The notes beneath the pieces were generated by a model. It ran no database searches, had not been told where the DNA came from, and worked only from the letters and a program-made list of their open reading frames with translations. The position numbers were made by a program, and so were the translations under genes. From positions 186,001-250,000 of the forward strand of contig NZ_PVZV01000010.1 in the NCBI RefSeq assembly GCF_002995495.1: a stretch of 64,000 bases of DNA, given 5' to 3'. Numbering within the stretch: position 1 is the first letter of the stretch; each line of letters starts with the position of its first letter. Below, piece after piece: positions 1 to 64,000 of this stretch. This DNA comes from Actinocorallia populi. GTDB taxonomy: Bacteria > Actinomycetota > Actinomycetes > Streptosporangiales > Streptosporangiaceae.

Positions 1-2
1 GC

Positions 3-617
3 ACCGATCCCGCGGAGCCGCGCCGCTTCGCCGACGCCTCCCCCGACCTGATCTACAGCGCCGACGTGCTGCTGGACGCCTTCCCCGACGCCCAGCTCGT
101 CCAGGTGATCAGGGACGGCCGGGACGCGGTGGCCGGGATGCTCGGCGACGAGCGCGTGATGGCCTGGTTCAAACCCGGCATCCTCGACCTCGACGAGGTG
201 TTCCCCCATCCGTTCCTGGGGCTGGACGACCCGGCCTGGCGGTACCGCTGGCCCGCGGCGGCCCCCGCGATCAAGTGCGCGCTGCGCTGGCGGGGCGCGG
301 TGCGGCTCAGCGCCACGCTGCGCGCCCAGGTCCCCGAGGAGCAGCTGCTGACCCTGCGCTACGAGGACCTGGTGGCCGACCCGCTGGCCGGGGCCCACCG
401 GCTCTCGGACTACCTGCGGGAGCGCGTCTCCGGGGACGCGCTGGCCTTCGCGGCGGGGCCGCACCCGGACGACCCGCGGCCGCTGCCCGCGCTGCCCGGC
501 GAGGAGGCCGGCGACCGGCGGGCGCAGCTCACCGCCCGCCAGACCGCCCAGGTGGAGAAGATCGCCGGCCGGGAGCTGCGCACGCTGGGCTACCTGCCGA
601 ACTCCGAGGAGGACTGA
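3..617 (+). CDS. Sulfotransferase family protein, 3' part only
   Basis: The gene enters from the left edge of the window; about 205 C-terminal residues are present and the N-terminal PAPS-binding loop lies outside. The visible part has the motif VIRDGRDAVAGM and a later LRYEDLVADPLAG, both typical of PAPS-dependent sulfotransferases (the first is the 3'-phosphate-binding region, the second the conserved 'RYEDL' segment). The natural role is transfer of a sulfuryl group from PAPS to an unknown acceptor. The 3' end overlaps a small minus-strand reading frame (590-715). Family assignment is fairly sure; the substrate cannot be inferred. Confidence 0.75.
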   Translation, partial: TDPAEPRRFADASPDLIYSADVLLDAFPDAQLVQVIRDGRDAVAGMLGDERVMAWFKPGILDLDEVFPHPFLGLDDPAWRYRWPAAAPAIKCALRWRGAVRLSATLRAQVPEEQLLTLRYEDLVADPLAGAHRLSDYLRERVSGDALAFAAGPHPDDPRPLPALPGEEAGDRRAQLTARQTAQVEKIAGRELRTLGYLPNSEED

Positions 618-715
618 ACGGCCGGGCGCAGGTCGTCGGCGATCCAGCCGATGGCGACGCCCGCGGCGCCCAGGGCGACGAAGATCGTGGTGTACCGGAC
701 GAGGAACTGACGCAT
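590..715 (-). CDS. Small predicted membrane protein, 41 aa
   Basis: This short frame starts at an ATG at 713-715 and stops with TAG at 590-592. The product begins MRQFLVRYTTIFVALGAAG, a short basic start followed by one hydrophobic segment (about residues 9-25) and an acidic/polar tail, so a single-pass small membrane protein is plausible. A weak GAGTGAGG Shine-Dalgarno sequence precedes the ATG. It overlaps the end of the sulfotransferase gene tail to tail by 28 bases. I do not recognise a family; the call rests on hydrophobic pattern and start context only. Confidence 0.4.
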   Translation of the reverse strand: MRQFLVRYTTIFVALGAAGVAIGWIADDLRPAVQSSSEFGR

Positions 716-871
716 CGCGCCTCACTCAAGAGGAAAAGGATGATGAGGTCGATCAGGGTCGATATTCCCCGACCCCGGTGACCGGGAGGTTGCCGTGGCC
801 GCACCGTCCGGCGAAACCCGGCCCAAGGAGCGGAGCCCGCCGCGGACCGCCCCGCGACCGCGGCGCAGCGC

Positions 872-1312
872 TCAGCGGGACTTCCAGACGAGGGCGCCGC
901 CGGAGCCGGGCAGGCACTCGTAGGGCCGGTACCCGTCGGTGCCGCGCGCCCCCTGGGCGGGACAGGCGCGGCCGGGCTTGACCGTGCCGTCGGGCTGGGA
1001 GCCGGCGTCCAGGACCCAGCGCGCGGAGTCCTCGCCGGTGCGCTTCACGCAGCGCGCCATCCGGCCCGCCATCGTCCGGCCGACCTCGCCCTCGACCGTG
1101 CACCCGGAGCCCACCCGCACGTCCTGGCGCACCGGCGGGTTCACCGTCACCGTGCCGGCCGCCACGGTGACGGTGCGCGTGGGTTCGGCCGCCGTGCCCA
1201 GCGGACCGGTGAAGTCGGGACGTGGCGTTCGCGCGTTCGGGATCGTGGTCCCCTCACCGCAGCCCGCCAGCGCGAGGACCAGGCACAGCACCGCCCCCGT
1301 GGACTTGATCAT
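872..1312 (-). CDS. Putative lipoprotein of unknown function, 146 aa
   Basis: The product starts with a type II signal peptide: basic MIKS, hydrophobic core, then the lipobox LAGC with Cys at about residue 18. The remaining roughly 128 residues are predicted extracytoplasmic, Thr/Pro/Arg-rich near the anchor, with four further Cys that could form two disulfides (around VGSGCTVEGE, ARCVK, RACPA and YECLP). A GGGGGAG sequence lies just upstream of the ATG. No family is recognised. It stands alone upstream of and in the same direction as nothing obvious; the next gene (1359-3257) is also on the minus strand but lies behind it. Confidence 0.7.
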   Translation of the reverse strand: MIKSTGAVLCLVLALAGCGEGTTIPNARTPRPDFTGPLGTAAEPTRTVTVAAGTVTVNPPVRQDVRVGSGCTVEGEVGRTMAGRMARCVKRTGEDSARWVLDAGSQPDGTVKPGRACPAQGARGTDGYRPYECLPGSGGALVWKSR

Positions 1313-1358
1313 CGCTCCCCCGAACGATCGCCCTCAGTGATCAACCAATAGCACTATG

Positions 1359-3257
1359 TCACTTCAGGGCGGTGGGGTCCAGAGCCTCCTGAACGGCGAA
1401 CTGGGTCCGGTAGAGCTCGGCGTACAGGCCGCCGCGGGCCAGCAGCTCCTCGTGCCGGCCCCGGTCGGCGATCCGGCCGTCGGCGACGACCAGGATCTGG
1501 TCGGCCTCCCGGATGGTGGACAGCCGGTGCGCGATCACCAGCGAGGTGCGGCCGGCCAGCGCGGTGCCCAGCGCCCGCTGGACGGCGGCCTCGGACTCGG
1601 AGTCCAGATGGGCGGTCGCCTCGTCCAGCACCACCACGGCGGGGGCCTTGAGCAGCAGCCGGGCCAGCGCCATGCGCTGCTTCTCCCCGCCGGACAGCCG
1701 GTAGCCGCGGTCGCCGACCACGGTGTCCAGGCCCTCGGGCATGGCCTCGACCAGGTCGCGGACCTGGGCCCCCGCCAGCGCCTCCCACAACTCCTCGTCG
1801 GTGGCGCCGGGCCTGGCGTACAGGAGGTTGTTGCGGATGGTGTCGTGGAAGAGGTGGGCGTCCTGGGTGACCACGCCGACCGTGTCGTTCAGCGAGGCCA
1901 GCGTGAGGTCCCGCACGTCGCTGCCGCCGATGCGCACCGCCCCCTCGCTCACGTCGTACAGGCGCGAGACCAGGTGGGTCATGGTGCTCTTGCCCGCGCC
2001 CGAGGGGCCCACCAGCGCCACCAGCTGCCCCGGCTCCGCGGTGAAGCTGACGTCGTGCAGCACCTGCTTGGCGGGGGAGGAGTCGGCGCGGGCGATCGAC
2101 TCCAGGGAGGCCAGCGAGACCTCCTCGGCCGAGGGGTAGCGGAAGACGACGTGGTCGAAGACGACGCCGGGGGCGCCCGCGGTCTTCAGCGGGCGGGCGC
2201 CGGGCCGCTCGGCGACCATCGGCTCGAGGTCGAGCACCTCGAAGACCCGGTCGAAGCTCACCAGCGCGGTCATCACGTCCACCTGCACGTTGGACAGCGC
2301 GGTGAGCGGCCCGTACATGCGGTTCAGCAGCGCCGCCAGCGCCACCAGGGTGCCGATCTGCAGGGAGCCGCCGACCGACAGCACGCCGCCGATCCCGTAG
2401 ACCATGGCGGTGGCCAGCGAGGCGACCAGGGTCAGCGCGGTGAAGAAGACGCGCCCGTACATGGCCGCGACGATGCCGATGTCGCGGACCCTGCCGGCCC
2501 GTCGCGAGAAGCGCTCGGACTCCTCGTCGGGGCGCCCGTAGAGCTTGGCCAGCATCGCGCCGGAGACGTTGAAGCGCTCGGTCATCAGCGAGCCCATCTC
2601 GGCGTCCAGCACCATCTGCTCGCGGCTGATCTTCTGCAGCCTGCGCCCCACCAGCTTGGCCGGGATGATGAACACCGGCAGCAGCAGCAGCGCCACGACG
2701 GTGACCAGCCACGACAGGTAGACCATCGCGGCCAGCACCAGCACGAGGCTGATCACGTTGGACACCACGGACGACAACGTCGTGGTCAGCGCCCGCTGCG
2801 CCCCGATCACGTCGCTGTTCAGGCGGGAGACGAGGGACCCGGTCTGCGCGCGCATGAAGAACGCCACGGGCATGCGCTGCACGTGGTCGAAGACCTGGCT
2901 GCGCAGGTCGTAGATCAGCCCTTCGCCGATCTTCGCCGAGTACCACCGCTGCACCAGCGAGAGCGCGGCGTCCACCACCGCCAGGCCGGCGAGCGCGAGC
3001 GCCAGGCCGATCACCAGCCCCCGGTTCCCCGGGACCACCCCCCGGTCGATGATCGCCTGGATGATCAGAGGTCCCGCCACCACGCTCACCGCGGCCAGGG
3101 AGTTGAGCATCAGGAAGAGCACGAGATCGCGCTTGTAGGGGCGGGCGTACCCCATGATCCGCCGGACCGTGCCGGGTTGGAGCTTCTCGTGCTTGACCGA
3201 CGGGTCCCTGCGGAAGGACGCCATCATCGAGAAACCGTTGTTCCCCGGCATGTTCAT
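1359..3257 (-). CDS. ABC exporter, fused permease and ATPase (MsbA/Bmr-type), 632 aa
   Basis: A half-size exporter with an N-terminal six-helix transmembrane domain (about residues 40-325) and a C-terminal nucleotide-binding domain (about 370-605). Visible motifs are Walker A GPSGAGKST near residue 415, signature LSGGEKQR near 520, Walker B VVVLDEAT near 535 and the H-loop IAHRLSTI. It would work as a homo- or heterodimer exporting lipid, drug or peptide; the substrate is unknown. The ATG at 3257 has an AAAGGAG Shine-Dalgarno 9 bases upstream. No partner half-transporter is adjacent, so a homodimer is the simplest reading. Confidence 0.9.
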   Translation of the reverse strand: MNMPGNNGFSMMASFRRDPSVKHEKLQPGTVRRIMGYARPYKRDLVLFLMLNSLAAVSVVAGPLIIQAIIDRGVVPGNRGLVIGLALALAGLAVVDAALSLVQRWYSAKIGEGLIYDLRSQVFDHVQRMPVAFFMRAQTGSLVSRLNSDVIGAQRALTTTLSSVVSNVISLVLVLAAMVYLSWLVTVVALLLLPVFIIPAKLVGRRLQKISREQMVLDAEMGSLMTERFNVSGAMLAKLYGRPDEESERFSRRAGRVRDIGIVAAMYGRVFFTALTLVASLATAMVYGIGGVLSVGGSLQIGTLVALAALLNRMYGPLTALSNVQVDVMTALVSFDRVFEVLDLEPMVAERPGARPLKTAGAPGVVFDHVVFRYPSAEEVSLASLESIARADSSPAKQVLHDVSFTAEPGQLVALVGPSGAGKSTMTHLVSRLYDVSEGAVRIGGSDVRDLTLASLNDTVGVVTQDAHLFHDTIRNNLLYARPGATDEELWEALAGAQVRDLVEAMPEGLDTVVGDRGYRLSGGEKQRMALARLLLKAPAVVVLDEATAHLDSESEAAVQRALGTALAGRTSLVIAHRLSTIREADQILVVADGRIADRGRHEELLARGGLYAELYRTQFAVQEALDPTALK

Positions 3258-3334
3258 ACGGCTCGACTCCTTTGTCGCTCGGGACCGCCCCGTTGAGGGT
3301 CAAGCGGGGCGGCCAGCCGAATATTCCGTGTCCG

Positions 3335-4105
3335 TCAGCGGGCGCGCAGCAGCCGTCCCACCTGCGCCCGGCGCTCGGCCAGGCACTGCTCGTCCAGGGT
3401 GTTGCCCGGGGCCTGGCGCAGCAGCTCCTTGGTGGCGCGGGCGGCGCCCGCCTCGACCTGCAGCAGCGCGGTGACCAGCTCCTCGACCGCCGCGTCCAGG
3501 CCGCCGGTCGCCACGACCTTCTCGACCAGGCGCAGCTCGTACGCCTCGGCGGCGGGGATGACCCGGGCGGTCAGGCACAGCTCCAGCGCCCTGGGCAGCC
3601 CGACGATGTCCACCAGCGGCTTGGTGCCGGTCAGGTCGGGCACCAGGCCGAGGGCCGGCTCCTTCATGCAGAACCGGGCGTCCTCGGTGGCGATGCGCAG
3701 GTCGCAGGAGAGCGCCAGCTGGAAGGCCGCGCCGATGGCGTGGCCGTGCACCGCCGCGATGGTGGTGAACCGCGGGTCGCGCAGCCAGCGGAAGCCCCGC
3801 TGGTACTCGCCGATGAGCTCGACGAGCTCCTCGGGCCCGGTGCCGGGGGGCACGGCCGGCCCCTCCCCCGGGACGCCCTCGGGCGTGAAGGCGCGCAGGT
3901 CGAGCCCGGCGGAGAAGGACGGCCCGGCGCCCTTGAGCACCACGACGCGCACGCTCTCGGGAAGCTCCTCGCTCAGGTCGGTCAGGCCCTTCCACATCGC
4001 GGGCGACTGCGCGTTGCGCCGCTCGGGACGGTTCAGGGTGATGGTGGCCACCGTGTCCTCGTGGCCGAGGTCGAGCAGCAGGCCCGCCTTCTCCAGATCC
4101 GCCAT
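3335..4105 (-). CDS. Enoyl-CoA hydratase/isomerase (crotonase) family protein, 256 aa
   Basis: Crotonase-fold protein. The N-terminal TITLNRPERRNAQ motif, the oxyanion-hole segment around AGLDLRAF and the HGHAIGAAFQLALSCDLRIA segment are all present; the CDLRIATEDARF stretch is typical of actinobacterial members. It probably hydrates or isomerises an acyl-CoA thioester in the cytoplasm. I chose the internal ATG at 4105 because GGAGGA lies a few bases upstream, whereas the longer upstream frame is Gly/Arg/Pro-rich and has no ribosome site. It is followed by a 190-base gap from the HTH gene. In Streptomyces an enoyl-CoA hydratase, this HTH protein and the ABC-F protein are also neighbours. Confidence 0.85.
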   Translation of the reverse strand: MADLEKAGLLLDLGHEDTVATITLNRPERRNAQSPAMWKGLTDLSEELPESVRVVVLKGAGPSFSAGLDLRAFTPEGVPGEGPAVPPGTGPEELVELIGEYQRGFRWLRDPRFTTIAAVHGHAIGAAFQLALSCDLRIATEDARFCMKEPALGLVPDLTGTKPLVDIVGLPRALELCLTARVIPAAEAYELRLVEKVVATGGLDAAVEELVTALLQVEAGAARATKELLRQAPGNTLDEQCLAERRAQVGRLLRAR

Positions 4106-4295
4106 GTCGCGTCCTCCTCCAGGCCGCCGGCCCCCCTCCGGGGCCGGTCGCACGGGCGCGGGGCGAAGCCTTCGGCCCGCCGCCGCGACCGAGACCGAAT
4201 ATTACTCGGTGGTAGTCGAAGCGACGGGCCCGGACGTCGGACGTGTGGTGCCCGTCCTCGCCGAGGGGGCCGGGGCCCCTCCCGAAGGCCGAGGG

Positions 4296-4508
4296 TCAGG
4301 CCTTCTTGCCTCGGGTCGCCCCGCCGCGCCCGCGCAGGTTCACGCCGGACTCGGTGAGGATGCGGTGGATGAAGCCGTAGGAGCGGCCGGTGGCGGCAGC
4401 CAGGGCGCGGATGCTCTCGCCGGAGTCGTACCTCTTCTTGAGCTCCTGCGCCAGCCTGTCGCGCTCGGCACCGGTCACGCGGGTGCCCTTCTTCAGGGTC
4501 TCTGCCAC
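4296..4508 (-). CDS. Small helix-turn-helix protein, 70 aa
   Basis: A short basic protein with a central helix-turn-helix: the segment SIRALAAATGRSYGFIHRIL (about residues 31-50) looks like a homeodomain/resolvase-type HTH, followed by a basic glycine-rich C-terminus ending RGGATRGKKA. Close relatives are widespread in Streptomyces as an uncharacterised HTH protein. I chose the GTG at 4508 because GGGAGGT lies six bases upstream; an upstream ATG at 4556 has no such site. It precedes the ABC-F gene's end in the same direction. DNA binding is inferred; no target is known. Confidence 0.85.
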   Translation of the reverse strand: MAETLKKGTRVTGAERDRLAQELKKRYDSGESIRALAAATGRSYGFIHRILTESGVNLRGRGGATRGKKA

Positions 4509-4623
4509 GAGTACCTCCCGTAGTGGTGTGGTGACCGCTGCGTTATCTCCTGCCATGATCAGACATCTTCGTCGTCTCGGCTACCCACTACGCCAGAAAA
4601 GATCTGCTTCCTTGCTCGGAAGG

Positions 4624-6222
<1,599 letters not shown>

Positions 6223-6341
6223 AGTGGTGGGTTCTCCCCCGGGGACACGGAAAGCTCCGCTCGACGCCCTTGGCGGAGGCACGGGAGCACCGGCCAGTCT
6301 ACGGGGCCCGGCTTCCCCCTCGCGAACGGATTTCGCCGGGT

Positions 6342-7487
6342 TCAGCGGGACATGCCGCGAATCAGGTCGGAGACGCGCACGATACCCAGGCAGCGGCCGA
6401 TCTCGTCGGTCACCACGAGGTCGTCGTAGACCCGCTCCTCGTCCCGGCCCGCCGCGCGCAGGGCGGCGATCGCCGGGACGCTCCGCGGCACCAGCCGCGG
6501 CTCGTCGGCGAGCCTGGCGGCGGGCTTGCGGGCGTGCAGGGCGTGGCCGTAGGCGCCGGAGAAGGCCAGCAGGAACCGGGCGCGGTCCACGGTGTGGCGG
6601 GGGCGCTGCCGCTCGTCGACCAGCACGATGCTGGACGGGCTCCGCTCGGTGGACAGCACCTCCAGCACCTGGGCGGCGCTGACGTCGTCCGGCATGGTCA
6701 CCGCCGGCAGGACGTACTCCGACACCCGGGGGCCCAGGTCGGCGGACGCGTCGGGCCGCGGCGGGCCGCCGGCCGGGACGAGCGCCTTGACCGGCCGGCC
6801 GGGCCGCCAGTCCGGCGGGGTCAGCAGCGGGCCCTGGGCCAGCCGCACGCCCAGCGAGTGCAGCCGCAGGAGCTGCTCCTCGTTCTCCACCCCGGGTGCC
6901 AGCACGTGGGTGCCGAGCCGCCGGGCGACGGTGACGAGCGCCTCGACCAGGGACGCCTTGCGGCCGCCCGAGGCCGCGTGGCGGGCCAGGTCGGCGTCCA
7001 GGCGCACCAGGTAGGGCGTGCCCTCGACCAGGACGTCCAGCGGCGCGTGGGTGGTGCCCAGGCCGCCGAAGCCCACCAGGTAGCCGGCGTGGCGCAGGTC
7101 GGACACCCCGGCGCTCACCGAGCCGCGCAGGGCCGGGGCGAACCCGCCGGTGATGCACACGATCACCTCCTGCGGGCGCCTCCCGGCCTCGTGCAGCCCC
7201 TGGTGGAGCCGGTTGAGCACGCCCCTGCCGAGGGCGATCGTCTCGGCGCGCACGGTGATCTTCAAGGGGAGGCGGGTGGACTGGCCGGCCAGCGCCCTGG
7301 CCCCCTCCACCGCGCGGCGGACGTCCTCGGCGGCGGGATCGGCCGGGCCGGGGCCGTCCGGTGACGGGCCCACCCTGGTCTCGACGGCGACGACGGAGCC
7401 CGAGCCGAGGTCGACCACGGGCTGAAAGAGCGCGTTCTCGGCGACTCCCACCGGAGGCCGGGTGTCAAGCACTGCCACGGGAGTCAT
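6342..7487 (-). CDS. Degenerate EAL-domain protein with C-terminal CBS region, 381 aa
   Basis: Residues about 15-240 follow the layout of an EAL (cyclic-di-GMP phosphodiesterase) domain, and residues about 255-380 resemble a CBS pair (ending YDDLVVTDEIGRCLGIVRVSDLI). Several catalytic positions are lost: the usual DDFG is VGFGGLG, the metal-binding LEIT(E) segment is VCITGG, and the KLD segment is YLVRLD; the late GVEN and QG motifs remain. It is therefore probably not an active phosphodiesterase and may be a ligand- or protein-binding regulator. The ATG at 7487 sits in an inverted repeat (GCCGCCC at 7491-7497 with GGGCGGC at 7514-7520) that could form a leader hairpin. Confidence 0.75.
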   Translation of the reverse strand: MTPVAVLDTRPPVGVAENALFQPVVDLGSGSVVAVETRVGPSPDGPGPADPAAEDVRRAVEGARALAGQSTRLPLKITVRAETIALGRGVLNRLHQGLHEAGRRPQEVIVCITGGFAPALRGSVSAGVSDLRHAGYLVGFGGLGTTHAPLDVLVEGTPYLVRLDADLARHAASGGRKASLVEALVTVARRLGTHVLAPGVENEEQLLRLHSLGVRLAQGPLLTPPDWRPGRPVKALVPAGGPPRPDASADLGPRVSEYVLPAVTMPDDVSAAQVLEVLSTERSPSSIVLVDERQRPRHTVDRARFLLAFSGAYGHALHARKPAARLADEPRLVPRSVPAIAALRAAGRDEERVYDDLVVTDEIGRCLGIVRVSDLIRGMSR

Positions 7488-7604
7488 GATGCCGCCCCAG
7501 ACCCGGAAAAACAGGGCGGCAAAAGGACGTTCATCAAGAATTCGCCGACTCGGCGCGAACCGCCCGCACGGCGGACGGGCGGGGGCGGATCGCCGCCCCC
7601 GCTC

Positions 7605-7997
7605 TCACATGTCGCTGGTGACGAAGATCGACACCAGGTAGGTGAGCGCCGCCAGCCCGGCCAGCCAGGGCAGCGGGCCCAGCGGCTGCTCGCGCAGCGC
7701 CTGCACCACGATGGCCGCCACCAGGCCGGCCACCAGCACGTCGCCGGTCATCGCGGCCGAGCGCAGGTGGCTGCGCCCGTTGCGGCCCCGCCCGAACGCC
7801 TCGCTGATCACCAGCGCCGACTCGTCCCTGCGGTAGGCCAGCTGCAGCCCGTAGGCCACCAGCACCAGCCCGGCGACGACGCCGGCGGCCATCGCCTCCC
7901 GCGAGTACAGCAGCGCCGCGATCCCGACACCCGCGAGCATCGCGAATCCCGGCACCAGCCACCCTTGACGTCCACGTCGTTCCGGAGCAAGCCACAT
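7605..7997 (-). CDS. Predicted membrane protein, 130 aa
   Basis: Four hydrophobic segments can be seen: about residues 13-30, 35-54, 84-100 and 106-126, with a basic loop between the second and third (RRDESALVISEAFGRGRNGRSHLR). The GGGAGG ribosome site is nine bases from the ATG at 7997; it abuts an earlier in-frame ATG at 8006, so 7997 is preferred. It is divergent from the AIM24 cluster with a 171-base gap. No family is recognised. Confidence 0.7.
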   Translation of the reverse strand: MWLAPERRGRQGWLVPGFAMLAGVGIAALLYSREAMAAGVVAGLVLVAYGLQLAYRRDESALVISEAFGRGRNGRSHLRSAAMTGDVLVAGLVAAIVVQALREQPLGPLPWLAGLAALTYLVSIFVTSDM

Positions 7998-8168
7998 GGT
8001 CCTCATCCTCCCGCAGATCGGCCTCCGATGCGGATCTTTCCCCTCCGCCGCGGCGCCGTGTCGGAAGGCCGGCGCCCCGTCCGCGGCGCGGCGTCCTCCC
8101 CAGGAGTGAGCCCAAGCTCCGTCCACAGGCCGGTGCGGCCCACGCGGTCCAGTGGTTAAGGTGCTGAC

Positions 8169-8813
8169 GTGGCGCAGTTTCGAATGAACGGCCCCCGCAT
8201 GCTGGCGGTCGACCTGATGGGCGAGACGATTCGCGCCCTCAACGGGTCGATGGTCGCCTACGAGGGGCAGATGCAGTTCAAACGCCAGGGCATGACCGGC
8301 GGCGAGGGGCTCATGGGCGCGGTGCGCCGCAGGGTCGCGGGCGAGTCGGTCACCCTGATGGAGATCACCGGCCAGGGCACCGTCTACCTGGCGCACGAGG
8401 CGACCGAGGTCAACCTCGTGCCGCTGCAGGGCGACACCCTGCTGGTGGAGTCCGAGAGCCTGCTGGCCCTGGACGGCCAACTGCGCACCGGCGTGCAGTT
8501 CACCGGGCTGCGCGGCGTGACCACCGGGCAGGGCCTGGCCACCACCAAGGTCGAGGGGCACGGCACCGTCGCGATCCTCTCCGACGGGCCGGCGATCGCC
8601 CTGGAGGTGGTGCAGGGGCAGCCGCTGAGCGTCGACCCGCAGGCCTACGTCGCCCACCGCGGCCAGCTCCAGCAGGACTTCGTCACCGACGTCAACTGGC
8701 GCACGATGCTGGGCCAGGGCTCGGGCGAGAGCTTCCAGCTCAGGTTCAGCGGACACGGTCTGGTCTACATCCAGCCCGCCGAACGCGGCGATGGTCTGGG
8801 GGCGGAGGTCTGA
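8169..8813 (+). CDS. AIM24 family protein (first of three), 214 aa
   Basis: All-beta AIM24/TspB-like fold protein. Diagnostic segments shared with its neighbour are MAYEGQMQF-like start (MVAYEGQMQFKR), RRVAGESVTLMEITGQGTVYLA and SVDPQAYVAHRGQ. The name comes from a yeast mitochondrial protein (Altered Inheritance of Mitochondria 24); bacterial function is unknown. The start is GTG at 8169 with AAGGTG five bases upstream. Its stop overlaps the next gene (TGATG at 8811-8815), so the three genes are translationally coupled. Confidence 0.85.
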   Translation: MAQFRMNGPRMLAVDLMGETIRALNGSMVAYEGQMQFKRQGMTGGEGLMGAVRRRVAGESVTLMEITGQGTVYLAHEATEVNLVPLQGDTLLVESESLLALDGQLRTGVQFTGLRGVTTGQGLATTKVEGHGTVAILSDGPAIALEVVQGQPLSVDPQAYVAHRGQLQQDFVTDVNWRTMLGQGSGESFQLRFSGHGLVYIQPAERGDGLGAEV

Positions 8814-9463
8814 TGCCCGGGTACAGCCCCGTGAACTCCAAGCTGCTCCAGGTGCCGGTCGGGCCGGGGCAGGAGGTCTACAGCAAACGCGGCGCGATGC
8901 TCGCCTACACCGGCGCGGTGCGCTTCGCCCCCACGACGACCGCGGGCGCCGGGATCGGCGGCGCGGTACGCCAGCGGATGGCCGGCGAGAGCACCCCGCT
9001 GATGCACGTCACCGGCCAGGGCAGCGTGATGTTCGGCCACCACGGCCTGCACGTCGAGGTCGTCGACCTGCAGGGCGACACCCTGTACGTCGAGGCCGAC
9101 CGGCTGCTGGTCTACGACGCCTCGCTGCAGAGCGGCACCATGTTCCTGGGCGAGCAGGGCGGCCTGTCGGGGGTGGTCCGCGGCCAGATGACCGGCCAGG
9201 GTCTGTTCACCACCACGCTCACCGGGCACGGCTCCTGCGCGCTGCTCTCGCACGGCGGGGTCGTGCAGCTGCCCGTCCAGCCGGGCCGGGCGGTCTACGT
9301 CGACCCGCAGGCCTACGTCGCCCACCGCGGGCAGATCCAGAACAAGCTGCACACCGCGCTGGGCCTGCGCGACCTCATCGGACGCGGCTCCGGCGAGGGG
9401 TTCCAGCTGGAGCTGACCGGCCAGGGCGTGGTGTACGTCCAGGCCAGCGAGAGGAAATTGTAG
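8813..9463 (+). CDS. AIM24 family protein (second of three), 216 aa
   Basis: Clear paralogue of the preceding gene: it shares AGEST-LMHVTGQGSVMFG, DLQGDTLYVEAD and VDPQAYVAHRGQIQ at equivalent positions. The ATG at 8813 overlaps the preceding stop. The similarity and tandem placement point to local duplication followed by divergence. No signal peptide or membrane helix is visible, so it is probably cytoplasmic or peripheral. Function unknown. Confidence 0.85.
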   Translation: MPGYSPVNSKLLQVPVGPGQEVYSKRGAMLAYTGAVRFAPTTTAGAGIGGAVRQRMAGESTPLMHVTGQGSVMFGHHGLHVEVVDLQGDTLYVEADRLLVYDASLQSGTMFLGEQGGLSGVVRGQMTGQGLFTTTLTGHGSCALLSHGGVVQLPVQPGRAVYVDPQAYVAHRGQIQNKLHTALGLRDLIGRGSGEGFQLELTGQGVVYVQASERKL

Positions 9464-9466
9464 AAG

Positions 9467-10462
9467 ATGGGTTACCCGCCGCAGCCTCCGTACGGCCAGC
9501 CCGGCTACCCGCAGCAGCCCGGTCATCCCCAGCAGGGCGGATACCCCCAGCAGGGCTACCCGCAGCAGCCCGGCTATCCCCCGCAGGGCGGCTACCCCCC
9601 GCAGGGCGGATACCCGCCCCCGCCGGGAGCCCCCGGCGGTTACGGCGCGCCGCCACCGCCCCCGCCGGCGCCGGTGGCCACGTTCAACGCCGCGACGCTG
9701 CCGGACGACGACAACGTCAACCCCTACGCCTTCTCGGTGAACCTCAACGGGCAGTGGTTCATCCAGAAGGGCAAGATGATCGCCTACTACGGGCAGATCA
9801 AGTTCGAGGCGCTGTCGGCCGGGCCGCTGGACGCGCTGGTGGCCGGGCACTTCCACTCCCCGCTGTACGCCCAGGACTGGGTGGTGGCCCAGGGCCAGGG
9901 CAAGCTGCTGCTGGGCGACCGCGGCTTCGACCTGAACTCCTTCGACCTGGAGGACGGCAACCTCACCATCCGGGCGAACAACCTCCTGGCGTTCGACCCC
10001 CGGCTGACGCTGAAGCAGTCGATCATCCCCGGCTTCCTCACGCTGCTGGGCACCGGCAAGTTCATCGCCTCCTCCAACGGCCCCGTGCACTTCGTGGAGC
10101 CGCCGCTGCGCGTCGACCCCCAGTCGCTGCTCGGCTGGGCGGACCTGCCCTCGCCCTGCCACCACTACGACCACTCCTACATGCGGGGCGTGCTGGGCAT
10201 GGCCCGCGGCATGTTCGGCATCGGCGGGACCTCCGGCGAGGAGCACCAGTTCGAGTTCTCCGGCCAGGGCACCGTGCTCATGCAGTCCTCCGAGCAGGTC
10301 AGGGAGAGCCCGGCCATGCTCCGGGAGCTGGAGGCCCAGGTCGGCATGCTCGGCGTGGGCGGCCTGCAGCGGCTCAACCAGGTGATCGGCCAGCGGCTCT
10401 CCGCCGAGCAGGGCGGCGGCCGCTCCTCGGGGCGGTCGGGCCTGATGGACCTGCTGGACTGA
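9467..10462 (+). CDS. AIM24 family protein with Pro/Gln/Gly/Tyr-rich N-terminus (third of three), 331 aa
   Basis: Residues 1-65 are a low-complexity tail built from repeats such as GYPQQP and GYPPQG, ending in a run of prolines; residues about 66-310 are an AIM24 domain, more distant from the two upstream copies. In place of the neighbours' YVAHRG it has SLLGWADLPSP followed by CHHYDHSYMRG. The start at 9467 is three bases after the preceding stop. Tails of this type occur in actinobacterial membrane-associated or self-assembling proteins, which suggests protein-protein contacts; this is inference only. Confidence 0.85.
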   Translation: MGYPPQPPYGQPGYPQQPGHPQQGGYPQQGYPQQPGYPPQGGYPPQGGYPPPPGAPGGYGAPPPPPPAPVATFNAATLPDDDNVNPYAFSVNLNGQWFIQKGKMIAYYGQIKFEALSAGPLDALVAGHFHSPLYAQDWVVAQGQGKLLLGDRGFDLNSFDLEDGNLTIRANNLLAFDPRLTLKQSIIPGFLTLLGTGKFIASSNGPVHFVEPPLRVDPQSLLGWADLPSPCHHYDHSYMRGVLGMARGMFGIGGTSGEEHQFEFSGQGTVLMQSSEQVRESPAMLRELEAQVGMLGVGGLQRLNQVIGQRLSAEQGGGRSSGRSGLMDLLD

Positions 10463-10502
10463 CCTCGGGCAGCTGATTTTGCCGAAAAGTTGACGTTTGG
10501 GC

Positions 10503-10549
10503 GGTCCTTCCCGAGCATCGGACTGTGCATCCGTGACTCGGGAAGGACC
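10503..10549 (+). promoter_or_regulatory. 13-bp perfect inverted repeat covering the DoxX ribosome site
   Basis: GGTCCTTCCCGAG at 10503-10515 is the exact reverse complement of CTCGGGAAGGACC at 10537-10549, with a 21-base loop. The right arm contains GGAAGG, the Shine-Dalgarno sequence of the gene starting at 10555. In RNA the arms would pair and hide the ribosome site; in DNA the same repeat could be an operator. A TTGACG at 10490-10495 could be a -35 element. Confidence 0.55.
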
Positions 10550-10554
10550 CCGCC

Positions 10555-11247
10555 ATGCGCACCCGCCCGGCCCATGACGTCATCGCCCTGCTCGCCCGGT
10601 GCGCGGTGGGCGTCGTCTTCCTCGTGCACGGCTGGCAGAAGGTGGAGGACGGCGTCAACACCACCGCCGCGTCCTTCGACGCCATGGGCGTGCCCCTGGC
10701 CAAGGCCGCCGCCGTCTACGCCACCTTCGTGGAGCTCCTGGGCGGCGCCGCCCTCATCGCCGGGCTGGGCCTCCCCCTCGTCGGCACCCTGCTCTTCCTG
10801 GACATGGCGGGCGCCTTCGCCTTCGTCCACTACGGCCGGAACCTGACCGGCCCCGAGGGCTCCGAGCTGGTGCTCGTCCTGGCGGCGGCCTCCCTTCTCT
10901 TCGCGGCGGGCGCGGGCGGGCGGCTCACCGTCGACCACGCCCTGTCCGTCCACCGGCGCCGCACCGCCGAACTCGCCGAGGACTTCCCCCTCCCGCCCGA
11001 CACCGACGAGACCCCGGGCGGCGGCCCGCACCCCGGACCGGCCGCCCCGCCCGCCGTCTCCCCCGCCGAGAGCACCGCCGCCGGCGGGAAAACCGCCGCC
11101 GTGCCCGCGGCCTCCCCCGCCGGGAGCGCTTCCGGCGGCGACACCGTCCCCGAGCTCCCCCTTCCCGCTCCCGGCGACGTCATGGTCGCGGGCCAGGCCT
11201 CCGGCGACGTCCCGGTCGCCCGAAGCCGGAGGAAGAAGCCGAGCTGA
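10555..11247 (+). CDS. DoxX family membrane protein with long Pro/Ala tail, 230 aa
   Basis: Residues about 5-125 form the four-helix DoxX domain, recognisable from LLARCAVGVVFLVHGWQKV at the start and FVELLGGAALIAGLGLPLVG in the middle. The remaining roughly 100 residues are a low-complexity Pro/Ala/Gly/Ser tail ending in RSRRKKPS, probably cytoplasmic. DoxX proteins are linked to quinone/thiosulfate oxidation or redox stress, but most are uncharacterised. The GGAAGG ribosome site lies in a hairpin arm (10503-10549). Confidence 0.85.
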   Translation: MRTRPAHDVIALLARCAVGVVFLVHGWQKVEDGVNTTAASFDAMGVPLAKAAAVYATFVELLGGAALIAGLGLPLVGTLLFLDMAGAFAFVHYGRNLTGPEGSELVLVLAAASLLFAAGAGGRLTVDHALSVHRRRTAELAEDFPLPPDTDETPGGGPHPGPAAPPAVSPAESTAAGGKTAAVPAASPAGSASGGDTVPELPLPAPGDVMVAGQASGDVPVARSRRKKPS

Positions 11248-11255
11248 CGGCCTCC

Positions 11256-11271
11256 CCCGCCGTGCGGCGGG
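11256..11271. terminator. Short GC hairpin between convergent genes
   Basis: CCCGCC at 11256-11261 and GGCGGG at 11266-11271 flank a GTGC loop. It lies between the end of the DoxX gene and the end of the convergent dehydrogenase gene. The stem is only six pairs and there is no U-tract, so the call is weak. Confidence 0.3.
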
Positions 11272-11320
11272 TTCCGGGAGCGGCCGGACCCGTGCCCGGA
11301 CCCGTGCGGGGTGCGGTGGA

Positions 11321-12175
11321 TCAGGTGAAGGAGGCGAAGTAGGAGGCCGCCATGTCCTCGGCGCCGTGCCCTTCGGCGGCGGCCTTGCGGAAGCGTTCGG
11401 CGCCCGCGGCGGCGAGAGGGAGGCTGATGCCCGCCTCCCGGGCGGCGGACAGGATCAGTTCGGTGTCCTTCTCGGCGGTGTCGACCGCGAAGCTGGGGGT
11501 GAAGTCGCGCGAGCGGATCGCCGCGGCCTTCAGATGGAGGTAGCCGGCGTCCAGGCTTCCGCCCGAGACGGCGTCCAGGAAGTCGTCGGGGTCGACGTCG
11601 AGCGCCTCGGCCAGCGAGATGGTCTCGGCGACCCCGTGGTTGAGCAGGAGCACCCAGTTGTTGATCACCAGTTTGAGGCGGGTCGCGCGGCCCGGCTCGG
11701 TGCCCACCCAGAGCGTCCTGTGGCCGATCGCCCGGAAGACCGGATCCAGCGGGGTCCGCGCCTGCTCCGGCCCGGCGGCCAGGACGACGAGCTCGCCGCG
11801 CTCGGCCGGCCGGCGGGTGCCCAGGACGGGGGCGTCCACGTAGACGGCGCCGTTCTCCCGTGCGAAGTCCGCCAGGACGGGGGCGTCCTCGATCGCCGCC
11901 GTGGACGACTGCACCCACAGCGCGCCGGGACGCAGCTCCGGCGCGGCCTCCCGCATGACCGCCAGCGCCGTCTTGCCGTCGAACAGCGCGGTCTGCACCA
12001 CCTCGGCGCCCGCGACCGCCCCGGCCGGGGTGTCCATGACCACCGCGCCGTCCCCGGCCAGCGGCGCCGCCTTCTCCCGCGTCCGGTTCCAGACCCGGAC
12101 GCGGTGCCCCGCGCGTGCCAGATTGCGCGCCATGGCCGCGCCCATGATCCCGGTGCCCAGTACGGCGACTTCCAC
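11321..12175 (-). CDS. NAD(P)-dependent beta-hydroxyacid dehydrogenase family protein, 284 aa
   Basis: The N-terminus VEVAVLGTGIMGAAMARNLARAGH is a Rossmann dinucleotide-binding motif of the 3-hydroxyisobutyrate/6-phosphogluconate dehydrogenase superfamily, followed by NRT (NADP preference). The substrate-binding segment DAPVLGTRRPAERGEL corresponds to the family's conserved DAPVSGG motif, and RLKLVINNWV carries the catalytic Lys region. It is about 285 residues, the length of HIBADH-type enzymes and far shorter than Gnd. GTG at 12175 begins directly at the fold and follows a G-rich stretch; an upstream ATG at 12217 has no ribosome site. Confidence 0.85.
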   Translation of the reverse strand: MEVAVLGTGIMGAAMARNLARAGHRVRVWNRTREKAAPLAGDGAVVMDTPAGAVAGAEVVQTALFDGKTALAVMREAAPELRPGALWVQSSTAAIEDAPVLADFARENGAVYVDAPVLGTRRPAERGELVVLAAGPEQARTPLDPVFRAIGHRTLWVGTEPGRATRLKLVINNWVLLLNHGVAETISLAEALDVDPDDFLDAVSGGSLDAGYLHLKAAAIRSRDFTPSFAVDTAEKDTELILSAAREAGISLPLAAAGAERFRKAAAEGHGAEDMAASYFASFT

Positions 12176-12344
12176 GTCCCCCACCCCCTTCCTGGCACTT
12201 TCCCGTGATCTCGTCATGTGACACGAAAGTCCCGAGCGGTTACGCTGGTTCCCGAAGTGCCCTTCTGGGGATAGGTGTGCCGGGAAGTCTGGTCGGCGAT
12301 GTCCTTGTCGTTCGCCGTTGTGCCACCAGAGCCTTGGAGCCTCC

Positions 12345-13586
12345 ATGCGCCTCCCCTTCACCAGGTCCGCCACGCCCTCCGCCAAGGAGCCGCAGAACGG
12401 CGGGAACGGCAGCAGCCGGGTGGGGGATCTGGGCGACTTCCTGCGGGAGGAGACCACCGGCGGCAGGCTGCTGCTCGCCGCGACGCTCGTGGCCCTGCTG
12501 TGGGCCAACCTCGCGCCCGGCACCTACGAGCGGCTCTGGGGCCTGGAGCTCGGCCCCGACTGGGCGCACCTGCACCTGTCGCTCTCCCACTGGGTCGCCG
12601 ACGGGCTGCTGGCCGTCTTCTTCTTCGTGGCGGGCATGGAGGTCAAGCGCGAGCTGACCGTGGGCGAGCTGGCGGGCTGGCGGGCCGCCGCGCTCCCGCT
12701 GCTGGCGGCCGCCGGAGGCATGCTGGTGCCCGCGCTGGTCGCACTGGGCGTCTCCCGGGGCGCGGCCGCCGAGGGCGGGGCGTGGGCCATCCCGGTGGCC
12801 ACCGACATCGCCTTCGCGCTGGGGGTGCTGGCCCTGGCGGGCTCCGCGCTGCCCAGCGGGGTGCGCGTCCTGCTGCTGTCCATGGCCGTGATCGACGACC
12901 TGGGCGCGATCGCGCTCATCGCCCTCCTGTTCACCCAGGGGTTCAGCCTGCTGTGGTTCCTGGGCGGGATCGCCCTGTGCGGCCTGTACTGGCTGGCCCA
13001 CCGCCGCCGGTGGACGTCCCCGGCGCTGATGATCCCGCTGGCGGTGGCGGCGTGGGTCTGCATCCACGCCAGCGGCGTGCACGCCACCGTCACCGGCATC
13101 CTGCTGGGCCTGCTCACCCCGGTGGTCGCCCGCGCCGGCGAGAAGGAGTCCCCCGCCGAGCGGCTGGAGCACCGGCTGCACCCGGTCTCGGCCGGGTTCA
13201 TCGTGCCGCTGTTCGCCCTGGCCGCCGCCGGGATCGGCCTGGGCTCGCTCGGCGACACCGTCCGCGACCCGGTCGCCCAGGGCGTCTTCTTCGGCCTGCT
13301 GGTCGGCAAGGTGGTCGGGGTGTTCGGCGGCGCCTGGCTGGCCGTGCGGCTGCGGCTGGGCGAGCTGCCCGGCGGCATCGGCTGGGCCGACGTGCTGCCG
13401 GTGGCGGTCCTGGCCGGTATCGGGTACACCGTCTCCCTGCTGGTCTCCCAGCTGACCAACGACGACCCGGACGCGGTGGCCCGCTCCTCCACCGCGGTGC
13501 TGGCCGCCTCGCTCCTGGCCTCGCTGCTGGCCCTGGTCCTGCTGAGGCTCCGGTCCCGCGCCCATCACGAGGGCTCCTCCTCCTGA
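12345..13586 (+). CDS. nhaA: Na+/H+ antiporter NhaA, 413 aa
   Basis: NhaA-type antiporter with about 11-12 transmembrane helices. The diagnostic segments are present: FFFVAGMEVKRELTVGEL near residue 100, and IPVATDIAFALGVL with the sodium-binding Asp pair region VIDDLGAIALIALLF near residue 180. It exchanges internal Na+ for external H+ and helps keep pH and sodium balance. ATG at 12345 is preferred because GGAG lies six bases upstream. It precedes the potassium uptake pair trkH/trkA, so this stretch groups monovalent cation transport. Confidence 0.93.
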   Translation: MRLPFTRSATPSAKEPQNGGNGSSRVGDLGDFLREETTGGRLLLAATLVALLWANLAPGTYERLWGLELGPDWAHLHLSLSHWVADGLLAVFFFVAGMEVKRELTVGELAGWRAAALPLLAAAGGMLVPALVALGVSRGAAAEGGAWAIPVATDIAFALGVLALAGSALPSGVRVLLLSMAVIDDLGAIALIALLFTQGFSLLWFLGGIALCGLYWLAHRRRWTSPALMIPLAVAAWVCIHASGVHATVTGILLGLLTPVVARAGEKESPAERLEHRLHPVSAGFIVPLFALAAAGIGLGSLGDTVRDPVAQGVFFGLLVGKVVGVFGGAWLAVRLRLGELPGGIGWADVLPVAVLAGIGYTVSLLVSQLTNDDPDAVARSSTAVLAASLLASLLALVLLRLRSRAHHEGSSS

Positions 13587-13643
13587 TCCGGAACGTCGGT
13601 GATTGTTGATACCTTCGTCGCCGACAGTTCGAAGGGGGAGACC

Positions 13644-13682
13644 GTGACACCGGTGCCGACCAGGACCGACGGGCCGGATTGA
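13644..13682 (+). CDS. 12-codon leader peptide upstream of trkH
   Basis: A GTG at 13644 preceded by the strong ribosome site AAGGGGGAG opens a frame of 12 codons (VTPVPTRTDGPD) that ends in TGA at 13680-13682, two bases before the trkH ATG at 13685. The trkH start itself has no good ribosome site, so translation of the leader could feed ribosomes into trkH by termination-reinitiation. No regulatory residues stand out. Confidence 0.45.
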   Translation: MTPVPTRTDGPD

Positions 13683-13684
13683 CG

Positions 13685-15013
13685 ATGCCGGTCCTCAGAC
13701 ATCCGGCGCAGATCATCGTGGGCGGGTTCGCGTTCGCGATCCTCGTCGGAACGCTCCTTCTCCTGCTGCCGGTCTCCACCACCGACGAGGCGGCGGCCAC
13801 CCCGCTGACCGCGCTGTTCACCGCCACCTCGGCGATCTGCGTGACCGGCCTGATCCTGGTGGACACCGAGACCCACTGGTCCACGTTCGGCGAGATCGTG
13901 CTCATGGCGCTGGTCCAGGTGGGCGGGCTCGGCATCATGACACTGGCCACCCTGTTCGCGCTGCTGGTCTCCGGCCGGGTGGGGCTGCGCGCCCGGCTGC
14001 TCGCCCAGGCCGAGACCAAGACGCTGTCGGCCTCGGACGTGCGGCGCGTGGTGCGCAATGTGGTGATCTTCAGCCTGGTGTCGGAGGCCCTGCTCACCGC
14101 GGTCCTGACACTGCGCTTCATGCTCGGCTACGGCGAGGGCTTCGGCCGCGCCCTCTACCTGGGCGCCTTCCACGCGGTCTCGGCGTTCAACAACGCCGGA
14201 TTCGCCCTGTGGCCCGACAGCCTCGTGCGGTTCGCCGCCGACGTCTGGATCTTCCTGCCGATCGCGCTCGCCGTGGTGATCGGCGGGCTCGGCTTCCCCG
14301 TGGTGTTCGAGCTGGCGCGCTCCTGGCGGCGGCCGAGCCGCTGGTCGGTGCTGACCAGGATCACCCTGGGGGTGACGGTCACACTGCTGGTGCTGGGCAC
14401 CGCGACTTTCACGATCTTCGAGTGGAACAACCCCGGCACGTTCGGCGCCCTGCCTCAGTCCCAGCGGGTGGCGGCGGGCTTCTTCACCGCCGTCATGCCG
14501 CGCTCGGGCGGGTTCAACCTCATCGCCATCGAGGAGATGCGCTCGGAGAGCTGGCTGGTCACCGACATCCTCATGTTCATCGGCGGCGGCAGCGCCGGCA
14601 CCGCCGGCGGGATCAAGGTCACCACCTTCGGGCTGCTGGCCTTCGTCATCTGGGCCGAGCTGCGCGGCGAGGACCAGGTCAACGTCGGCCACCGCAGGGT
14701 GCCCGGCTCGGTGCAGCGCCAGGCGCTGACGATCGCGCTGCTGGGCGTCGGGCTGGTGGCCGCGGGCACCTTCGCGCTGCTGTCGATCTCCCGGCTGACC
14801 CTCGACCAGGCCGTCTTCGAGGTGATCTCGGCGTTCGGCACCGTCGGGCTGTCCCTGGGCGCCACCACCTCGGTGCCCACCTCGGGGCAGGCCATACTCG
14901 TGGCGCTGATGTTCATCGGCAGGGTCGGGCCCGTCATGCTCTTTTCCGCACTGGCCATGCGGGAACGTACCCGTCATTACGAACTACCCGAGGAGCGACC
15001 GATCGTTGGCTGA
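13685..15013 (+). CDS. trkH: TrkH family potassium uptake protein, 442 aa
   Basis: Membrane subunit of a Trk/Ktr-type K+ channel. The four-fold pore-loop layout is visible: TATSAICVTGL near residue 55, AFNNAGFAL near 170, MPRSGGFNLI near 275 and SAFGTVGLSLG near 385 are the selectivity-loop segments. Start chosen at ATG 13685 since homology begins there; see the leader peptide. The stop region overlaps the trkA start by eight bases, so the two are one transcript and complex. Confidence 0.92.
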   Translation: MPVLRHPAQIIVGGFAFAILVGTLLLLLPVSTTDEAAATPLTALFTATSAICVTGLILVDTETHWSTFGEIVLMALVQVGGLGIMTLATLFALLVSGRVGLRARLLAQAETKTLSASDVRRVVRNVVIFSLVSEALLTAVLTLRFMLGYGEGFGRALYLGAFHAVSAFNNAGFALWPDSLVRFAADVWIFLPIALAVVIGGLGFPVVFELARSWRRPSRWSVLTRITLGVTVTLLVLGTATFTIFEWNNPGTFGALPQSQRVAAGFFTAVMPRSGGFNLIAIEEMRSESWLVTDILMFIGGGSAGTAGGIKVTTFGLLAFVIWAELRGEDQVNVGHRRVPGSVQRQALTIALLGVGLVAAGTFALLSISRLTLDQAVFEVISAFGTVGLSLGATTSVPTSGQAILVALMFIGRVGPVMLFSALAMRERTRHYELPEERPIVG

Positions 15014-15665
15014 CAGAGACAACCTCCCCGTGGTGATCATCGGTCTCGGCCGGTTCGGCAGCTCGCTGGCACTGGAGCTGACCCGGCTGGGCACCGAGGT
15101 GCTGGCGATCGACCACCGGCCCAAGATCGTGCAGTCGCTGGCGGGCGAGATCACCCAGATCGTCACCGCCGACGCCACCGACCTGCAGGCCCTGCACCAG
15201 CTGGGCATCCCCGACTTCCAGCGCGCCATCGTGGCCATCGGCAGCGACATCGAGGCCAGCATCCTCACCACCTCCCTGCTGGTGGAGGTGGGCGTGGAGA
15301 ACATCTGGGCCAAGGCCATCAGCCGCCAGCACGGCCGCATCCTGGAGCGCATCGGCGCCACCCACGTGGTCCTGCCCGAGCACGACATGGGCGAGCGCGT
15401 CGCCCACCTGGTCAGCGGCCGGATGCTCGACTACGTGCAGATCGACCCGGACTTCGTGCTGGTCAAGACCCACCCGCCCCGGGAGCTCGTCGGCGTCCCC
15501 CTCGCCGAGACCCGCCTGCGCCGCAAGCACGGCGTCACCATCGTCTGCGTCAAGAGCAAGGGCGAGGACTACACCTACGCCACCCCCGACACCGTCCTGC
15601 AGTACGGCGACATCATCCTCGTCGTGGGCCCCACCGCCAAGGTCGAGCGCTTCACGGCCCTGTGA
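15006..15665 (+). CDS. trkA: TrkA/KtrA-type regulatory subunit (RCK domains), 219 aa
   Basis: Cytosolic gating subunit. The N-terminal RCK-N domain has a Rossmann nucleotide-binding motif VVIIGLGRFGSSLA followed by an acidic residue (LAIDHRP), and the C-terminal part (about 135-219) is the RCK-C domain ending GDIILVVGP. It binds adenine nucleotides (or c-di-AMP in RCK-C in some Gram-positives) and gates TrkH. The start is a TTG at 15006 with GAGGAG ten bases upstream; it overlaps trkH. Confidence 0.92.
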   Translation: MADRDNLPVVIIGLGRFGSSLALELTRLGTEVLAIDHRPKIVQSLAGEITQIVTADATDLQALHQLGIPDFQRAIVAIGSDIEASILTTSLLVEVGVENIWAKAISRQHGRILERIGATHVVLPEHDMGERVAHLVSGRMLDYVQIDPDFVLVKTHPPRELVGVPLAETRLRRKHGVTIVCVKSKGEDYTYATPDTVLQYGDIILVVGPTAKVERFTAL

Positions 15666-15809
15666 ACCCCGCAGCGGGCCCCGCACGGTCCGCCCCTTCC
15701 CCTGGGGGACAGGTCCCTCGCGGGTCGGCCCGCCCGGCCGGACACCGCGCCACCGCGGCCCGTCCAGGCCGGGGATGAAAGACCGTCCGCCGAGACACAC
15801 GCGAAAGGC

Positions 15810-15844
15810 AGGACCCCGGCCCCTCGTAGAGGGGCCGGGGTCCT
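15810..15844. terminator. Strong 16-bp hairpin, bidirectional terminator
   Basis: AGGACCCCGGCCCCTC (15810-15825) pairs perfectly with GAGGGGCCGGGGTCCT (15829-15844) around a GTA loop. It sits between the convergent trkHA and suf transcripts, 15 bases from the sufT stop and 145 from the trkA stop, so it probably stops both. Confidence 0.8.
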
Positions 15845-15859
15845 GTGACGCGGGATCCG

Positions 15860-16249
15860 TCAGACGTTGAAGCCGAGGGCGCGGAGCTGCTCGCGGCCGT
15901 CTTCGGTGATCTTGTCGGGGCCCCACGGCGGCAGCCAGACCCAGTTGATCTTCAGCTCGTCGACGAGGTCGGCGGTCGCGCTCTGCGCCTGGTCCTCGAT
16001 CACGTCGGTCAGCGGGCAGGCGGCGCTGGTGAGCGTCATGTCGACGGTCAGCAGCCGGTGGCCGTCCTGCTCGGCGAGGTTGACGCCGTAGACCAGGCCG
16101 AGGTCGACGACGTTGATGCCCAGCTCGGGGTCGACGACGTCGCGCAGGGCCTCGAGGATCTGCTCCTCCTCGTCGGAGCCGCCGGTCAGCGCGTCGAGGA
16201 CCGCCTCCTCCGCCGTCTCGGCGGGGGTCTCCGCCTTGATCTCGCTCAT
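15860..16249 (-). CDS. sufT: SufT-like metal-sulfur cluster assembly factor (DUF59/MIP18 family), 129 aa
   Basis: MIP18/DUF59 protein: after an acidic N-terminal tail (about 40 residues), the domain has the conserved DPELGINVVDLGLVY, the DMTLTSAACPLTDVI segment with the conserved Cys, and ends VWLPPWGPDKITEDGREQLRALG. It assists Fe-S cluster maturation or transfer. GGAGAGGA precedes the ATG at 16249, which overlaps the sufU stop by four bases (ATGA). It is the last gene of the suf operon, directly before the terminator. Confidence 0.88.
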   Translation of the reverse strand: MSEIKAETPAETAEEAVLDALTGGSDEEEQILEALRDVVDPELGINVVDLGLVYGVNLAEQDGHRLLTVDMTLTSAACPLTDVIEDQAQSATADLVDELKINWVWLPPWGPDKITEDGREQLRALGFNV

Positions 16250-16710
16250 GATGTCCTCTCCAGGGTCCGGGCGGTGGCGTCCTTCCAGGCCATCCAGCCG
16301 AGCAGGGCGCACTTGACGCGGGCGGGGTACTTGGAGACTCCGGCGAACGCGACCGCGTCCTCCAGGACCTCCTCGTCGGGCTCGAGCTCGCCCCGCGACT
16401 GCATGAGCGCGAGGAACTCCTCGCTCAGGCGCATCGCGTCCTTGACGGAGCGGCCGATGATCAGTTCGGTCATGACCGAGACGCTGGCCTGGCTGATCGA
16501 GCAGCCCTGGCCCTCGTACGACACGTCCGCGATCGTGGAGTCCTCACCGGCGCCGCCGGCGTTCTCCAGATGCACCCGCAGGGTGATCTCGTCACCGCAG
16601 GTCGGGTTCACGTGGTGCACCTCGGCCTCGTACGGCTCCCGCAGCCCGCGGTGCTGCGGGTTGCGGTAGTGGTCCAGGATGATCTCCTGGTACATCGATT
16701 CCAGCTGCAC
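16246..16710 (-). CDS. sufU: SufU, sulfur-transfer/scaffold partner of SufS, 154 aa
   Basis: SufU has the three conserved Cys: C38 in NPTCGDE (with Asp40), C70 in EGQGCSIS and C134 in VKCALLGW, which bind zinc in the Gram-positive family and accept persulfide from SufS. The 18-residue insertion typical of SufU against IscU is present between the second and third Cys. A GTG at 16710, five bases past the sufS stop, fits the common actinobacterial N-terminus better than the ATG five codons on. It overlaps sufT. Confidence 0.9.
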   Translation of the reverse strand: MQLESMYQEIILDHYRNPQHRGLREPYEAEVHHVNPTCGDEITLRVHLENAGGAGEDSTIADVSYEGQGCSISQASVSVMTELIIGRSVKDAMRLSEEFLALMQSRGELEPDEEVLEDAVAFAGVSKYPARVKCALLGWMAWKDATARTLERTS

Positions 16711-16714
16711 TTGT

Positions 16715-17980
<1,266 letters not shown>

Positions 17981-18727
17981 TCAGACGCCTGCCTTCGTGT
18001 ACTTCTCGTAGCCCTCGGCCTCGAGCTCGTCGGCCAGCTCGGGACCGCCCGCCGCGACGATGTGGCCGTCGGCGAAGACGTGCACGAAGTCCGGCTTCAC
18101 GTACCGCAGGATGCGGGTGTAGTGGGTGATGAGCAGGACGCCGGTCTCACCGGCGGCGCTGAAGCGGTTGACGCCCTCGGAGACGACCTTGAGCGCGTCG
18201 ACGTCCAGGCCGGAGTCGGTCTCGTCCAGCACCGCGATCTTCGGCTGGAGCATCTCCAGCTGGAGGATCTCGTGGCGCTTCTTCTCACCGCCGGAGAAGC
18301 CCTCGTTGACGCTGCGCTGCGCGAACGCCGGGTCCATCTGCAGCTCGGCCATGCGCTCCTTGAGCTCCTTGGAGAACAGCCGGAGCTTGGGCGCCTCGCC
18401 CCGCACCGCGGTGACGGCGGTGCGCATGAAGTTGGACACCGAGACCCCGGGGACCTCCACGGGGTACTGCATCGCCAGGAACAGCCCGGCGCGCGCCCGC
18501 TCGTCCACCTCCATCGCCAGGACGTCCTCGCCGTCCAGGGTGACGGAGCCGGACGTCACGGTGTACTTCGGGTGGCCCGCGATGGCGTAGGCCAGGGTGG
18601 ACTTGCCGGATCCGTTCGGGCCCATGATGGCGTGGGTCTCCCCCGCCTTCACCGTCAGGTTGACGCCCTTGAGGATCTCCTTGTCGGCGACCGTCACGTG
18701 CAGGTCGCGGATCTCCAGCGTGGCCAT
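17981..18727 (-). CDS. sufC: SufC, ATPase of the Fe-S assembly complex, 248 aa
   Basis: Soluble ABC ATPase. It has Walker A MGPNGSGKSTLAYA near residue 35, the family-specific signature FSGGEKKRHEIL, Walker B IAVLDETDSGLDVDAL and the H-loop LLITHYTRIL. SufC binds SufB and SufD, and ATP hydrolysis opens the complex for cluster assembly. The ATG at 18727 has GGGGAG eight bases upstream, and the Rieske gene stops two bases before it. Confidence 0.94.
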   Translation of the reverse strand: MATLEIRDLHVTVADKEILKGVNLTVKAGETHAIMGPNGSGKSTLAYAIAGHPKYTVTSGSVTLDGEDVLAMEVDERARAGLFLAMQYPVEVPGVSVSNFMRTAVTAVRGEAPKLRLFSKELKERMAELQMDPAFAQRSVNEGFSGGEKKRHEILQLEMLQPKIAVLDETDSGLDVDALKVVSEGVNRFSAAGETGVLLITHYTRILRYVKPDFVHVFADGHIVAAGGPELADELEAEGYEKYTKAGV

Positions 18728-18729
18728 GT

Positions 18730-19062
18730 TCAGGACTCCCCATATTCGGACGGCTCGTCGAGGTTCACATAGACCCCGCCGTCCTCGATCTTCACTCGGT
18801 AGGTGGGCACCGCCTGCGTCGCGGGCGGGCCGGTGGGCTTGCCGGTGCGCAGGTCGAAGCAGGACCCGTGCAGCCAGCACTCCAGTGTGCCGTTGTAGAC
18901 CTCGCCCTCGGACAGGGCGACGGCGGCGTGCGAGCACAGGTCGTTCATCGCGTAGACCTCGCCGCCGGACCTGACCACCACGACGGGCGTGCCGTCGATG
19001 TCGGCGGCCAGCGGCGCCTCGTCGGGCAGCTCGGCCAGCGGGCAGACCTTCACGAAGCTCAT
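18730..19062 (-). CDS. Rieske-type [2Fe-2S] ferredoxin in the suf operon, 110 aa
   Basis: Small soluble Rieske protein of bacterial biphenyl-dioxygenase ferredoxin type. The cluster ligands are C43-S-H45 and C62-x2-H65 (CSHAA and CWLHGSCF). It may supply electrons for cluster assembly or for a dioxygenase; its fixed place between sufD and sufC in actinobacteria favours the first. The start ATGA overlaps the sufD stop (19059-19062). A C-terminal tail ends SEYGES. Confidence 0.9.
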   Translation of the reverse strand: MSFVKVCPLAELPDEAPLAADIDGTPVVVVRSGGEVYAMNDLCSHAAVALSEGEVYNGTLECWLHGSCFDLRTGKPTGPPATQAVPTYRVKIEDGGVYVNLDEPSEYGES

Positions 19063-20183
19063 TTGGCGAGCTCCACGTCGATCGCCGCCTCCACCCGCTC
19101 GCGCACCTCTTCGACCTCGATCTGCTGCACCAGCTGGCCCAGGAAGCCGCGCACGACCATGCGCTTGGCCTCCGCGGCCGGGATGCCGCGGGCCTGCAGG
19201 TAGAACAGCTGCTGGTCGTCGAGCCGTCCCGAGGCCGAGGCGTGGCCGGCCCCGGCGACCTCGCCGGTGAGGATCTCCAGGTTCGGCACGGAGTCGACCC
19301 GGGTGCCGTCGGTCAGCACCAGGTTGCGGTTGAGCTCGTAGGTGTCGGTGCCCTCGGCCTCGGCGCGGATGACGACGTCGCCGATCCAGACCGTGTGGGC
19401 CTCCTCGCCCTGCAGCGCGCCCCGGTAGTCCACCCGGGAGCGGCAGTTCGGCACCGAGTGGTCGGCCAGCAGGCGGTGCTCCAGGTGCTGCCCGGCGTCC
19501 ACGAAGTACACGCCGTACAGCTCGGCGTCGCCGCCCTGCCCGTGGTAGGAGACCGACGGGCGGATGCGCACCAGGTCGCCGCCCAGGGTGACGTTGAAGC
19601 CCCGGAAGCTCGCGTCCTTGGCCAGGTGGGCGTGCTGGTGCGAGACGTGCACCGTGTCGTCGCGCCACTCCTGCAGCGAGAGCACCTTCAGCGAGGCCTG
19701 CTCGCCGATGACGAACTCCACGTTGTCGGCGTAGGTGGCCGAGCCGGTGTGGTCCAGGACCAGGGTGGCCGAGCCGAACGCCTCGACGATCACCGTGAGG
19801 TGGCCGTAGGCCGCCTGCTCGGCGCTCTCGCCGCGCAGGCGCACGGTGATCGGCCGCTCCACGGATGCCTCCCGCGGCACGGTGATCACCGTGGCGGTGG
19901 TGAAGGAGCTGTAGGCCTGGGCGGAGATCCGGTCGGTCGGGGTGTAGCCGGAGCCGACCCGCGGGTCGCCCCGTCCGACGGACTCCACGCGCACCTCGGG
20001 ATCGGCGTTGACCTCGACGACCACCTTGCCGTCGCCGACGGCGGTGCCGTCGTGCAGGCCGCGCAGGCGGTTGAGCGGCGTGAAGCGCCACTCCTCCTCG
20101 CGGCCGGTCGGCACCGCGAAGTCCGCGACATCGTAGGACGCCTTCTCCGACAGGGTGGAGACAGGCTTGACATCCAGGCCCAT
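19059..20183 (-). CDS. sufD: SufD, Fe-S assembly scaffold subunit, 374 aa
   Basis: SufB/SufD family beta-helix protein. The N-terminus has PTGREEEWRFTPLNRLRGL, a diagnostic SufD segment, and the C-terminus has GHASASGRLDDQQLFYLQARGI and a final MVVRGFLGQ segment. It pairs with SufB and SufC. The ATG at 20183 shares one base with the sufB stop (TGATG), so translation is coupled. A clear four-base overlap joins it to the Rieske gene. Confidence 0.93.
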   Translation of the reverse strand: MGLDVKPVSTLSEKASYDVADFAVPTGREEEWRFTPLNRLRGLHDGTAVGDGKVVVEVNADPEVRVESVGRGDPRVGSGYTPTDRISAQAYSSFTTATVITVPREASVERPITVRLRGESAEQAAYGHLTVIVEAFGSATLVLDHTGSATYADNVEFVIGEQASLKVLSLQEWRDDTVHVSHQHAHLAKDASFRGFNVTLGGDLVRIRPSVSYHGQGGDAELYGVYFVDAGQHLEHRLLADHSVPNCRSRVDYRGALQGEEAHTVWIGDVVIRAEAEGTDTYELNRNLVLTDGTRVDSVPNLEILTGEVAGAGHASASGRLDDQQLFYLQARGIPAAEAKRMVVRGFLGQLVQQIEVEEVRERVEAAIDVELAK

Positions 20184-21595
20184 CAGCCGACGGCCCCTTC
20201 CATCTGCAGTTCGATGAGCCGGTTGAGCTCGAGTGCGTATTCCATCGGCAGCTCCCGCGCGATCGGCTCCACGAACCCGCGGACGATCATCGCCATGGCC
20301 TCGTCCTCGGTCATGCCGCGGCTCATGAGGTAGAAGAGCTGGTTCTCCGAGACCTTGGAGACGGTGGCCTCGTGGCCCATCTCCACGTCGTCCTCGCGGA
20401 CGTCGACGTAGGGGTAGGTGTCGGAGCGGGAGATCTGGTCGACCAGCAGCGCGTCGCACTTGACGGTGGACTTGCTGTGCTCGGCGCCCTCCTGGACCTG
20501 GACCAGCCCGCGGTAGGAGGTGCGGCCTCCGCCGCGCGCCACCGACTTGGAGATGATCGAGGAGGAGGTGTGCGGGGCGCAGTGCACCATCTTGGCGCCC
20601 GCGTCCTGGTGCTGGCCCTCGCCGGCGAAGGCGATGGACAGGGTCTCGCCCTTGGCGTGCGGGCCCATCAGGTAGATCGCCGGGTACTTCATGGTGACCT
20701 TGGAGCCGATGTTGCCGTCGACCCACTCCATGGTGGCGCCCTCGTAGGCCACGGCCCGCTTGGTCACCAGGTTGTAGACGTTGTTCGACCAGTTCTGGAT
20801 CGTGGTGTAGCGGCAGCGGCCGCCCTTCTTCACGATGATCTCCACGACGGCCGAGTGCAGCGAGTCGGACTTGTAGATCGGCGCGGTACAGCCCTCGACG
20901 TAGTGGACGTAGGCGTCCTCGTCCACGATGATCAGGGTGCGCTCGAACTGGCCCATGTTCTCGGTGTTGATCCGGAAGTACGCCTGGAGCGGGATCTCCA
21001 CGTGCACGCCCTTGGGGACGTAGATGAAGGATCCGCCGGACCACACCGCGGTGTTCAGCGCGGCGAACTTGTTGTCGCCGACGGGGATCACCGAGCCGAA
21101 GTACTCCTGGAACAGCTCCGGGTGCTCGCGCAGCCCGGTGTCGGTGTCCAGGAAGATGACGCCCTTCTCCTCGAGGTCCTCACGGATCTTGTGGTAGACG
21201 ACCTCGGACTCGTACTGGGCCGCGACACCCGCGATCAGCCGCTGCTTCTCGGCCTCGGGGATGCCCAGCCTGTCGTAGGTGTTCTTGATGTCCTCGGGAA
21301 GGTCCTCCCAGGACTCCGCCTGCTTCTCGGTGGAGCGGACGAAGTACTTGATGTTGTCGAAGTCGATCTCCGACAGGTCCGACCCCCAGGTGGGCATGGG
21401 CTTCTTGCCGAAGAGGCGCAACCCCCTCAACCGGAGGTCGAGCATCCACTCGGGTTCGTTCTTCTTCGCCGAGATGTCGCGGACGACCGCTTCGGAAAGA
21501 CCGCGCTTGGCCGCGGAGCCCGCGGCGTCAGAGTCGGCCCAGCCGTACTTGTAATTGCCCAGACCCTCAAGTTCGGGATTGGCTGCCGTAGTCAT
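20183..21595 (-). CDS. sufB: SufB, Fe-S scaffold subunit, 470 aa
   Basis: Full-length SufB (usual about 470 residues). The segments [39 protein letters not shown] and the C-terminal [20 protein letters not shown] are highly conserved family signatures; the GCTAP cysteine is the one implicated in sulfur/cluster handling. It assembles clusters in the SufBC2D complex. Its ATGA start overlaps the sufR stop by four bases, making the regulator the first gene of the operon. Confidence 0.95.
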
Positions 21596-22344
21596 AGGGA
21601 GATCCCTCCGGACTCCTCGTCAATTGCCTTGACCGGTGAAACGTGGGTGGTGCAGACGCCGTCGCCATGGGCGATGGTCGCCAGCCGCTGCACCGGGGTG
21701 TCGAGCATCCGGGCGAACGCCTCGGTCTCGGCCTCGCACAGCTGCGGGAACCGCGCGGCCACGTGCGCGACCGGGCAGTGATGCTGGCACAGCTGGATGC
21801 CGCCCAGGACGCCGGGGCCCTTGCCGGCCGAAGCCGCGTACCCGTCCGCCGACAACGCCTCGGCCAGCGCGTGGACCCGCTCCCGTGGGGGCAGGGCGCG
21901 CAGCCGGGGGGCGTACCTGGCCTCGAGGTCGGCCAGCTGGCGCCGCGCGAACTCCGAGACCGCGTGCTGCCCGGCCGTCTCGGCCAGGAAGCTCAGCGCG
22001 CTCGCGGCCAGGTCGTCGTAGGCGTGGACGAACGCGTTGCGGCCCTTGTCGGTGATCGCGAAGAGCTTGGCGGGCCTGCCCCGTCCCCGGGACGCCGTCG
22101 GCCTCGCCCGGCGGATCTCGATCATGCCCTCCTCGAGCAGCGCGTCGAGGTGCCTGCGCACCGCGGCGGGCGTGAGCCCGAGCCGTTCGCCCAGCGCGGA
22201 TGCCGTCACCGGCCCGTTCTCGAGGATGAGCCGCGCCACCCGGGCGCGGGTGTCACGCTCGGCCCGGGGCACGCCGGAACCGGCCGCGGCGTCGGCCGCA
22301 GGGCCTGCCGCTCCGGGAGGCGTCGACTCGGGCATGTTTTTCAC
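21592..22344 (-). CDS. sufR: SufR-type Fe-S-sensing repressor of the suf operon, 250 aa
   Basis: N-terminal winged helix-turn-helix (residues about 35-95: [27 protein letters not shown]) and a C-terminal sensor with cysteines C186, C190, C203 and C231 spaced C-x3-C-x12-C-x27-C, matching cluster ligation in SufR/ArsR-like repressors. With a cluster it represses; loss of the cluster derepresses the operon. The GTG at 22344 lies inside the operator itself and has no ribosome site, and a promoter-like TTGTGC/CACACT pair places the transcript start at the GTG, so the message is probably leaderless. An ATG nine bases on is the alternative start. Confidence 0.9.
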
Positions 22345-22355
22345 AACATCAGTGT
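22341..22355 (-). promoter_or_regulatory. SufR operator, ACACT-N5-TGTGA
   Basis: On the minus strand the sequence is ACACT-GATGT-TGTGA, an exact match to the palindrome I recall for the Mycobacterium tuberculosis SufR (Rv1460) site. It covers the sufR start codon (22342-22344) and the -10-like CACACT (22351-22356), so bound SufR would block transcription of its own operon. Confidence 0.7.
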
Positions 22356-22380
22356 GCCGTAATTCCTTCCGTCAGCACAA
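22351..22380 (-). promoter_or_regulatory. Putative suf operon promoter (leaderless)
   Basis: Minus strand: -35-like TTGTGC (22375-22380), 18-base spacer, -10-like CACACT (22351-22356), putting transcription start at or next to the GTG at 22344. Both boxes are poor matches to consensus; the placement, not the score, supports it. Confidence 0.4.
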
Positions 22381-22404
22381 ACAGATGACGGTAATCCGCC
22401 TCAC

Positions 22405-22423
22405 GCAGGCAAGCCTTACCTAA
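22405..22423 (-). promoter_or_regulatory. IdeR/DmdR-type iron box upstream of the suf operon
   Basis: Minus strand TTAGGTAAGGCTTGCCTGC matches the DtxR/IdeR consensus TTAGGTTAGGCTAACCTAA at 14 of 19 positions, including the TTAGGT, AGGCT and CCT core. It lies about 70 bases upstream of the inferred sufR transcription start and overlaps the last codons of the usp gene (stop at 22416-22418). Upstream placement fits activation or action on an unseen second promoter as well as repression. Confidence 0.55.
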
Positions 22424-23315
22424 TACCCCGGGGAACGATCATGACGGGGCAGGGGGCCGCTCGAATGATCTTCATGGACATGTCGCCCATGAAGACGCGG
22501 CGCAGCGGGCCGGTCTCGCTGGAGGAGCAGACCAGCAGCTCGCCCTCGGTCCAGCCCGCCCCGCTCACCGCGTGGGCGGCGTCCCAGCCGGTGGCCACCT
22601 CGGTGAGGATCTCCCGTTTGCGCAGCGCGCCCGTGCGCACCGTCTCCCGTACCGCTTCGGCCAGATCGCTCTCGAGCGCCTCGACGAGCCTGTGCAGCTG
22701 GTCCTCGGCCAGTGCCGCCGCCTTCCCCCGGGCCGCCGGGCCCACCGCGAAGGTCAGCAGCCGCAGCGGCGCGCCGTGCCGGACCGCGATCAGCGCCGCC
22801 GCCTCCACCGCGGCCATCGCTCCGGGGCGGCGCACGTAGGCGGCCGTCACCCGGTCGAACCCGGCGAGCCCCCGGCCCGCGTAGCCCTTGGGCGCGATGA
22901 GGACCGGCAGGTGCGAGCCGTGCAGCAGCTGGTCGGCGGTGCTGCCCAGGGAGATGCAGGTGCGCGACCCGCCGGGGGCCGAGCCGATGACGATCGCCGA
23001 GGCCCCGGCGCCCTCGGCCAGCCGCGCCAGCCCCTTGCCGCTGGCCCGGTCCTCGCCCGGCGGCAGCGGCTCTGCCGCCAGGCCCCGCGCCTTCGCCAGC
23101 GCCACGCCCTCGGCCAGCGCCTCGGCGGCCCGGTCCCGCAGGTACCGCTCCCACTCGGCGTCCACCGAGCCCGGACCGCGGGCGGGCCACGCGGGCGGTC
23201 GCACGTGCCCCAGCAGGAGCCGGCCGCCGCCGGCCGCCGCGCTGGCCCCCAGGGCGAGCGCGTCCGCGCCGCGTCGGTCCGGCACGTACCCGACGAGGAC
23301 CTTCTCACCGGGCAT
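22416..23315 (-). CDS. Universal stress protein, two tandem USP domains, 299 aa
   Basis: Two UspA-like domains in tandem: residues about 1-145 start MPGEKVLVGYVPDRRG and contain the ATP-binding segment IGSAPGGSRTCISLGSTADQ; residues about 150-299 end with KIIRAAPCPVMIVPRG. ATP-binding Usp proteins act in stress and dormancy. The ATG overlaps the upstream permease stop by 11 bases, so the two are likely cotranscribed and the Usp may act on or with the permease. Confidence 0.85.
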   Translation of the reverse strand: MPGEKVLVGYVPDRRGADALALGASAAAGGGRLLLGHVRPPAWPARGPGSVDAEWERYLRDRAAEALAEGVALAKARGLAAEPLPPGEDRASGKGLARLAEGAGASAIVIGSAPGGSRTCISLGSTADQLLHGSHLPVLIAPKGYAGRGLAGFDRVTAAYVRRPGAMAAVEAAALIAVRHGAPLRLLTFAVGPAARGKAAALAEDQLHRLVEALESDLAEAVRETVRTGALRKREILTEVATGWDAAHAVSGAGWTEGELLVCSSSETGPLRRVFMGDMSMKIIRAAPCPVMIVPRGIR

Positions 23316-24744
23316 CGGAGACCTCCTTCTCCGGCCGCGCCAGCCTCGAGTGCCTGCGGCTGTAGGCGAAGTAGAACACCAGCCCCACCACGATCCACAG
23401 GGCGAACACCAGCCAGGTGACCGGACGCAGCCCGCGCATCACGTACAGGCAGAAGAAGACGCCGAGGACCGGGGTGAGCGGGTAGAGCGGGGCGCGGAAG
23501 GAGCGCGGCAGATCGGGCCGGGTGCGGCGCAGCACGATCACGCCCGCGTTGACCAGCGCGAAGGCGAAGAGGGTGCCGATGCTGGTGGCGTCGGTGAGGT
23601 GGTCCAGCGGGACGAGCGCGGCCAGCACCGACACGAACACCCCGACCATGACCGTGTTGGCGGCCGGGACCGAGTGCTTCGGGTCCACCCGCTCGAAGAT
23701 CCGCGGGATCAGGCCGTCCCTGGACATCGCGAACAGGATGCGGGTCTGCCCGTACAGGACGGTCAGCACCACGCTGGTGATCGCCACGACCGCGCCCGCC
23801 GACAGCAGCAGCGACGGCCACGTCGCGTCCGTGACCTCCGTCAGGATCGCCGAGAGCGACGCCTCGGTGTCCCCGGTGAGCTCCTGCCAGGGCATCGCGC
23901 CGACCGAGGCCAGCGCCACCAGGGCGTACAGCGCGGTGACGATCGCCAGGGACAGCACGATCGCCAGCGGCAGGTCCCGGCGCGGGTTCTTCGCCTCCTC
24001 GCCCGCGGTGGAGGCGGCGTCGAAGCCGATGTAGGAGAAGAACACCTGGGCGCCGGCCGCGCTCACCCCCGCGATGCCCAGCGGCACGAACGGCTCCAGG
24101 TTGCCCGACCGGAACCCGGTGAAGGCCACCACGCAGAAGAAGAGCAGCAGGACGATCTTGAACAGGACCATGAAGGTGTTGACCCTGGCGCTCTCGGAGG
24201 CGCCGCGCAGCAGCACGAGCGTCATGGCCGCCACGACGAGCACCGCCGCGAGGTTGAGCACCCCGCCCTTGTCCGGGGCCTGCGACCAGGCGTGCGGGAT
24301 GGTGAACCCGAACGCCTTGGCCAGGAAGTCGTTGAGGTACTGCGCCCAGCCGACCGCCACCGCCGAGACCGACACGCCGTACTCCAGCAGCAGGCACCAG
24401 CCGCACACCCACGCCACCAGCTCGCCCATCGTGGCGTAGGTGTAGGAGTAGCTCGAGCCCGAGACGGGGATCGTCCCGGCCAGCTCGGCGTAGGACAGGG
24501 CGGAGAACAGCGCGGTCACCGCCGACAGCAGGAACGCCAGCACCACCGCCGGGCCCGCCAGCGGGGTCGCCTCCCCCATCACCACGAAGATCCCGGTGCC
24601 CAGCGTGGCGCCGACGCTGAAGAAGGTCAGCTGGACCAGGCCCATCGAACGCCGGAGCCGGCCGCCCTCGCCCCCGCCGCCCTCCCGGACGATCGCGTCG
24701 ACCGGCTTGGTGCGCCAGAGGCTCTGCCAGAACGTCGTCGCCAC
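23305..24744 (-). CDS. APC-superfamily amino acid permease, 479 aa
   Basis: About 12 transmembrane helices with the APC-type motif FFSVGATLGTGIFVVMGE in helix 1 and a GTIPVSGSSYSYTYATMGELVAW helix 3 segment, typical of the cationic amino acid transporter (CAT/YfnA) group. It lies just downstream of arginine deiminase in the same direction (40 bases apart) and overlaps the usp gene, so uptake of arginine or export of ornithine/citrulline is a reasonable guess, not shown. The start could be GTG at 24744. Confidence 0.85.
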   Translation of the reverse strand: MATTFWQSLWRTKPVDAIVREGGGGEGGRLRRSMGLVQLTFFSVGATLGTGIFVVMGEATPLAGPAVVLAFLLSAVTALFSALSYAELAGTIPVSGSSYSYTYATMGELVAWVCGWCLLLEYGVSVSAVAVGWAQYLNDFLAKAFGFTIPHAWSQAPDKGGVLNLAAVLVVAAMTLVLLRGASESARVNTFMVLFKIVLLLFFCVVAFTGFRSGNLEPFVPLGIAGVSAAGAQVFFSYIGFDAASTAGEEAKNPRRDLPLAIVLSLAIVTALYALVALASVGAMPWQELTGDTEASLSAILTEVTDATWPSLLLSAGAVVAITSVVLTVLYGQTRILFAMSRDGLIPRIFERVDPKHSVPAANTVMVGVFVSVLAALVPLDHLTDATSIGTLFAFALVNAGVIVLRRTRPDLPRSFRAPLYPLTPVLGVFFCLYVMRGLRPVTWLVFALWIVVGLVFYFAYSRRHSRLARPEKEVSDAR

Positions 24745-24783
24745 GCGGATCCCCCGATCCCCCGCAACTCAGGCGAAGCGGGA

Positions 24784-26058
24784 CTACCCGTCCCGTTCCA
24801 TCGGACAGGACATGCAGCGGGGCCCGCCCCGACCGCGGCCCAGCTCGCTGCCGCGGATGGTGAGCACCTCGATGCCCTTCTTGCGCAGGAAGTTGTTGGT
24901 CGTGGTGTTGCGCTCGTACGCCACGACCACCCCCGGCTCCAGCGTGAGGACGTTGCAGCCGTCGTCCCACTGCTCGCGCTCGGCGGACAGGACGTCCTGG
25001 GTGGCGGTGTGGACCTCGATCTCGTCGATGCCGATCGCCCGTCCGATGGCCCGGTGCATCTCCTCGGGGGCGTGGTCGGTGACCTTCAGCTCCCGCTCGG
25101 TGTCGCCGGGCTCGACGGTGTAGGAGGCGAGCATCCCCATGCCCGCGTACTTGGTGAAGACGCCGGGGGCGATGTTGGTCATGACGGTGTCCAGGTGCAT
25201 GAACACCCGCGCCTTCGGCATGTCCAGGGCGACGATCTTGCGCGCCGCCCCGGCCTGGAAGAGGCGCTGCGCCAGCATCTCCACCGCCTGGGGCTGGGTG
25301 CGCTCGCTCATGCCGACGAGCACCGCCCCTCCGCCGAGCACCAGGATGTCGCCGCCCTCGATGGTGGCGGGCGCCATGGGGCTGCCGTGGTTCCAGACGT
25401 GGAAACCGCCCTCCTCGGGACGGTCGTAGCCGGCGGCGAACAGGGGGTGCCAGCGGTAGATCGCCTCCATGATCACCGTCTCGCGGGTCCGCGCCTTCCT
25501 GCGCATCACGTTGATGGACAGGCCGTCGTAGATCCAGCAGGAGGTGTCGCGGGTGAACAGGAGGTTGGGCAGCGGGGGCAGGACGAACCCGTCGGGGTCC
25601 ATCGAATGGAAGGCGATCGACTTCGGCTCGGCGATGCGCAGCAGCAGTTCGCGCTTGGTGATGCCGCCGGTCAGCGTCAGCGCCAGCTCCGGCCCCGGCA
25701 GGGCGTCGAGCGCGGCCAGGATGGCGTCGGTGGCCAGGGGCCCGAACCAGCGCTCGTCCACGACCCGGCCCAGGATGTGCTTGCGCGCCTCGGGGAGCTC
25801 GACGGTCTCGCGCAGCAGGTCCATCAGGAGGAGGACCTCGATCCCCCGGCCCTGCATGAGCCGGCGGAACTCGTCGTGCTCCTCGCCGGCGCGCTCGACC
25901 CACAGCACGTCGTCGAACAGCAGGTCGTCCTTGTTGGTCGGGGTGAGCCGCTTGAGCGCGAGATCGGGGCGGTGCACCAGCACCCGGCGGAGCGCGCCCG
26001 TCTCGGAGTCGACGTGGAACGTCATGCGATCGCCATACCTGCCTCCCTGGTCCGGCAT
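24784..26058 (-). CDS. arcA: Arginine deiminase, 424 aa
   Basis: Guanidine-group-modifying enzyme that hydrolyses arginine to citrulline and ammonia. Motifs seen: [17 protein letters not shown] (substrate-binding FTRD), [10 protein letters not shown] with the catalytic His region, and the C-terminal [14 protein letters not shown] with the nucleophilic Cys near residue 414. GGGGGAGG six bases before the ATG at 26058 supports that start; an in-frame ATG 33 bases on lacks one. The pathway partners arcB and arcC are not in this window, so ATP formation from carbamoyl phosphate cannot be assumed here. Confidence 0.92.
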
Positions 26059-26095
26059 GATCTGCCTCCCCCGGGATGATCAGGACGAAACTCGC

Positions 26096-27007
26096 TCACC
26101 TCTCCCCGCCCGCCGACTCGGTCAGCGCGTTGGCGCCGCCCACGATGTCGCTCAGCTCGTTGGTGATCTCGGCCTGGCGCGCCTCGTTGGCGCGGCGGCT
26201 CAGCTTGAAGATCAGGTCCTGGGCGTTCTCGGTGGCGGCCATCATCGCCTGCCTGCGGGCGGCGTGCTCGGAGGCCGCCGACTCCAGGAGCATGTTCCAG
26301 ATCCTGCCGTGCACGTACTGGTGGATCAGCGCGTCCAGCACGTCCCCCACCGAGGGCTCGAAGTCGTGCGAGGCCGCCACGCCGCCCTCGGGCAGGGCCT
26401 CGACCTCCTCGATCTCCAGCGGCAGGATGCGGCGCACGGTCGTCCGCTGCGTGATCATCGAGACGAACTGCGTGTAGACGACGTGCACCTCCCCGACGCC
26501 GCCCTGCTCGTCGGGCGTCTCGAAGGCCTCGACGAGCAGGCGGCCGATCTCGGCGGCCAGCGCGTAGGAGGGCTCGCCCGAGTGCCCCGTCCACTGCCCG
26601 GCCATGGGCCGGCGGTTGAACAGGAAGTTGTCCACGCCGCGGCGGCCGCAGACGTAGTGGACCGGCTCCTTGCCCTCGGCGGCCAGCAGCTCGGCCAGCT
26701 GGCGGCCCGCCCGCAGCACGTTGCTGTTGTAGCCGCCGCAGAAGCCGCGGTCGCTGGTCACCAGCAGGACCGCCGCCCGCGTGGCACCGGGTTTGCGGTC
26801 GAGCAGCGGGTGGTCCTCGTGCGCGTTGTGCGTCAGCAGGGAGCTGACCGCCCGGGTGATCTGGCGCGCGTACGGGCCCGACGCCGCCTGGCGCGCCTGC
26901 GCCCTGGTGATCTTGGAGGTGGCGATCAGCTCCTGCGCCCTGGTGATCTTGGCCGTGGACCGGATGGACCGGATCCGGCTCCGCAACTGCCTGAGTTCTG
27001 CCCCCAT
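26096..27007 (-). CDS. atpG: Stand-alone F1 ATP synthase gamma subunit homologue, 303 aa
   Basis: Full-length gamma subunit: N-terminal coiled-coil helix with MGAELRQLRSRIRSIRSTAKI and QELIATSKITRAQ, the Rossmann-like middle (VLLVTSDRGFCGGYNSNV), and the C-terminal coiled-coil helix with NAQDLIFKLSRRANEARQAEITNELSDIVGGANAL. Both helices that form the rotor shaft look intact, so it could be functional. No other ATP synthase gene is beside it; atpG normally sits between atpA and atpD. ATG at 27007 is chosen by family N-terminus; the ribosome site is weak. It is transcribed toward arcA, 37 bases apart. Confidence 0.88.
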   Translation of the reverse strand: MGAELRQLRSRIRSIRSTAKITRAQELIATSKITRAQARQAASGPYARQITRAVSSLLTHNAHEDHPLLDRKPGATRAAVLLVTSDRGFCGGYNSNVLRAGRQLAELLAAEGKEPVHYVCGRRGVDNFLFNRRPMAGQWTGHSGEPSYALAAEIGRLLVEAFETPDEQGGVGEVHVVYTQFVSMITQRTTVRRILPLEIEEVEALPEGGVAASHDFEPSVGDVLDALIHQYVHGRIWNMLLESAASEHAARRQAMMAATENAQDLIFKLSRRANEARQAEITNELSDIVGGANALTESAGGER

Positions 27008-27149
27008 GCATGCACGATGCCTGACGAACACCGCCATAGCTCGCGGACCGGCGGAGAATTGCACGTCGGCTTACCGGGGCCCTCACTTTCTTTACCCGCC
27101 GGGAACCCTCAGGCCGCGACCCGCGGCGGGGCGCCCGCGCACCCGGCCC

Positions 27150-27163
27150 TAGACTCGTGACCA
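27150..27163 (+). promoter_or_regulatory. -10 box of a probable leaderless promoter
   Basis: TAGACT at 27150-27155 lies seven bases before the ATG at 27163, so transcription is expected to begin at the start codon. No clear -35 element is seen. Confidence 0.4.
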
Positions 27164-28077
27164 TGGCAGCGCCCCCCGCACTCGAGATCACCGGCCTGGT
27201 CAAGCGCTACGGCCCGGCCACCGCGGTGGACGGGCTGACCCTCACCGCCGCGCGCGGCGAGGTCACCGCGCTGCTGGGGCCCAACGGCGCGGGCAAGACC
27301 AGCACGATCGAGATCTGCGAGGGCTTTCGCCCCCACGACGCGGGCACCGTCCGGGTGCTCGGGCTGGCGCCCCGCGACCGGGCGCTCAAACCGCGCATCG
27401 GGGTGATGCCGCAGACCGGCGGGGTGCCCGGCACCGCGCGGGCCGGGGAGTTCCTGCGCCTCATGGCCTCCTTCCACCGCGACCCGCTGGACCCGGCCGC
27501 GCTGATGGAGCGGCTCGGCCTCACCGCGCACGCCCGCACCCCCTACCGGCGCATGTCCGGGGGCCAGCAGCAGCGGCTGTCCCTGGCCGCCGCGCTGGTC
27601 GGCCGGCCCGAGCTGGTCTTCCTCGACGAGCCCACCGCCGGACTCGACCCGCAGGCCCGGCACGCCACCTGGGAGCTGGTGGGCGAGCTGCGCGCCGCGG
27701 GCGTCTCGGTGCTGCTGACCACCCACTTCATGGACGAGGCCGAGCAGCTCGCCGACCACGTCGTGATCGTCGACCACGGCCGTGTCGTCGCCGAGGGCAG
27801 CCCCGCCGAGCTGACCGGCGCCGAGCGCCAGCTGCGCTTTCGCGCCCGGCCCGGCCTCGGCCTGGACGAGCTGGTCGGCGCGCTGCCCGTCGGCAGCGCC
27901 GCCAAGGAGTCGCCGGCCGGCCACTACCTCGTCGAGGGCGACGTGCGCCCCGAGCTGCTGGCCACGGTCACCGCCTGGTGCGCCGCGCACGGCGTGCTGG
28001 CCGAGGACCTGCGCATCGAACGGCGCACCCTGGAAGACGTGTTCCTCGAACTGACCGGCAGGGAGCTGCGGGGATGA
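27163..28077 (+). CDS. ABC-2 type transporter ATP-binding protein, 304 aa
   Basis: ABC ATPase with Walker A LLGPNGAGKTSTIEI near residue 40, signature MSGGQQQRLSLA near 130, Walker B LVFLDEPTAGLDP and H-loop TTHFMDEAEQL. The C-terminal 80 residues are the extension common to DrrA/CcmA-type ATPases. The ATG at 27163 is preferred over the GTG at 27157 because of the leaderless promoter. The stop overlaps the permease start by four bases. Confidence 0.9.
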   Translation: MAAPPALEITGLVKRYGPATAVDGLTLTAARGEVTALLGPNGAGKTSTIEICEGFRPHDAGTVRVLGLAPRDRALKPRIGVMPQTGGVPGTARAGEFLRLMASFHRDPLDPAALMERLGLTAHARTPYRRMSGGQQQRLSLAAALVGRPELVFLDEPTAGLDPQARHATWELVGELRAAGVSVLLTTHFMDEAEQLADHVVIVDHGRVVAEGSPAELTGAERQLRFRARPGLGLDELVGALPVGSAAKESPAGHYLVEGDVRPELLATVTAWCAAHGVLAEDLRIERRTLEDVFLELTGRELRG

Positions 28078-28850
28078 CCACCAAGAGCGTCCTGGACCTC
28101 ACCCCCCGGCCCGCCGCCGCCCCGCTGCCGGCGATGGTCGCCGCGCAGACGGCGTACGAGGTCAAGGGTGTGCTGCGCAACGGCGAGCAGCTGCTGCTGA
28201 CACTGATCATCCCGGTGTTCCTGCTGGTGCTCTTCAGCGTCACCAGCCTGCTGGACCTGGGCGCCGGCGCGCGGGTGGACTTCCTCACCCCCGGCATCAT
28301 CGCGCTGGCGGTCATGTCGACGGCCTTCACCAGCCAGGCCATCGGCACCGGTTTCGAACGCCGCTACGGGGTCCTCAAGCGCCTGGGCGCCACCCCGCTG
28401 CCCCGGTCGGGGCTGATCCTGGCCAAGACCCTGACCGTGGTGCTGATCGAGCTCCTCCAGGTCGCCGTCATCACCGCCGTCGCCCTCGCCCTGGGCTGGA
28501 GCCCCGCGGGCAACCCCGCCGCCGCGCTCCTGGCCGTGCTGCTGGGCACCGCCGCCTTCAGCGGCTTCGGCCTGCTCATGGCCGGCACCCTGCGCGCCGA
28601 GGCCACCCTGGCCGCCGCCAACCTGGTCTACATCCTGCTGCTGCTCCTGGGCGGCGTGGTCTTCCCGCTGAGCAAGTTCCCCGAGGCCCTGCGCCCGGTC
28701 CTGGAGTACCTGCCGATCACCGCCCTCACCGAGGCGCTGCGCGCCGTCCTGGCGGACGGCGCCGCCCTCCCCGGCCGGGAGCTGCTCGTCCTGGCCGTCT
28801 GGGCGGTCGCGGGCCTGGCCCTGGCCGCCCGTTTCTTCCGATGGGAATGA
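28074..28850 (+). CDS. ABC-2 type transporter permease, 258 aa
   Basis: Six predicted membrane segments with the ABC-2 permease signature GTGFERRYGVLKRLGATPLPR after the second. It forms an exporter with the preceding ATPase, probably for a drug or lipid. ATGA overlaps both the preceding stop and, at its end, the next gene's start, so the three genes 27163-29752 are one operon. Confidence 0.88.
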   Translation: MTTKSVLDLTPRPAAAPLPAMVAAQTAYEVKGVLRNGEQLLLTLIIPVFLLVLFSVTSLLDLGAGARVDFLTPGIIALAVMSTAFTSQAIGTGFERRYGVLKRLGATPLPRSGLILAKTLTVVLIELLQVAVITAVALALGWSPAGNPAAALLAVLLGTAAFSGFGLLMAGTLRAEATLAAANLVYILLLLLGGVVFPLSKFPEALRPVLEYLPITALTEALRAVLADGAALPGRELLVLAVWAVAGLALAARFFRWE

Positions 28851-29752
28851 CGGACTCCAGCGTGCCCTCCCGCATCGGGCTGGGCCTGGGGAGCATGCCC
28901 CCCTCGCTGCTGGTGCTGGGCGGGATCGTCTCGGTGCAGGCCGGGGCGGGCATCGCCAAGGGCATGTTCGACCGGGTGCCGCCGACCGTCGTGGTGGTCC
29001 TGCGGCTGCTGGTGGCGGCCCTCGTGGTGGGCTTCCTGGCCCGGCGGGCGCTGCGGCGGGTGTGGCGCGAGCACGGCGCGAAGGACCTGGGCGCCGCGGC
29101 GGGCCTGGGGCTGTCGCTGGCGCTGATGAACTTCTCGATCTACCAGTCGATCCAGCAGATCCCGCTGGGGGTCGCGGTCACCATCGAGTTCCTGGGGCCG
29201 CTGCTGGTGTCGGTGGCGGCCTCACGGCGGGCCATGGACCTGCTCTGGGCGTTCCTGGCCTTCGGCGGGGTGGTGCTGCTGGCGCGGAGCGACGGGGACA
29301 TCACCCTCTCCGGGGTGCTGTGGGCGCTGCTGGCGGCCGTGGGATGGGCCGCCTACATCCTCTTCGCCACCGCCACCGGAAAGCGCATCCCCGGCAGCAC
29401 GGGGCTGGCGCTGGCCAGTGCCGTCGCGACCGTCGCGGTCCTGCCGATGGGGCTGCACGCGCTCGACGAGGCGGGCGGCGGCGCGGTGCTCACCCCGGCC
29501 GTGCTGGCGATGGGGCTGGGGGTGGGTCTGCTGTCCTCGGTGATCCCCTACACGCTGGAGCTCGAGGCGCTGCGGCGCATCCCGCAGCGGGTCTTCGGGA
29601 TCCTGATGAGCGCCGAGCCCGCGGTGGCGGCGCTGATCGGCGTGGTCCTGCTCGGCGAGTTCCTCGGCCCGGCCCAGTGGGCGGCCGTCGGCGCGGTGGT
29701 CGCCGCCTGCGCGGGCGCCACGCTCACCGCGCGCGAAGGCCCCAGGACCTGA
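28847..29752 (+). CDS. EamA/RhtA-type drug/metabolite transporter, 301 aa
   Basis: Ten hydrophobic helices in two EamA repeats (about residues 15-145 and 150-290); YQSIQQIPLGVAVTIEFLGPLLV and GILMSAEPAVAALIGVVLLGE are the two conserved half-ends, closest to threonine/homoserine exporter RhtA. It exports amino acids or small metabolites. The ATG at 28847 overlaps the permease stop; ATG at 28841 is also possible. Confidence 0.85.
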   Translation: MTDSSVPSRIGLGLGSMPPSLLVLGGIVSVQAGAGIAKGMFDRVPPTVVVVLRLLVAALVVGFLARRALRRVWREHGAKDLGAAAGLGLSLALMNFSIYQSIQQIPLGVAVTIEFLGPLLVSVAASRRAMDLLWAFLAFGGVVLLARSDGDITLSGVLWALLAAVGWAAYILFATATGKRIPGSTGLALASAVATVAVLPMGLHALDEAGGGAVLTPAVLAMGLGVGLLSSVIPYTLELEALRRIPQRVFGILMSAEPAVAALIGVVLLGEFLGPAQWAAVGAVVAACAGATLTAREGPRT

Positions 29753-29781
29753 CCCGGATCGGACCACCGGCGGGGCGGTCC

Positions 29782-29794
29782 TACGATGAGGCCG
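29782..29794 (+). promoter_or_regulatory. -10 box of leaderless ctaA promoter
   Basis: TACGAT at 29782-29787 is six bases from the GTG at 29794. The spacing puts the transcript start at the initiation codon. Confidence 0.4.
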
Positions 29795-30783
29795 TGGCTG
29801 TGACGACCCCTGAGAACAAGACCTCCCTGCTGTTCAAGGCCAGGGAGGCCGTCTGGAATCCCACCCCCGGCTCGCTGCGGTTCCTCGCCCTGCTGGGCGT
29901 GATCGTGAACGCCGGGATCGTGCTCACCGGCGGGGCCGTCCGGCTCACCAAGTCGGGCCTGGGCTGCCCGACCTGGCCCAAGTGCACCGGCGACAGCCTG
30001 CTGCCGCACGCCTCGCCCGAGCACTCGCCGGTCAACATGGCCATCGAGTTCGGCAACCGCACCCTGACCTTCCTGGTGCTGGCCGTCGCGTTCGCCGTCT
30101 ACATCGCGGCCCGCAGGCTCTCGCCCGGCCGCCCGGAGCTGACCAGGCTCGCGCTGTGGCAGCCGATCGGCGTCGTCGTCCAGGCCGGGGTGGGCGGGCT
30201 CACCGTCCTGACCAAGCTGCACCCGACCATGGTCTCCCCGCACTACCTGTTCTCCATCGCGCTGATCTTCGTGGCGCTCCTGCTGTACGTGCGCGCGGGC
30301 GAAGGCGACGGGCCCGTCGAACGGCTGGTCGCGCCCCTGGTGCACCGGCTCACCCTCGCGCTGGTCTGGGTGGTCGTCGCCGTCCTCGTCGTCGGCACCT
30401 TCGTCACCGGCTCCGGGCCGCACGCGGGCGACGCCGAGGCCACCCGCCTGCCCTTCCCGATCGTGGACATCACCCGGGCCCACTCGCTCCTGGCCTGGGC
30501 GACGGTCGTCCTGACCGTGGCGCTGCTCGTCCTGCACCGCAGGACCGGCGCGCCCGCCGGCGTCCGCAGGGCCGGATACGTGCTGCTGGGCACGATCCTG
30601 CTGCAGGGCCTCATCGGCTACGTGCAGTACTTCCTCGGCGTGCCCGAGCTCCTGGTCGCCGCCCACGTGCTCGGCTCGACCCTGCTGTGGATCGCCACCC
30701 TGAACCTCCTGTACGCCGGACGCGTCCGGCCCGTCGCGGAGGGTTCCGCGACGGCCCCCGCCCCGGCCGTCCGGACGGCCTAG
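29794..30783 (+). CDS. ctaA: Heme A synthase CtaA, 329 aa
   Basis: CtaA/Cox15 protein with eight helices. The first extracellular loop has the conserved GLGCPTWPKC with a Cys pair; TKLHPTMVSPHYLFS, ITRAHSLLAW and AAHVLGSTLLW carry the heme-binding His residues. After the first loop, AIEFGNRTLTF has Asn where the Bacillus enzyme has His; I believe this variant is common in actinobacteria. It oxidises heme O to heme A for cytochrome aa3. GTG at 29794 is selected from the -10 box. The end overlaps the convergent PrsW gene by four bases. Confidence 0.92.
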   Translation: MAVTTPENKTSLLFKAREAVWNPTPGSLRFLALLGVIVNAGIVLTGGAVRLTKSGLGCPTWPKCTGDSLLPHASPEHSPVNMAIEFGNRTLTFLVLAVAFAVYIAARRLSPGRPELTRLALWQPIGVVVQAGVGGLTVLTKLHPTMVSPHYLFSIALIFVALLLYVRAGEGDGPVERLVAPLVHRLTLALVWVVVAVLVVGTFVTGSGPHAGDAEATRLPFPIVDITRAHSLLAWATVVLTVALLVLHRRTGAPAGVRRAGYVLLGTILLQGLIGYVQYFLGVPELLVAAHVLGSTLLWIATLNLLYAGRVRPVAEGSATAPAPAVRTA

Positions 30784-31970
30784 CCGGGCGGCGGGGCGAA
30801 ACCGGAGGGGCCCCAGGGGGGCGGGGCCTCCGGGCCCGCCTGGATGCGGCTCATGGCCAGCGCCTGGCGGGCCACCACCATCAGCCGCAGCAGCTCGCCG
30901 CGGCGGCGGGCGAAGAACGGGACGTCGATCACCCCGTTGTCCATGCGCCGGTGCAGCAGGACCAGCTCGGTGGCGGCGAGCTGGTAGTCGCTCATCGCGC
31001 GGGCCGCGCCCTTGCCGCCGATGGAGCGCGCCCAGCGGCGGGCCTCGCGGCGCAGCGGCATCTGGCCGAGCATCACGATGTCCTGCGGCGAGACCAGGCC
31101 GGTCCGCAGGTAGCCCGGCAGGTACTGGCCGATCTGGCGGACCAGCGCCCGGCGCTCCAGGAAGACCAGGGTGAGCAGCCCGACTAGGATGGCGAAGTTC
31201 AGCACGTAGATGGCCGCGAGCCCGCCGACACCCATCTGGGTGCCGGCGTTCCACAGCGCGTGCAGCAGCATGGACGCCAGCAGGCCCAGCACCAGCGCGG
31301 CGACCCGGCCGGTGCGCCGGTTGGCCGCGTACGCCACGCCCAGGCCCGTCATCGCGGTGAACAGCGGGTGGCAGAAGGGCGCGACGACGCCCCGCAGGAC
31401 GAACACCGCCTCCAGCCGCTGGGTGCCGCCGCCGTCCAGGGCCTGCAGGTAATAGGAGACGTTCTCCATCATCGCGAAGCCCAGGGCGACCATGGCCGCG
31501 TAGACGAACCCGTCGGTGACGCCGTCGATCTCGTTGCGGCGGAACCACAGCAGGACGAACAGCACGGCGCCCTTGAGGGCCTCCTCCACCACGGGCGCGC
31601 CCACCACCGTGGTCCAGAACCTGCCCTGCTCGCCGAAGACCGGCTCGGTGACGTACTTCAGGCCCAGCGTGTTGAGGACGAGCGCGCCCAGCACGGCCAC
31701 GCCCGCCCCCCACAGGAAGGCGAAGACCAGATCCCTGGCCGGTTCGGGTTCCAGCCGGTCCAGCAGCAGCACCGCCGCGACCATGATGGGCACCGGAAGG
31801 ACCGCCAGGCCCACGCAGACGGCGAAGTTCGCGCCGCCTCCCAGCAGGGCGAACACGACCAGGGCCGTCAGCGCGCACAACGAGGTGACGACCATGCCGA
31901 CCATCAGCTTGATCGAAGGCCGGCCGGGCGTACGGCCCGCCAGGACGGCCTGCGGATCAAGGGAGGTCAT
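30780..31970 (-). CDS. PrsW family intramembrane metalloprotease, 396 aa
   Basis: PrsW-type CPBP-like membrane protease with about eight helices. The catalytic motifs are visible: VVEEALKGAVLF (EExxK-like), the FCHPLFTAMTG His, and the later LHALWNAG His. PrsW proteases cut membrane-bound anti-sigma factors at site 1. The C-terminal about 140 residues are hydrophilic. It lies between and convergent with ctaA and upstream of ctaB on the same strand; no sigma factor or anti-sigma gene is in the window. Confidence 0.88.
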   Translation of the reverse strand: MTSLDPQAVLAGRTPGRPSIKLMVGMVVTSLCALTALVVFALLGGGANFAVCVGLAVLPVPIMVAAVLLLDRLEPEPARDLVFAFLWGAGVAVLGALVLNTLGLKYVTEPVFGEQGRFWTTVVGAPVVEEALKGAVLFVLLWFRRNEIDGVTDGFVYAAMVALGFAMMENVSYYLQALDGGGTQRLEAVFVLRGVVAPFCHPLFTAMTGLGVAYAANRRTGRVAALVLGLLASMLLHALWNAGTQMGVGGLAAIYVLNFAILVGLLTLVFLERRALVRQIGQYLPGYLRTGLVSPQDIVMLGQMPLRREARRWARSIGGKGAARAMSDYQLAATELVLLHRRMDNGVIDVPFFARRRGELLRLMVVARQALAMSRIQAGPEAPPPWGPSGFAPPPG

Positions 31971-32021
31971 GCGGCGAGCGTAGTCGAGCGCGCGCCGGGG
32001 CGTTAAGCCCGGGACGCGCGG

Positions 32022-33002
32022 TCACTGGAAGAGGAAGTCGACCGCCACCGCGGTGAACAGCAAGGCCAGATAGGTGTTCGACAGGTGGAAGAAGCGCATC
32101 GGCCGCAGCAGGGCACCGCTCAGGCCGCGGTTGACCCGCGCCAGCAGGCGGTGTCCCTCGAGCAGGAAGACCGCGCCCAGCAGCAGCGCGACCGCGCCGT
32201 AGACCGGGGTGAGATCCGCCACGGGCCACAGCAGCAGCGAGCACAGGACGGTGGCCCAGGTGTAGACGAGGCTCTCCACCACGACCCGCTTCTCCCCCGC
32301 CACCACGGGCAGCATGGGGATGCCGGCGAGCGCGTAGTCCTCGCGGTAGCGCATGGCCAGCGTCCAGGTGTGCGGCGGCGTCCACAGGAAGACCACGCCG
32401 AACAGCACGAACGGGGCCCAGGCCAGGGAGCCGGTGACGGCGGACCAGCCGATGAGGACGGGCATGCAGCCGGCGATGCCGCCCCACACCACGTTCTGCT
32501 TCGTGCGCCGCTTGAGCAGCAGCGAGTAGACGAAGACGTAGAAGAGGATGGCGCCGACCGACAGGGCCGCGGCCAGGGCGTTGACCGTGAGCAGGAACCC
32601 GGCCGTGGAGATCACGCCCAGGGCCGCGCCGAACACCAGGGCGGCGCGGGGGCTGACCTGGTGGCGGGCCAGGGGGCGGCGGCGGGTGCGGCGCATCTTG
32701 GCGTCGATGTCGCGGTCGATGAAGCAGTTGACGGCGTTGGCGCTGCCCGCCGACATCGTCCCCCACAGCAGGGTGAACAGCACGAGTCCGAGGTCGGGAA
32801 CACCCTTGGCGGCCAGGAACATCACCGGTAGCGTGGTGATCAGCAGAAGTTCGATGACCCGCGGCTTGGTCAGGGCCACATAGGCCTTGATCTTGGCACC
32901 GAGCGTACGGGCCTGGCCGTCGTCCGCGAGGAGGGCGGCGGGCGGATCCGCTTCGAGCTCGACACCGGTCGTGCCGCCGAGCCGGTTACTGAGCACCGTC
33001 AC
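32022..33002 (-). CDS. ctaB: Protoheme IX farnesyltransferase CtaB, 326 aa
   Basis: UbiA-family prenyltransferase. The two Asp-rich motifs are [20 protein letters not shown] (first, binding farnesyl-PP/Mg2+) and the second around [13 protein letters not shown]; seven to nine helices follow. It turns heme B into heme O, the step before CtaA. Start is uncertain: GTG at 33002 has AGAAGG ten bases upstream; GTG at 32996 is the next. It is divergent from tkt. Confidence 0.92.
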
Positions 33003-33201
33003 AACTGGGAAGCCTTCTGGTGAGGGAAATCTGAATGCCGCGGACGCCCCTTGCGGCCGCGCCATCACTGTAGTCCCGACCTGGGGGGTACCCGCCACCG
33101 GGTGCGGTGTTTCACCTGTGCTCTCCCTCCCGCCGGGGAACCGGCGCAGGGTTAGGCAGGGAATCATCGGGCATGTGCCCTGTGTTCTGGGTAAAGAGCC
33201 C

Positions 33202-33217
33202 AATGGTTTAGACCAAT
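33202..33217 (+). promoter_or_regulatory. dre-like palindrome over the tkt -35 box
   Basis: AATGGTTTAGACCAAT differs from the DasR/GntR consensus core TGGTCTAGACCA at one position. It spans the -35-like TTTAGA (33207-33212), so a bound repressor would exclude RNA polymerase. Confidence 0.55.
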
Positions 33218-33235
33218 CCTTCCGGGCGTCATAAT
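33207..33235 (+). promoter_or_regulatory. tkt promoter
   Basis: TTTAGA (33207-33212) and CATAAT (33230-33235) are spaced by 17 bases. Transcription would start near 33242, giving a leader of about 80 bases before the tkt GTG. Confidence 0.5.
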
Positions 33236-33320
33236 GAGTAGGCTCGGAGAGATCACCGCCCCGGGGCACGGGCGTGGTCGACCTGACATCCCAAGATCTT
33301 GGAAGGACCTGAGCGTTCCG

Positions 33321-35411
<2,091 letters not shown>

Positions 35412-35414
35412 CGC

Positions 35415-36512
35415 ATGACTGAGAATCTGAGGAAGCTCTCCCGGGAGGGCGTGTCCATCTGGCTCGACGACGTCAGCCGGGAGCGCCTTCGTTCGGGCGG
35501 CCTCGAACGGCTCATCGAGGAGAAGGGCGTCGTCGGGGTCACCTCCAACCCCACGATCTTCGCCAACGCCGTCGGCAAGGGCAACGCCTACGACGACCAG
35601 CTGCGCGACCTGGCGGTCCGCGGGGTGGACGTCGAGGAGGCGGCCCGCGCCGTCACCACCTACGACATCCGCTGGGCCTGCGACGTGCTGCGCCCGGTCT
35701 ACGACCGCACGGACGGCGTCGACGGCCGGGTGTCCCTGGAGGTGGACCCGCGGCTGGCCCGCGCCACCGAGGCCACGGTCGCCGAGGCCAGGGCCCTGTG
35801 GTGGCAGGTCGACCGCCCCAACCTGATGATCAAGATCCCGGCCACCCGGGAGGGCCTGCCCGCGATCACCGCGGCGCTGGCCGAGGGCATCAGCGTCAAC
35901 GTCACGCTGATCTTCTCCCTGGAGCGCTACGGGGAGGTCGTGGACGCCTACTTCGCCGGCCTGGAGCAGGCCAAGGACAACGGGCACGACCTGCACCGCA
36001 TCTCCTCGGTGGCGTCGTTCTTCGTCTCCCGCGTGGACACCGAGATCGACAAGCGGCTGGAGAAGCTGGGCCGGCCCGAGCTCAAGAGCAAGGCCGGCCT
36101 GGCCAACGCCCGGCTCGCCTACGAGCTGTACGAGCAGAAGACCGCCTCCCCCCGCTGGCAGGCGCTGGCCGAGGCCGGAGCGCTCCCGCAGCGCCCGCTG
36201 TGGGCCTCCACCGGGGTGAAGGACCCGGAGCTGCCCGACACGCTCTACGTGACCGAGCTGGTCGCCCCCGGCACCGTCAACACGCTGCCCGAGGCCACCC
36301 TGGACGCCGCGGCCGACCACGCCGAGGTCCGCGGTGACACCGTCACGGGCGCCTACCCGGACGCGCACGCCCTCTTCGCCGCGCTGAGGGACGCCGGCGT
36401 CGACTACGACGACGTCGTGCGGGTCCTGGAGGACGAGGGCGTGGAGAAGTTCGAAGCCTCCTGGAAGCAGTTCCTCGACACCCTGAAGGGCGAACTGGAG
36501 GACAAGGCGTGA
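35415..36512 (+). CDS. tal: Transaldolase, 365 aa
   Basis: Actinobacterial-type transaldolase of about 365 residues. The Schiff-base lysine is in [16 protein letters not shown] near residue 140, with [13 protein letters not shown] near 45 and [12 protein letters not shown]-type segment [13 protein letters not shown]. It moves a dihydroxyacetone unit between sugar phosphates. Its stop overlaps pgi by four bases (GTGA). Confidence 0.95.
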
Positions 36513-38161
36513 CATCAGTGGTCACCGCCGCGGGCGTCTCGGTCACCTTGCGCGGCGATGCCGTCGAGGAGACCGAGACCGTCCTGCAGAGGTTGATCTC
36601 CGATGGCGTCCCCGGGGCGCTCGCCGCCAAGAACGCCAGCCTCTGGGGACCCGACGCGGTCGCCGAGGCCGGCGGGCGCCTGGGCTGGCTGGACCTGGCC
36701 GACACCTCGCGGCCGCTGGTGGGCCCGCTGAACGAGCTGGCCGCCGAGTACCGCGCGGAGGGCCTCGACCACGTCGTGCTGGCCGGCATGGGCGGCTCCT
36801 CGCTGGCCCCCGAGGTGATCACCGGTACCGCCGGGGTGGAGCTGACCGTCCTGGACACCACCGACCCGCACCAGGTCGGCCGGGTCGTCGCCGACCGGCT
36901 GGAGCGCACGGTCGTGGTGGTGGCGTCCAAGAGCGGCGGCACCATCGAGACCGACGCCCACCGGCGGCTCTTCGAGCAGGCCTTCCGGGACGCGGGGATC
37001 ACCGGCGACGCGCTCAAGCGCCGCTTCGTGGTGGTGACCGATCCGGGTTCTCCGCTGGAGAACACCGCACGCCAGGCCGGGTACCACGTCGTGCTGGCCG
37101 ACCCCGACGTCGGCGGGCGCTACAGCGCGCTGAGCGCCTTCGGCCTGGTGCCCTCGGCCCTGGCCGGGGCCGACACGGGGCGGCTGCTGGACGAGGCCGC
37201 CGAGCTGTCCCCCGCGCTGCGCCAGCCGTACGACAACCCGGGCCTGGCGCTGGGCGCGGCGATCGGCGCGGCCGGGGCCCGCGGGCACGACAAGCTGCTG
37301 CTGGCCGACGCGGGCTCGGGGCTCAGGGGGTTCGGCGACTGGGCCGAGCAGCTCATCGCCGAGTCCACCGGCAAGGAGGGCAAGGGAGTCCTCCCGGTCG
37401 TGCTGGAGGGCGTCGACGCGCCCGGCTTCGCCCCCTCCCCCGACGCGCGGGGCGCGGTGCTGGGCTCCTACGACGCCTCGGCGATCACGGTGCGGGGCCC
37501 GCTGGGCGCCCAGTTCCTGCTGTGGGAGTACGCCACCGCGGTCGCCGGGCGGGTGCTGGGCGTCAACCCCTTCGACCAGCCCAACGTCCAGGAGTCCAAG
37601 GACAACACGGGCGCCCTGCTGAAGGCCGCGGAGGAGCAGGGCTCCGCCGCGCCGGCGGCCGGAGCGCCCGACCTGGTCGCCGGGGCCGTGGAGGTCCACG
37701 CGGGCGGCGCGCTCGAGGCCGGCACCCTGTCCGGCGCGCTCGACGAGCTGCTGGCGCTGGTGCCCGCGCGCGGCTACCTCGCCGTGATGGCCTACCTCGA
37801 CCGCACCGGGCGGGACGCCGGGGCCGCCGACCTGCGGGGGCTGCTGGCCACGCGCGCGGAGCGGCTGCGCGGGCGGCAGGGCACGGCGCACGTCACCTTC
37901 GGGTGGGGTCCGCGGTTCCTGCACTCCACCGGCCAGTACCACAAGGGGGGTCCGCAGAACGGTGTCTTCCTGCAGCTCACCGGCGAGGTGGAACAGGACG
38001 TCCCGGTGCCGGGCCGCCCCTACACCTTCGGCACGCTGCAGCTGGCCCAGGCGGTCGGCGACCTGCGGGCCCTGCGCTCGCGCGGACGCCCCGCGGTGCG
38101 GATCCACCTGCGCGACCGGGCCGAAGGACTCGCGCAACTGACAGACGCCTTGAAAAACTGA
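36509..38161 (+). CDS. pgi: Glucose-6-phosphate isomerase, actinobacterial form, 550 aa
   Basis: SIS-domain isomerase with [15 protein letters not shown] near residue 90 and [22 protein letters not shown] near 135, plus a C-terminal [17 protein letters not shown] with the catalytic-loop Lys/His. Length (550) fits the form found in pentose-phosphate clusters with tal. It interconverts glucose 6-phosphate and fructose 6-phosphate. It starts with GTG inside the tal stop. A hairpin 12 bases after the stop separates it from zwf. Confidence 0.9.
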
Positions 38162-38173
38162 GGAACACCCATC

Positions 38174-38219
38174 GGCCGGGCCGTCCTCCGTCCAGCAGTG
38201 GACGGGGGGCGGTCCGGCC
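38174..38219 (+). terminator. 20-bp hairpin between pgi and zwf
   Basis: The arms 38174-38193 and 38200-38219 pair over 20 positions with three G-U wobbles and an AGCAGT loop. It starts 12 bases after the pgi stop. No U-tract follows, so it may be partial; it suggests zwf-opcA-pgl has its own transcript or a processing site. Confidence 0.55.
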
Positions 38220-38304
38220 TCCGAAGGCAGACCGGTCGATCCCCTCCGCCAAGACCGTGCTCCATGCTCCACCAGTCGAACGACTCGTAGGAAAGGGACC
38301 GGGC

Positions 38305-39852
38305 ATGCCATCGCCCGCTGAACTGATCGGGATCGACGGGAACCCGCTGCGGGATCCCCGTGACAAGAGACTGCCCCGCGTCGCCGGACCCAGCGTGCTG
38401 GTCCTCTTCGGGGTCACCGGCGACCTCTCGCGCAAGAAACTCCTTCCCGCCATCTACGACCTGGCCAACCGCGGGCTGCTGCCGCCTGGCTTCTCCCTGG
38501 TGGGCTTCGCCCGCCGGGACTGGGAGAACCAGGACTTCCGCCAGCTCGCCTACGAGGCGGTCAAGCAGAACGCCCGCACGCCCTTCCGGGAGGAGGTCTG
38601 GAACCACCTGTCGGAGGGCATGCACTTCGTGCCCGGCGAGTTCAGCGACCCCGGCGCGTTCGACGCGCTGGCCATGGCCGTGAAGGAACTCGACGAGACC
38701 CGCGGCACGGGCGGCAACTACGCCTTCTACCTGTCCATCCCGCCGAAGTTCTTCGACGTCGTCGTGGAGCAGCTGCAGCGCAGCGGGCTGGCGGAACGTT
38801 CCGAATCGTCCTGGCGCCGGGTGGTGATCGAGAAGCCCTTCGGCCACGACCTGGCCAGCGCCCGGGAGCTCAACAACATCGTGCACCGGGTCTTCCCCGA
38901 GGAGTCGATCTTCCGGATCGACCACTACCTCGGCAAGGAGACGGTGCAGAACATCCTGGCGCTGCGCTTCGCCAACACGATGTTCGAGCCGGTCTGGAAC
39001 CGCTCCTACATCGACCACGTGCAGATCACCATGGCCGAGGACATCGGCATCGGCGGGCGCGCGGGCTACTACGACGGCATCGGCGCGGCCCGCGACGTCA
39101 TCCAGAACCACCTGCTGCAGCTGCTGGCGCTGGCCGCGATGGAGGAGCCGACGTCCTTCAGCGCCGAGGCGGTGCGCGCGGAGAAGGCCAAGGTGCTCTC
39201 CTCGGTGCGCCTGCCCGACGACCTGTCGCTGAGCACGGCCCGCGGCCAGTACGCGGCGGGTTGGCAGGGCGGCGTGAAGGTGCGCGGCTACCTGGAGGAG
39301 GACGGCATACCGGAGTCCTCCACGACCGAGACGTACGCCGCGGTCAAGCTGGAGATCGACTCCCGCCGCTGGGCCGGGGTGCCGTGGTACCTCAGGACCG
39401 GCAAGCGCCTGTCCCGCCGCACCACCGAGGTGGCGATGATCTTCCAGCGGGCGCCGCACCTGCCGTTCTCCCAGACCGAGACCGAGGAGCTGGGGCAGAA
39501 CGCCCTGGTCTTTCGGGTGCAGCCGGACGAGGGCATCACGGTGCGGTTCGGCTCCAAGGTCCCGGGCACCTCGATGGAGGTGCGGGACGTCAACATGGAC
39601 TTCGCCTACGGCGAGTCGTTCACCGAGTCCTCGCCGGAGGCCTACGAGCGGCTGATCCTGGACGTCCTCATCGGCGACCCGCCGCTCTTCCCCCGGCAGG
39701 AGGAGGTCGAGCTGTCATGGAAGATCCTCGACCCGGTCGAGGAGTTCTGGGCCGCGCGCGGCAGGCCCGACCAGTACAAGTCCGGCGGCTACGGTCCCAA
39801 GTCCGCCGACCTGATGATGAAGCGCGACGGCCGCGCGTGGCGGAGGATCTGA
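38305..39852 (+). CDS. zwf: Glucose-6-phosphate dehydrogenase, 515 aa
   Basis: NADP-dependent first enzyme of the oxidative pentose phosphate branch. Nucleotide-binding LFGVTGDLSRKKLLPAIYDL near residue 33, the catalytic RIDHYLGKETVQN near 205 and the EKPFGHDLASA segment near 175 are present. The ATG at 38305 has AAAGGGA about eight bases upstream. It is followed after one base by opcA, its assembly partner. Confidence 0.95.
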   Translation: MPSPAELIGIDGNPLRDPRDKRLPRVAGPSVLVLFGVTGDLSRKKLLPAIYDLANRGLLPPGFSLVGFARRDWENQDFRQLAYEAVKQNARTPFREEVWNHLSEGMHFVPGEFSDPGAFDALAMAVKELDETRGTGGNYAFYLSIPPKFFDVVVEQLQRSGLAERSESSWRRVVIEKPFGHDLASARELNNIVHRVFPEESIFRIDHYLGKETVQNILALRFANTMFEPVWNRSYIDHVQITMAEDIGIGGRAGYYDGIGAARDVIQNHLLQLLALAAMEEPTSFSAEAVRAEKAKVLSSVRLPDDLSLSTARGQYAAGWQGGVKVRGYLEEDGIPESSTTETYAAVKLEIDSRRWAGVPWYLRTGKRLSRRTTEVAMIFQRAPHLPFSQTETEELGQNALVFRVQPDEGITVRFGSKVPGTSMEVRDVNMDFAYGESFTESSPEAYERLILDVLIGDPPLFPRQEEVELSWKILDPVEEFWAARGRPDQYKSGGYGPKSADLMMKRDGRAWRRI

Positions 39853-39853
39853 C

Positions 39854-40939
39854 GTGAACATCGATCTCACCTCGACCACCACCAGACGCATCCAGGAGGC
39901 GCTGACCCAGGCCAGGCACCAGATGGGCGGCCCCACCGTGGGGATGGTGCTGACCCTGGTGATCGTCACCGACGAGTCGGCGCAGTACGACTCGCTGCGG
40001 GCCGCCAACGAGGCGGCGCGCGAGCACCCGTGCCGGATCCTGACCGTCATCTCCCGCGACCCGCGGGGCGGCTCCTCCCGGCTCGACGCCGAGATCCGCA
40101 TCGGCGAGACGGGTCCGGGCGAGACGGTGCTGCTGCGCATGTACGGGCCGCTGGCCCAGCACGCCGACTCGGTGGTGGTGCCGCTGCTGGTGCCGGACGC
40201 GCCGGTCGTGGTCTGGTGGCCGGGCCAGCCGCCGGACGACCCCGCGGAGGACCCGCTGGGCGCGCTCGGCCAGCGCCGGGTCACCGACTCCTACGCCGCG
40301 CTGGACCGGATGGAGGCGCTCTGCCGGCTCAGCCGCTCCTACGCCCCCGGCGACACCGACTTCGCCTGGACCAGGCTGACCCCGTGGCGCACCCTGATGG
40401 CCGCCTCGCTGGACCAGCCGACGCCGCCGCTGCGCTCGGCCGAGGTGATGGGCGAGGCCGACAGCCCGAGCGCCGAGCTGCTCGCCGCCTGGCTGGAGAC
40501 CAGGCTGGGCATCCCGGCCCACCGGCGGGTCTCCGAGGGGCCCGGCATCACCGCGGTGGTGCTGCACAGCGACGAGGGCGAGCTGGCCGTCACCCGGCCT
40601 GACGGTCGGGTGGCCACGCTGGCGCGGCCCGGCCAGCCCGACCGGTACGTGTCGCTGCTGCGCCGGCCGATCGCCGAGCTGCTCGCCGAGGAGCTGCGGC
40701 GGCTGGACCCCGACGAGGTCTACCACGAGGCCGTGACGCGCTTCGAGAAGGAGCAGAGCCGGCGGGAGGTCCTGCAGGCGGTCACCGCCGAGGCCGCCGG
40801 AGCCGGCGAGGCGGCCGAGGCCGCCGTTCCCGGCACGCCCGCCGAGCCGGGCGGCACGCAGGAGCAGAGCGCCGCACCCGAGCCGGAGGGCCCCGCGCCG
40901 GGCAAGGGGCGGCAGAACAGGAAGAAGGCGGGTTCATGA
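39854..40939 (+). CDS. opcA: Glucose-6-phosphate dehydrogenase assembly protein OpcA, 361 aa
   Basis: OpcA family protein that activates or assembles G6PDH in cyanobacteria and actinobacteria. The N-terminus (DLTSTTTRRIQEALTQARHQMG) and middle (ADSVVVPLLVPDAPVVVWWPG) match the family. The last about 60 residues are a Glu/Ala/Pro-rich tail ending in basic KGRQNRKKAGS. It starts at GTG 39854 directly after zwf and overlaps pgl by four bases. Confidence 0.93.
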   Translation: MNIDLTSTTTRRIQEALTQARHQMGGPTVGMVLTLVIVTDESAQYDSLRAANEAAREHPCRILTVISRDPRGGSSRLDAEIRIGETGPGETVLLRMYGPLAQHADSVVVPLLVPDAPVVVWWPGQPPDDPAEDPLGALGQRRVTDSYAALDRMEALCRLSRSYAPGDTDFAWTRLTPWRTLMAASLDQPTPPLRSAEVMGEADSPSAELLAAWLETRLGIPAHRRVSEGPGITAVVLHSDEGELAVTRPDGRVATLARPGQPDRYVSLLRRPIAELLAEELRRLDPDEVYHEAVTRFEKEQSRREVLQAVTAEAAGAGEAAEAAVPGTPAEPGGTQEQSAAPEPEGPAPGKGRQNRKKAGS

Positions 40940-41691
40940 GCGCACCCAAGGTCCTGGTCCACCCGGACGCCGAGCTGCTCGCCGCGGGCGTGGCGGCACG
41001 GCTGATCAGCCGGCTGGTCGAGGTGCTGGCCGAGCGGGAGACCGCCTCGGTCGTCCTCACCGGCGGCGGCTCCGGCCTGGCGGCGCTGGCCGCCGTGGCC
41101 GCCAGCCCCGCGCGGGACGCCGTCGACTGGGGGCGCGTCGACTTCTGGTGGGGGGACGAGCGCTTCCTGCCCTCGGGCGACCCCGAGCGCAACGAGACGG
41201 GCGCGCGCGAGGCGCTGCTGGACGCGATCCCGGTCGACCCGGCCCGGGTCCACGTGATGCGCGGCCCGGACGGCCCGGACGGCGACGACGCCGACGCCTC
41301 CGCCGCACGGTACGCCGCCGAGCTCGCCGCCGCGGCGGCGGGCCGTGAACCGGCGGTCCCGGCGTTCGACGTCCTGATGCTGGGCGTGGGCCCCGACGCC
41401 CACATCGCCTCGCTGTTCCCCGGCCAGGAGGCCGTGCACGAGGCCGGGCGCACGGCGGTGGGGGTGCACGGCTCGCCGAAGCCCCCGCCGACCCGGATCT
41501 CCCTCACCGTCCCGGCCATCCGGGCCGCCGAGGAGGTGTGGGTGATCGCGGCGGGCGCGGGCAAGGCCGAAGCCGTCCGCCTCGGCCTTGCCGGCGCCGA
41601 CCCGGCCGAGGCCCCGGTCGCCGCCGCGCGGGGCCGCCGCGCCACCCTCTACCTGCTCGACCGGGAGGCGGCCTCCGCCCTGCCCTCCTGA
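40936..41691 (+). CDS. pgl: 6-phosphogluconolactonase, 251 aa
   Basis: NagB-like DevB/Pgl enzyme that hydrolyses 6-phosphogluconolactone. Motifs: VVLTGGGSGLAAL near residue 40, WGRVDFWWGDERFLP near 65, and MLGVGPDAHIASLFPGQ near 155. It closes the zwf-opcA-pgl operon; ATGA overlaps opcA. The next enzyme, Gnd, is not nearby. Confidence 0.95.
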   Translation: MSAPKVLVHPDAELLAAGVAARLISRLVEVLAERETASVVLTGGGSGLAALAAVAASPARDAVDWGRVDFWWGDERFLPSGDPERNETGAREALLDAIPVDPARVHVMRGPDGPDGDDADASAARYAAELAAAAAGREPAVPAFDVLMLGVGPDAHIASLFPGQEAVHEAGRTAVGVHGSPKPPPTRISLTVPAIRAAEEVWVIAAGAGKAEAVRLGLAGADPAEAPVAAARGRRATLYLLDREAASALPS

Positions 41692-41712
41692 CCCGCACCC
41701 GCCGGCCCCGCG

Positions 41713-41827
41713 GCACGGCCGTGCCGAACACCACCGCACGGCCGTGCCATCCGACGGCACGCGACCATGCCAGACGCCGCCGCGCGACCGTGCCGGATCC
41801 CGCCGCACGGCCGTGCCGGACGCCGCC
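41713..41827. repeat. Array of five 23-bp units with a GCACGGCCGTGC palindrome
   Basis: The unit is GCACGGCCGTGCC plus about ten variable bases ending in CCGCC/CCACC. Copies begin at 41713, 41736, 41757, 41782 and 41805; copies 1, 2 and 5 have the perfect palindrome, copies 3 and 4 are mutated (GCACGCGACCATGCC, GCGCGACCGTGCC). The 23-bp period is not a multiple of three, so it is not a coding repeat. It begins 22 bases after the pgl stop and could form several hairpins that stop transcription. Confidence 0.75.
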
Positions 41828-41871
41828 GGGGGTGGTCGGCGGACGCGGTCGGGGGTGCGGCCCGGCGGGGC

Positions 41872-42126
41872 TCAGGCCTCGCCGGGCTCGATCCAGAACT
41901 CCCGGCCGTTGGTGTAGCCCGCCAGGGGGCGGCCCATGGCCTGGGAGGTGCGGCTGGTGATCTCCCGGAACATGCGCTGGAGGGGCTCGGTGTCGGCGCT
42001 GATCCGGAAGGTGCGGCCGGCGCCGACGCTGGCGGCGACGACCGGGACCATCTCGCGGACGAAGCGCTCCTCCTCTTCCGCGGTCAGGGGCAGGGGCTGC
42101 CTGGATGCGCGCTGGGGGTGCGTCAT
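41872..42126 (-). CDS. Hypothetical protein, 84 aa
   Basis: A small mostly polar protein; the sequence EEEERFVREMVPVVAASVGAG near the N-terminus looks helical and the C-terminus ends TNGREFWIEPGEA. I recognise no family. The ATG at 42126 overlaps the methyltransferase stop (ATGA), so it is the second gene of that small operon. It ends 45 bases from the repeat array. Confidence 0.6.
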   Translation of the reverse strand: MTHPQRASRQPLPLTAEEEERFVREMVPVVAASVGAGRTFRISADTEPLQRMFREITSRTSQAMGRPLAGYTNGREFWIEPGEA

Positions 42127-42935
42127 GGGCGCGACGATACCTCCTTGCGGCGCAGGACGGTGATGAGCCGCCAGGCCGCCGGGTCCGTCGGCGGGACGTC
42201 CGAGAAGTCGCCGTACTGTGCCTCGATCTCCAAAGCCGTCCCGGGGTGCTCGGCGGCGGCGACGCGGACGGCGGCCCGGAGTTCGGTGGCGGTCCAGAAG
42301 CGGTAGGGCACGGTGCCCTCGACGACCCGGACGCGGGCCGGGCCGCCGGGGCGCGCGGGCGGTTCGGTGACCTTGATGAGGACGTGGTCGTCCACGAGCT
42401 GGGTGAGCGGGTCCAGCACGTCCTGCAGGGAGCCCCAGCGCACCTCGGCGGTGGTGCCGTCCCGTTCGGCGGTCCACTCGGTGGAGGTGGACGGCTCGGG
42501 GCCGAGCCGGTCGCCCGGGTGGCTCATCTCCAGGATGTAGACCCCGCCGTCGGCCAGGTGCTCGGCGGCGCGGGTGAAGTGCGCGGCCATCGCGTCGAGG
42601 GTGTGCAGGTGGGCGGTGCTGTCGAGCATCGTGACGACGAGGTCGAAGCGTTCGTCCAGTGCGAAGTCGGTCATGTCCGCCTGGACGACGGTCAGGCGGG
42701 GCTCCTCGGCGGCGGCGTAGGAGCACATCGCGGGGCTCAGGTCCAGGGCGGTGGCGCGCAGGCCGCGCCGGACGAACTCCCTGGCGTGCTCCGCGGGTCC
42801 GGCGGCGAGTTCCAGGACGGTCTCCGGTACCCGTCCGTGCCGTGCCGACCAGCGCAGGAGCGCGTCCACCTCGGCGGGCACGTCGCGGAAGGCGCAGGAG
42901 AGTTCGTAGGCTGCCGGATCGTCGTAGATGGCCAC
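42123..42935 (-). CDS. SAM-dependent methyltransferase, 270 aa
   Basis: Class I methyltransferase: motif I region VLELAAGPAEHAREF near residue 60 (E-L-A-A-G-P in place of the usual E/DxGxGxG), motif II ALDLSPAMC, and LVVTMLDSTAHL as motif IV. It probably methylates a small molecule. The start ATG at 42935 begins MAIYDDPAAYEL, a common start for this group. Substrate unknown. Confidence 0.85.
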   Translation of the reverse strand: MAIYDDPAAYELSCAFRDVPAEVDALLRWSARHGRVPETVLELAAGPAEHAREFVRRGLRATALDLSPAMCSYAAAEEPRLTVVQADMTDFALDERFDLVVTMLDSTAHLHTLDAMAAHFTRAAEHLADGGVYILEMSHPGDRLGPEPSTSTEWTAERDGTTAEVRWGSLQDVLDPLTQLVDDHVLIKVTEPPARPGGPARVRVVEGTVPYRFWTATELRAAVRVAAAEHPGTALEIEAQYGDFSDVPPTDPAAWRLITVLRRKEVSSRP

Positions 42936-42967
42936 CCCGCCATCGTTTCAGCACTGGAGCGTTCCAG

Positions 42968-43477
42968 TCACCCGGACGCCGGTTCCCGCAGTTCGATGAC
43001 GATCTCCAGCACGGACGGGTCCTCGGTGCGGGAGGTCCGGCCGCCCAGCGAGGTCAGCAGCCTGCGGATGCGGGTGTTGTCGTGGAGCACGCTGGCGTGC
43101 AGTTCCCGCAGGCCCTGCTCGCGGCCCAGGTCCAGCATCCGCTCGGCCAGGGCGCGGCCCAGTCCCCTGCCCTGCAGGCCGTCCTCGACGAGGAGGGCCA
43201 GTTCGGCGGCGCCCGGCCCGGCGACGCGCATCATGTGGCCGAGCGCGACGACCTCGCCCGGCGCGCCCTCGACCACCAGGGTCGTGCCGCGGGAACGGTC
43301 CAGGAAGCGCTCGAAGACCCGCGGCGACAGGCGCGGTTTGGCGCTGAAGTACCGCATCCGCCGGCTGGCCGTCGAGCAGCGGTCGTGCATCGCATCGACC
43401 GCGACCCCGTCGGACGCGCGCAGCGGCCGTATGGTGATCCGGTCCTGCGGTGCCGGCGCTTCGGCGGGGACCGCCAT
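42968..43477 (-). CDS. GNAT family N-acetyltransferase, 169 aa
   Basis: GCN5-related acetyltransferase: motif A is LALLVEDGLQGRGLGRALAERML near residue 105 (acetyl-CoA pyrophosphate-binding QGRGLG), followed by LHASVLHDNTRIRRLLTSLG (motif B). N-terminal TIRPLRASDG and FSAKPRLS resemble the GNAT domain appended to acetyl-CoA synthetase-like Pat proteins, but here it stands alone. GAGGGGG precedes the ATG at 43477. Acceptor unknown. Confidence 0.85.
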   Translation of the reverse strand: MAVPAEAPAPQDRITIRPLRASDGVAVDAMHDRCSTASRRMRYFSAKPRLSPRVFERFLDRSRGTTLVVEGAPGEVVALGHMMRVAGPGAAELALLVEDGLQGRGLGRALAERMLDLGREQGLRELHASVLHDNTRIRRLLTSLGGRTSRTEDPSVLEIVIELREPASG

Positions 43478-43584
43478 GGAAAACCCCCTCGGTGCTTGAT
43501 GGCTCCAGGGTTTCCGGCCCGTGTTACAGAGCCGTGTGGCGGGGGTTTCCTGCGGCGGGGCGGTCCGTGATCTCCGTCGCGTGA

Positions 43585-43620
43585 CGCCCGTCTCGCCGGC
43601 GCGGGCCGGCGGGACGGGCG
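43585..43620 (-). terminator. glyA terminator hairpin
   Basis: CGCCCGTCTCGCCGG (43585-43599) pairs with CCGGCGGGACGGGCG (43606-43620) over 15 positions with one T-G wobble and a six-base loop. It begins ten bases after the glyA stop on the minus strand. Confidence 0.65.
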
Positions 43621-43629
43621 CCGCCTGCG

Positions 43630-44895
43630 TCAGGGGGCGGGCGCCCAGCCCGGCATCGGGTGGGCGGCCATGAACGCGGCGATCTCCGCGGCGATCCGCG
43701 CGAGCGCCGCCTCGTCGCCGTGTGCCTTGACCGCTTCGTCGATCCAGCCCGCGACGCGCGGCATGTCGGACCCGGTGAGGCCGCGCGTGGTGATGGCCGC
43801 GGTGCCCAGCCGCAGGCCCGACGGGTCGAACGGCTTGCGGGGGTCGAACGGGACGGTGTTGTGGTTCAGTTCGACGCCCGCGGCGTCCAGCGCCTGGGCC
43901 GCGGGCTTGCCCGCCACGCCCCTGTTCGTCAGGTCGATGAGGATGAGGTGGTTGTCGGTGCCGCCGGAGACCAGGTCGAAACCGCGCTCCAGCAGCGCCG
44001 CGGCCAGTGCGCGGGCGTTGGCGACGACCCGGCGTGCGTAGTCGGCGAAGTCCGGGGCGGCCGCCTCCTTCAGCGCCACGGCGATGGCGGCGGTGGTGTG
44101 GTTGTGCGGGCCGCCCTGCAGGCCGGGGAAGACCGCCTTGTCGAGCGCCGCGGCGTGCTCGGCCGTCGACATGATCATCGCGCCGCGCGGGCCGCGCAGG
44201 GTCTTGTGGGTGGTGGTGGTGATCACGTCGGCGTGGCCGGCCGGGGAGGGGTGGGCGCCGCCCGCGATGAGCCCCGCCAGGTGCGCGATGTCGGCGACGA
44301 GCACCGCCCCGGCCTCCCGGGCGATCTCGGCGAAGGCCGGGTAGTCGATGGTGCGGGGGATCGCGGTGCCGCCGCAGAAGATGATCTTCGGGCGCTCCTT
44401 CAGCGCCAGGTCGCGCACCTCGTCCAGGTCGACGCGGCCGGTGTCGGCGCGCACCCCGTAGCGCACGGGCGTGAACCACCTGCCGGTGGCGCTGACGGAC
44501 CAGCCGTGGGTGAGGTGGCCGCCCATCGGCAGGGCCATGCCCATGACGGTGTCGCCGGGCCGCAGGAACGCCAGGTAGACGGCGAGGTTGGCGGGCGAGC
44601 CCGAGTAGGGCTGGACGTTGGCGTGCTCGACCCCGAACAGGTTCCTGGCCCGCTCGGCGGCCAGGGTCTCGACCGGGTCGACGAACTGCTGGCCCTCGTA
44701 GTACCGGCGGCCCGCGTAGCCCTCGGAGTACTTGTTGGTCAGCACCGAGCCGGTGGCCTCCAGGACCGCCGGGGAGACGTAGTTCTCCGACGCGATCAAC
44801 CGGAGCTTGGCGTGCTGGCGGGCCGCCTCCCCCTCGACGAGGGCGGCGAGGTCGGGGTCCGCGGCGTGCAGATGGGTCAGGGCGGGCTGGTGCAT
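43630..44895 (-). CDS. glyA: Serine hydroxymethyltransferase, 421 aa
   Basis: PLP enzyme that interconverts serine and glycine with tetrahydrofolate. The PLP lysine is in DVITTTTHKTLRGPRGAMIM near residue 230; LIASENYVSPAVLEATGS near 35 and GYAGRRYYEGQQFVD near 60 are signatures. Length is normal. GGAGAG lies four bases before the ATG at 44895. No glycine or THF riboswitch is evident in the 137-base upstream gap, which it shares with the divergent phosphatase. Confidence 0.94.
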   Translation of the reverse strand: MHQPALTHLHAADPDLAALVEGEAARQHAKLRLIASENYVSPAVLEATGSVLTNKYSEGYAGRRYYEGQQFVDPVETLAAERARNLFGVEHANVQPYSGSPANLAVYLAFLRPGDTVMGMALPMGGHLTHGWSVSATGRWFTPVRYGVRADTGRVDLDEVRDLALKERPKIIFCGGTAIPRTIDYPAFAEIAREAGAVLVADIAHLAGLIAGGAHPSPAGHADVITTTTHKTLRGPRGAMIMSTAEHAAALDKAVFPGLQGGPHNHTTAAIAVALKEAAAPDFADYARRVVANARALAAALLERGFDLVSGGTDNHLILIDLTNRGVAGKPAAQALDAAGVELNHNTVPFDPRKPFDPSGLRLGTAAITTRGLTGSDMPRVAGWIDEAVKAHGDEAALARIAAEIAAFMAAHPMPGWAPAP

Positions 44896-45032
44896 GGCGC
44901 TCTCCACGAGTTCGCGCGGCAGCACCCAGGCGCGCGGTGCCCGCTCGATCTCGCTCCCCGGTGGTGCTCCACCTTGACTGCGCCAGTCGCTTCTGTCTTC
45001 GCCGATCGTACACAGGGAAGGATGGGAGCACC

Positions 45033-45659
45033 ATGGAGCTGATCCTGATCCGGCACGGGGAGAGCACCGGGAACGCGGCACGGCGCGCGGCGCTGCGGGC
45101 GGGCGCCGAGGTCATCGACGTGCCCGAACGCGATCCGGACGTGCCGCTGTCGCCGCACGGCCGGGAGCAGGCGGAGTCGCTCGGCCGCTTCCTGGCCGGG
45201 CTGGAGCCGCCGGAACTGGTCGTCTCCTCCCCGTACGCGCGGGCGCTGGAGACCGTCCGCCTGGCCACCGGGCGCGCCGACGTCCGGCTGGACGAGCGGC
45301 TGCGCGACCGGGACATGGGGGTGTTCGAGCGGCTGACGCCCGCGGGGATCCGGGCGCGCTTCCCCGAGGAGTGGCGGCGGCAGCGGGAACTGGGCAAGTT
45401 CTACTTCCGCCCGCCCGGCGGGGAGTCGTGGGCCGACATCGCGCTGCGGCTGCGCTCCTTCCTGCGGGACCTGCCCGCCGGGGGCAGGGTGCTGGTCTCG
45501 ACCCACGACGCGGTGATCCTCGTCTTCGCCTACCTCCTGGAGGGCCTGTCCGAGGCCGAGCTGATGGAGCTGGAGCGCACGAGGCTGGCCAACTGCTCGG
45601 TCTCGCTCTGGCGGGACGGGGAGCGGCTGGTCTTCAACGAGGTCTCCCACCTGGAGTGA
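45033..45659 (+). CDS. Histidine phosphatase superfamily protein, 208 aa
   Basis: Phosphoglycerate mutase-like phosphatase: the catalytic MELILIRHGESTGNA at the N-terminus (RHG, His at about residue 9), LDERLRDRDMGVFE (second catalytic Glu region) and VSTHDAVILVFAYLL with the second His. Members dephosphorylate sugars, nucleotides or proteins. GGGAG precedes the ATG at 45033. It is divergent from glyA and convergent with the TetR gene, which ends four bases after it. Confidence 0.85.
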   Translation: MELILIRHGESTGNAARRAALRAGAEVIDVPERDPDVPLSPHGREQAESLGRFLAGLEPPELVVSSPYARALETVRLATGRADVRLDERLRDRDMGVFERLTPAGIRARFPEEWRRQRELGKFYFRPPGGESWADIALRLRSFLRDLPAGGRVLVSTHDAVILVFAYLLEGLSEAELMELERTRLANCSVSLWRDGERLVFNEVSHLE

Positions 45660-45662
45660 GGC

Positions 45663-46250
45663 TCACACCCCGAAGACGCGGGCGCACAGCTCGGTGCACC
45701 GGTCGGCGAGCTCCCCGGGCGCGGCGGGGTACCGTCCGGCGAGCCAGGCGGAGATGAGGCCGCCGACGCCCCCCACGCAGAACAGGGCGTGGCCGCGGAA
45801 GTCGCCGGGGGCCACCGAGCTCACGCCCGCGGCGACGGCGTCGGCGACGGCCAGCAGCGCGTCGTGGCGGCGGGTCTCCAGGGCGGGGCTGCCCGCGGGG
45901 TCGGTGAAGGCGACCCTGGCGTACCGGGGGTCGTCGGCCAGCGCGGTGAACAGGGCGAGGAACATCGTCCGCATGACGGTGCGGGGCTCGCCGGTGAACG
46001 GGGCGGCCGGCAGCCCGCCGGTCAGCTCGTCCCTGACCCGGTCGAAGACCGCCAGCAGCAGGGCGTCGCGGTCGGTGAAGGACTCGTAGAAGTAGCGGTC
46101 GGTCAGCCCGGAGCGGGCGCAGACGCCGCGGACGGAGACGCCGGACCAGCCGAGCTCGCTCCACAGGTCCAGGGCCGCCGCCAGCAGCCGCTCCCGGCGT
46201 TCGGCGACGCGCTGCTGGGGGCTGCGGCCCCGGTAGGCCCGTGTGCTCAT
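45663..46250 (-). CDS. TetR family transcriptional regulator, 195 aa
   Basis: N-terminal TetR HTH with LWSELGWSGVSVRGVCARSGLTDRYFYESFTDRDALLLAV (residues about 28-66), where the recognition helix is LTDRYFYESF; the C-terminal half is a ligand-binding helical domain. It is divergent from the carotenoid oxygenase gene with 61 bases between, so it probably controls that gene and itself. The ligand is unknown. Confidence 0.88.
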   Translation of the reverse strand: MSTRAYRGRSPQQRVAERRERLLAAALDLWSELGWSGVSVRGVCARSGLTDRYFYESFTDRDALLLAVFDRVRDELTGGLPAAPFTGEPRTVMRTMFLALFTALADDPRYARVAFTDPAGSPALETRRHDALLAVADAVAAGVSSVAPGDFRGHALFCVGGVGGLISAWLAGRYPAAPGELADRCTELCARVFGV

Positions 46251-46260
46251 CGTGCATCAT

Positions 46261-46289
46261 CTTGCCCCAAGTTATTGACGACGAGCGTC
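46261..46289. promoter_or_regulatory. Candidate TetR operator region
   Basis: Two small palindromes lie in the divergent gap: CTTG-CCC-CAAG (46261-46271) and GACG-ACGAG-CGTC (46277-46289). A TTGACG (46275-46280) could be a -35 box for the oxygenase. Which one is bound is unknown. Confidence 0.35.
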
Positions 46290-46311
46290 CTCAGATTAAA
46301 GGCTGTGCGGC

Positions 46312-47658
46312 ATGACCTACGGCGTGTTCGAACCCCTCCTCGAAGAACGCTCCTACGACGTCACCGAGATCGAAGGCGCCGTCCCCGAAGGGCTGCGCGG
46401 CTCCCTCTACCGCAACGGGCCCGGCAGATGGCAGGTCGGCACCACCCTCCTGGACTGCATCTTCGACGGCGACGGCATGGTGTCGCGGTTCACCTTCGAC
46501 CAGGGGCGGATCACCTTCCGCAACCGCTACCTGGACACCCCCCAGTACCGGGCCAAGCGCCGCTGGCGCGCAGGGGTCGGCACGTCCACCGGGATACCGA
46601 TGCCGCCGGCCAACACCGCCAACACCAGCCTGTCGTTCCACGCGGGCGACCTGATGGCCCTGTGGGAGGGCGGCAAGCCCACCCGGATCGACCCGGACAC
46701 ACTGGAGACCTACGGCCTGCACGACTTCGGCGGGCGGCTCAAGGGCCTGGGGATGTGGTCGGCGCACCCGCGGTTCGACCCCGCCACCGGCGAGATGTTC
46801 AACTTCGGGCTGAAGTTCCTGCCGACGCCCGGCTTCCACTGCTACAAGACCGACCGCGAAGGACGGACGAGCCGGATCGCCTCCGTCCGGGTCAAGGGGC
46901 TGCCCTGGACCCACGACTTCGGGCTCACCGAACGGCATCTGGTGTTCGTGCTCGGCCCCGCCACCCCGAACGTCGGCCAGATCCTGCGCGGCCGCTCCGC
47001 GGTCTCGGCCCTGCACTACCGCCCCGAGCAGCCGACACGGTTCCTGCTCGTGCCCCGCGACGGCGGCGAGCCCCGGATCGCCGAGCACGCCGCGACGATG
47101 GGCACCCACATCACCAACGCCTACGAGGACGGCACGGACACCGTGGTGGAGGTCGTCCGGTACCCCGACTTCACCCTGCTCAAGGCGGACCTGCGGAACT
47201 TCCGGGAGAGGTTCCACCTGACCCGCCCCAACAGCCTCGCCCGCTACCGCATCACCCCGACCCGGGTGATCGAGGAGCAGCTCACCGACCACCCCTGCGA
47301 ACTGCCGCAGTTCGACTGGCGGCGCTCGACGCGCAGGCACCGGTACAGCTACCTGAGCGGCTGCCACGCCTCCGAGGGGCTCTTCGACGCCGTGCTGAGG
47401 GTCGACCACGAGACCGAGGAGGTCGCCTCGCACGTGCTCGGCGACTGCGTGGGCGAACCCGTCTTCGTCCCCCGCGCCCCGGACTCCGCCGAGGACGACG
47501 GGTGGCTGCTCTGCGTCGTCTACCGGGAGGCCGACCACCGGTCGGGGCTGGCGATCCTCGACGCGCGGAGCCTGGACCTCCTGGCGACGGCGTGGCTGCC
47601 CCACCACATCCCCTACGGCTTCCACGGGATCTTCACCGAGCGGCTGCCCGGGTCGTGA
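46312..47658 (+). CDS. Carotenoid oxygenase (RPE65/CCD family), 448 aa
   Basis: Non-heme iron carotenoid/stilbene cleavage oxygenase. The N-terminal VPEGLRGSLYRNGPGRWQVG and DGDGMVSRF segments are diagnostic. Four iron-binding His can be placed: WSAHPRFD, WTHDFGLT, MGTHITNAYED and the C-terminal PYGFHGIF. It cleaves a polyene or stilbene double bond; the substrate is unknown and no carotenoid genes are in the window. AAAGG lies ten bases before the ATG. It is divergent from a TetR gene. Confidence 0.9.
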   Translation: MTYGVFEPLLEERSYDVTEIEGAVPEGLRGSLYRNGPGRWQVGTTLLDCIFDGDGMVSRFTFDQGRITFRNRYLDTPQYRAKRRWRAGVGTSTGIPMPPANTANTSLSFHAGDLMALWEGGKPTRIDPDTLETYGLHDFGGRLKGLGMWSAHPRFDPATGEMFNFGLKFLPTPGFHCYKTDREGRTSRIASVRVKGLPWTHDFGLTERHLVFVLGPATPNVGQILRGRSAVSALHYRPEQPTRFLLVPRDGGEPRIAEHAATMGTHITNAYEDGTDTVVEVVRYPDFTLLKADLRNFRERFHLTRPNSLARYRITPTRVIEEQLTDHPCELPQFDWRRSTRRHRYSYLSGCHASEGLFDAVLRVDHETEEVASHVLGDCVGEPVFVPRAPDSAEDDGWLLCVVYREADHRSGLAILDARSLDLLATAWLPHHIPYGFHGIFTERLPGS

Positions 47659-47729
47659 GCGCGGCGCGTTCGCCGACGGCGGCGGGGCACGCGACAATGG
47701 TCGGCGACCGACGACCCGAGGAGCCGCAG

Positions 47730-48188
47730 ATGCGCACGTTCGCCGACCTGGACGAGTTCGCCACCGCCGTGGGAGAGGAGCTCGGCCACAGCGAGTGGCA
47801 GGAGGTCACCCAGGAGCAGGTGGACAAGTTCGCGGACGCCACCGGCGACCACCAGTGGATCCACGTCGATCCCGAGCGCGCCGCCGCCGAGGGCCCCTTC
47901 GGCGGCACCATCGCCCACGGCTACCTGACGCTCAGCCTGGTGACGGCGCACGTCATGCAGACCTTCACCATCGAGAAGCTGTCCATGGTCGTCAACTTCG
48001 GCCTCAACAAGGTGCGCTTCCACACCCCCGTCCCCGTCGGCGCCAAGATCCGCGCCAGGGCGACGCTGATGGACCTGAAGAACTCCCCGGCGGGCCGCCT
48101 GGGCACCCTCAAGGTCACCATGGAGATCGACGGCCAGCGCCGCCCCGCCTGCGTCGCCGAGGTCCTCGCCCTCTACCGCAACGACTGA
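47730..48188 (+). CDS. MaoC family dehydratase, 152 aa
   Basis: Hot-dog fold (R)-specific enoyl-CoA hydratase. The hydratase-2 motif is FADATGDHQWIHVDPERAA near residues 33-52, with catalytic Asp and His in place. A GAGGAG lies a few bases upstream of the ATG at 47730. It probably acts in fatty acid or polyketide metabolism. It follows the oxygenase in the same direction after 71 bases. Confidence 0.9.
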   Translation: MRTFADLDEFATAVGEELGHSEWQEVTQEQVDKFADATGDHQWIHVDPERAAAEGPFGGTIAHGYLTLSLVTAHVMQTFTIEKLSMVVNFGLNKVRFHTPVPVGAKIRARATLMDLKNSPAGRLGTLKVTMEIDGQRRPACVAEVLALYRND

Positions 48189-48194
48189 GGCCCG

Positions 48195-48992
48195 TCACGC
48201 GTCGCGGGCGCGCAGCGCCGCCCAGCCGCCCGCGACCGCGGCGGCCGCCCACAGGAGGAGCACCGGCAGCGCGGTCCCGCCGCCGTAGGGCTCGCCCGCC
48301 CGGGTCATCAGCACGGCGCCCGCGACGCTCGGCGTGTACTCGCCGGCCGTCTCCAGCCAGCCGACGCCGGTGACCTTCACCAGCTCCGGCAGGACCAGCA
48401 GCACCATGATGATCGTCGTGATGGTGCCGGCCGCGCTGCGGAACACCGTGCCGGTACCGATCACGAGCACCGCGATCAGGGCCAGGTAGACGCCCGTGCC
48501 GAACGCCGCCGCGGCCAGCTCGCCGGCGGTGTAGGCGCCGTGCTCGCCCGCGAAGACGGCGGTGACCAGCGTGCCCAGCACGCAGAACACCGTTCCCGCA
48601 GCCGCTGCGACGGCCGCGACGACCGCCGTCTTGGCCAGGAGCATCCGTCCCCGTACGGGGACGCCCCGCAGCGTGGCGCGGATGGAGCCGTTCGCGTACT
48701 CGGCCGTGGTGGCGAGCGTCGCCATCACCAGCACCGCCAGCTGGACCAGCATGATGCCCTGGGCCGCCAGGTGCGGCGCGGGCCGTGCCACGTCGAAGCC
48801 GTTCTTCTCGCTGGCTTCGACCGACATGCCGATGACCGCCGCGAACACCGCGCACAGGAGCACGCCCGCGGCCAGGCTCCACCAGGTGGACCGGACGCTC
48901 CAGAGTTTGGTCCACTCGAACGCGATCGCGCCCCGGAGGCCGCCGCCCTTGGCGGGGGTGGTGAGCCGAAGTGCCGTCGTCATCTCGTTCAT
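48195..48992 (-). CDS. ABC-2 type permease of ABC/two-component module 1, 265 aa
   Basis: Six predicted helices; the start FEWTKLWSVRSTWWSLAAGV is the amphipathic N-terminus seen in ABC-2 permeases paired with BcrA/NatA-like ATPases, and ANGSIRATLRGVPVRGRMLLAK is the cytoplasmic loop contacting the ATPase. It forms an exporter with the preceding gene. ATGA overlaps the ATPase stop. Confidence 0.87.
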   Translation of the reverse strand: MNEMTTALRLTTPAKGGGLRGAIAFEWTKLWSVRSTWWSLAAGVLLCAVFAAVIGMSVEASEKNGFDVARPAPHLAAQGIMLVQLAVLVMATLATTAEYANGSIRATLRGVPVRGRMLLAKTAVVAAVAAAAGTVFCVLGTLVTAVFAGEHGAYTAGELAAAAFGTGVYLALIAVLVIGTGTVFRSAAGTITTIIMVLLVLPELVKVTGVGWLETAGEYTPSVAGAVLMTRAGEPYGGGTALPVLLLWAAAAVAGGWAALRARDA

Positions 48993-49918
48993 GCCTTCCG
49001 GTGGTTCGCGGCGGTGGGGGCGGTAGAGCCGTATTCCACGCTCTCGGCGGTGAGTTCCATGTACGCCTGCTCCAGGCTGGCCATGCGCGGGCTCAGCTCG
49101 TGGACGGGGACGCCGCACCCGAACGCCGCATCGCCGATCTCCTCGGGGGTGCCTCCGGTGACGAGCAGCGCCCCGCTCTCCGGCGTCACGGACATCCCCG
49201 CGGCCCGGAGCCGCCGCTCCAGCGTCTCGGGACGGGGCGTGCGGACCAGGACGGCGTTTCGCGAACTGCCCGCGATGACCTCCCCGATCGGGGCGTCGGC
49301 GATGAGCCTGCCCCGCCCGATGACCACCAGGTGGTCGGCGGTCTCCTGCATCTCGCTCATCAGATGGCTGGAGACCAGGACGGTGCGGCCTTCGGCGGCC
49401 AGGGAGCGCATCAGCTCGCGCACCCAGCGCACGCCGTCCGGGTCCAGGCCGTTGACCGGCTCGTCGAACAGCAGCACGCCGGGGTCGCCCAGCAGCGCGG
49501 CGGCGATGCCCAGGCGCTGGCCCATGCCGAGCGAGAACGAACCGATCCGCTTGCCGCTCACGGAGGCCAGGCCCGCGGTCTCCAGCACCTCCTCGACCCG
49601 GGAGGCGGGAATGCCGTTGCTGCGGGCCAGGCCGAGCAGATGGCGGTACGCCGAAGACCCCGGGTGCCCGGACCCTGCGTCGACAAGCGCCCCCACCTCG
49701 CGCAGCGGATGCCGAAACGCCCGGTAGGGCTTGTCATTGATGAGCGCGCGGCCCTCCGTCGGCGCGTCCAGGCCGACGATCATGCGCATCGTCGTCGATT
49801 TCCCCGCCCCGTTGGGGCCGAGGAAGCCGGTGACCTTCCCGGGCCTGATCTGCGAAGAGAGGCCGGCCACCACCGTCTTCTCGCCGTGGCGCTTGCTCAG
49901 CCGATCCAAAATGATCAT
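48989..49918 (-). CDS. ABC transporter ATPase of module 1, 309 aa
   Basis: Single ABC domain: Walker A GFLGPNGAGKSTTMRMI near residue 35, signature FSLGMGQRLGIA (degenerate LSxGMxQR form typical of BcrA-like antibiotic-resistance ATPases), Walker B VLLFDEPVNGLDPDGV and H-loop VSSHLMSE. The C-terminal part carries the usual 90-residue extension. It probably exports a peptide or antibiotic. The promoter region holds one copy of the shared inverted repeat. Confidence 0.9.
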   Translation of the reverse strand: MIILDRLSKRHGEKTVVAGLSSQIRPGKVTGFLGPNGAGKSTTMRMIVGLDAPTEGRALINDKPYRAFRHPLREVGALVDAGSGHPGSSAYRHLLGLARSNGIPASRVEEVLETAGLASVSGKRIGSFSLGMGQRLGIAAALLGDPGVLLFDEPVNGLDPDGVRWVRELMRSLAAEGRTVLVSSHLMSEMQETADHLVVIGRGRLIADAPIGEVIAGSSRNAVLVRTPRPETLERRLRAAGMSVTPESGALLVTGGTPEEIGDAAFGCGVPVHELSPRMASLEQAYMELTAESVEYGSTAPTAANHRKA

Positions 49919-50001
49919 CGTGTGCGGGCTCCTTTTCCGACTACACGAGGAACCTAGGAGCCCGCCTCCCCGCCGGGCATCCGGCGATCGGCACCGGTCT
50001 T

Positions 50002-50019
50002 CTCCGTCTTTCGACGGAG
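50002..50019 (-). promoter_or_regulatory. Shared inverted repeat, copy 1 (upstream of ABC module 1)
   Basis: CTCCGTC-TTTC-GACGGAG, perfect seven-base arms. It lies 84 bases upstream of the ATPase start and about 67 bases upstream of the start expected from a TAGGTT -10 box at 49951-49956, a position suited to an activating response regulator. Confidence 0.6.
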
Positions 50020-50043
50020 CCGGCCGCGACGGCCGGGCCGTCC

Positions 50044-50679
50044 TCAGCGGCGGATGAGGCCGAGATCGGTGGCCGCGGCGACGGCGGCGGTGCGGGAGTC
50101 GACGCCGAGCTTCACGTAGACGCGGGCCAGATGGGACTTGACGGTGCCCTCGGTGAGGTGGAGCCGCTCGGCGACGCGCTGGTTGGACAGGCCCTCGGCG
50201 ACCAGTCCGAGGACCTCGGTCTCGCGGCGGGTCAGCGAGCTGTGCGGGGCGCGCAGGCGGTTCATGAGACGGTCGGCGACGGCCGGGGCGAGGATGGTGC
50301 GGCCGGCCGCGGCGGTGCGCACGGCGGCGGCCAGGTCCTCGGGCGGCGCGTCCTTGAGGATGTAGCCGGTGGCCCCGGCCTCGATGGCGGGCAGGGTGTC
50401 GGCGTCGGTGTCGTAGGTGGTGACGATCAGGACGCGCGGGGCCGCGGGGCGGGCTGTGATCGCGGCTGTGGCCTCGGCGCCGTTCATCCCCCCGCCGAAC
50501 TGCAGGTCCATCAGCACCACGTCGATGTCGCCGGCGGCGGCGCGCACGACGGCCTCCTCCGCGGTGGCGGCCTCGGCCGTCACCGCCATGCCGGGTTCGG
50601 TCTCCAGCACGGCGCGCAGCCCGGCCCGCACCACGGGGTGGTCGTCGGCCAGAAGGAGGCGGATCGGGTCCCCGGTCAT
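50044..50679 (-). CDS. NarL/LuxR-type response regulator of module 1, 211 aa
   Basis: Receiver domain (residues 6-122) with acidic pair D12/D13, phospho-acceptor D58 (VLMDLQF), Thr near 89 and Lys near 110; C-terminal LuxR HTH (about 148-205: LTRRETEVLGLVAEGLSNQRVAERLHLTEGTVKSHLARV). It would be phosphorylated by the kinase just upstream, whose stop overlaps its start (ATGA). The shared inverted repeats are the natural candidate binding sites. Confidence 0.92.
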   Translation of the reverse strand: MTGDPIRLLLADDHPVVRAGLRAVLETEPGMAVTAEAATAEEAVVRAAAGDIDVVLMDLQFGGGMNGAEATAAITARPAAPRVLIVTTYDTDADTLPAIEAGATGYILKDAPPEDLAAAVRTAAAGRTILAPAVADRLMNRLRAPHSSLTRRETEVLGLVAEGLSNQRVAERLHLTEGTVKSHLARVYVKLGVDSRTAAVAAATDLGLIRR

Positions 50680-51875
50680 GGGCGTGCCTCGGATTCGGTG
50701 TCGGCGAGCGGGATCCGGGCGGCCAGGGCGGTGCCCCGGCCGGGCGCGGACGTGACGGTGAGGGCGCCGCCGAGGGCGTCCAGCCTGGCGCGCATGGCGG
50801 CCAGGCCGAACCCGCCGCCGTCCGGACCGGGCTCGGGCGGCAGGTCCGCGTCGAAGCCCGCGCCGTCGTCGACGACGTCCAGGGCCACCCGGCCGCCCGG
50901 ATAGCCGAGGGAGACCTCGGCGTTGGCGGCGCGGGCGTGGCGGACGGTGTTGGCGAGGGCGGACTGGGCGACGCGCAGCAGGGCCACCTCGTACGCGGTG
51001 GGCAGCGGCACGGGGTCGCCGGTGAGGCGGAAGGCCACGGCGAGCCGGTGGCGGGCCGAGGTGGTGGCGCACAGGCGTTCCAGCGCGTCGGCCAGGGTGC
51101 CGGCCGCCAGGGCCGGCGGGCTCAGGGCGGCGACGAAGCGGCGGGCCTCGGCGAGGTTGTCCACGGCTGCGTGGCGGGCCTGGTCCACGTAGCGGGCCGC
51201 GGTCTCGGGCCGGCCGGGCAGGGCGCGTTCGGCGGCGCGCAGCAGCAGCTGGATGCTGGACAGCCCCTGGGCGAGGGTGTCGTGGATCTCGCGGGCGAGG
51301 CGTTCGCGCTCCTCCAGGACACCGGCGGTGTGCTGGGCGGCGGCCAGGTCGGCGCGGGTGGCGGTCAGCTCCTCGATGAGCTCGCTGCGGCGTTCGCTCT
51401 CCCGGTAGAGGGCCTGGTAGCCCAGCACCACCGCGACCGCCACCGCCGCGCCGAGCGCCGGACCGATCACGGTGGCCGGGCCGACGGCTCCGGTGTGGAC
51501 GGTGAAACCGGTGATCGCCGCGAGCGCCGTCGCCGACACCGCTGCGATCCCGGCGCGGCGCGGCAGCAGGTGGAGCTGCAGGAAGTACAGCGGGAAGGCG
51601 ACCCACACCCCGTCGGCGGACAGCGCCAGCAGCACCAGCCAGACCGCGCCCGTGGCGGCCAGCCACGACGCCGCGGCGCGCCGGGACCGGGTGACCGCGG
51701 GCAGGAGCGGGCCCGCGGCGTACACCAGCGCGCACGCCCCGGCCGCGGCCACGACCGCTCCCGCGCCCGGCACGCCCCCGGCCACGGCGCGGACCGCCGT
51801 CAGGGCGAGCAGGCCGACGATCAGCAGGTGCAGGCACCAGGTCAGGGCCCTGGTGGTGGGAGTCAGCGCGTTCAC
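50676..51875 (-). CDS. Sensor histidine kinase of module 1 (HisKA_3/HATPase), 399 aa
   Basis: An N-terminal block of about five helices (residues 10-160) serves as membrane anchor with no visible large external domain. The phospho-acceptor His is in LAREIHDTLAQGLSSIQLLL near residue 198 and the ATPase has GFGLAAMRARLDALGG. This is the DesK/LiaS-like group. It starts with GTG at 51875, preceded by TAGGCT (51895-51900) as -10 box. The shared repeat copy 2 lies over its -35 region. Confidence 0.9.
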   Translation of the reverse strand: MNALTPTTRALTWCLHLLIVGLLALTAVRAVAGGVPGAGAVVAAAGACALVYAAGPLLPAVTRSRRAAASWLAATGAVWLVLLALSADGVWVAFPLYFLQLHLLPRRAGIAAVSATALAAITGFTVHTGAVGPATVIGPALGAAVAVAVVLGYQALYRESERRSELIEELTATRADLAAAQHTAGVLEERERLAREIHDTLAQGLSSIQLLLRAAERALPGRPETAARYVDQARHAAVDNLAEARRFVAALSPPALAAGTLADALERLCATTSARHRLAVAFRLTGDPVPLPTAYEVALLRVAQSALANTVRHARAANAEVSLGYPGGRVALDVVDDGAGFDADLPPEPGPDGGGFGLAAMRARLDALGGALTVTSAPGRGTALAARIPLADTESEARP

Positions 51876-51912
51876 GATCGTCCCAGCCTACGAACCCGTT
51901 CCCCCTCCTACA

Positions 51913-51928
51913 TCCATCGAAAGACACA
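51913..51928. promoter_or_regulatory. Shared inverted repeat, copy 2 (between the two modules)
   Basis: Read on the minus strand it is TGTGTC-TTTC-GATGGA, an imperfect form of TCYGTC-TTTC-GACRGA. Its centre is 45 bases from the GTG of the module 1 kinase, nearly the same distance as copy 3 to the module 2 kinase (44 bases). Confidence 0.5.
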
Positions 51929-52045
51929 ACCCCGCGGCCTCCTTCCGGCCCGCGAAGACTCCTCCTCCGCCGGATGCCCGGACCCGGTCCGTGCGGCGAC
52001 GGTGGAGGCGCACCGTTTCCGCCGACGGAAGGGAAGGTCCGGAAA

Positions 52046-53134
52046 GTGTTCGTCGCCTGGAGGGACCTGAAGTTCGCCAAGGGGCGGTTCGCCCTGATGG
52101 CAGCCGTCATCGTGCTGATCACCCTGCTGGTCGGCCTGCTGTCGGGGCTGACCGCCGGGCTGGCCCGGCAGAACGTCTCCGCGATCACCGGCCTGCCCGG
52201 GACGGAGATCGCCTTCGCCGCCCCCGGCGGCGGGCAGGACCTGTCGTACTCCGGTTCCGCCGTCACCCGCGGCCAGTGGGAGCGCTGGGCCGGGGTCCCC
52301 GGGGTGCGAAGCGCCGAGCCGCTGGGGATCTCCACCACCAGGGCCGCCGCCGGCGGCAGGACCGCCGGGGTCTCCGTCTTCGGCGTCGAACCCGGCTCCG
52401 CCCTGGCTCCCGCGGGCGAGAAGATCCGCGACCGCGCGGCGGTGCTGTCCGCCACCGCCGCCGCCGGCCTCGGCGTGCGCGCGGGCGGCACCTTCACCCT
52501 CGCCGGACGGGAACTCACCGTGGCCGCCGTCGCCGGTGACGCCTTCTTCAGCCACACCCCGGTCATCTGGACCGCCCTGGACGCCTGGCGTACGACCGCC
52601 CCGCCCTCCGGCGGCTCCGGCGGGCCCGAGGCGACCGTGATCGTCCTGAACACCGGCCCCGGCGCGGACCTCGCGGCCGCCGACCGGGCGGCGGGCACGA
52701 GGACGGTCTCCAGGGACGCGTCCTTGGCCGCGATCGGCTCCTACGCCTCCGAGAACGGCTCCCTGCAACTGATGCGCGGCTTCCTGTTCGCCATCTCCGC
52801 CCTGATCATCGGCGCCTTCTTCACCGTGTGGACCATCCAGCGCAGCGGCGACATCGCCGTCCTCAAGGCGCTGGGCGCCTCCACCGCGGGCCTGCTGCGC
52901 GACGCCCTCGGCCAGGCCGCCGTCCTGCTGACCGGCGGCACGCTGGCCGGCACCGCGATCGCCGCCGCCGTCGGCGCGGCCGTCTCCCGGGGGGACGTGC
53001 CCTTCCTCCTCACCCCCGCCACCGTCCTCCTCCCGGCCGCCGTGATGATCCTCCTCGGCGTGCTCGGGGCCGCCCTGTCCGTCCACCGCATCGCCTCCGT
53101 CGACCCGCTGACCGCACTGGGGAGCACCCGATGA
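52046..53134 (+). CDS. FtsX-like ABC permease of module 2, 362 aa
   Basis: One N-terminal helix (residues about 17-40), a roughly 210-residue extracytoplasmic domain (MacB-like: SITGLPGTEIAFA to TVSRDASLAAIGS), then three C-terminal helices (about 240-262, 285-310, 325-350). This is the MacB/FtsX layout. It starts at GTG 52046 with GGAAGG upstream. The next gene overlaps its stop by four bases. Confidence 0.88.
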   Translation: MFVAWRDLKFAKGRFALMAAVIVLITLLVGLLSGLTAGLARQNVSAITGLPGTEIAFAAPGGGQDLSYSGSAVTRGQWERWAGVPGVRSAEPLGISTTRAAAGGRTAGVSVFGVEPGSALAPAGEKIRDRAAVLSATAAAGLGVRAGGTFTLAGRELTVAAVAGDAFFSHTPVIWTALDAWRTTAPPSGGSGGPEATVIVLNTGPGADLAAADRAAGTRTVSRDASLAAIGSYASENGSLQLMRGFLFAISALIIGAFFTVWTIQRSGDIAVLKALGASTAGLLRDALGQAAVLLTGGTLAGTAIAAAVGAAVSRGDVPFLLTPATVLLPAAVMILLGVLGAALSVHRIASVDPLTALGSTR

Positions 53135-53811
53135 GCCTCGACCTGCACGACGTCACCCTCACCTACCCCGACGGCGACGGCCGGCTGACCGCCCTCGACC
53201 GCGTCACCCTGAACGTGCCCGGGGGCGGCCTCACCGCGGTCGTCGGCCCCTCCGGGTCGGGGAAGTCCAGCCTCCTCGCCGTCGCAGCCACCCTCATCGC
53301 CCCCGACCGCGGCACCGTCGTCATCGACGGCACCGAGACCACCGGCATGACCCGCGGCGAGCTCACCGGGCTGCGCCGCCGCAAGGTCGGCATCGTCTTC
53401 CAGCAGGCCAACCTCATCCCCTCCCTCACCGCCGCCGAACAGCTCCAGGTCATGGCCCGCCTCGACGGCCGCTCCCCCGCCGGGGCCAGGACCCGCGCGA
53501 TGGAGCTGCTCGAGGCCGTCGGCCTCGCCGGCCAGGCCGCCCGCCGCCCCCACGGCCTCTCCGGCGGCCAGCGCCAGCGCGTCAACATCGCCCGCGCCCT
53601 GATGAACGACCCCGCCGTCCTCCTGGTCGACGAGCCCACCAGCGCCCTCGACCACGAACGCGGCGCCGCCGTCATCGAGCTGATCACCGGCCTCACCCGG
53701 CGGCGGGGCACCGCCACCGTCCTGGTCACCCACGACCGCGCCCATCTCGCCGCCGCCGACCGGATCGTCCAGGTCCACGACGGGCGCCTCCGGCACACCG
53801 CCGCCCCCTGA
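53131..53811 (+). CDS. ABC ATPase of module 2 (MacB/LolD type), 226 aa
   Basis: Walker A VGPSGSGKSSLLAV near residue 38, signature LSGGQRQRVNIA near 140, Walker B VLLVDEPTSALDHE and H-loop VTHDRAHL. This is the LolD/MacB ATPase family that works with FtsX-like permeases. It could drive release or export of a peptide or lipoprotein. The kinase gene follows 54 bases later across the shared repeat copy 3. Confidence 0.9.
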   Translation: MSLDLHDVTLTYPDGDGRLTALDRVTLNVPGGGLTAVVGPSGSGKSSLLAVAATLIAPDRGTVVIDGTETTGMTRGELTGLRRRKVGIVFQQANLIPSLTAAEQLQVMARLDGRSPAGARTRAMELLEAVGLAGQAARRPHGLSGGQRQRVNIARALMNDPAVLLVDEPTSALDHERGAAVIELITGLTRRRGTATVLVTHDRAHLAAADRIVQVHDGRLRHTAAP

Positions 53812-53814
53812 TCC

Positions 53815-53830
53815 TCTGTCTTTCGACAGA
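53815..53830 (+). promoter_or_regulatory. Shared inverted repeat, copy 3 (upstream of module 2 kinase)
   Basis: TCTGTC-TTTC-GACAGA with perfect six-base arms. A TATAGC -10 box (53852-53857) lies just downstream, so the repeat covers the -35 region, centred near -42. Confidence 0.6.
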
Positions 53831-53851
53831 TCCGGACCCCGGCGCCGCTCT

Positions 53852-53866
53852 TATAGCCTGCTGGAA
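53852..53866 (+). promoter_or_regulatory. -10 box of leaderless module 2 kinase promoter
   Basis: TATAGC at 53852-53857 ends eight bases before the ATG at 53866, so the transcript should begin at or next to the start codon. Confidence 0.4.
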
Positions 53867-55440
53867 TGCAGCGACGGCAGCCGTTCGACCGGAAGGACCT
53901 CCTGCTCCCGGCCCTCCTCCTGGCGCCCTCGGTGCTGGAGAGCAGCACCCTGACCGAGCGGCCCGCCGCGTCCGCGGGCGCGGCCGCCGTCATCGTCCTG
54001 GCCGCCGCGGTGCGGCGGGCCTCCCCCCTGTACTCCCTGCTCCTGACCTCCGCGCTGGTCCTCTTCACGCTGTGGCTCGACGGGAGCATGTGGACGTTCC
54101 TGGCCTGCTTCGTCCTGAGCTGCCTGGCGGGGCGGCGGGGGACCGGGCTCGGGGCGGCGCACGCCGTGTTCGCCCTGACGGGGACGGCGGGCGCGGTGCT
54201 GGTCACCGCCTCCGGGGAGACCGAGAGGCTGATCACCCTGCTGATGCTCGGGTTCGCCGGCTGCGTCCTGCCGTGGTGGGCGGGCGACTGGTGGCGGCAG
54301 CGCTCCCGGCTGGCGGAGGCCGGGTGGGAGCGGGCCGAGCGGCTGGAACGCGAGCAGCTCTTCGCCGCCGAGCAGGCGCGGCTCAGGGAGCGCGCGCACA
54401 TCGCCCGCGACATCCACGACTCCCTCGGCCACGAGCTCAGCGTGATGGCGCTGCTGGCGGGCGGTCTGGAACTCGCTCCCGACCTGCCCGACCGGCACCG
54501 CGAGTCCGCGGCCCGGCTGCGCGAACGCTCCACCCTGGCCATCGAGCGGCTGCACGAGGCCATCGGGCTGCTGAAGGACGGATCGGCGGGGCCGTCCGGC
54601 GAAACCGTCGCCGAGCTCATCCGGCGCTTCGAGCATTCCGGGACACCGGTGCTGCTGGAGGAGGAGGGCGACGACCCCGGGTCGTCGCCGATCGCCGAGC
54701 GCGCCGTCTACCGGGTGGTCCAGGAATCGTTGACCAACGCGGCGAAACACGCGCCGGGCTCGGCCGTCGCCGTACGGGTGGAGCACACGGACGAGGGCAT
54801 CGAGGTGTCCGTCCGCAGCGGGCGGCCGGAAGGGGATCGCCCGGCCGGCGCGGCGGGCGGCGGCTCCGGGCTGATCGGGCTGGACGAACGGGTCCGCCTG
54901 GCGGGCGGGCGCCTCGTGGCCGGTCCCACCCCGCAGGGGTTCGAGGTCGTCGCACGGGTGCCCCGGACCCCGTCTCCGGCCGCACGGCCCTACGACGACG
55001 CCCCCGCGGACGTCCCCGTGCTCCCGGAGCCGGGCGGGTCCGCCACCGCGCTGCTGCGGGCGAGGACGCGGCTGCGCCGCGGCGTCCGTCGGGCCGCGCT
55101 GGTCCCGGTGCTGATCGGCATCGGACTCGTCGCGCTGCTCGTGGGGTTCCAGGTCGCCACCTCGGTGAACACCGCCGTGGCGACGGCCGACTACGACCGG
55201 ATGCGCGTAGGGCAGCCGCGCGCCGAACTCGTCCCGGTGCTGCCGTCCCACTGGTTCAGCGAGCCCCCGCCGGTCATCGTCGAGCCCGCGATCCCGGACG
55301 GGGCCGCGTGCGAGTACTACCGGGCGGGTCACGACATCCTGCAGACCACCGAGAAGATGTACCGGTTGTGCTTCGAGGACGGGGTGCTGGTGTCCAAGGA
55401 CGTCCTGCGCGGCGGCGGCATCCCTGGAGGGAACAGATGA
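53866..55440 (+). CDS. Sensor histidine kinase of module 2 with C-terminal membrane-anchored domain, 524 aa
   Basis: N-terminal helices (residues about 12-140), then a HisKA_3 domain with phospho-acceptor H184 in IARDIHDSLGHELSVMALL, and an HATPase ending GGSGLIGLDERVRLAGG near residue 345. Unlike usual kinases it goes on: a linker, a further helix (about 411-433, LVPVLIGIGLVALLVGFQVA) and about 90 residues with MRVGQPRAELVPVLP and YRLCFEDGVLVSKDVL, resembling the BamE/SmpA fold. The extra domain would lie outside the membrane and may sense. ATGA overlaps the regulator start. Confidence 0.87.
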   Translation: MQRRQPFDRKDLLLPALLLAPSVLESSTLTERPAASAGAAAVIVLAAAVRRASPLYSLLLTSALVLFTLWLDGSMWTFLACFVLSCLAGRRGTGLGAAHAVFALTGTAGAVLVTASGETERLITLLMLGFAGCVLPWWAGDWWRQRSRLAEAGWERAERLEREQLFAAEQARLRERAHIARDIHDSLGHELSVMALLAGGLELAPDLPDRHRESAARLRERSTLAIERLHEAIGLLKDGSAGPSGETVAELIRRFEHSGTPVLLEEEGDDPGSSPIAERAVYRVVQESLTNAAKHAPGSAVAVRVEHTDEGIEVSVRSGRPEGDRPAGAAGGGSGLIGLDERVRLAGGRLVAGPTPQGFEVVARVPRTPSPAARPYDDAPADVPVLPEPGGSATALLRARTRLRRGVRRAALVPVLIGIGLVALLVGFQVATSVNTAVATADYDRMRVGQPRAELVPVLPSHWFSEPPPVIVEPAIPDGAACEYYRAGHDILQTTEKMYRLCFEDGVLVSKDVLRGGGIPGGNR

Positions 55441-56096
55441 TCCGGGTACTGATCGCCGACGACGAGGGCATCGTCCGGTCCGGGGTCCGCGCCATCCTGG
55501 CCTCCGACCCCGAACTCGAGGTGGTGGCCGAGGCCGCCGACGGGAGGGAGGCCGTCGAGCTCGCCGGCCTGCACTCCCCCGACGTGGCCCTCCTGGACAT
55601 CCGGATGCCGCGCCTGGACGGCCTCGGCGCGCTGGAGGAGCTGAAAGCCCTCGTCCCGAGGACCGCGGTGGTCATGCTCACCACCTTCGGTGAGGACGGA
55701 TACATCACGCGGGCGCTCGACCGGGGCGCCTCGGGTTTCCTGCTGAAGGCGTCGGACCCGCGCGAGCTGGTCGCGGGCGTCCGCGCCGTGGCGTCCGGAG
55801 GCGCCTGCCTGTCGCCGCTGGTGGCGCGGCGGCTCATCACCGAGCTCCGCCGGGAACACGTGCGCCCGGAGGCCGGGACCCGGGTGGCGGCGCTGACCGC
55901 GCGCGAACGCGAAGTGCTGGCCCTCCTGGGCGGCGGGTTGTCGAACGGCGAGATCGCCCGCCGCCTCCACCTGGTGGAGGGGACCGTCAAGACCCACGTC
56001 AGCGCGATCTTCCAGCGGCTGGGGGTCCGCAACCGGGTGGAGGCGGCGATCGTCGCCTACGAGGCGGGGCTGGTGCGGGCCTCGGGACCGCGCTGA
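55437..56096 (+). CDS. NarL/LuxR-type response regulator of module 2, 219 aa
   Basis: Receiver domain with acidic D8/D9, phospho-acceptor D54 (VALLDIRMPRLDG), conserved MLTTFG Thr and GFLLKAS Lys; C-terminal LuxR HTH LTAREREVLALLGGGLSNGEIARRLHLVEGTVKTHVSAIF. The recognition-helix segment (EGTVKTHVS) differs from that of the module 1 regulator (EGTVKSHLA) by two residues, consistent with both reading a similar DNA site. Confidence 0.92.
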   Translation: MIRVLIADDEGIVRSGVRAILASDPELEVVAEAADGREAVELAGLHSPDVALLDIRMPRLDGLGALEELKALVPRTAVVMLTTFGEDGYITRALDRGASGFLLKASDPRELVAGVRAVASGGACLSPLVARRLITELRREHVRPEAGTRVAALTAREREVLALLGGGLSNGEIARRLHLVEGTVKTHVSAIFQRLGVRNRVEAAIVAYEAGLVRASGPR

Positions 56097-56147
56097 CGGA
56101 GCCCGTGGGGCGTCCGGGCGTCCTCGAGGCCCGCCGGGGCCGTGCGG

Positions 56148-57494
56148 CTACTTCAGCTCCGCCAGCGCCGTCTCGATCGCCCGGTGGAAGGTGGGGTAGG
56201 CGTAGATCATGTGCTTCAGGGCGGAGACCGGGACCCTGCCGTGGATCGCGACGGCCAGGGCGCTCATCACCTCGCCGCCCGCCGGGCCCGCGGTGGTGGC
56301 GCCCACCAGTTCGTCCCCGGCGGCCACCAGCTTGATGAAGCCCTCCGCCTCGTGGATCCAGCCGCGGCTGGAGGACGACAGCGGCGTGCAGCCCGTGCGC
56401 ACGTCCAGGCCCTTCTCGCGGGCCTGCGCCTCGGTGAGGCCCACCGCGCCGACCTCCGGGTCGGTGAACGTCACCCGCGGCAGCGCGCGGTAGTCGGCGG
56501 GCGGCCCGTCCTGGCCGAGGATGTCGCGGACGGCGATCGCGGCCTGGTACATCGACACATGGGTGAAGGCGCCGTGGCCGGTGACGTCCCCGATCGCCCA
56601 CACCCCGTCCGCGGCGCGCATCCGCTCGTCGACGGTGATCGTCCGCGCGGACTCGTCCAGGCCGATCTTCGCCACGCCGAGCCGACCCAGGTCCGTTTTG
56701 CGGCCGGTGGCGACCAGGAAGCGCTCCGCCTCGAACGAGCGGCCGCCCGCCTCCACGGTGAACCGGCCGTCGGAGTACCCGACCCGCTCCGCCTTCTGCC
56801 CGGTGTGGACGGCGATGCCCTCCCGCTCGAAGACCTGCGCGACGAGGTCGCCCGCCTCCGGCTCCTCGCGCGAGAGCGGCCGCCGGCCGCCCTCCAGCAC
56901 GGTGACCCGGGTCCCGAACCGGGCGAACGCCTGTGCCATCTCCACGCCGATCGGCCCGCCGCCCAGCACCAGCAGCGACTCGGGCGCCCTGGTCGTCTTG
57001 ACCGCCTCCCGGTTCGTCCAGAACGGCGTGCCCTCGAGCCCCTCGATCGGCGGCACCACGGGCTCGGTGCCGGGGTTGAGCACGACGGCGCGGCGCGCGC
57101 GCAGCACCCGCTCCCCCACCGTCACCTCGCGGGGCCCGCTGACGCGCCCGAACCCGCGGACGAGCCGTCCGCCCTTGTCGGTGAACCTGTCGGCGGCCGC
57201 CTTGTCGTCCCAGTCGGCCGTCGCCTCCCGCAACCGCGCGGCGACCGGATCCCACGACGCCCGGACCTTCGCCTCCCCCGCCAGGCGGTTCACCCGCCGC
57301 GCCTCGGCCAGCGCGTCCGCCGCCCGGATCATCATCTTGCTCGGGATGCACCCGTAGTACGGGCACTCTCCCCCGACCAGTCCCGCCTCGACCCCGATCA
57401 CGTCCAACCCGGCCTCGGCCAGCCTCCCGGCGGCGTCCTCCCCACCGGGTCCCATCCCCACGACCACGACATCCACTTCAGTGACTTCAGCCAT
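56148..57494 (-). CDS. FAD-dependent pyridine nucleotide-disulfide oxidoreductase, 448 aa
   Basis: Dihydrolipoyl dehydrogenase/mercuric reductase-like flavoprotein. FAD-binding VVVGMGPGGEDAAGRLAEAG at the N-terminus, redox motif GGECPYYGCIPSKMMIRAADAL near residues 38-60 (Cys-x4-Cys, but Tyr-Tyr in place of the usual Leu-Asn/Val-Asn), NAD-binding LVLGGGPIGVEMAQAFARFG near 170, and the C-terminal dimer domain KHMIYAYPTFHRAIE with the His that normally pairs with Glu. Substrate unknown; it is not in an acyl-dehydrogenase operon. Confidence 0.88.
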   Translation of the reverse strand: MAEVTEVDVVVVGMGPGGEDAAGRLAEAGLDVIGVEAGLVGGECPYYGCIPSKMMIRAADALAEARRVNRLAGEAKVRASWDPVAARLREATADWDDKAAADRFTDKGGRLVRGFGRVSGPREVTVGERVLRARRAVVLNPGTEPVVPPIEGLEGTPFWTNREAVKTTRAPESLLVLGGGPIGVEMAQAFARFGTRVTVLEGGRRPLSREEPEAGDLVAQVFEREGIAVHTGQKAERVGYSDGRFTVEAGGRSFEAERFLVATGRKTDLGRLGVAKIGLDESARTITVDERMRAADGVWAIGDVTGHGAFTHVSMYQAAIAVRDILGQDGPPADYRALPRVTFTDPEVGAVGLTEAQAREKGLDVRTGCTPLSSSSRGWIHEAEGFIKLVAAGDELVGATTAGPAGGEVMSALAVAIHGRVPVSALKHMIYAYPTFHRAIETALAELK

Positions 57495-57666
57495 GATCCA
57501 TCCCTACCCGCTCGGGGCGGCTCACAGCTTGAAATCTTGTGAACCGGGCGGTTTCGGCCTGAGCTCCGGGCCGAACCGCGGTCCGGGCCGCGACGCCCGG
57601 AGAACGCCGTGGCGGACGCCGGCGGGAACGTGGAAGCGCGGGGACTCCCGGCGCCGCGAACACGAA

Positions 57667-57696
57667 GACCCGGCGTCCCCGTGAGGGGGCCGGGTC
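57667..57696 (-). terminator. rbpA terminator hairpin
   Basis: GACCCGGC (57667-57674) pairs with GCCGGGTC (57689-57696), and an inner CCCC/GGGG pair (57677-57680 with 57685-57688) extends the stem past a small bulge. It begins 17 bases downstream of the rbpA stop. The rest of the 219-base gap to the oxidoreductase shows nothing else. Confidence 0.6.
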
Positions 57697-57713
57697 CGCG
57701 GTGGGCCGGACGC

Positions 57714-58088
57714 CTAGTTGCGGGCGGCGGAGGCCATGGCGGCCTGGACGAGGCGGCGCTTCTCGCGCAGCTTGCCGAGGGCCTCCTCGAGGATGGCCTG
57801 GCCGTCGGCGTCGGAGCGGCGCTCCTTCACGTAGGCGAGGTGGGTCTTGTAGGGCTCGTTCTTGGGAGCCGCGGGCGGGTTCTGCTCGTCGGTGCCGGCC
57901 GGGAGGCCGCAGCGGGGGCAGTCCCAGGTCTCGGGGACCTGGCAGTCGCTGGCGAAGCTGGGGCGGGTTTCGTGCTTGTTGGCACAGTAGAAGCTGATGA
58001 TGACACGGGGGGCGGCCTCGCCGCGCTCCGCCTCGCCCATCGGGCCGGCGCCGACCCTGCTTCCGCGAATGGCACTGCCACTAGCCAC
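57714..58088 (-). CDS. rbpA: RNA polymerase-binding protein RbpA, 124 aa
   Basis: Actinobacterial RNA polymerase-binding protein that stabilises the sigma-A holoenzyme. ASGSAIRGSRVGAGPMGEAE at the N-terminus, the Cys/His cluster C35, H39, C49, C57 and C60 (zinc ligands FYCANKHE, DCQ, DCPRCG), and the C-terminal sigma-binding helix are all typical; 124 residues matches Streptomyces RbpA. GTG at 58088 has AAGGAG five bases upstream. Confidence 0.96.
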   Translation of the reverse strand: MASGSAIRGSRVGAGPMGEAERGEAAPRVIISFYCANKHETRPSFASDCQVPETWDCPRCGLPAGTDEQNPPAAPKNEPYKTHLAYVKERRSDADGQAILEEALGKLREKRRLVQAAMASAARN

Positions 58089-58106
58089 GGACACTCCTTG
58101 ATTGAT

Positions 58107-58133
58107 AACCGCGCACCGGGAGCTCGCGCTCCC
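58107..58133 (-). promoter_or_regulatory. Possible sigma-R-type promoter of rbpA
   Basis: Minus strand GGGAGC (58128-58133), 18-base spacer, GTT (58107-58109). The sigma-R consensus is GGGAAT-N18-GTT; rbpA of S. coelicolor is a known sigma-R target. Two of six -35 bases differ and the site overlaps the hairpin 58111-58140. Confidence 0.35.
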
Positions 58134-58140
58134 GGTGCGC
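58111..58140 (-). terminator. secG terminator hairpin
   Basis: GCGCACCGGGAGC (58111-58123) and GCTCCCGGTGCGC (58128-58140) pair perfectly over 13 positions around a TCGC loop. It lies between the secG stop and the rbpA start. Confidence 0.7.
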
Positions 58141-58178
58141 CACTGTCGTACGTCTTCGGCTCGGGCGCCGACGGAGGG

Positions 58179-58418
58179 TCAGTTGCCCTGAGCCTTGAAC
58201 AGGAAGCCGAGCACCACGATCGAGGCGAACCAGATGACCCCGGTGGCGACCGTGAGACGGTCCAGGTTGCGCTCGACCACCGACGACCCGCCGAGCGAGG
58301 AGGAGATGCCGCCGCCGAACATGTCGGACAGGCCCCCGCCCTTGCCCTTGTGCATCAGCACGAGCAGGACCATGAGCAGGCTCGTGATGATCAGCACGAT
58401 GGAGGTTGCAAGAATCAC
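58179..58418 (-). CDS. secG: Preprotein translocase subunit SecG, 79 aa
   Basis: Two transmembrane helices (residues about 2-22 and 55-75) separated by the conserved loop LMHKGKGGGLSDMFGGG. SecG is the small accessory subunit of the SecYEG channel. The start is GTG at 58418 with GAAGG about eight bases upstream. Upstream a short hairpin CCCCGCG/CGCGGGG (58441-58459) lies in the leader. It follows tpiA after 152 bases. Confidence 0.93.
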   Translation of the reverse strand: MILATSIVLIITSLLMVLLVLMHKGKGGGLSDMFGGGISSSLGGSSVVERNLDRLTVATGVIWFASIVVLGFLFKAQGN

Positions 58419-58570
58419 AGCGTCAGCGCCTTCTGGCCATCCCCGCGCCGGACGCGGGGCTCGAATAGTAGGACGACGGACAGGCGAATCGGTTTACCTG
58501 TCGTTATGAAGGGTACGACGAACCAGTCTGTGGTTCAGCAGAACCCAGCTGTCACACGGGCAAGTTTGGC

Positions 58571-59356
58571 TCAACCCGCCACCGGGAGCTCCCGGTATCG
58601 GCAGATCTTGACGAACTCCTCGGCGTCGAGCGCGGCTCCGCCGATCAACCCGCCGTCCACGTCGGCCTGCGCCATGAGACCCGTCACATTCGAGGACTTC
58701 ATCGAGCCACCGTAGAGGACGCGGACGGTCTGGGCCACCTCGGCGTCGTAAAGCTTCTCCAGCCGGCCGCGGATCGCGCCGCAGACCTCCTGCGCGTCCT
58801 CGGGGGTGGCGACCTCGCCGGTCCCGATCGCCCAGACCGGCTCGTACGCGATGACGACGCCCTTGGCCTGCTCGGCGGTGAGCCCCTCGAGCGCGCCGTC
58901 GACCTGCGCGAGGGTGTAGGCCACCTGCTCCCCGGCCTTGCGCACGTCCAGGCCCTCGCCGACGCAGACGATCGGGATGAGGCCGTTGGCCAGCGCGGCC
59001 TTGGCCTTGGCGTTCACGATCGCGTCGGTCTCGTGGTGGTACTGGCGGCGCTCGGAGTGGCCGACGGTCGCGTAGGTGCAGCCGAGCTTGGCCAGCATCG
59101 CGCCGGAGACCTCGCCGGTGTAGGCGCCGGAGGCGTGGGCGGAGACGTCCTGCGAGCCGTAGGCGAGCTTCAGCCGGTCGGCGTCGATGAGGGTCTGCAC
59201 CGAGCGGATGTCGGTGAAGGGGGGCAGGACCGCGACGTCCACCGCGTCGTAGTCCTTGTCCTTGAGCGCGAACGCGAGCTTCTGCACCAGCGCGATCGCC
59301 TCGAGGTGGTTGTTGTTCATCTTCCAGTTGCCGGCCATCAGGGGCTTACGGGCCAT
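58571..59356 (-). CDS. tpiA: Triose-phosphate isomerase, 261 aa
   Basis: TIM-barrel isomerase: AGNWKMN near the N-terminus (Lys11 equivalent), [14 protein letters not shown] with the catalytic His, and [19 protein letters not shown] with the catalytic Glu near residue 170, followed by the loop 6 lid. The C-terminal phosphate loop is [11 protein letters not shown]. Stop codon of pgk precedes the ATG by four bases, so it is coupled to pgk. Confidence 0.96.
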
Positions 59357-59360
59357 GGTT

Positions 59361-60548
59361 TCAGTCCTCCAGAGCTTCCAGGCCGGGCAGGGTCTTTCCT
59401 TCGAGGTACTCCAGGCTGGCGCCGCCGCCGGTGGAGATGTGCGAGAAGGCGTCCTCGTCGAAGCCGAGGGTGCGGACGGCCGCGGCGGAGTCGCCGCCGC
59501 CGACGACCGTGAAGGCGCCGGAGTCCAGGAGCCCCTGGGCGACCGCGCGGGTGCCGTGGGAGTAGGGCTCCATCTCGAACACGCCCATCGGGCCGTTCCA
59601 GAACACCGTCTTGGCGTCGGCGAGCCGGGACGCGAAGAGCCTGCCGGACTCGGGGCCGATGTCCAGGCCGAGCCGGTCGGCGGGGATGGCGTCGGCGGCG
59701 ACCACGTCGTGCTCGGCGTCCGCGCTGAACGCGGTGGCGGCGACGATGTCGACGGGCAGGACGAACTCCACGCCCTTGGCCTTCGCGCGCTCGAGGTACT
59801 CCAGGACGGTGGGGATCTGGTCCTCTTCGAGCAGGGACTTGCCGACCTCGTGGCCCTGCGCCTTGAGGAACGTGAAGACCATGCCGCCGCCGATGAGGAT
59901 GCGGTCGGCGGTCTCCAGCAGGTTGTCGATGACACCGAGCTTGTCGGAGACCTTGGAACCGCCCAGCACCACCGCGTACGGGCGTGTGACGTCCTGGGTC
60001 AGCTTCCTGAGCACGTCGACCTCGGTGGCGATGAGCCCGCCGGCCGCGTGCGGCAGCCGCTTGGGCACGTCGTAGACGGAGGCGTGCCTGCGGTGCACCG
60101 CACCGAACCCGTCGCCCACGTACACGTCGGCCAGCGCCGCGAGCTCGTCGGCGAACGCGCCGCGCTCGGCGTCGTCCTTGCTGGTCTCGGCGGCGGCGAA
60201 CCGCAGGTTCTCCAGCAGCGCCACGTCGCCGTCCTTCAAGGCGGCGACGGCGGCCTTGGCGGACTCGCCGACCGTGTCGGTGGCGAAGGCGACGTCCTTG
60301 CCCAGCAGCTCGCCGAGCCGCACGGCCACGGGGGCCAGCGAGAACTCCGGCCGGGGCTCGCCCTTCGGCCGCCCCAGGTGCGCCACCACGACGACCCGCG
60401 CGCCCTTGTCGATCAGCTTGCGGATCGTCGGCAGGCTCGCCCGGATCCGCCCGTCATCGGTGATCGCCCCGTCCTTGAGCGGAACGTTCAGGTCCGCCCG
60501 GACCAGGACCTTCCTGCCCCGGACCTCGAGATCGTCAACGGTCTTCAT
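59361..60548 (-). CDS. pgk: Phosphoglycerate kinase, 395 aa
   Basis: Two-domain kinase that transfers phosphate from 1,3-bisphosphoglycerate to [14 protein letters not shown] near residue 20 and [26 protein letters not shown] near 145 in the N-domain; [23 protein letters not shown] and [14 protein letters not shown] in the nucleotide-binding half. ATG at 60548 follows a G-rich ribosome site. A large hairpin (60606-60649) separates it from gap. Confidence 0.96.
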
Positions 60549-60605
60549 TACCACCCCACCTGTTCGTCGTGCCGCTCTTCACCGCGGCGGTGCCGGCCCT
60601 CAAAG

Positions 60606-60649
60606 CCGACGTCGTGCCGTGCTCCGGGCGGAGCACGGCACGACGTCGG
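60606..60649 (-). terminator. 20-bp perfect hairpin between gap and pgk
   Basis: The arms 60606-60625 and 60630-60649 are perfect reverse complements over 20 bases with a GGGC loop. It starts eight bases after the gap stop and ends 57 bases before the pgk ATG. No U-tract is visible, so termination, attenuation or mRNA protection are all possible. Confidence 0.65.
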
Positions 60650-60656
60650 TCATCAC

Positions 60657-61682
<1,026 letters not shown>

Positions 61683-61822
61683 CTACTGCCAGGACCCTGA
61701 CGCGCCCTGTTCCAGTCCCGACCCTACCGAACCGGCCGCGTGAACTCCGCCACTGGTACGGGGTGAGAACAGGGGTGAGCGCACCACCCCGGACCAGGGG
61801 AGACGGCCTCCCCGGAAGGGTG

Positions 61823-61828
61823 ATCATA
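61823..61828 (-). promoter_or_regulatory. gap promoter -10 box
   Basis: TATGAT on the minus strand. It abuts the first dre-like site; a -35 box would fall in the second site. The transcript would have a leader of about 150 bases. Confidence 0.4.
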
Positions 61829-61871
61829 AAGGTCTAGACCGTATTGGTATAGAGGATTGGTCTAGACCAAG
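61828..61871. promoter_or_regulatory. Three tandem dre-like (GntR/DasR) operators upstream of gap
   Basis: AAAGGTCTAGACCGTA (61828-61843), a half-degenerate ATTGGTATAGAGGATT (61843-61858), and ATTGGTCTAGACCAAG (61856-61871), which carries the full TGGTCTAGACCA core. Centres are 15 and 13 bases apart. They cover the likely gap -35 region. Confidence 0.65.
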
Positions 61872-61897
61872 CGGGTGAGCAGGAACACTTGACGCGC

Positions 61898-61932
61898 CCG
61901 CCCCGTGCACGGGAGGGAGTGACACGGGGCGG
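61898..61932 (-). terminator. whiA terminator hairpin
   Basis: CCGCCCCGTG (61898-61907) pairs with CACGGGGCGG (61923-61932) over ten bases around a 15-base loop. It begins 12 bases after the whiA stop on the minus strand. Confidence 0.55.
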
Positions 61933-61944
61933 ATGGGGAATTCG

Positions 61945-62925
61945 TCACGGTACGAGCATGTCCGGGGTGAGATTCGCCTCTGTCCCGGGGAGTCCGAGAT
62001 CGGACGCGCGTTTGTCGGCCATCGCCAGCAGCCGCCGGATCCGTCCGGCGATCGCGTCCTTGGTCAGCGGCGGGACGGCCAGCTGGCCCAGCTCCTCCAG
62101 CGAGGCCTGCTTGTGCTCCAGACGCAGCCGTCCCGCGGCGATCAGGTGCTCGGGGGCGTCGTCGCCCAGGATCTCCATCGCGCGGGCCACCCGGGCGCCG
62201 GCCGCGACCGCGGCGCGGGCCGAACGGCGCAGGTTGGCGTCGTCGAAGTTGGCCAGCCGGTTGGCCGTCGCCCGCACCTCGCGGCGCATCCGCCGCTCCT
62301 CCCAGGCCAGCACGCTGTCGTGCGCGCCCAGCCGGGTCAGCAGCGCCGAGATCGCGTCGCCGTCCCTGACCACCACCCGGTCCACCCCGCGCACCTCGCG
62401 CGCCTTGGCGTGGATCTTCAGCCGCCGGGCGGCGCCCACCAGCGCCAGCGCGGCCTCGGGCCCCGGGCAGGTGACCTCCAGGGACATCGAGCGGCCCGGC
62501 TCGGTCAACGAGCCGTGCGCCAGGAAGGCGCCCCGCCAGGCCGACTCGGCGTCGCAGGCCGCGCCCGCCACCACGTGGCGGGGCAGGCCGCGCACCGGGC
62601 GCCCGTGGTTGTCGATCAGTCCGGTCTGGCGGGCCAGGGACTCCCCGTCCCTGATCACCCGCACCACGTACCTGTTGCCCTTGCGCAGCCCGCTGGGCGC
62701 CAGCACGATCACGTCCGAGGTGTGCCCGAACACCTCGACGACGTCCTTGCGCAGCCGCCGCGCGGCCGAGCCGGTGTCGAGCTCGGCCTCGATCACGATC
62801 CGCCCGCTGACCAGGTGCAGGCCGCCGGCGAACCGCAGGATCGTGGAGACCTCGGCCTTGCGGCAGCAGGGTTTCAAGATGGTGAGCCGGCTCAGCTCGT
62901 CCTTCACCACGCCGGTCATCGCCAT
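61945..62925 (-). CDS. whiA: Sporulation regulator WhiA, 326 aa
   Basis: WhiA has an N-terminal LAGLIDADG-like domain (about residues 15-220, with [26 protein letters not shown]) and a C-terminal sigma-region-4-like HTH (about 235-320, [20 protein letters not shown] and [25 protein letters not shown]). In Streptomyces it acts with WhiB to start sporulation septation; in non-sporulating relatives it is kept as a division regulator. Its place after yvcK and rapZ is conserved. Confidence 0.96.
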
Positions 62926-62980
62926 GGTCGATCCCTTCCTCCCGCGCCGGCCCGGTCCTGACCGGGCCCGTCAGACAGCT

Positions 62981-63955
62981 TCACCAGTCTCCCGGATCAG
63001 GCGACTCCCCGGTGCCGGTGGCGAAGATCTGTACGAAAGCTTGGGCCAGCAGCGCCGGATCATGACGGGGGGAACCGTCCTGCATGGCGACCTCGGCCAG
63101 CATCAGGGCGCCGCCGAGCTCCTGGACCGCCTTGTCGAGCGCCTCGGGCTCCTCCACGACGCCCGAGTCCGCCAGCACCACGTCGATCCTCAGGTCCGGC
63201 GCGTGCCGGGCCAGCACCTCCAGGTGGGCCTGCTGGGAGAAGTCGTCGGTCTCGCCGGGCTGCGGCGCCAGGTTCAGCGCCACCGCCCGGCGGGCGGGGG
63301 TCTCCACCAGGGCCCGCTGCAGCTCGGGCACCTTCAGGTGCGGCAGCACGCTGGTGAACCAGGAGCCCGGCCCGAACACCACCCAGTCGGCCTCCCGGAT
63401 GGCCTGCAGCGCCTCCGGGCTGGCCGGCGGGTCCGGCGGGATCAGCGAGACGCCCAGCACCTTGCCGGGGGTGCTGGCGCAGGCGACCTGCCCGCGCACC
63501 TGGGCGATCGCGTCGGGCTGCCGCGGGTCGGCGCCCAGCACGTCGGCGACGATGTCCAGCGGCACCGTCGCCATCGGCAGCACCCTGCCCTGCGCGCCCA
63601 GCAGCCTGCCCACCCAGCCGAGCCCCGCCACGGTGTCGCCCAGCAGCTCCCACAGGGCGACGATGAGGAGGTTGCCGACGGCGTGCTCGTGCAGGTCGCC
63701 CTCGCTGCGGAAGCGGTGTTGGACGACCTCGCTCCAGGTCCGCCCCCACTCGTCGTCGCCGCACAGCGCGGCCAGCGCCATCCGCAGGTCGCCGGGCGGG
63801 ATGACGCCCAGCTCGCGGCGCAGCCGCCCGCTGGACCCCCCGTCGTCGGCGACCGTCACCACGGCCGTGAGGCGGTCGGTCACCGTGCGCAGCGCCGAGA
63901 GGGAGGCGTACAGGCCGTGGCCCCCGCCCAGCGCGACCACCTTGGGGTTCTTCAC
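62981..63955 (-). CDS. yvcK: YvcK/GlmR-type UDP-sugar-binding regulator, 324 aa
   Basis: Gluconeogenesis factor family protein, with N-terminal KVVALGGGHGLYASLSALR, VTVADDGGSSGRLRREL and GNLLIVALWELLGD, forming a Rossmann-like site that binds UDP-GlcNAc in Gram-positives. It controls peptidoglycan precursor supply. It starts at GTG 63955, whose last base touches the rapZ stop (63956-63958). Confidence 0.93.
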   Translation of the reverse strand: MKNPKVVALGGGHGLYASLSALRTVTDRLTAVVTVADDGGSSGRLRRELGVIPPGDLRMALAALCGDDEWGRTWSEVVQHRFRSEGDLHEHAVGNLLIVALWELLGDTVAGLGWVGRLLGAQGRVLPMATVPLDIVADVLGADPRQPDAIAQVRGQVACASTPGKVLGVSLIPPDPPASPEALQAIREADWVVFGPGSWFTSVLPHLKVPELQRALVETPARRAVALNLAPQPGETDDFSQQAHLEVLARHAPDLRIDVVLADSGVVEEPEALDKAVQELGGALMLAEVAMQDGSPRHDPALLAQAFVQIFATGTGESPDPGDW

Positions 63956-64000
63956 TTATTCCCTGCCGAGGTCTCGATGGGCCACCTGGACGTCGATGCC
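63956..64000 (-). CDS. rapZ: RapZ/YvcJ family protein, C-terminal 14 residues
   Basis: Only the last codons are inside the window; they read GIDVQVAHRDLGRE and stop with TAA at 63956-63958. The conserved V-x-V-x-HRD end and the position directly upstream of yvcK, as in other actinobacteria, make RapZ (P-loop nucleotide-binding protein) the likely identity. The main body lies outside. Confidence 0.7.
   Translation of the reverse strand, partial: GIDVQVAHRDLGRE

Follow-up and report, generated by a model that had tools for sequence, protein, structure and literature searches.

The AbrA1/A2 system of Streptomyces coelicolor and SCO1742/43 form a four-gene operon, and the main text of its report describes this operon as positively autoregulated (PMC4193843). 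In a published table, AbrA1/A2 is placed with the NarL-type regulators (PMC9739842). The locus described here resembles that system, as far as it is set out in these two sources, in combining a BcrAB-type exporter with a kinase and a NarL-type regulator, but AbrA1/A2 is one four-gene operon, whereas here each module consists of two operons with a proposed operator, and two modules are nested. No binding site, inverted repeat, TTTCG or EMSA is mentioned in the main text on AbrA1/A2 (PMC4193843).

The OsdR box, AGGGCCGATCGGCCCT, is given in the text of PMC5069765 as a palindrome of 16 nt to which a NarL-type regulator binds. The sites described here are of the same 16-nt palindrome type as the DevR/DosR and OsdR boxes in the form presented there, but they differ in the core (TTTC/GAAA) and in the arms, and their targets are exporter and two-component genes rather than a dormancy regulon. 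The regulator RR2 of our locus is homologous to DevR (3c3w, E 8e-32), and its nearest solved structures are VraR, NarL, and DevR. The regulons of VraR and NarL are those of a Firmicute or of E. coli. RR1, RR2, HK1, and HK2 match the MadRS models NF047785/NF047786 of NCBIfam, but membership in this family was rejected as all of them score well under the curated cut-offs (RR2, 150.9 vs. 300 bits). Among the literature matches listed for GACGAAAGTC (titles and starts of abstracts), there was no actinobacterial regulator. A description of the operator was not found in the literature searched, which included the available text of PMC5069765, PMC4193843, PMC7581861, and PMC9739842, with IUPAC or logo forms and most subscription papers lying outside the search.

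Genes and sites of the locus

The window, i.e., the whole stretch of 64,000 nucleotides from Actinocorallia populi that was analysed, contains an inner and an outer module (Table 1). In the outer module, an ABC ATPase and a permease are linked with a HisKA_3 kinase and a NarL-type regulator, and the same linkage is found in relatives. It suggests that the outer module is an AbrA-like BcrAB-type exporter with a NarL-type two-component system. The top NCBIfam model for ATP1 is TIGR03740 (188 bits, under its cut-off of 309.75), and we take this lantibiotic-protection type to be BcrA-like. For ATP2, every NCBIfam model shown scores under its cut-off. The C-terminal part of HK2 is conserved; a structure prediction for this domain was not accepted.

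Table 1. Coordinates of the genes and predicted control elements in the window.
Feature	Position	Strand	Basis or remark
PERM1, ABC-2 type permease, outer module	48195..48992	-	ORF; Pfam ABC2_membrane_4 26.4 bits, just under the cut-off of 27
ATP1, ABC ATPase, lantibiotic-protection type, outer module	48989..49918	-	ABC_tran
TAGGTT, predicted -10 of ATP1	49951..49956	-	54.5 nt from site 1 centre
Proximal degenerate operator-like element	49981..49994	-	CCGGCGATCGGCAC on +; centre 31.5 nt from ATP1 -10 (counted by hand)
Site 1, predicted operator	50003..50018	-	GAAA on ATP1 sense strand; 14-mer CCGTCGAAAGACGG at 50004-50017
RR1, NarL/LuxR-type response regulator, inner module	50044..50679	-	Response_reg + GerE
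HK1, sensor histidine kinase, inner module	50676..51875	-	HisKA_3 + HATPase_c
TAGGCT, predicted -10 of HK1	51885..51890	-	30.5 nt from site 2 centre
Site 2, operator-like, inner divergent promoter	51913..51928	+	CCATCGAAAGACAC; GAAA on PERM2 sense strand
Second, weaker inverted element, core CTTCCG	51938..51951	+	24 bp downstream of site 2 core
GACGGT, candidate -10 of PERM2 (not TANNNT)	51998..52003	+	77.5 nt from site 2 centre
PERM2, MacB/FtsX-type permease, inner module	52046..53134	+	FtsX + MacB_PCD
ATP2, LolD/MacB-type ATPase, inner module	53131..53811	+	ABC_tran
Site 3, predicted operator of HK2-RR2	53815..53830	-	TTTC on HK2 sense strand; 14-mer CTGTCGAAAGACAG at 53816-53829
TAGCCT, predicted -10 of HK2	53854..53859	+	31.5 nt from site 3 centre
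HK2, sensor kinase carrying a membrane helix and an exported domain at its C-terminus	53866..55440	+	HisKA_3 + HATPase_c
RR2, NarL/LuxR-type response regulator, outer module	55437..56096	+	Response_reg + GerE

The sequence-only reading of the window had described three copies of an inverted repeat with near-identical arms, each preceding one of the block's operons, and no other copy. The three sequences are present where it had placed them, the gene layout agreed with the operon positions, and a search at ≤3 mismatches returned only these three matches. In shuffled windows, the chance mean at ≤3 mismatches was 1.07 and three matches were reached in 10/100 shuffles, so within the window alone the set is mildly unusual, a point in favor of a coincidence of short GC-rich palindromes.

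In the 8.25-Mb genome, exact TCNGTCTTTCGACNGA has two copies, which are sites 1 and 3; there is no place at one mismatch and 19 at two mismatches, including site 2, and the backward-read control gave 7 places at ≤2 mismatches. The exact 16-mer was found in 1/3 genus and 4/200 family genomes, this genome being counted in both, and was absent from the two other genus genomes searched; as a conserved genus motif it was therefore rejected, conservation being seen for the looser CYGNCGAAAGNCRG instead. The consensus count in the own genome was 10, just twice that of the control (5), and 5/10 had a -10 at the predicted spacing.

All three sites share the GTCTTTCGA core and follow one strand rule: GAAA reads on the strand of the exporter and TTTC on that of the kinase. 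In sites 1 and 3, the inverted repeat is perfect (6+4+6, extending to 7+4+7 in site 1), and both fold as hairpins. Site 2 has two mismatches to the consensus and is a poor inverted repeat, with Watson-Crick pairing in just 3/6 arm pairs and without that hairpin fold, so the near-identical arms hold for two of the three sites. Operators of NarL/LuxR-type regulators are dyads of GTC/GAC half sites around 4 bp. Such a dyad, in a promoter beside a NarL-type regulator gene, was found at sites 1 and 3 and in part at site 2.

The hairpins of sites 1 and 3, together with the GAAA loop on the transcribed strand at site 1, would also fit transcription terminators, where site 1, 25 nt past the RR1 stop, would end HK1-RR1 and site 3, which is separated from the stop of PERM2-ATP2 by 3 nt, would end that operon. 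However, a scan of 48000-56500 for an intrinsic terminator (hairpin and T-tract) found 0 sites, which says little by itself because the shuffle mean was 1.0, and the copies in relatives precede promoters, are often imperfect palindromes, and keep the core and the downstream -10 spacing fixed. Termination as the main role was rejected and appears very improbable, while the palindromes may have a secondary terminating role.

Operator and promoter geometry in relatives

For ATP1, HK2, and PERM2, 29 non-self loci each were counted; these are the best-scoring of longer hit lists and hence not a fair family sample. The operator CYGNCGAAAGNCRG lies upstream of many ATP1 homologues and many HK2-RR2 homologues, and its sequence, orientation, and spacing to the -10 are kept in part of the relatives. 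Upstream of the ATP1 homologues, CGAAAG ranked 1 of 1870 6-mers, with the core missing at -130..-75 in 10/29, and the operator centre was exactly 54.5 nt from the -10 (TANNNT) in 18/19 non-self core-bearing promoters, L106 being the sole exception. In the HK2 homologues, CTTTCG led all 6-mers counted at a fixed distance from an in-frame start (-47, 11/29) and was missing at the expected place in 14/29; the distance from operator centre to -10 (TANNNT) was 30.5–31.5 nt in 14/17 core-bearing promoters. The window has the same spacings (Table 1), and random window positions show such a match at a rate of 0.0003 on the GAAA side and 0.0008 on the TTTC side. There are 50 nt from site 3 to the HK2 start codon, and the HK2 transcript is apparently leaderless, with the predicted -10 just ahead of the ATG. 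Transcripts of ATP1, HK2, and HK1 are predicted to begin near 49944, near 53866, and at about 51878, respectively. The arms are GTC..GAC in the window sites vs. GMC..GTC in the majority of relatives. In 11 loci of a wider class, a match at the HK2 spacing was found in 4 (weak in L230 with 3 and L231 with 2 mismatches) and none in 7. In the HK2/RR2/ATP1 paralogue of the own genome (L116) and in a genus mate (L117), the operator is present at ATP1 and missing at HK2. An HK2-based search of genome contigs gave 27 loci, distant kinases alone, with a best identity of 37%, and was set aside.

From the conserved sequence, orientation, and -10 spacing, the sites look like operators in front of these operons. 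They would be NarL-type operators of exporter/two-component modules. Chance alone is hardly credible when core, orientation, and spacing are conserved; for site 2 it is possible, but the spacing makes it very unlikely at the other two sites.

A different, unlinked regulator might bind the sites, for instance one of the other NarL-type paralogues that this large genome encodes. The paralogue L116 has CTGACGAAAGTCGG at ATP1, and an operator also precedes a VTT-domain gene beside another kinase-regulator pair (L169). This explanation is nevertheless quite improbable, as the operator occurs at HK2-RR2 and ATP1 together in several genomes and its presence tracks the helix class of RR2. In G114, where HK2 and an ATP1 lie on separate contigs, CTGACGAAAGTCGG is found at both. 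HK2 operators accompanied the regulator helix class TVK-S/A-Y in 20/26 vs. 3/39 loci (phylogeny uncorrected), in a table of 65 rows left from 84 once the window's own entry, 12 duplicates, and 6 loci without a helix read had been dropped. A correspondence between the regulator residue that follows TVK and base 4 of the operator (S-C 10/17, A-A 3/4) was too sparse and unclear for a claim.

Assignment of the two regulators

A weight matrix was built from 36 non-window HK2/ATP1 operators, in which L064, L070, and L073 look misassigned but were kept. Within the window, it ranked site 3 first, site 1 second, and site 2 at 21. The earlier reading had proposed one shared regulon, in which each of the two regulators, RR1 and RR2, would act at all three sites and the two sensory systems would work as one circuit, possibly for ligand export. 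The GAAA core and the single orientation rule at all three sites agree with this, as do RR2-like operators with ≤1 mismatch at 3/6 of the closest PERM2 promoters (L139, which has CTGTCGAAAGTCGG, L141, and L142). However, such cores may be general among related NarL-type regulators, site 2 ranks low with the RR2 matrix, and in the relatives examined the two modules occur apart: only the window had HK2 in a PERM2 locus among 30 examined of 57 matches (~1.5 kb flanks), and none of the 20 HK2/ATP1 regions examined had a PERM2 match. The recognition segments, said to be nearly identical, are indeed alike, but only at the level of the family, as RR1 and RR2 are 41% identical and VraR chains also carry the TVKTHVS stretch of RR2. 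We consider a shared regulon unlikely, although RR1 and RR2 may cross-bind, in view of the RR2-like operators at some PERM2 promoters.

At the inner divergent promoter, the core of site 2 is at nearly the same position in the six closest PERM2 relatives, and its spacing to the HK1 -10 is also found in close relatives of the inner module (L137, L138, and L140). A C..TCG core at offset 24, the place of the second inverted element, was present in 5/15 PERM2 relatives with the first core, all within the six closest. GANNNT at 76.5–77.5 nt was found in the 6 closest relatives and was not there in 9 more distant ones. When the promoters of both modules in relatives were compared for the same operator, the core was common and the arms differed.

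The explanation that we favor as quite probable, judging from the sequence comparisons, is that RR2 switches on ATP1-PERM1 from site 1 and its own operon from site 3, that site 2 serves RR1, and that the inner module was inserted. HK2 would phosphorylate RR2, and an RR2 dimer on site 3 would activate HK2-RR2 from a centre at about -43.5 that abuts the -35 region (centre positions assume a -10 starting at -12); it is this position that suggests positive autoregulation of HK2-RR2. On site 1, at about -66.5, RR2 would activate the exporter ATP1-PERM1; a weaker site would lie closer to the gene, at about -43.5. Site 2 would be the matching operator of the divergent HK1-RR1 and PERM2-ATP2 operons, with RR1 as its most likely regulator. 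The inner module would have been put into a once compact, shared ATP1/HK2 promoter, with an RR2 operator kept on each side. The probable signal is stress on the envelope or an antimicrobial that acts on the membrane.

The nested modules and the empty site

In the closest outer-module relatives found, the inner genes are absent and ATP1 and HK2 diverge from a single short promoter. The left and the right flank in the window both align to this short promoter, one operator per side: the scores for the left and right flanks were 61 and 80 with the G705 promoter and 57 and 67.5 with that of G474, and 0/500 shuffles reached each of them. The proximal degenerate element aligns with CATCTGGCGATCGGCA (G705) and CATCTGGCGAAAGGCA (G474). 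In a quick tree, the RR2 clade is exactly G630, G474, and G705 (SH-aLRT 98). The ATP1-HK2 gap of G630 has no CGAAAG/CTTTCG and has CGATCG-type elements instead. The best reading of these alignments is that the outer module's control region took up the inner module, although this direction of insertion is inferred.

Tentatively, the RR2 operator itself may have been the point of recombination at which the inner module entered, with one operator left at each border and a two-tier circuit as the outcome. HK1-RR1 and ATP1-PERM1, and likewise PERM2-ATP2 and HK2-RR2, have the same direction, with gaps of 125 and 54 nt in which no terminator was found. In both pairs, RR1-driven transcripts could read through from the inner operon into the outer one; the inner sensor would thereby prime the outer exporter and sensor, and RR2 would boost either outer half by way of the operator in front of it.

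Our analysis offers a predicted operator and promoter geometry for actinobacterial exporter/two-component modules, about 31 nt at the kinase and 54.5 nt at the exporter, by which part of the regulons of such modules would be predictable from sequence. The nested arrangement, with its empty site in relatives, would be a readable case of two circuits becoming wired together.

Layout of the block and its repeats

Two exporter/two-component modules were recognised by ORF analysis and domain searches within a single block of the window. The outer module is split into two halves, and the inner module is located between them, with HK1-RR1 divergent from PERM2-ATP2. The sequence-only reading had listed three alike 16-bp repeats in this block, and a pattern search of the window confirmed their positions. 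The core is common to all of them. The inverted repeat is perfect at sites 1 and 3, but in site 2 only 3/6 arm pairs are Watson-Crick. Exact copies of TCNGTCTTTCGACNGA in the 8.25-Mb genome are sites 1 and 3 only, and site 2 is one among 19 genome places with two mismatches to it (7 in the backward-read control). The exact 16-mer was found in neither of the two other genomes of the genus examined, and in 4/200 family genomes, A. populi included.

Features of the block and of the loci compared (ATP, exporter ATPase; PERM, permease; HK, sensor kinase; RR, NarL/LuxR-type response regulator)
Feature	Location	Strand	Description
Block	48195-56096		both modules
Outer module, exporter half		minus	ATP1-PERM1
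Outer module, sensory half		plus	HK2-RR2
Inner module, sensory half		minus	HK1-RR1
Inner module, exporter half		plus	PERM2-ATP2
Site 1	50003-50018		16-bp repeat
Site 2	51913-51928		16-bp repeat
Site 3	53815-53830		16-bp repeat
Left flank	49919-50035		aligns to G705 intergenic positions 1-119
Right flank	53787-53872		aligns to G705 intergenic positions 61-144
Window element	49981-49994		counterpart of first G474 operator
HK2 C-terminal region	55000-55437		residues about 395-524
G044 repeat	L118:6530-6543		at a divergent ATP1/HK2 pair
L166	1501-3014		operator with 54.5-nt spacing before Beta-lactamase-family gene; VTT-domain gene alongside
L169	1501-2287		operator with 54.5-nt spacing before VTT-domain gene; kinase-regulator pair adjoining

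Promoter spacing and the probable regulator of each site

The homologue sets for ATP1, HK2 and PERM2 were the best-scoring loci of longer match lists. Upstream of the 29 non-self ATP1 homologues, CGAAAG was the most position-biased of 1870 6-mers. Upstream of the 29 non-self HK2 homologues, CTTTCG at -47 from the in-frame start was the top 6-mer at a single distance (11/29), and it lay at -50 to -41 in 15/29. The unit common to both is CYGNCGAAAGNCRG, usually oriented with GAAA on the exporter sense strand and TTTC on the kinase sense strand. The core was present at -130 to -75 in 19/29 ATP1 upstream regions and missing in 10/29; its centre was 54.5 nt from the first base of TANNNT in 18 of these 19, the exception being L106. 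Of the 17 HK2 promoters whose core lies where expected, 11 show a distance of 31.5 nt and three one of 30.5 nt. The window spacings fit those of the relatives (site 1-ATP1, 54.5 nt; site 3-HK2, 31.5 nt; site 2-HK1, 30.5 nt), and the chance rates of such matches at random window positions were 0.0003 and 0.0008. Beyond the family, 4 of 11 class-level regions matched at the HK2 spacing (L228; L230, L231 and L238 with 3, 2 and 1 mismatches), and 7/11 had no such match. The sites of the sequence-only reading are very probably real operators.

With the -10 starting at -12, the operator centres fall at about -43.5 and -66.5, positions typical of class II and class I activators, respectively. A regulator on these operators would activate the promoters, and the HK2 transcript would be leaderless.

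Seven ATP1 homologues without the CGAAAG core (L104, L107, L108, L110, L111, L112 and L114) have another upstream pattern in common, in most of them CCGCCAT..., then CCATGG and CCTAGCGT. It may serve a sister regulator as operator.

The repeats had been proposed to form one regulon common to both sensory systems. When every window position was scored on both strands with a weight matrix of HK2/ATP1 operators from outside the window, site 3 came first, site 1 second and site 2 21st. The six closest PERM2 relatives carry the core as CGAAAG (five) or CAAAAG (one), starting 122-126 nt before PERM2 (128 in the window), with a GANNNT hexamer 76.5-77.5 nt from the core centre and, 24 bp past the core, a weaker inverted element that reads C..TCG in 5/6. 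Nine more distant PERM2 loci with the core had neither element at those places. Between the core centre and the HK1 TANNNT, L137, L138 and L140 have 30.5 nt, L149 and L154 have 31.5 nt, and L151 and L156 have 32.5 nt; L139, L141, L142 and L146 had no such hexamer at 28.5-33.5 nt. None of the 29 non-self PERM2 loci inspected (flanks of about 1.5 kb) had HK2 as a neighbour, and the inner module occurs without the outer module in relatives. Site 2 is probably the same kind of operator, but of the inner module.

Within one genome, operators precede HK2-RR2 as well as an ATP1 operon; in G114 these operons lie on different contigs (L134, L135). An operator was present with 20/26 RR2 of the TVK-S/A-Y recognition-helix class and 3/39 of the rest, an association uncorrected for phylogeny that clades of the RR2 tree would inflate. 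This co-occurrence and helix class indirectly support RR2 as the putative regulator. In the paralogous cluster of this genome (L116) and its counterpart in a genus mate (L117), HK2 has no operator and ATP1 alone has one. One set of sites serving both systems is possible, but the data are better explained by two nested modules, with sites 1 and 3 as RR2 operators and site 2 as an RR1 operator.

Nesting of the modules

The closest outer-module relatives found, G630, G705 and G474, are from another family of the class; HK2 matches with E values of 1e-85 or lower occur in 7/121 genomes of their genus. Their ATP1 and HK2 are divergent, and the inner module is absent between them. In a quick tree (46 rows), the window RR2 clustered with exactly these three (SH-aLRT 98), and the second RR2 of the genome (L116) with that of the genus mate. 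Both window flanks align to the same ~150-nt intergenic stretch of G705 and likewise to one G474 promoter (0/500 shuffles for each). The operator is inside the overlap of the two alignments, and the alignment left of site 3 is poor. Since both flanks align to one stretch, the inner four genes lie inside a promoter that is continuous in the relatives, with an operator on both sides. By parsimony, this arrangement would be the derived state. Between ATP1 and HK2, G474 has two facing operators 22 bp apart and G705 a single CTTTCG core; the G630 gap has CGATCG-type elements only and no CTTTCG/CGAAAG core, so the core is not conserved in all near relatives.

In G044, the repeat at a divergent ATP1/HK2 pair has arms identical to those of site 3 (CTGTCGAAAGACAG), although the G044 RR2 is outside the supported clade of the window RR2. 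The arms may have changed independently.

The HK2 C-terminus and a possible wider regulon

The part of HK2 past its ATPase domain comprises a membrane helix and an ~85-residue exported domain, in which two cysteines are invariant across 14 sequences. The C-terminal region had tblastn matches in 83 loci, some of them duplicates. The exported domain matched no Pfam family at E 1, and its best solved-structure match was BLIP-I, a weak one (E 0.088). It is likely the sensor; a C-terminal sensor seems unusual for a kinase.

The genome holds 10 exact consensus matches (control, 5). Five of them lie at the predicted distance from a -10, namely the two in the window, the ATP1 paralogue (L172), L166 and L169; the other five have none there and may be chance matches. 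Envelope defence is the role of VraR-type regulators, and the genes at these places weakly suggest the same role here.
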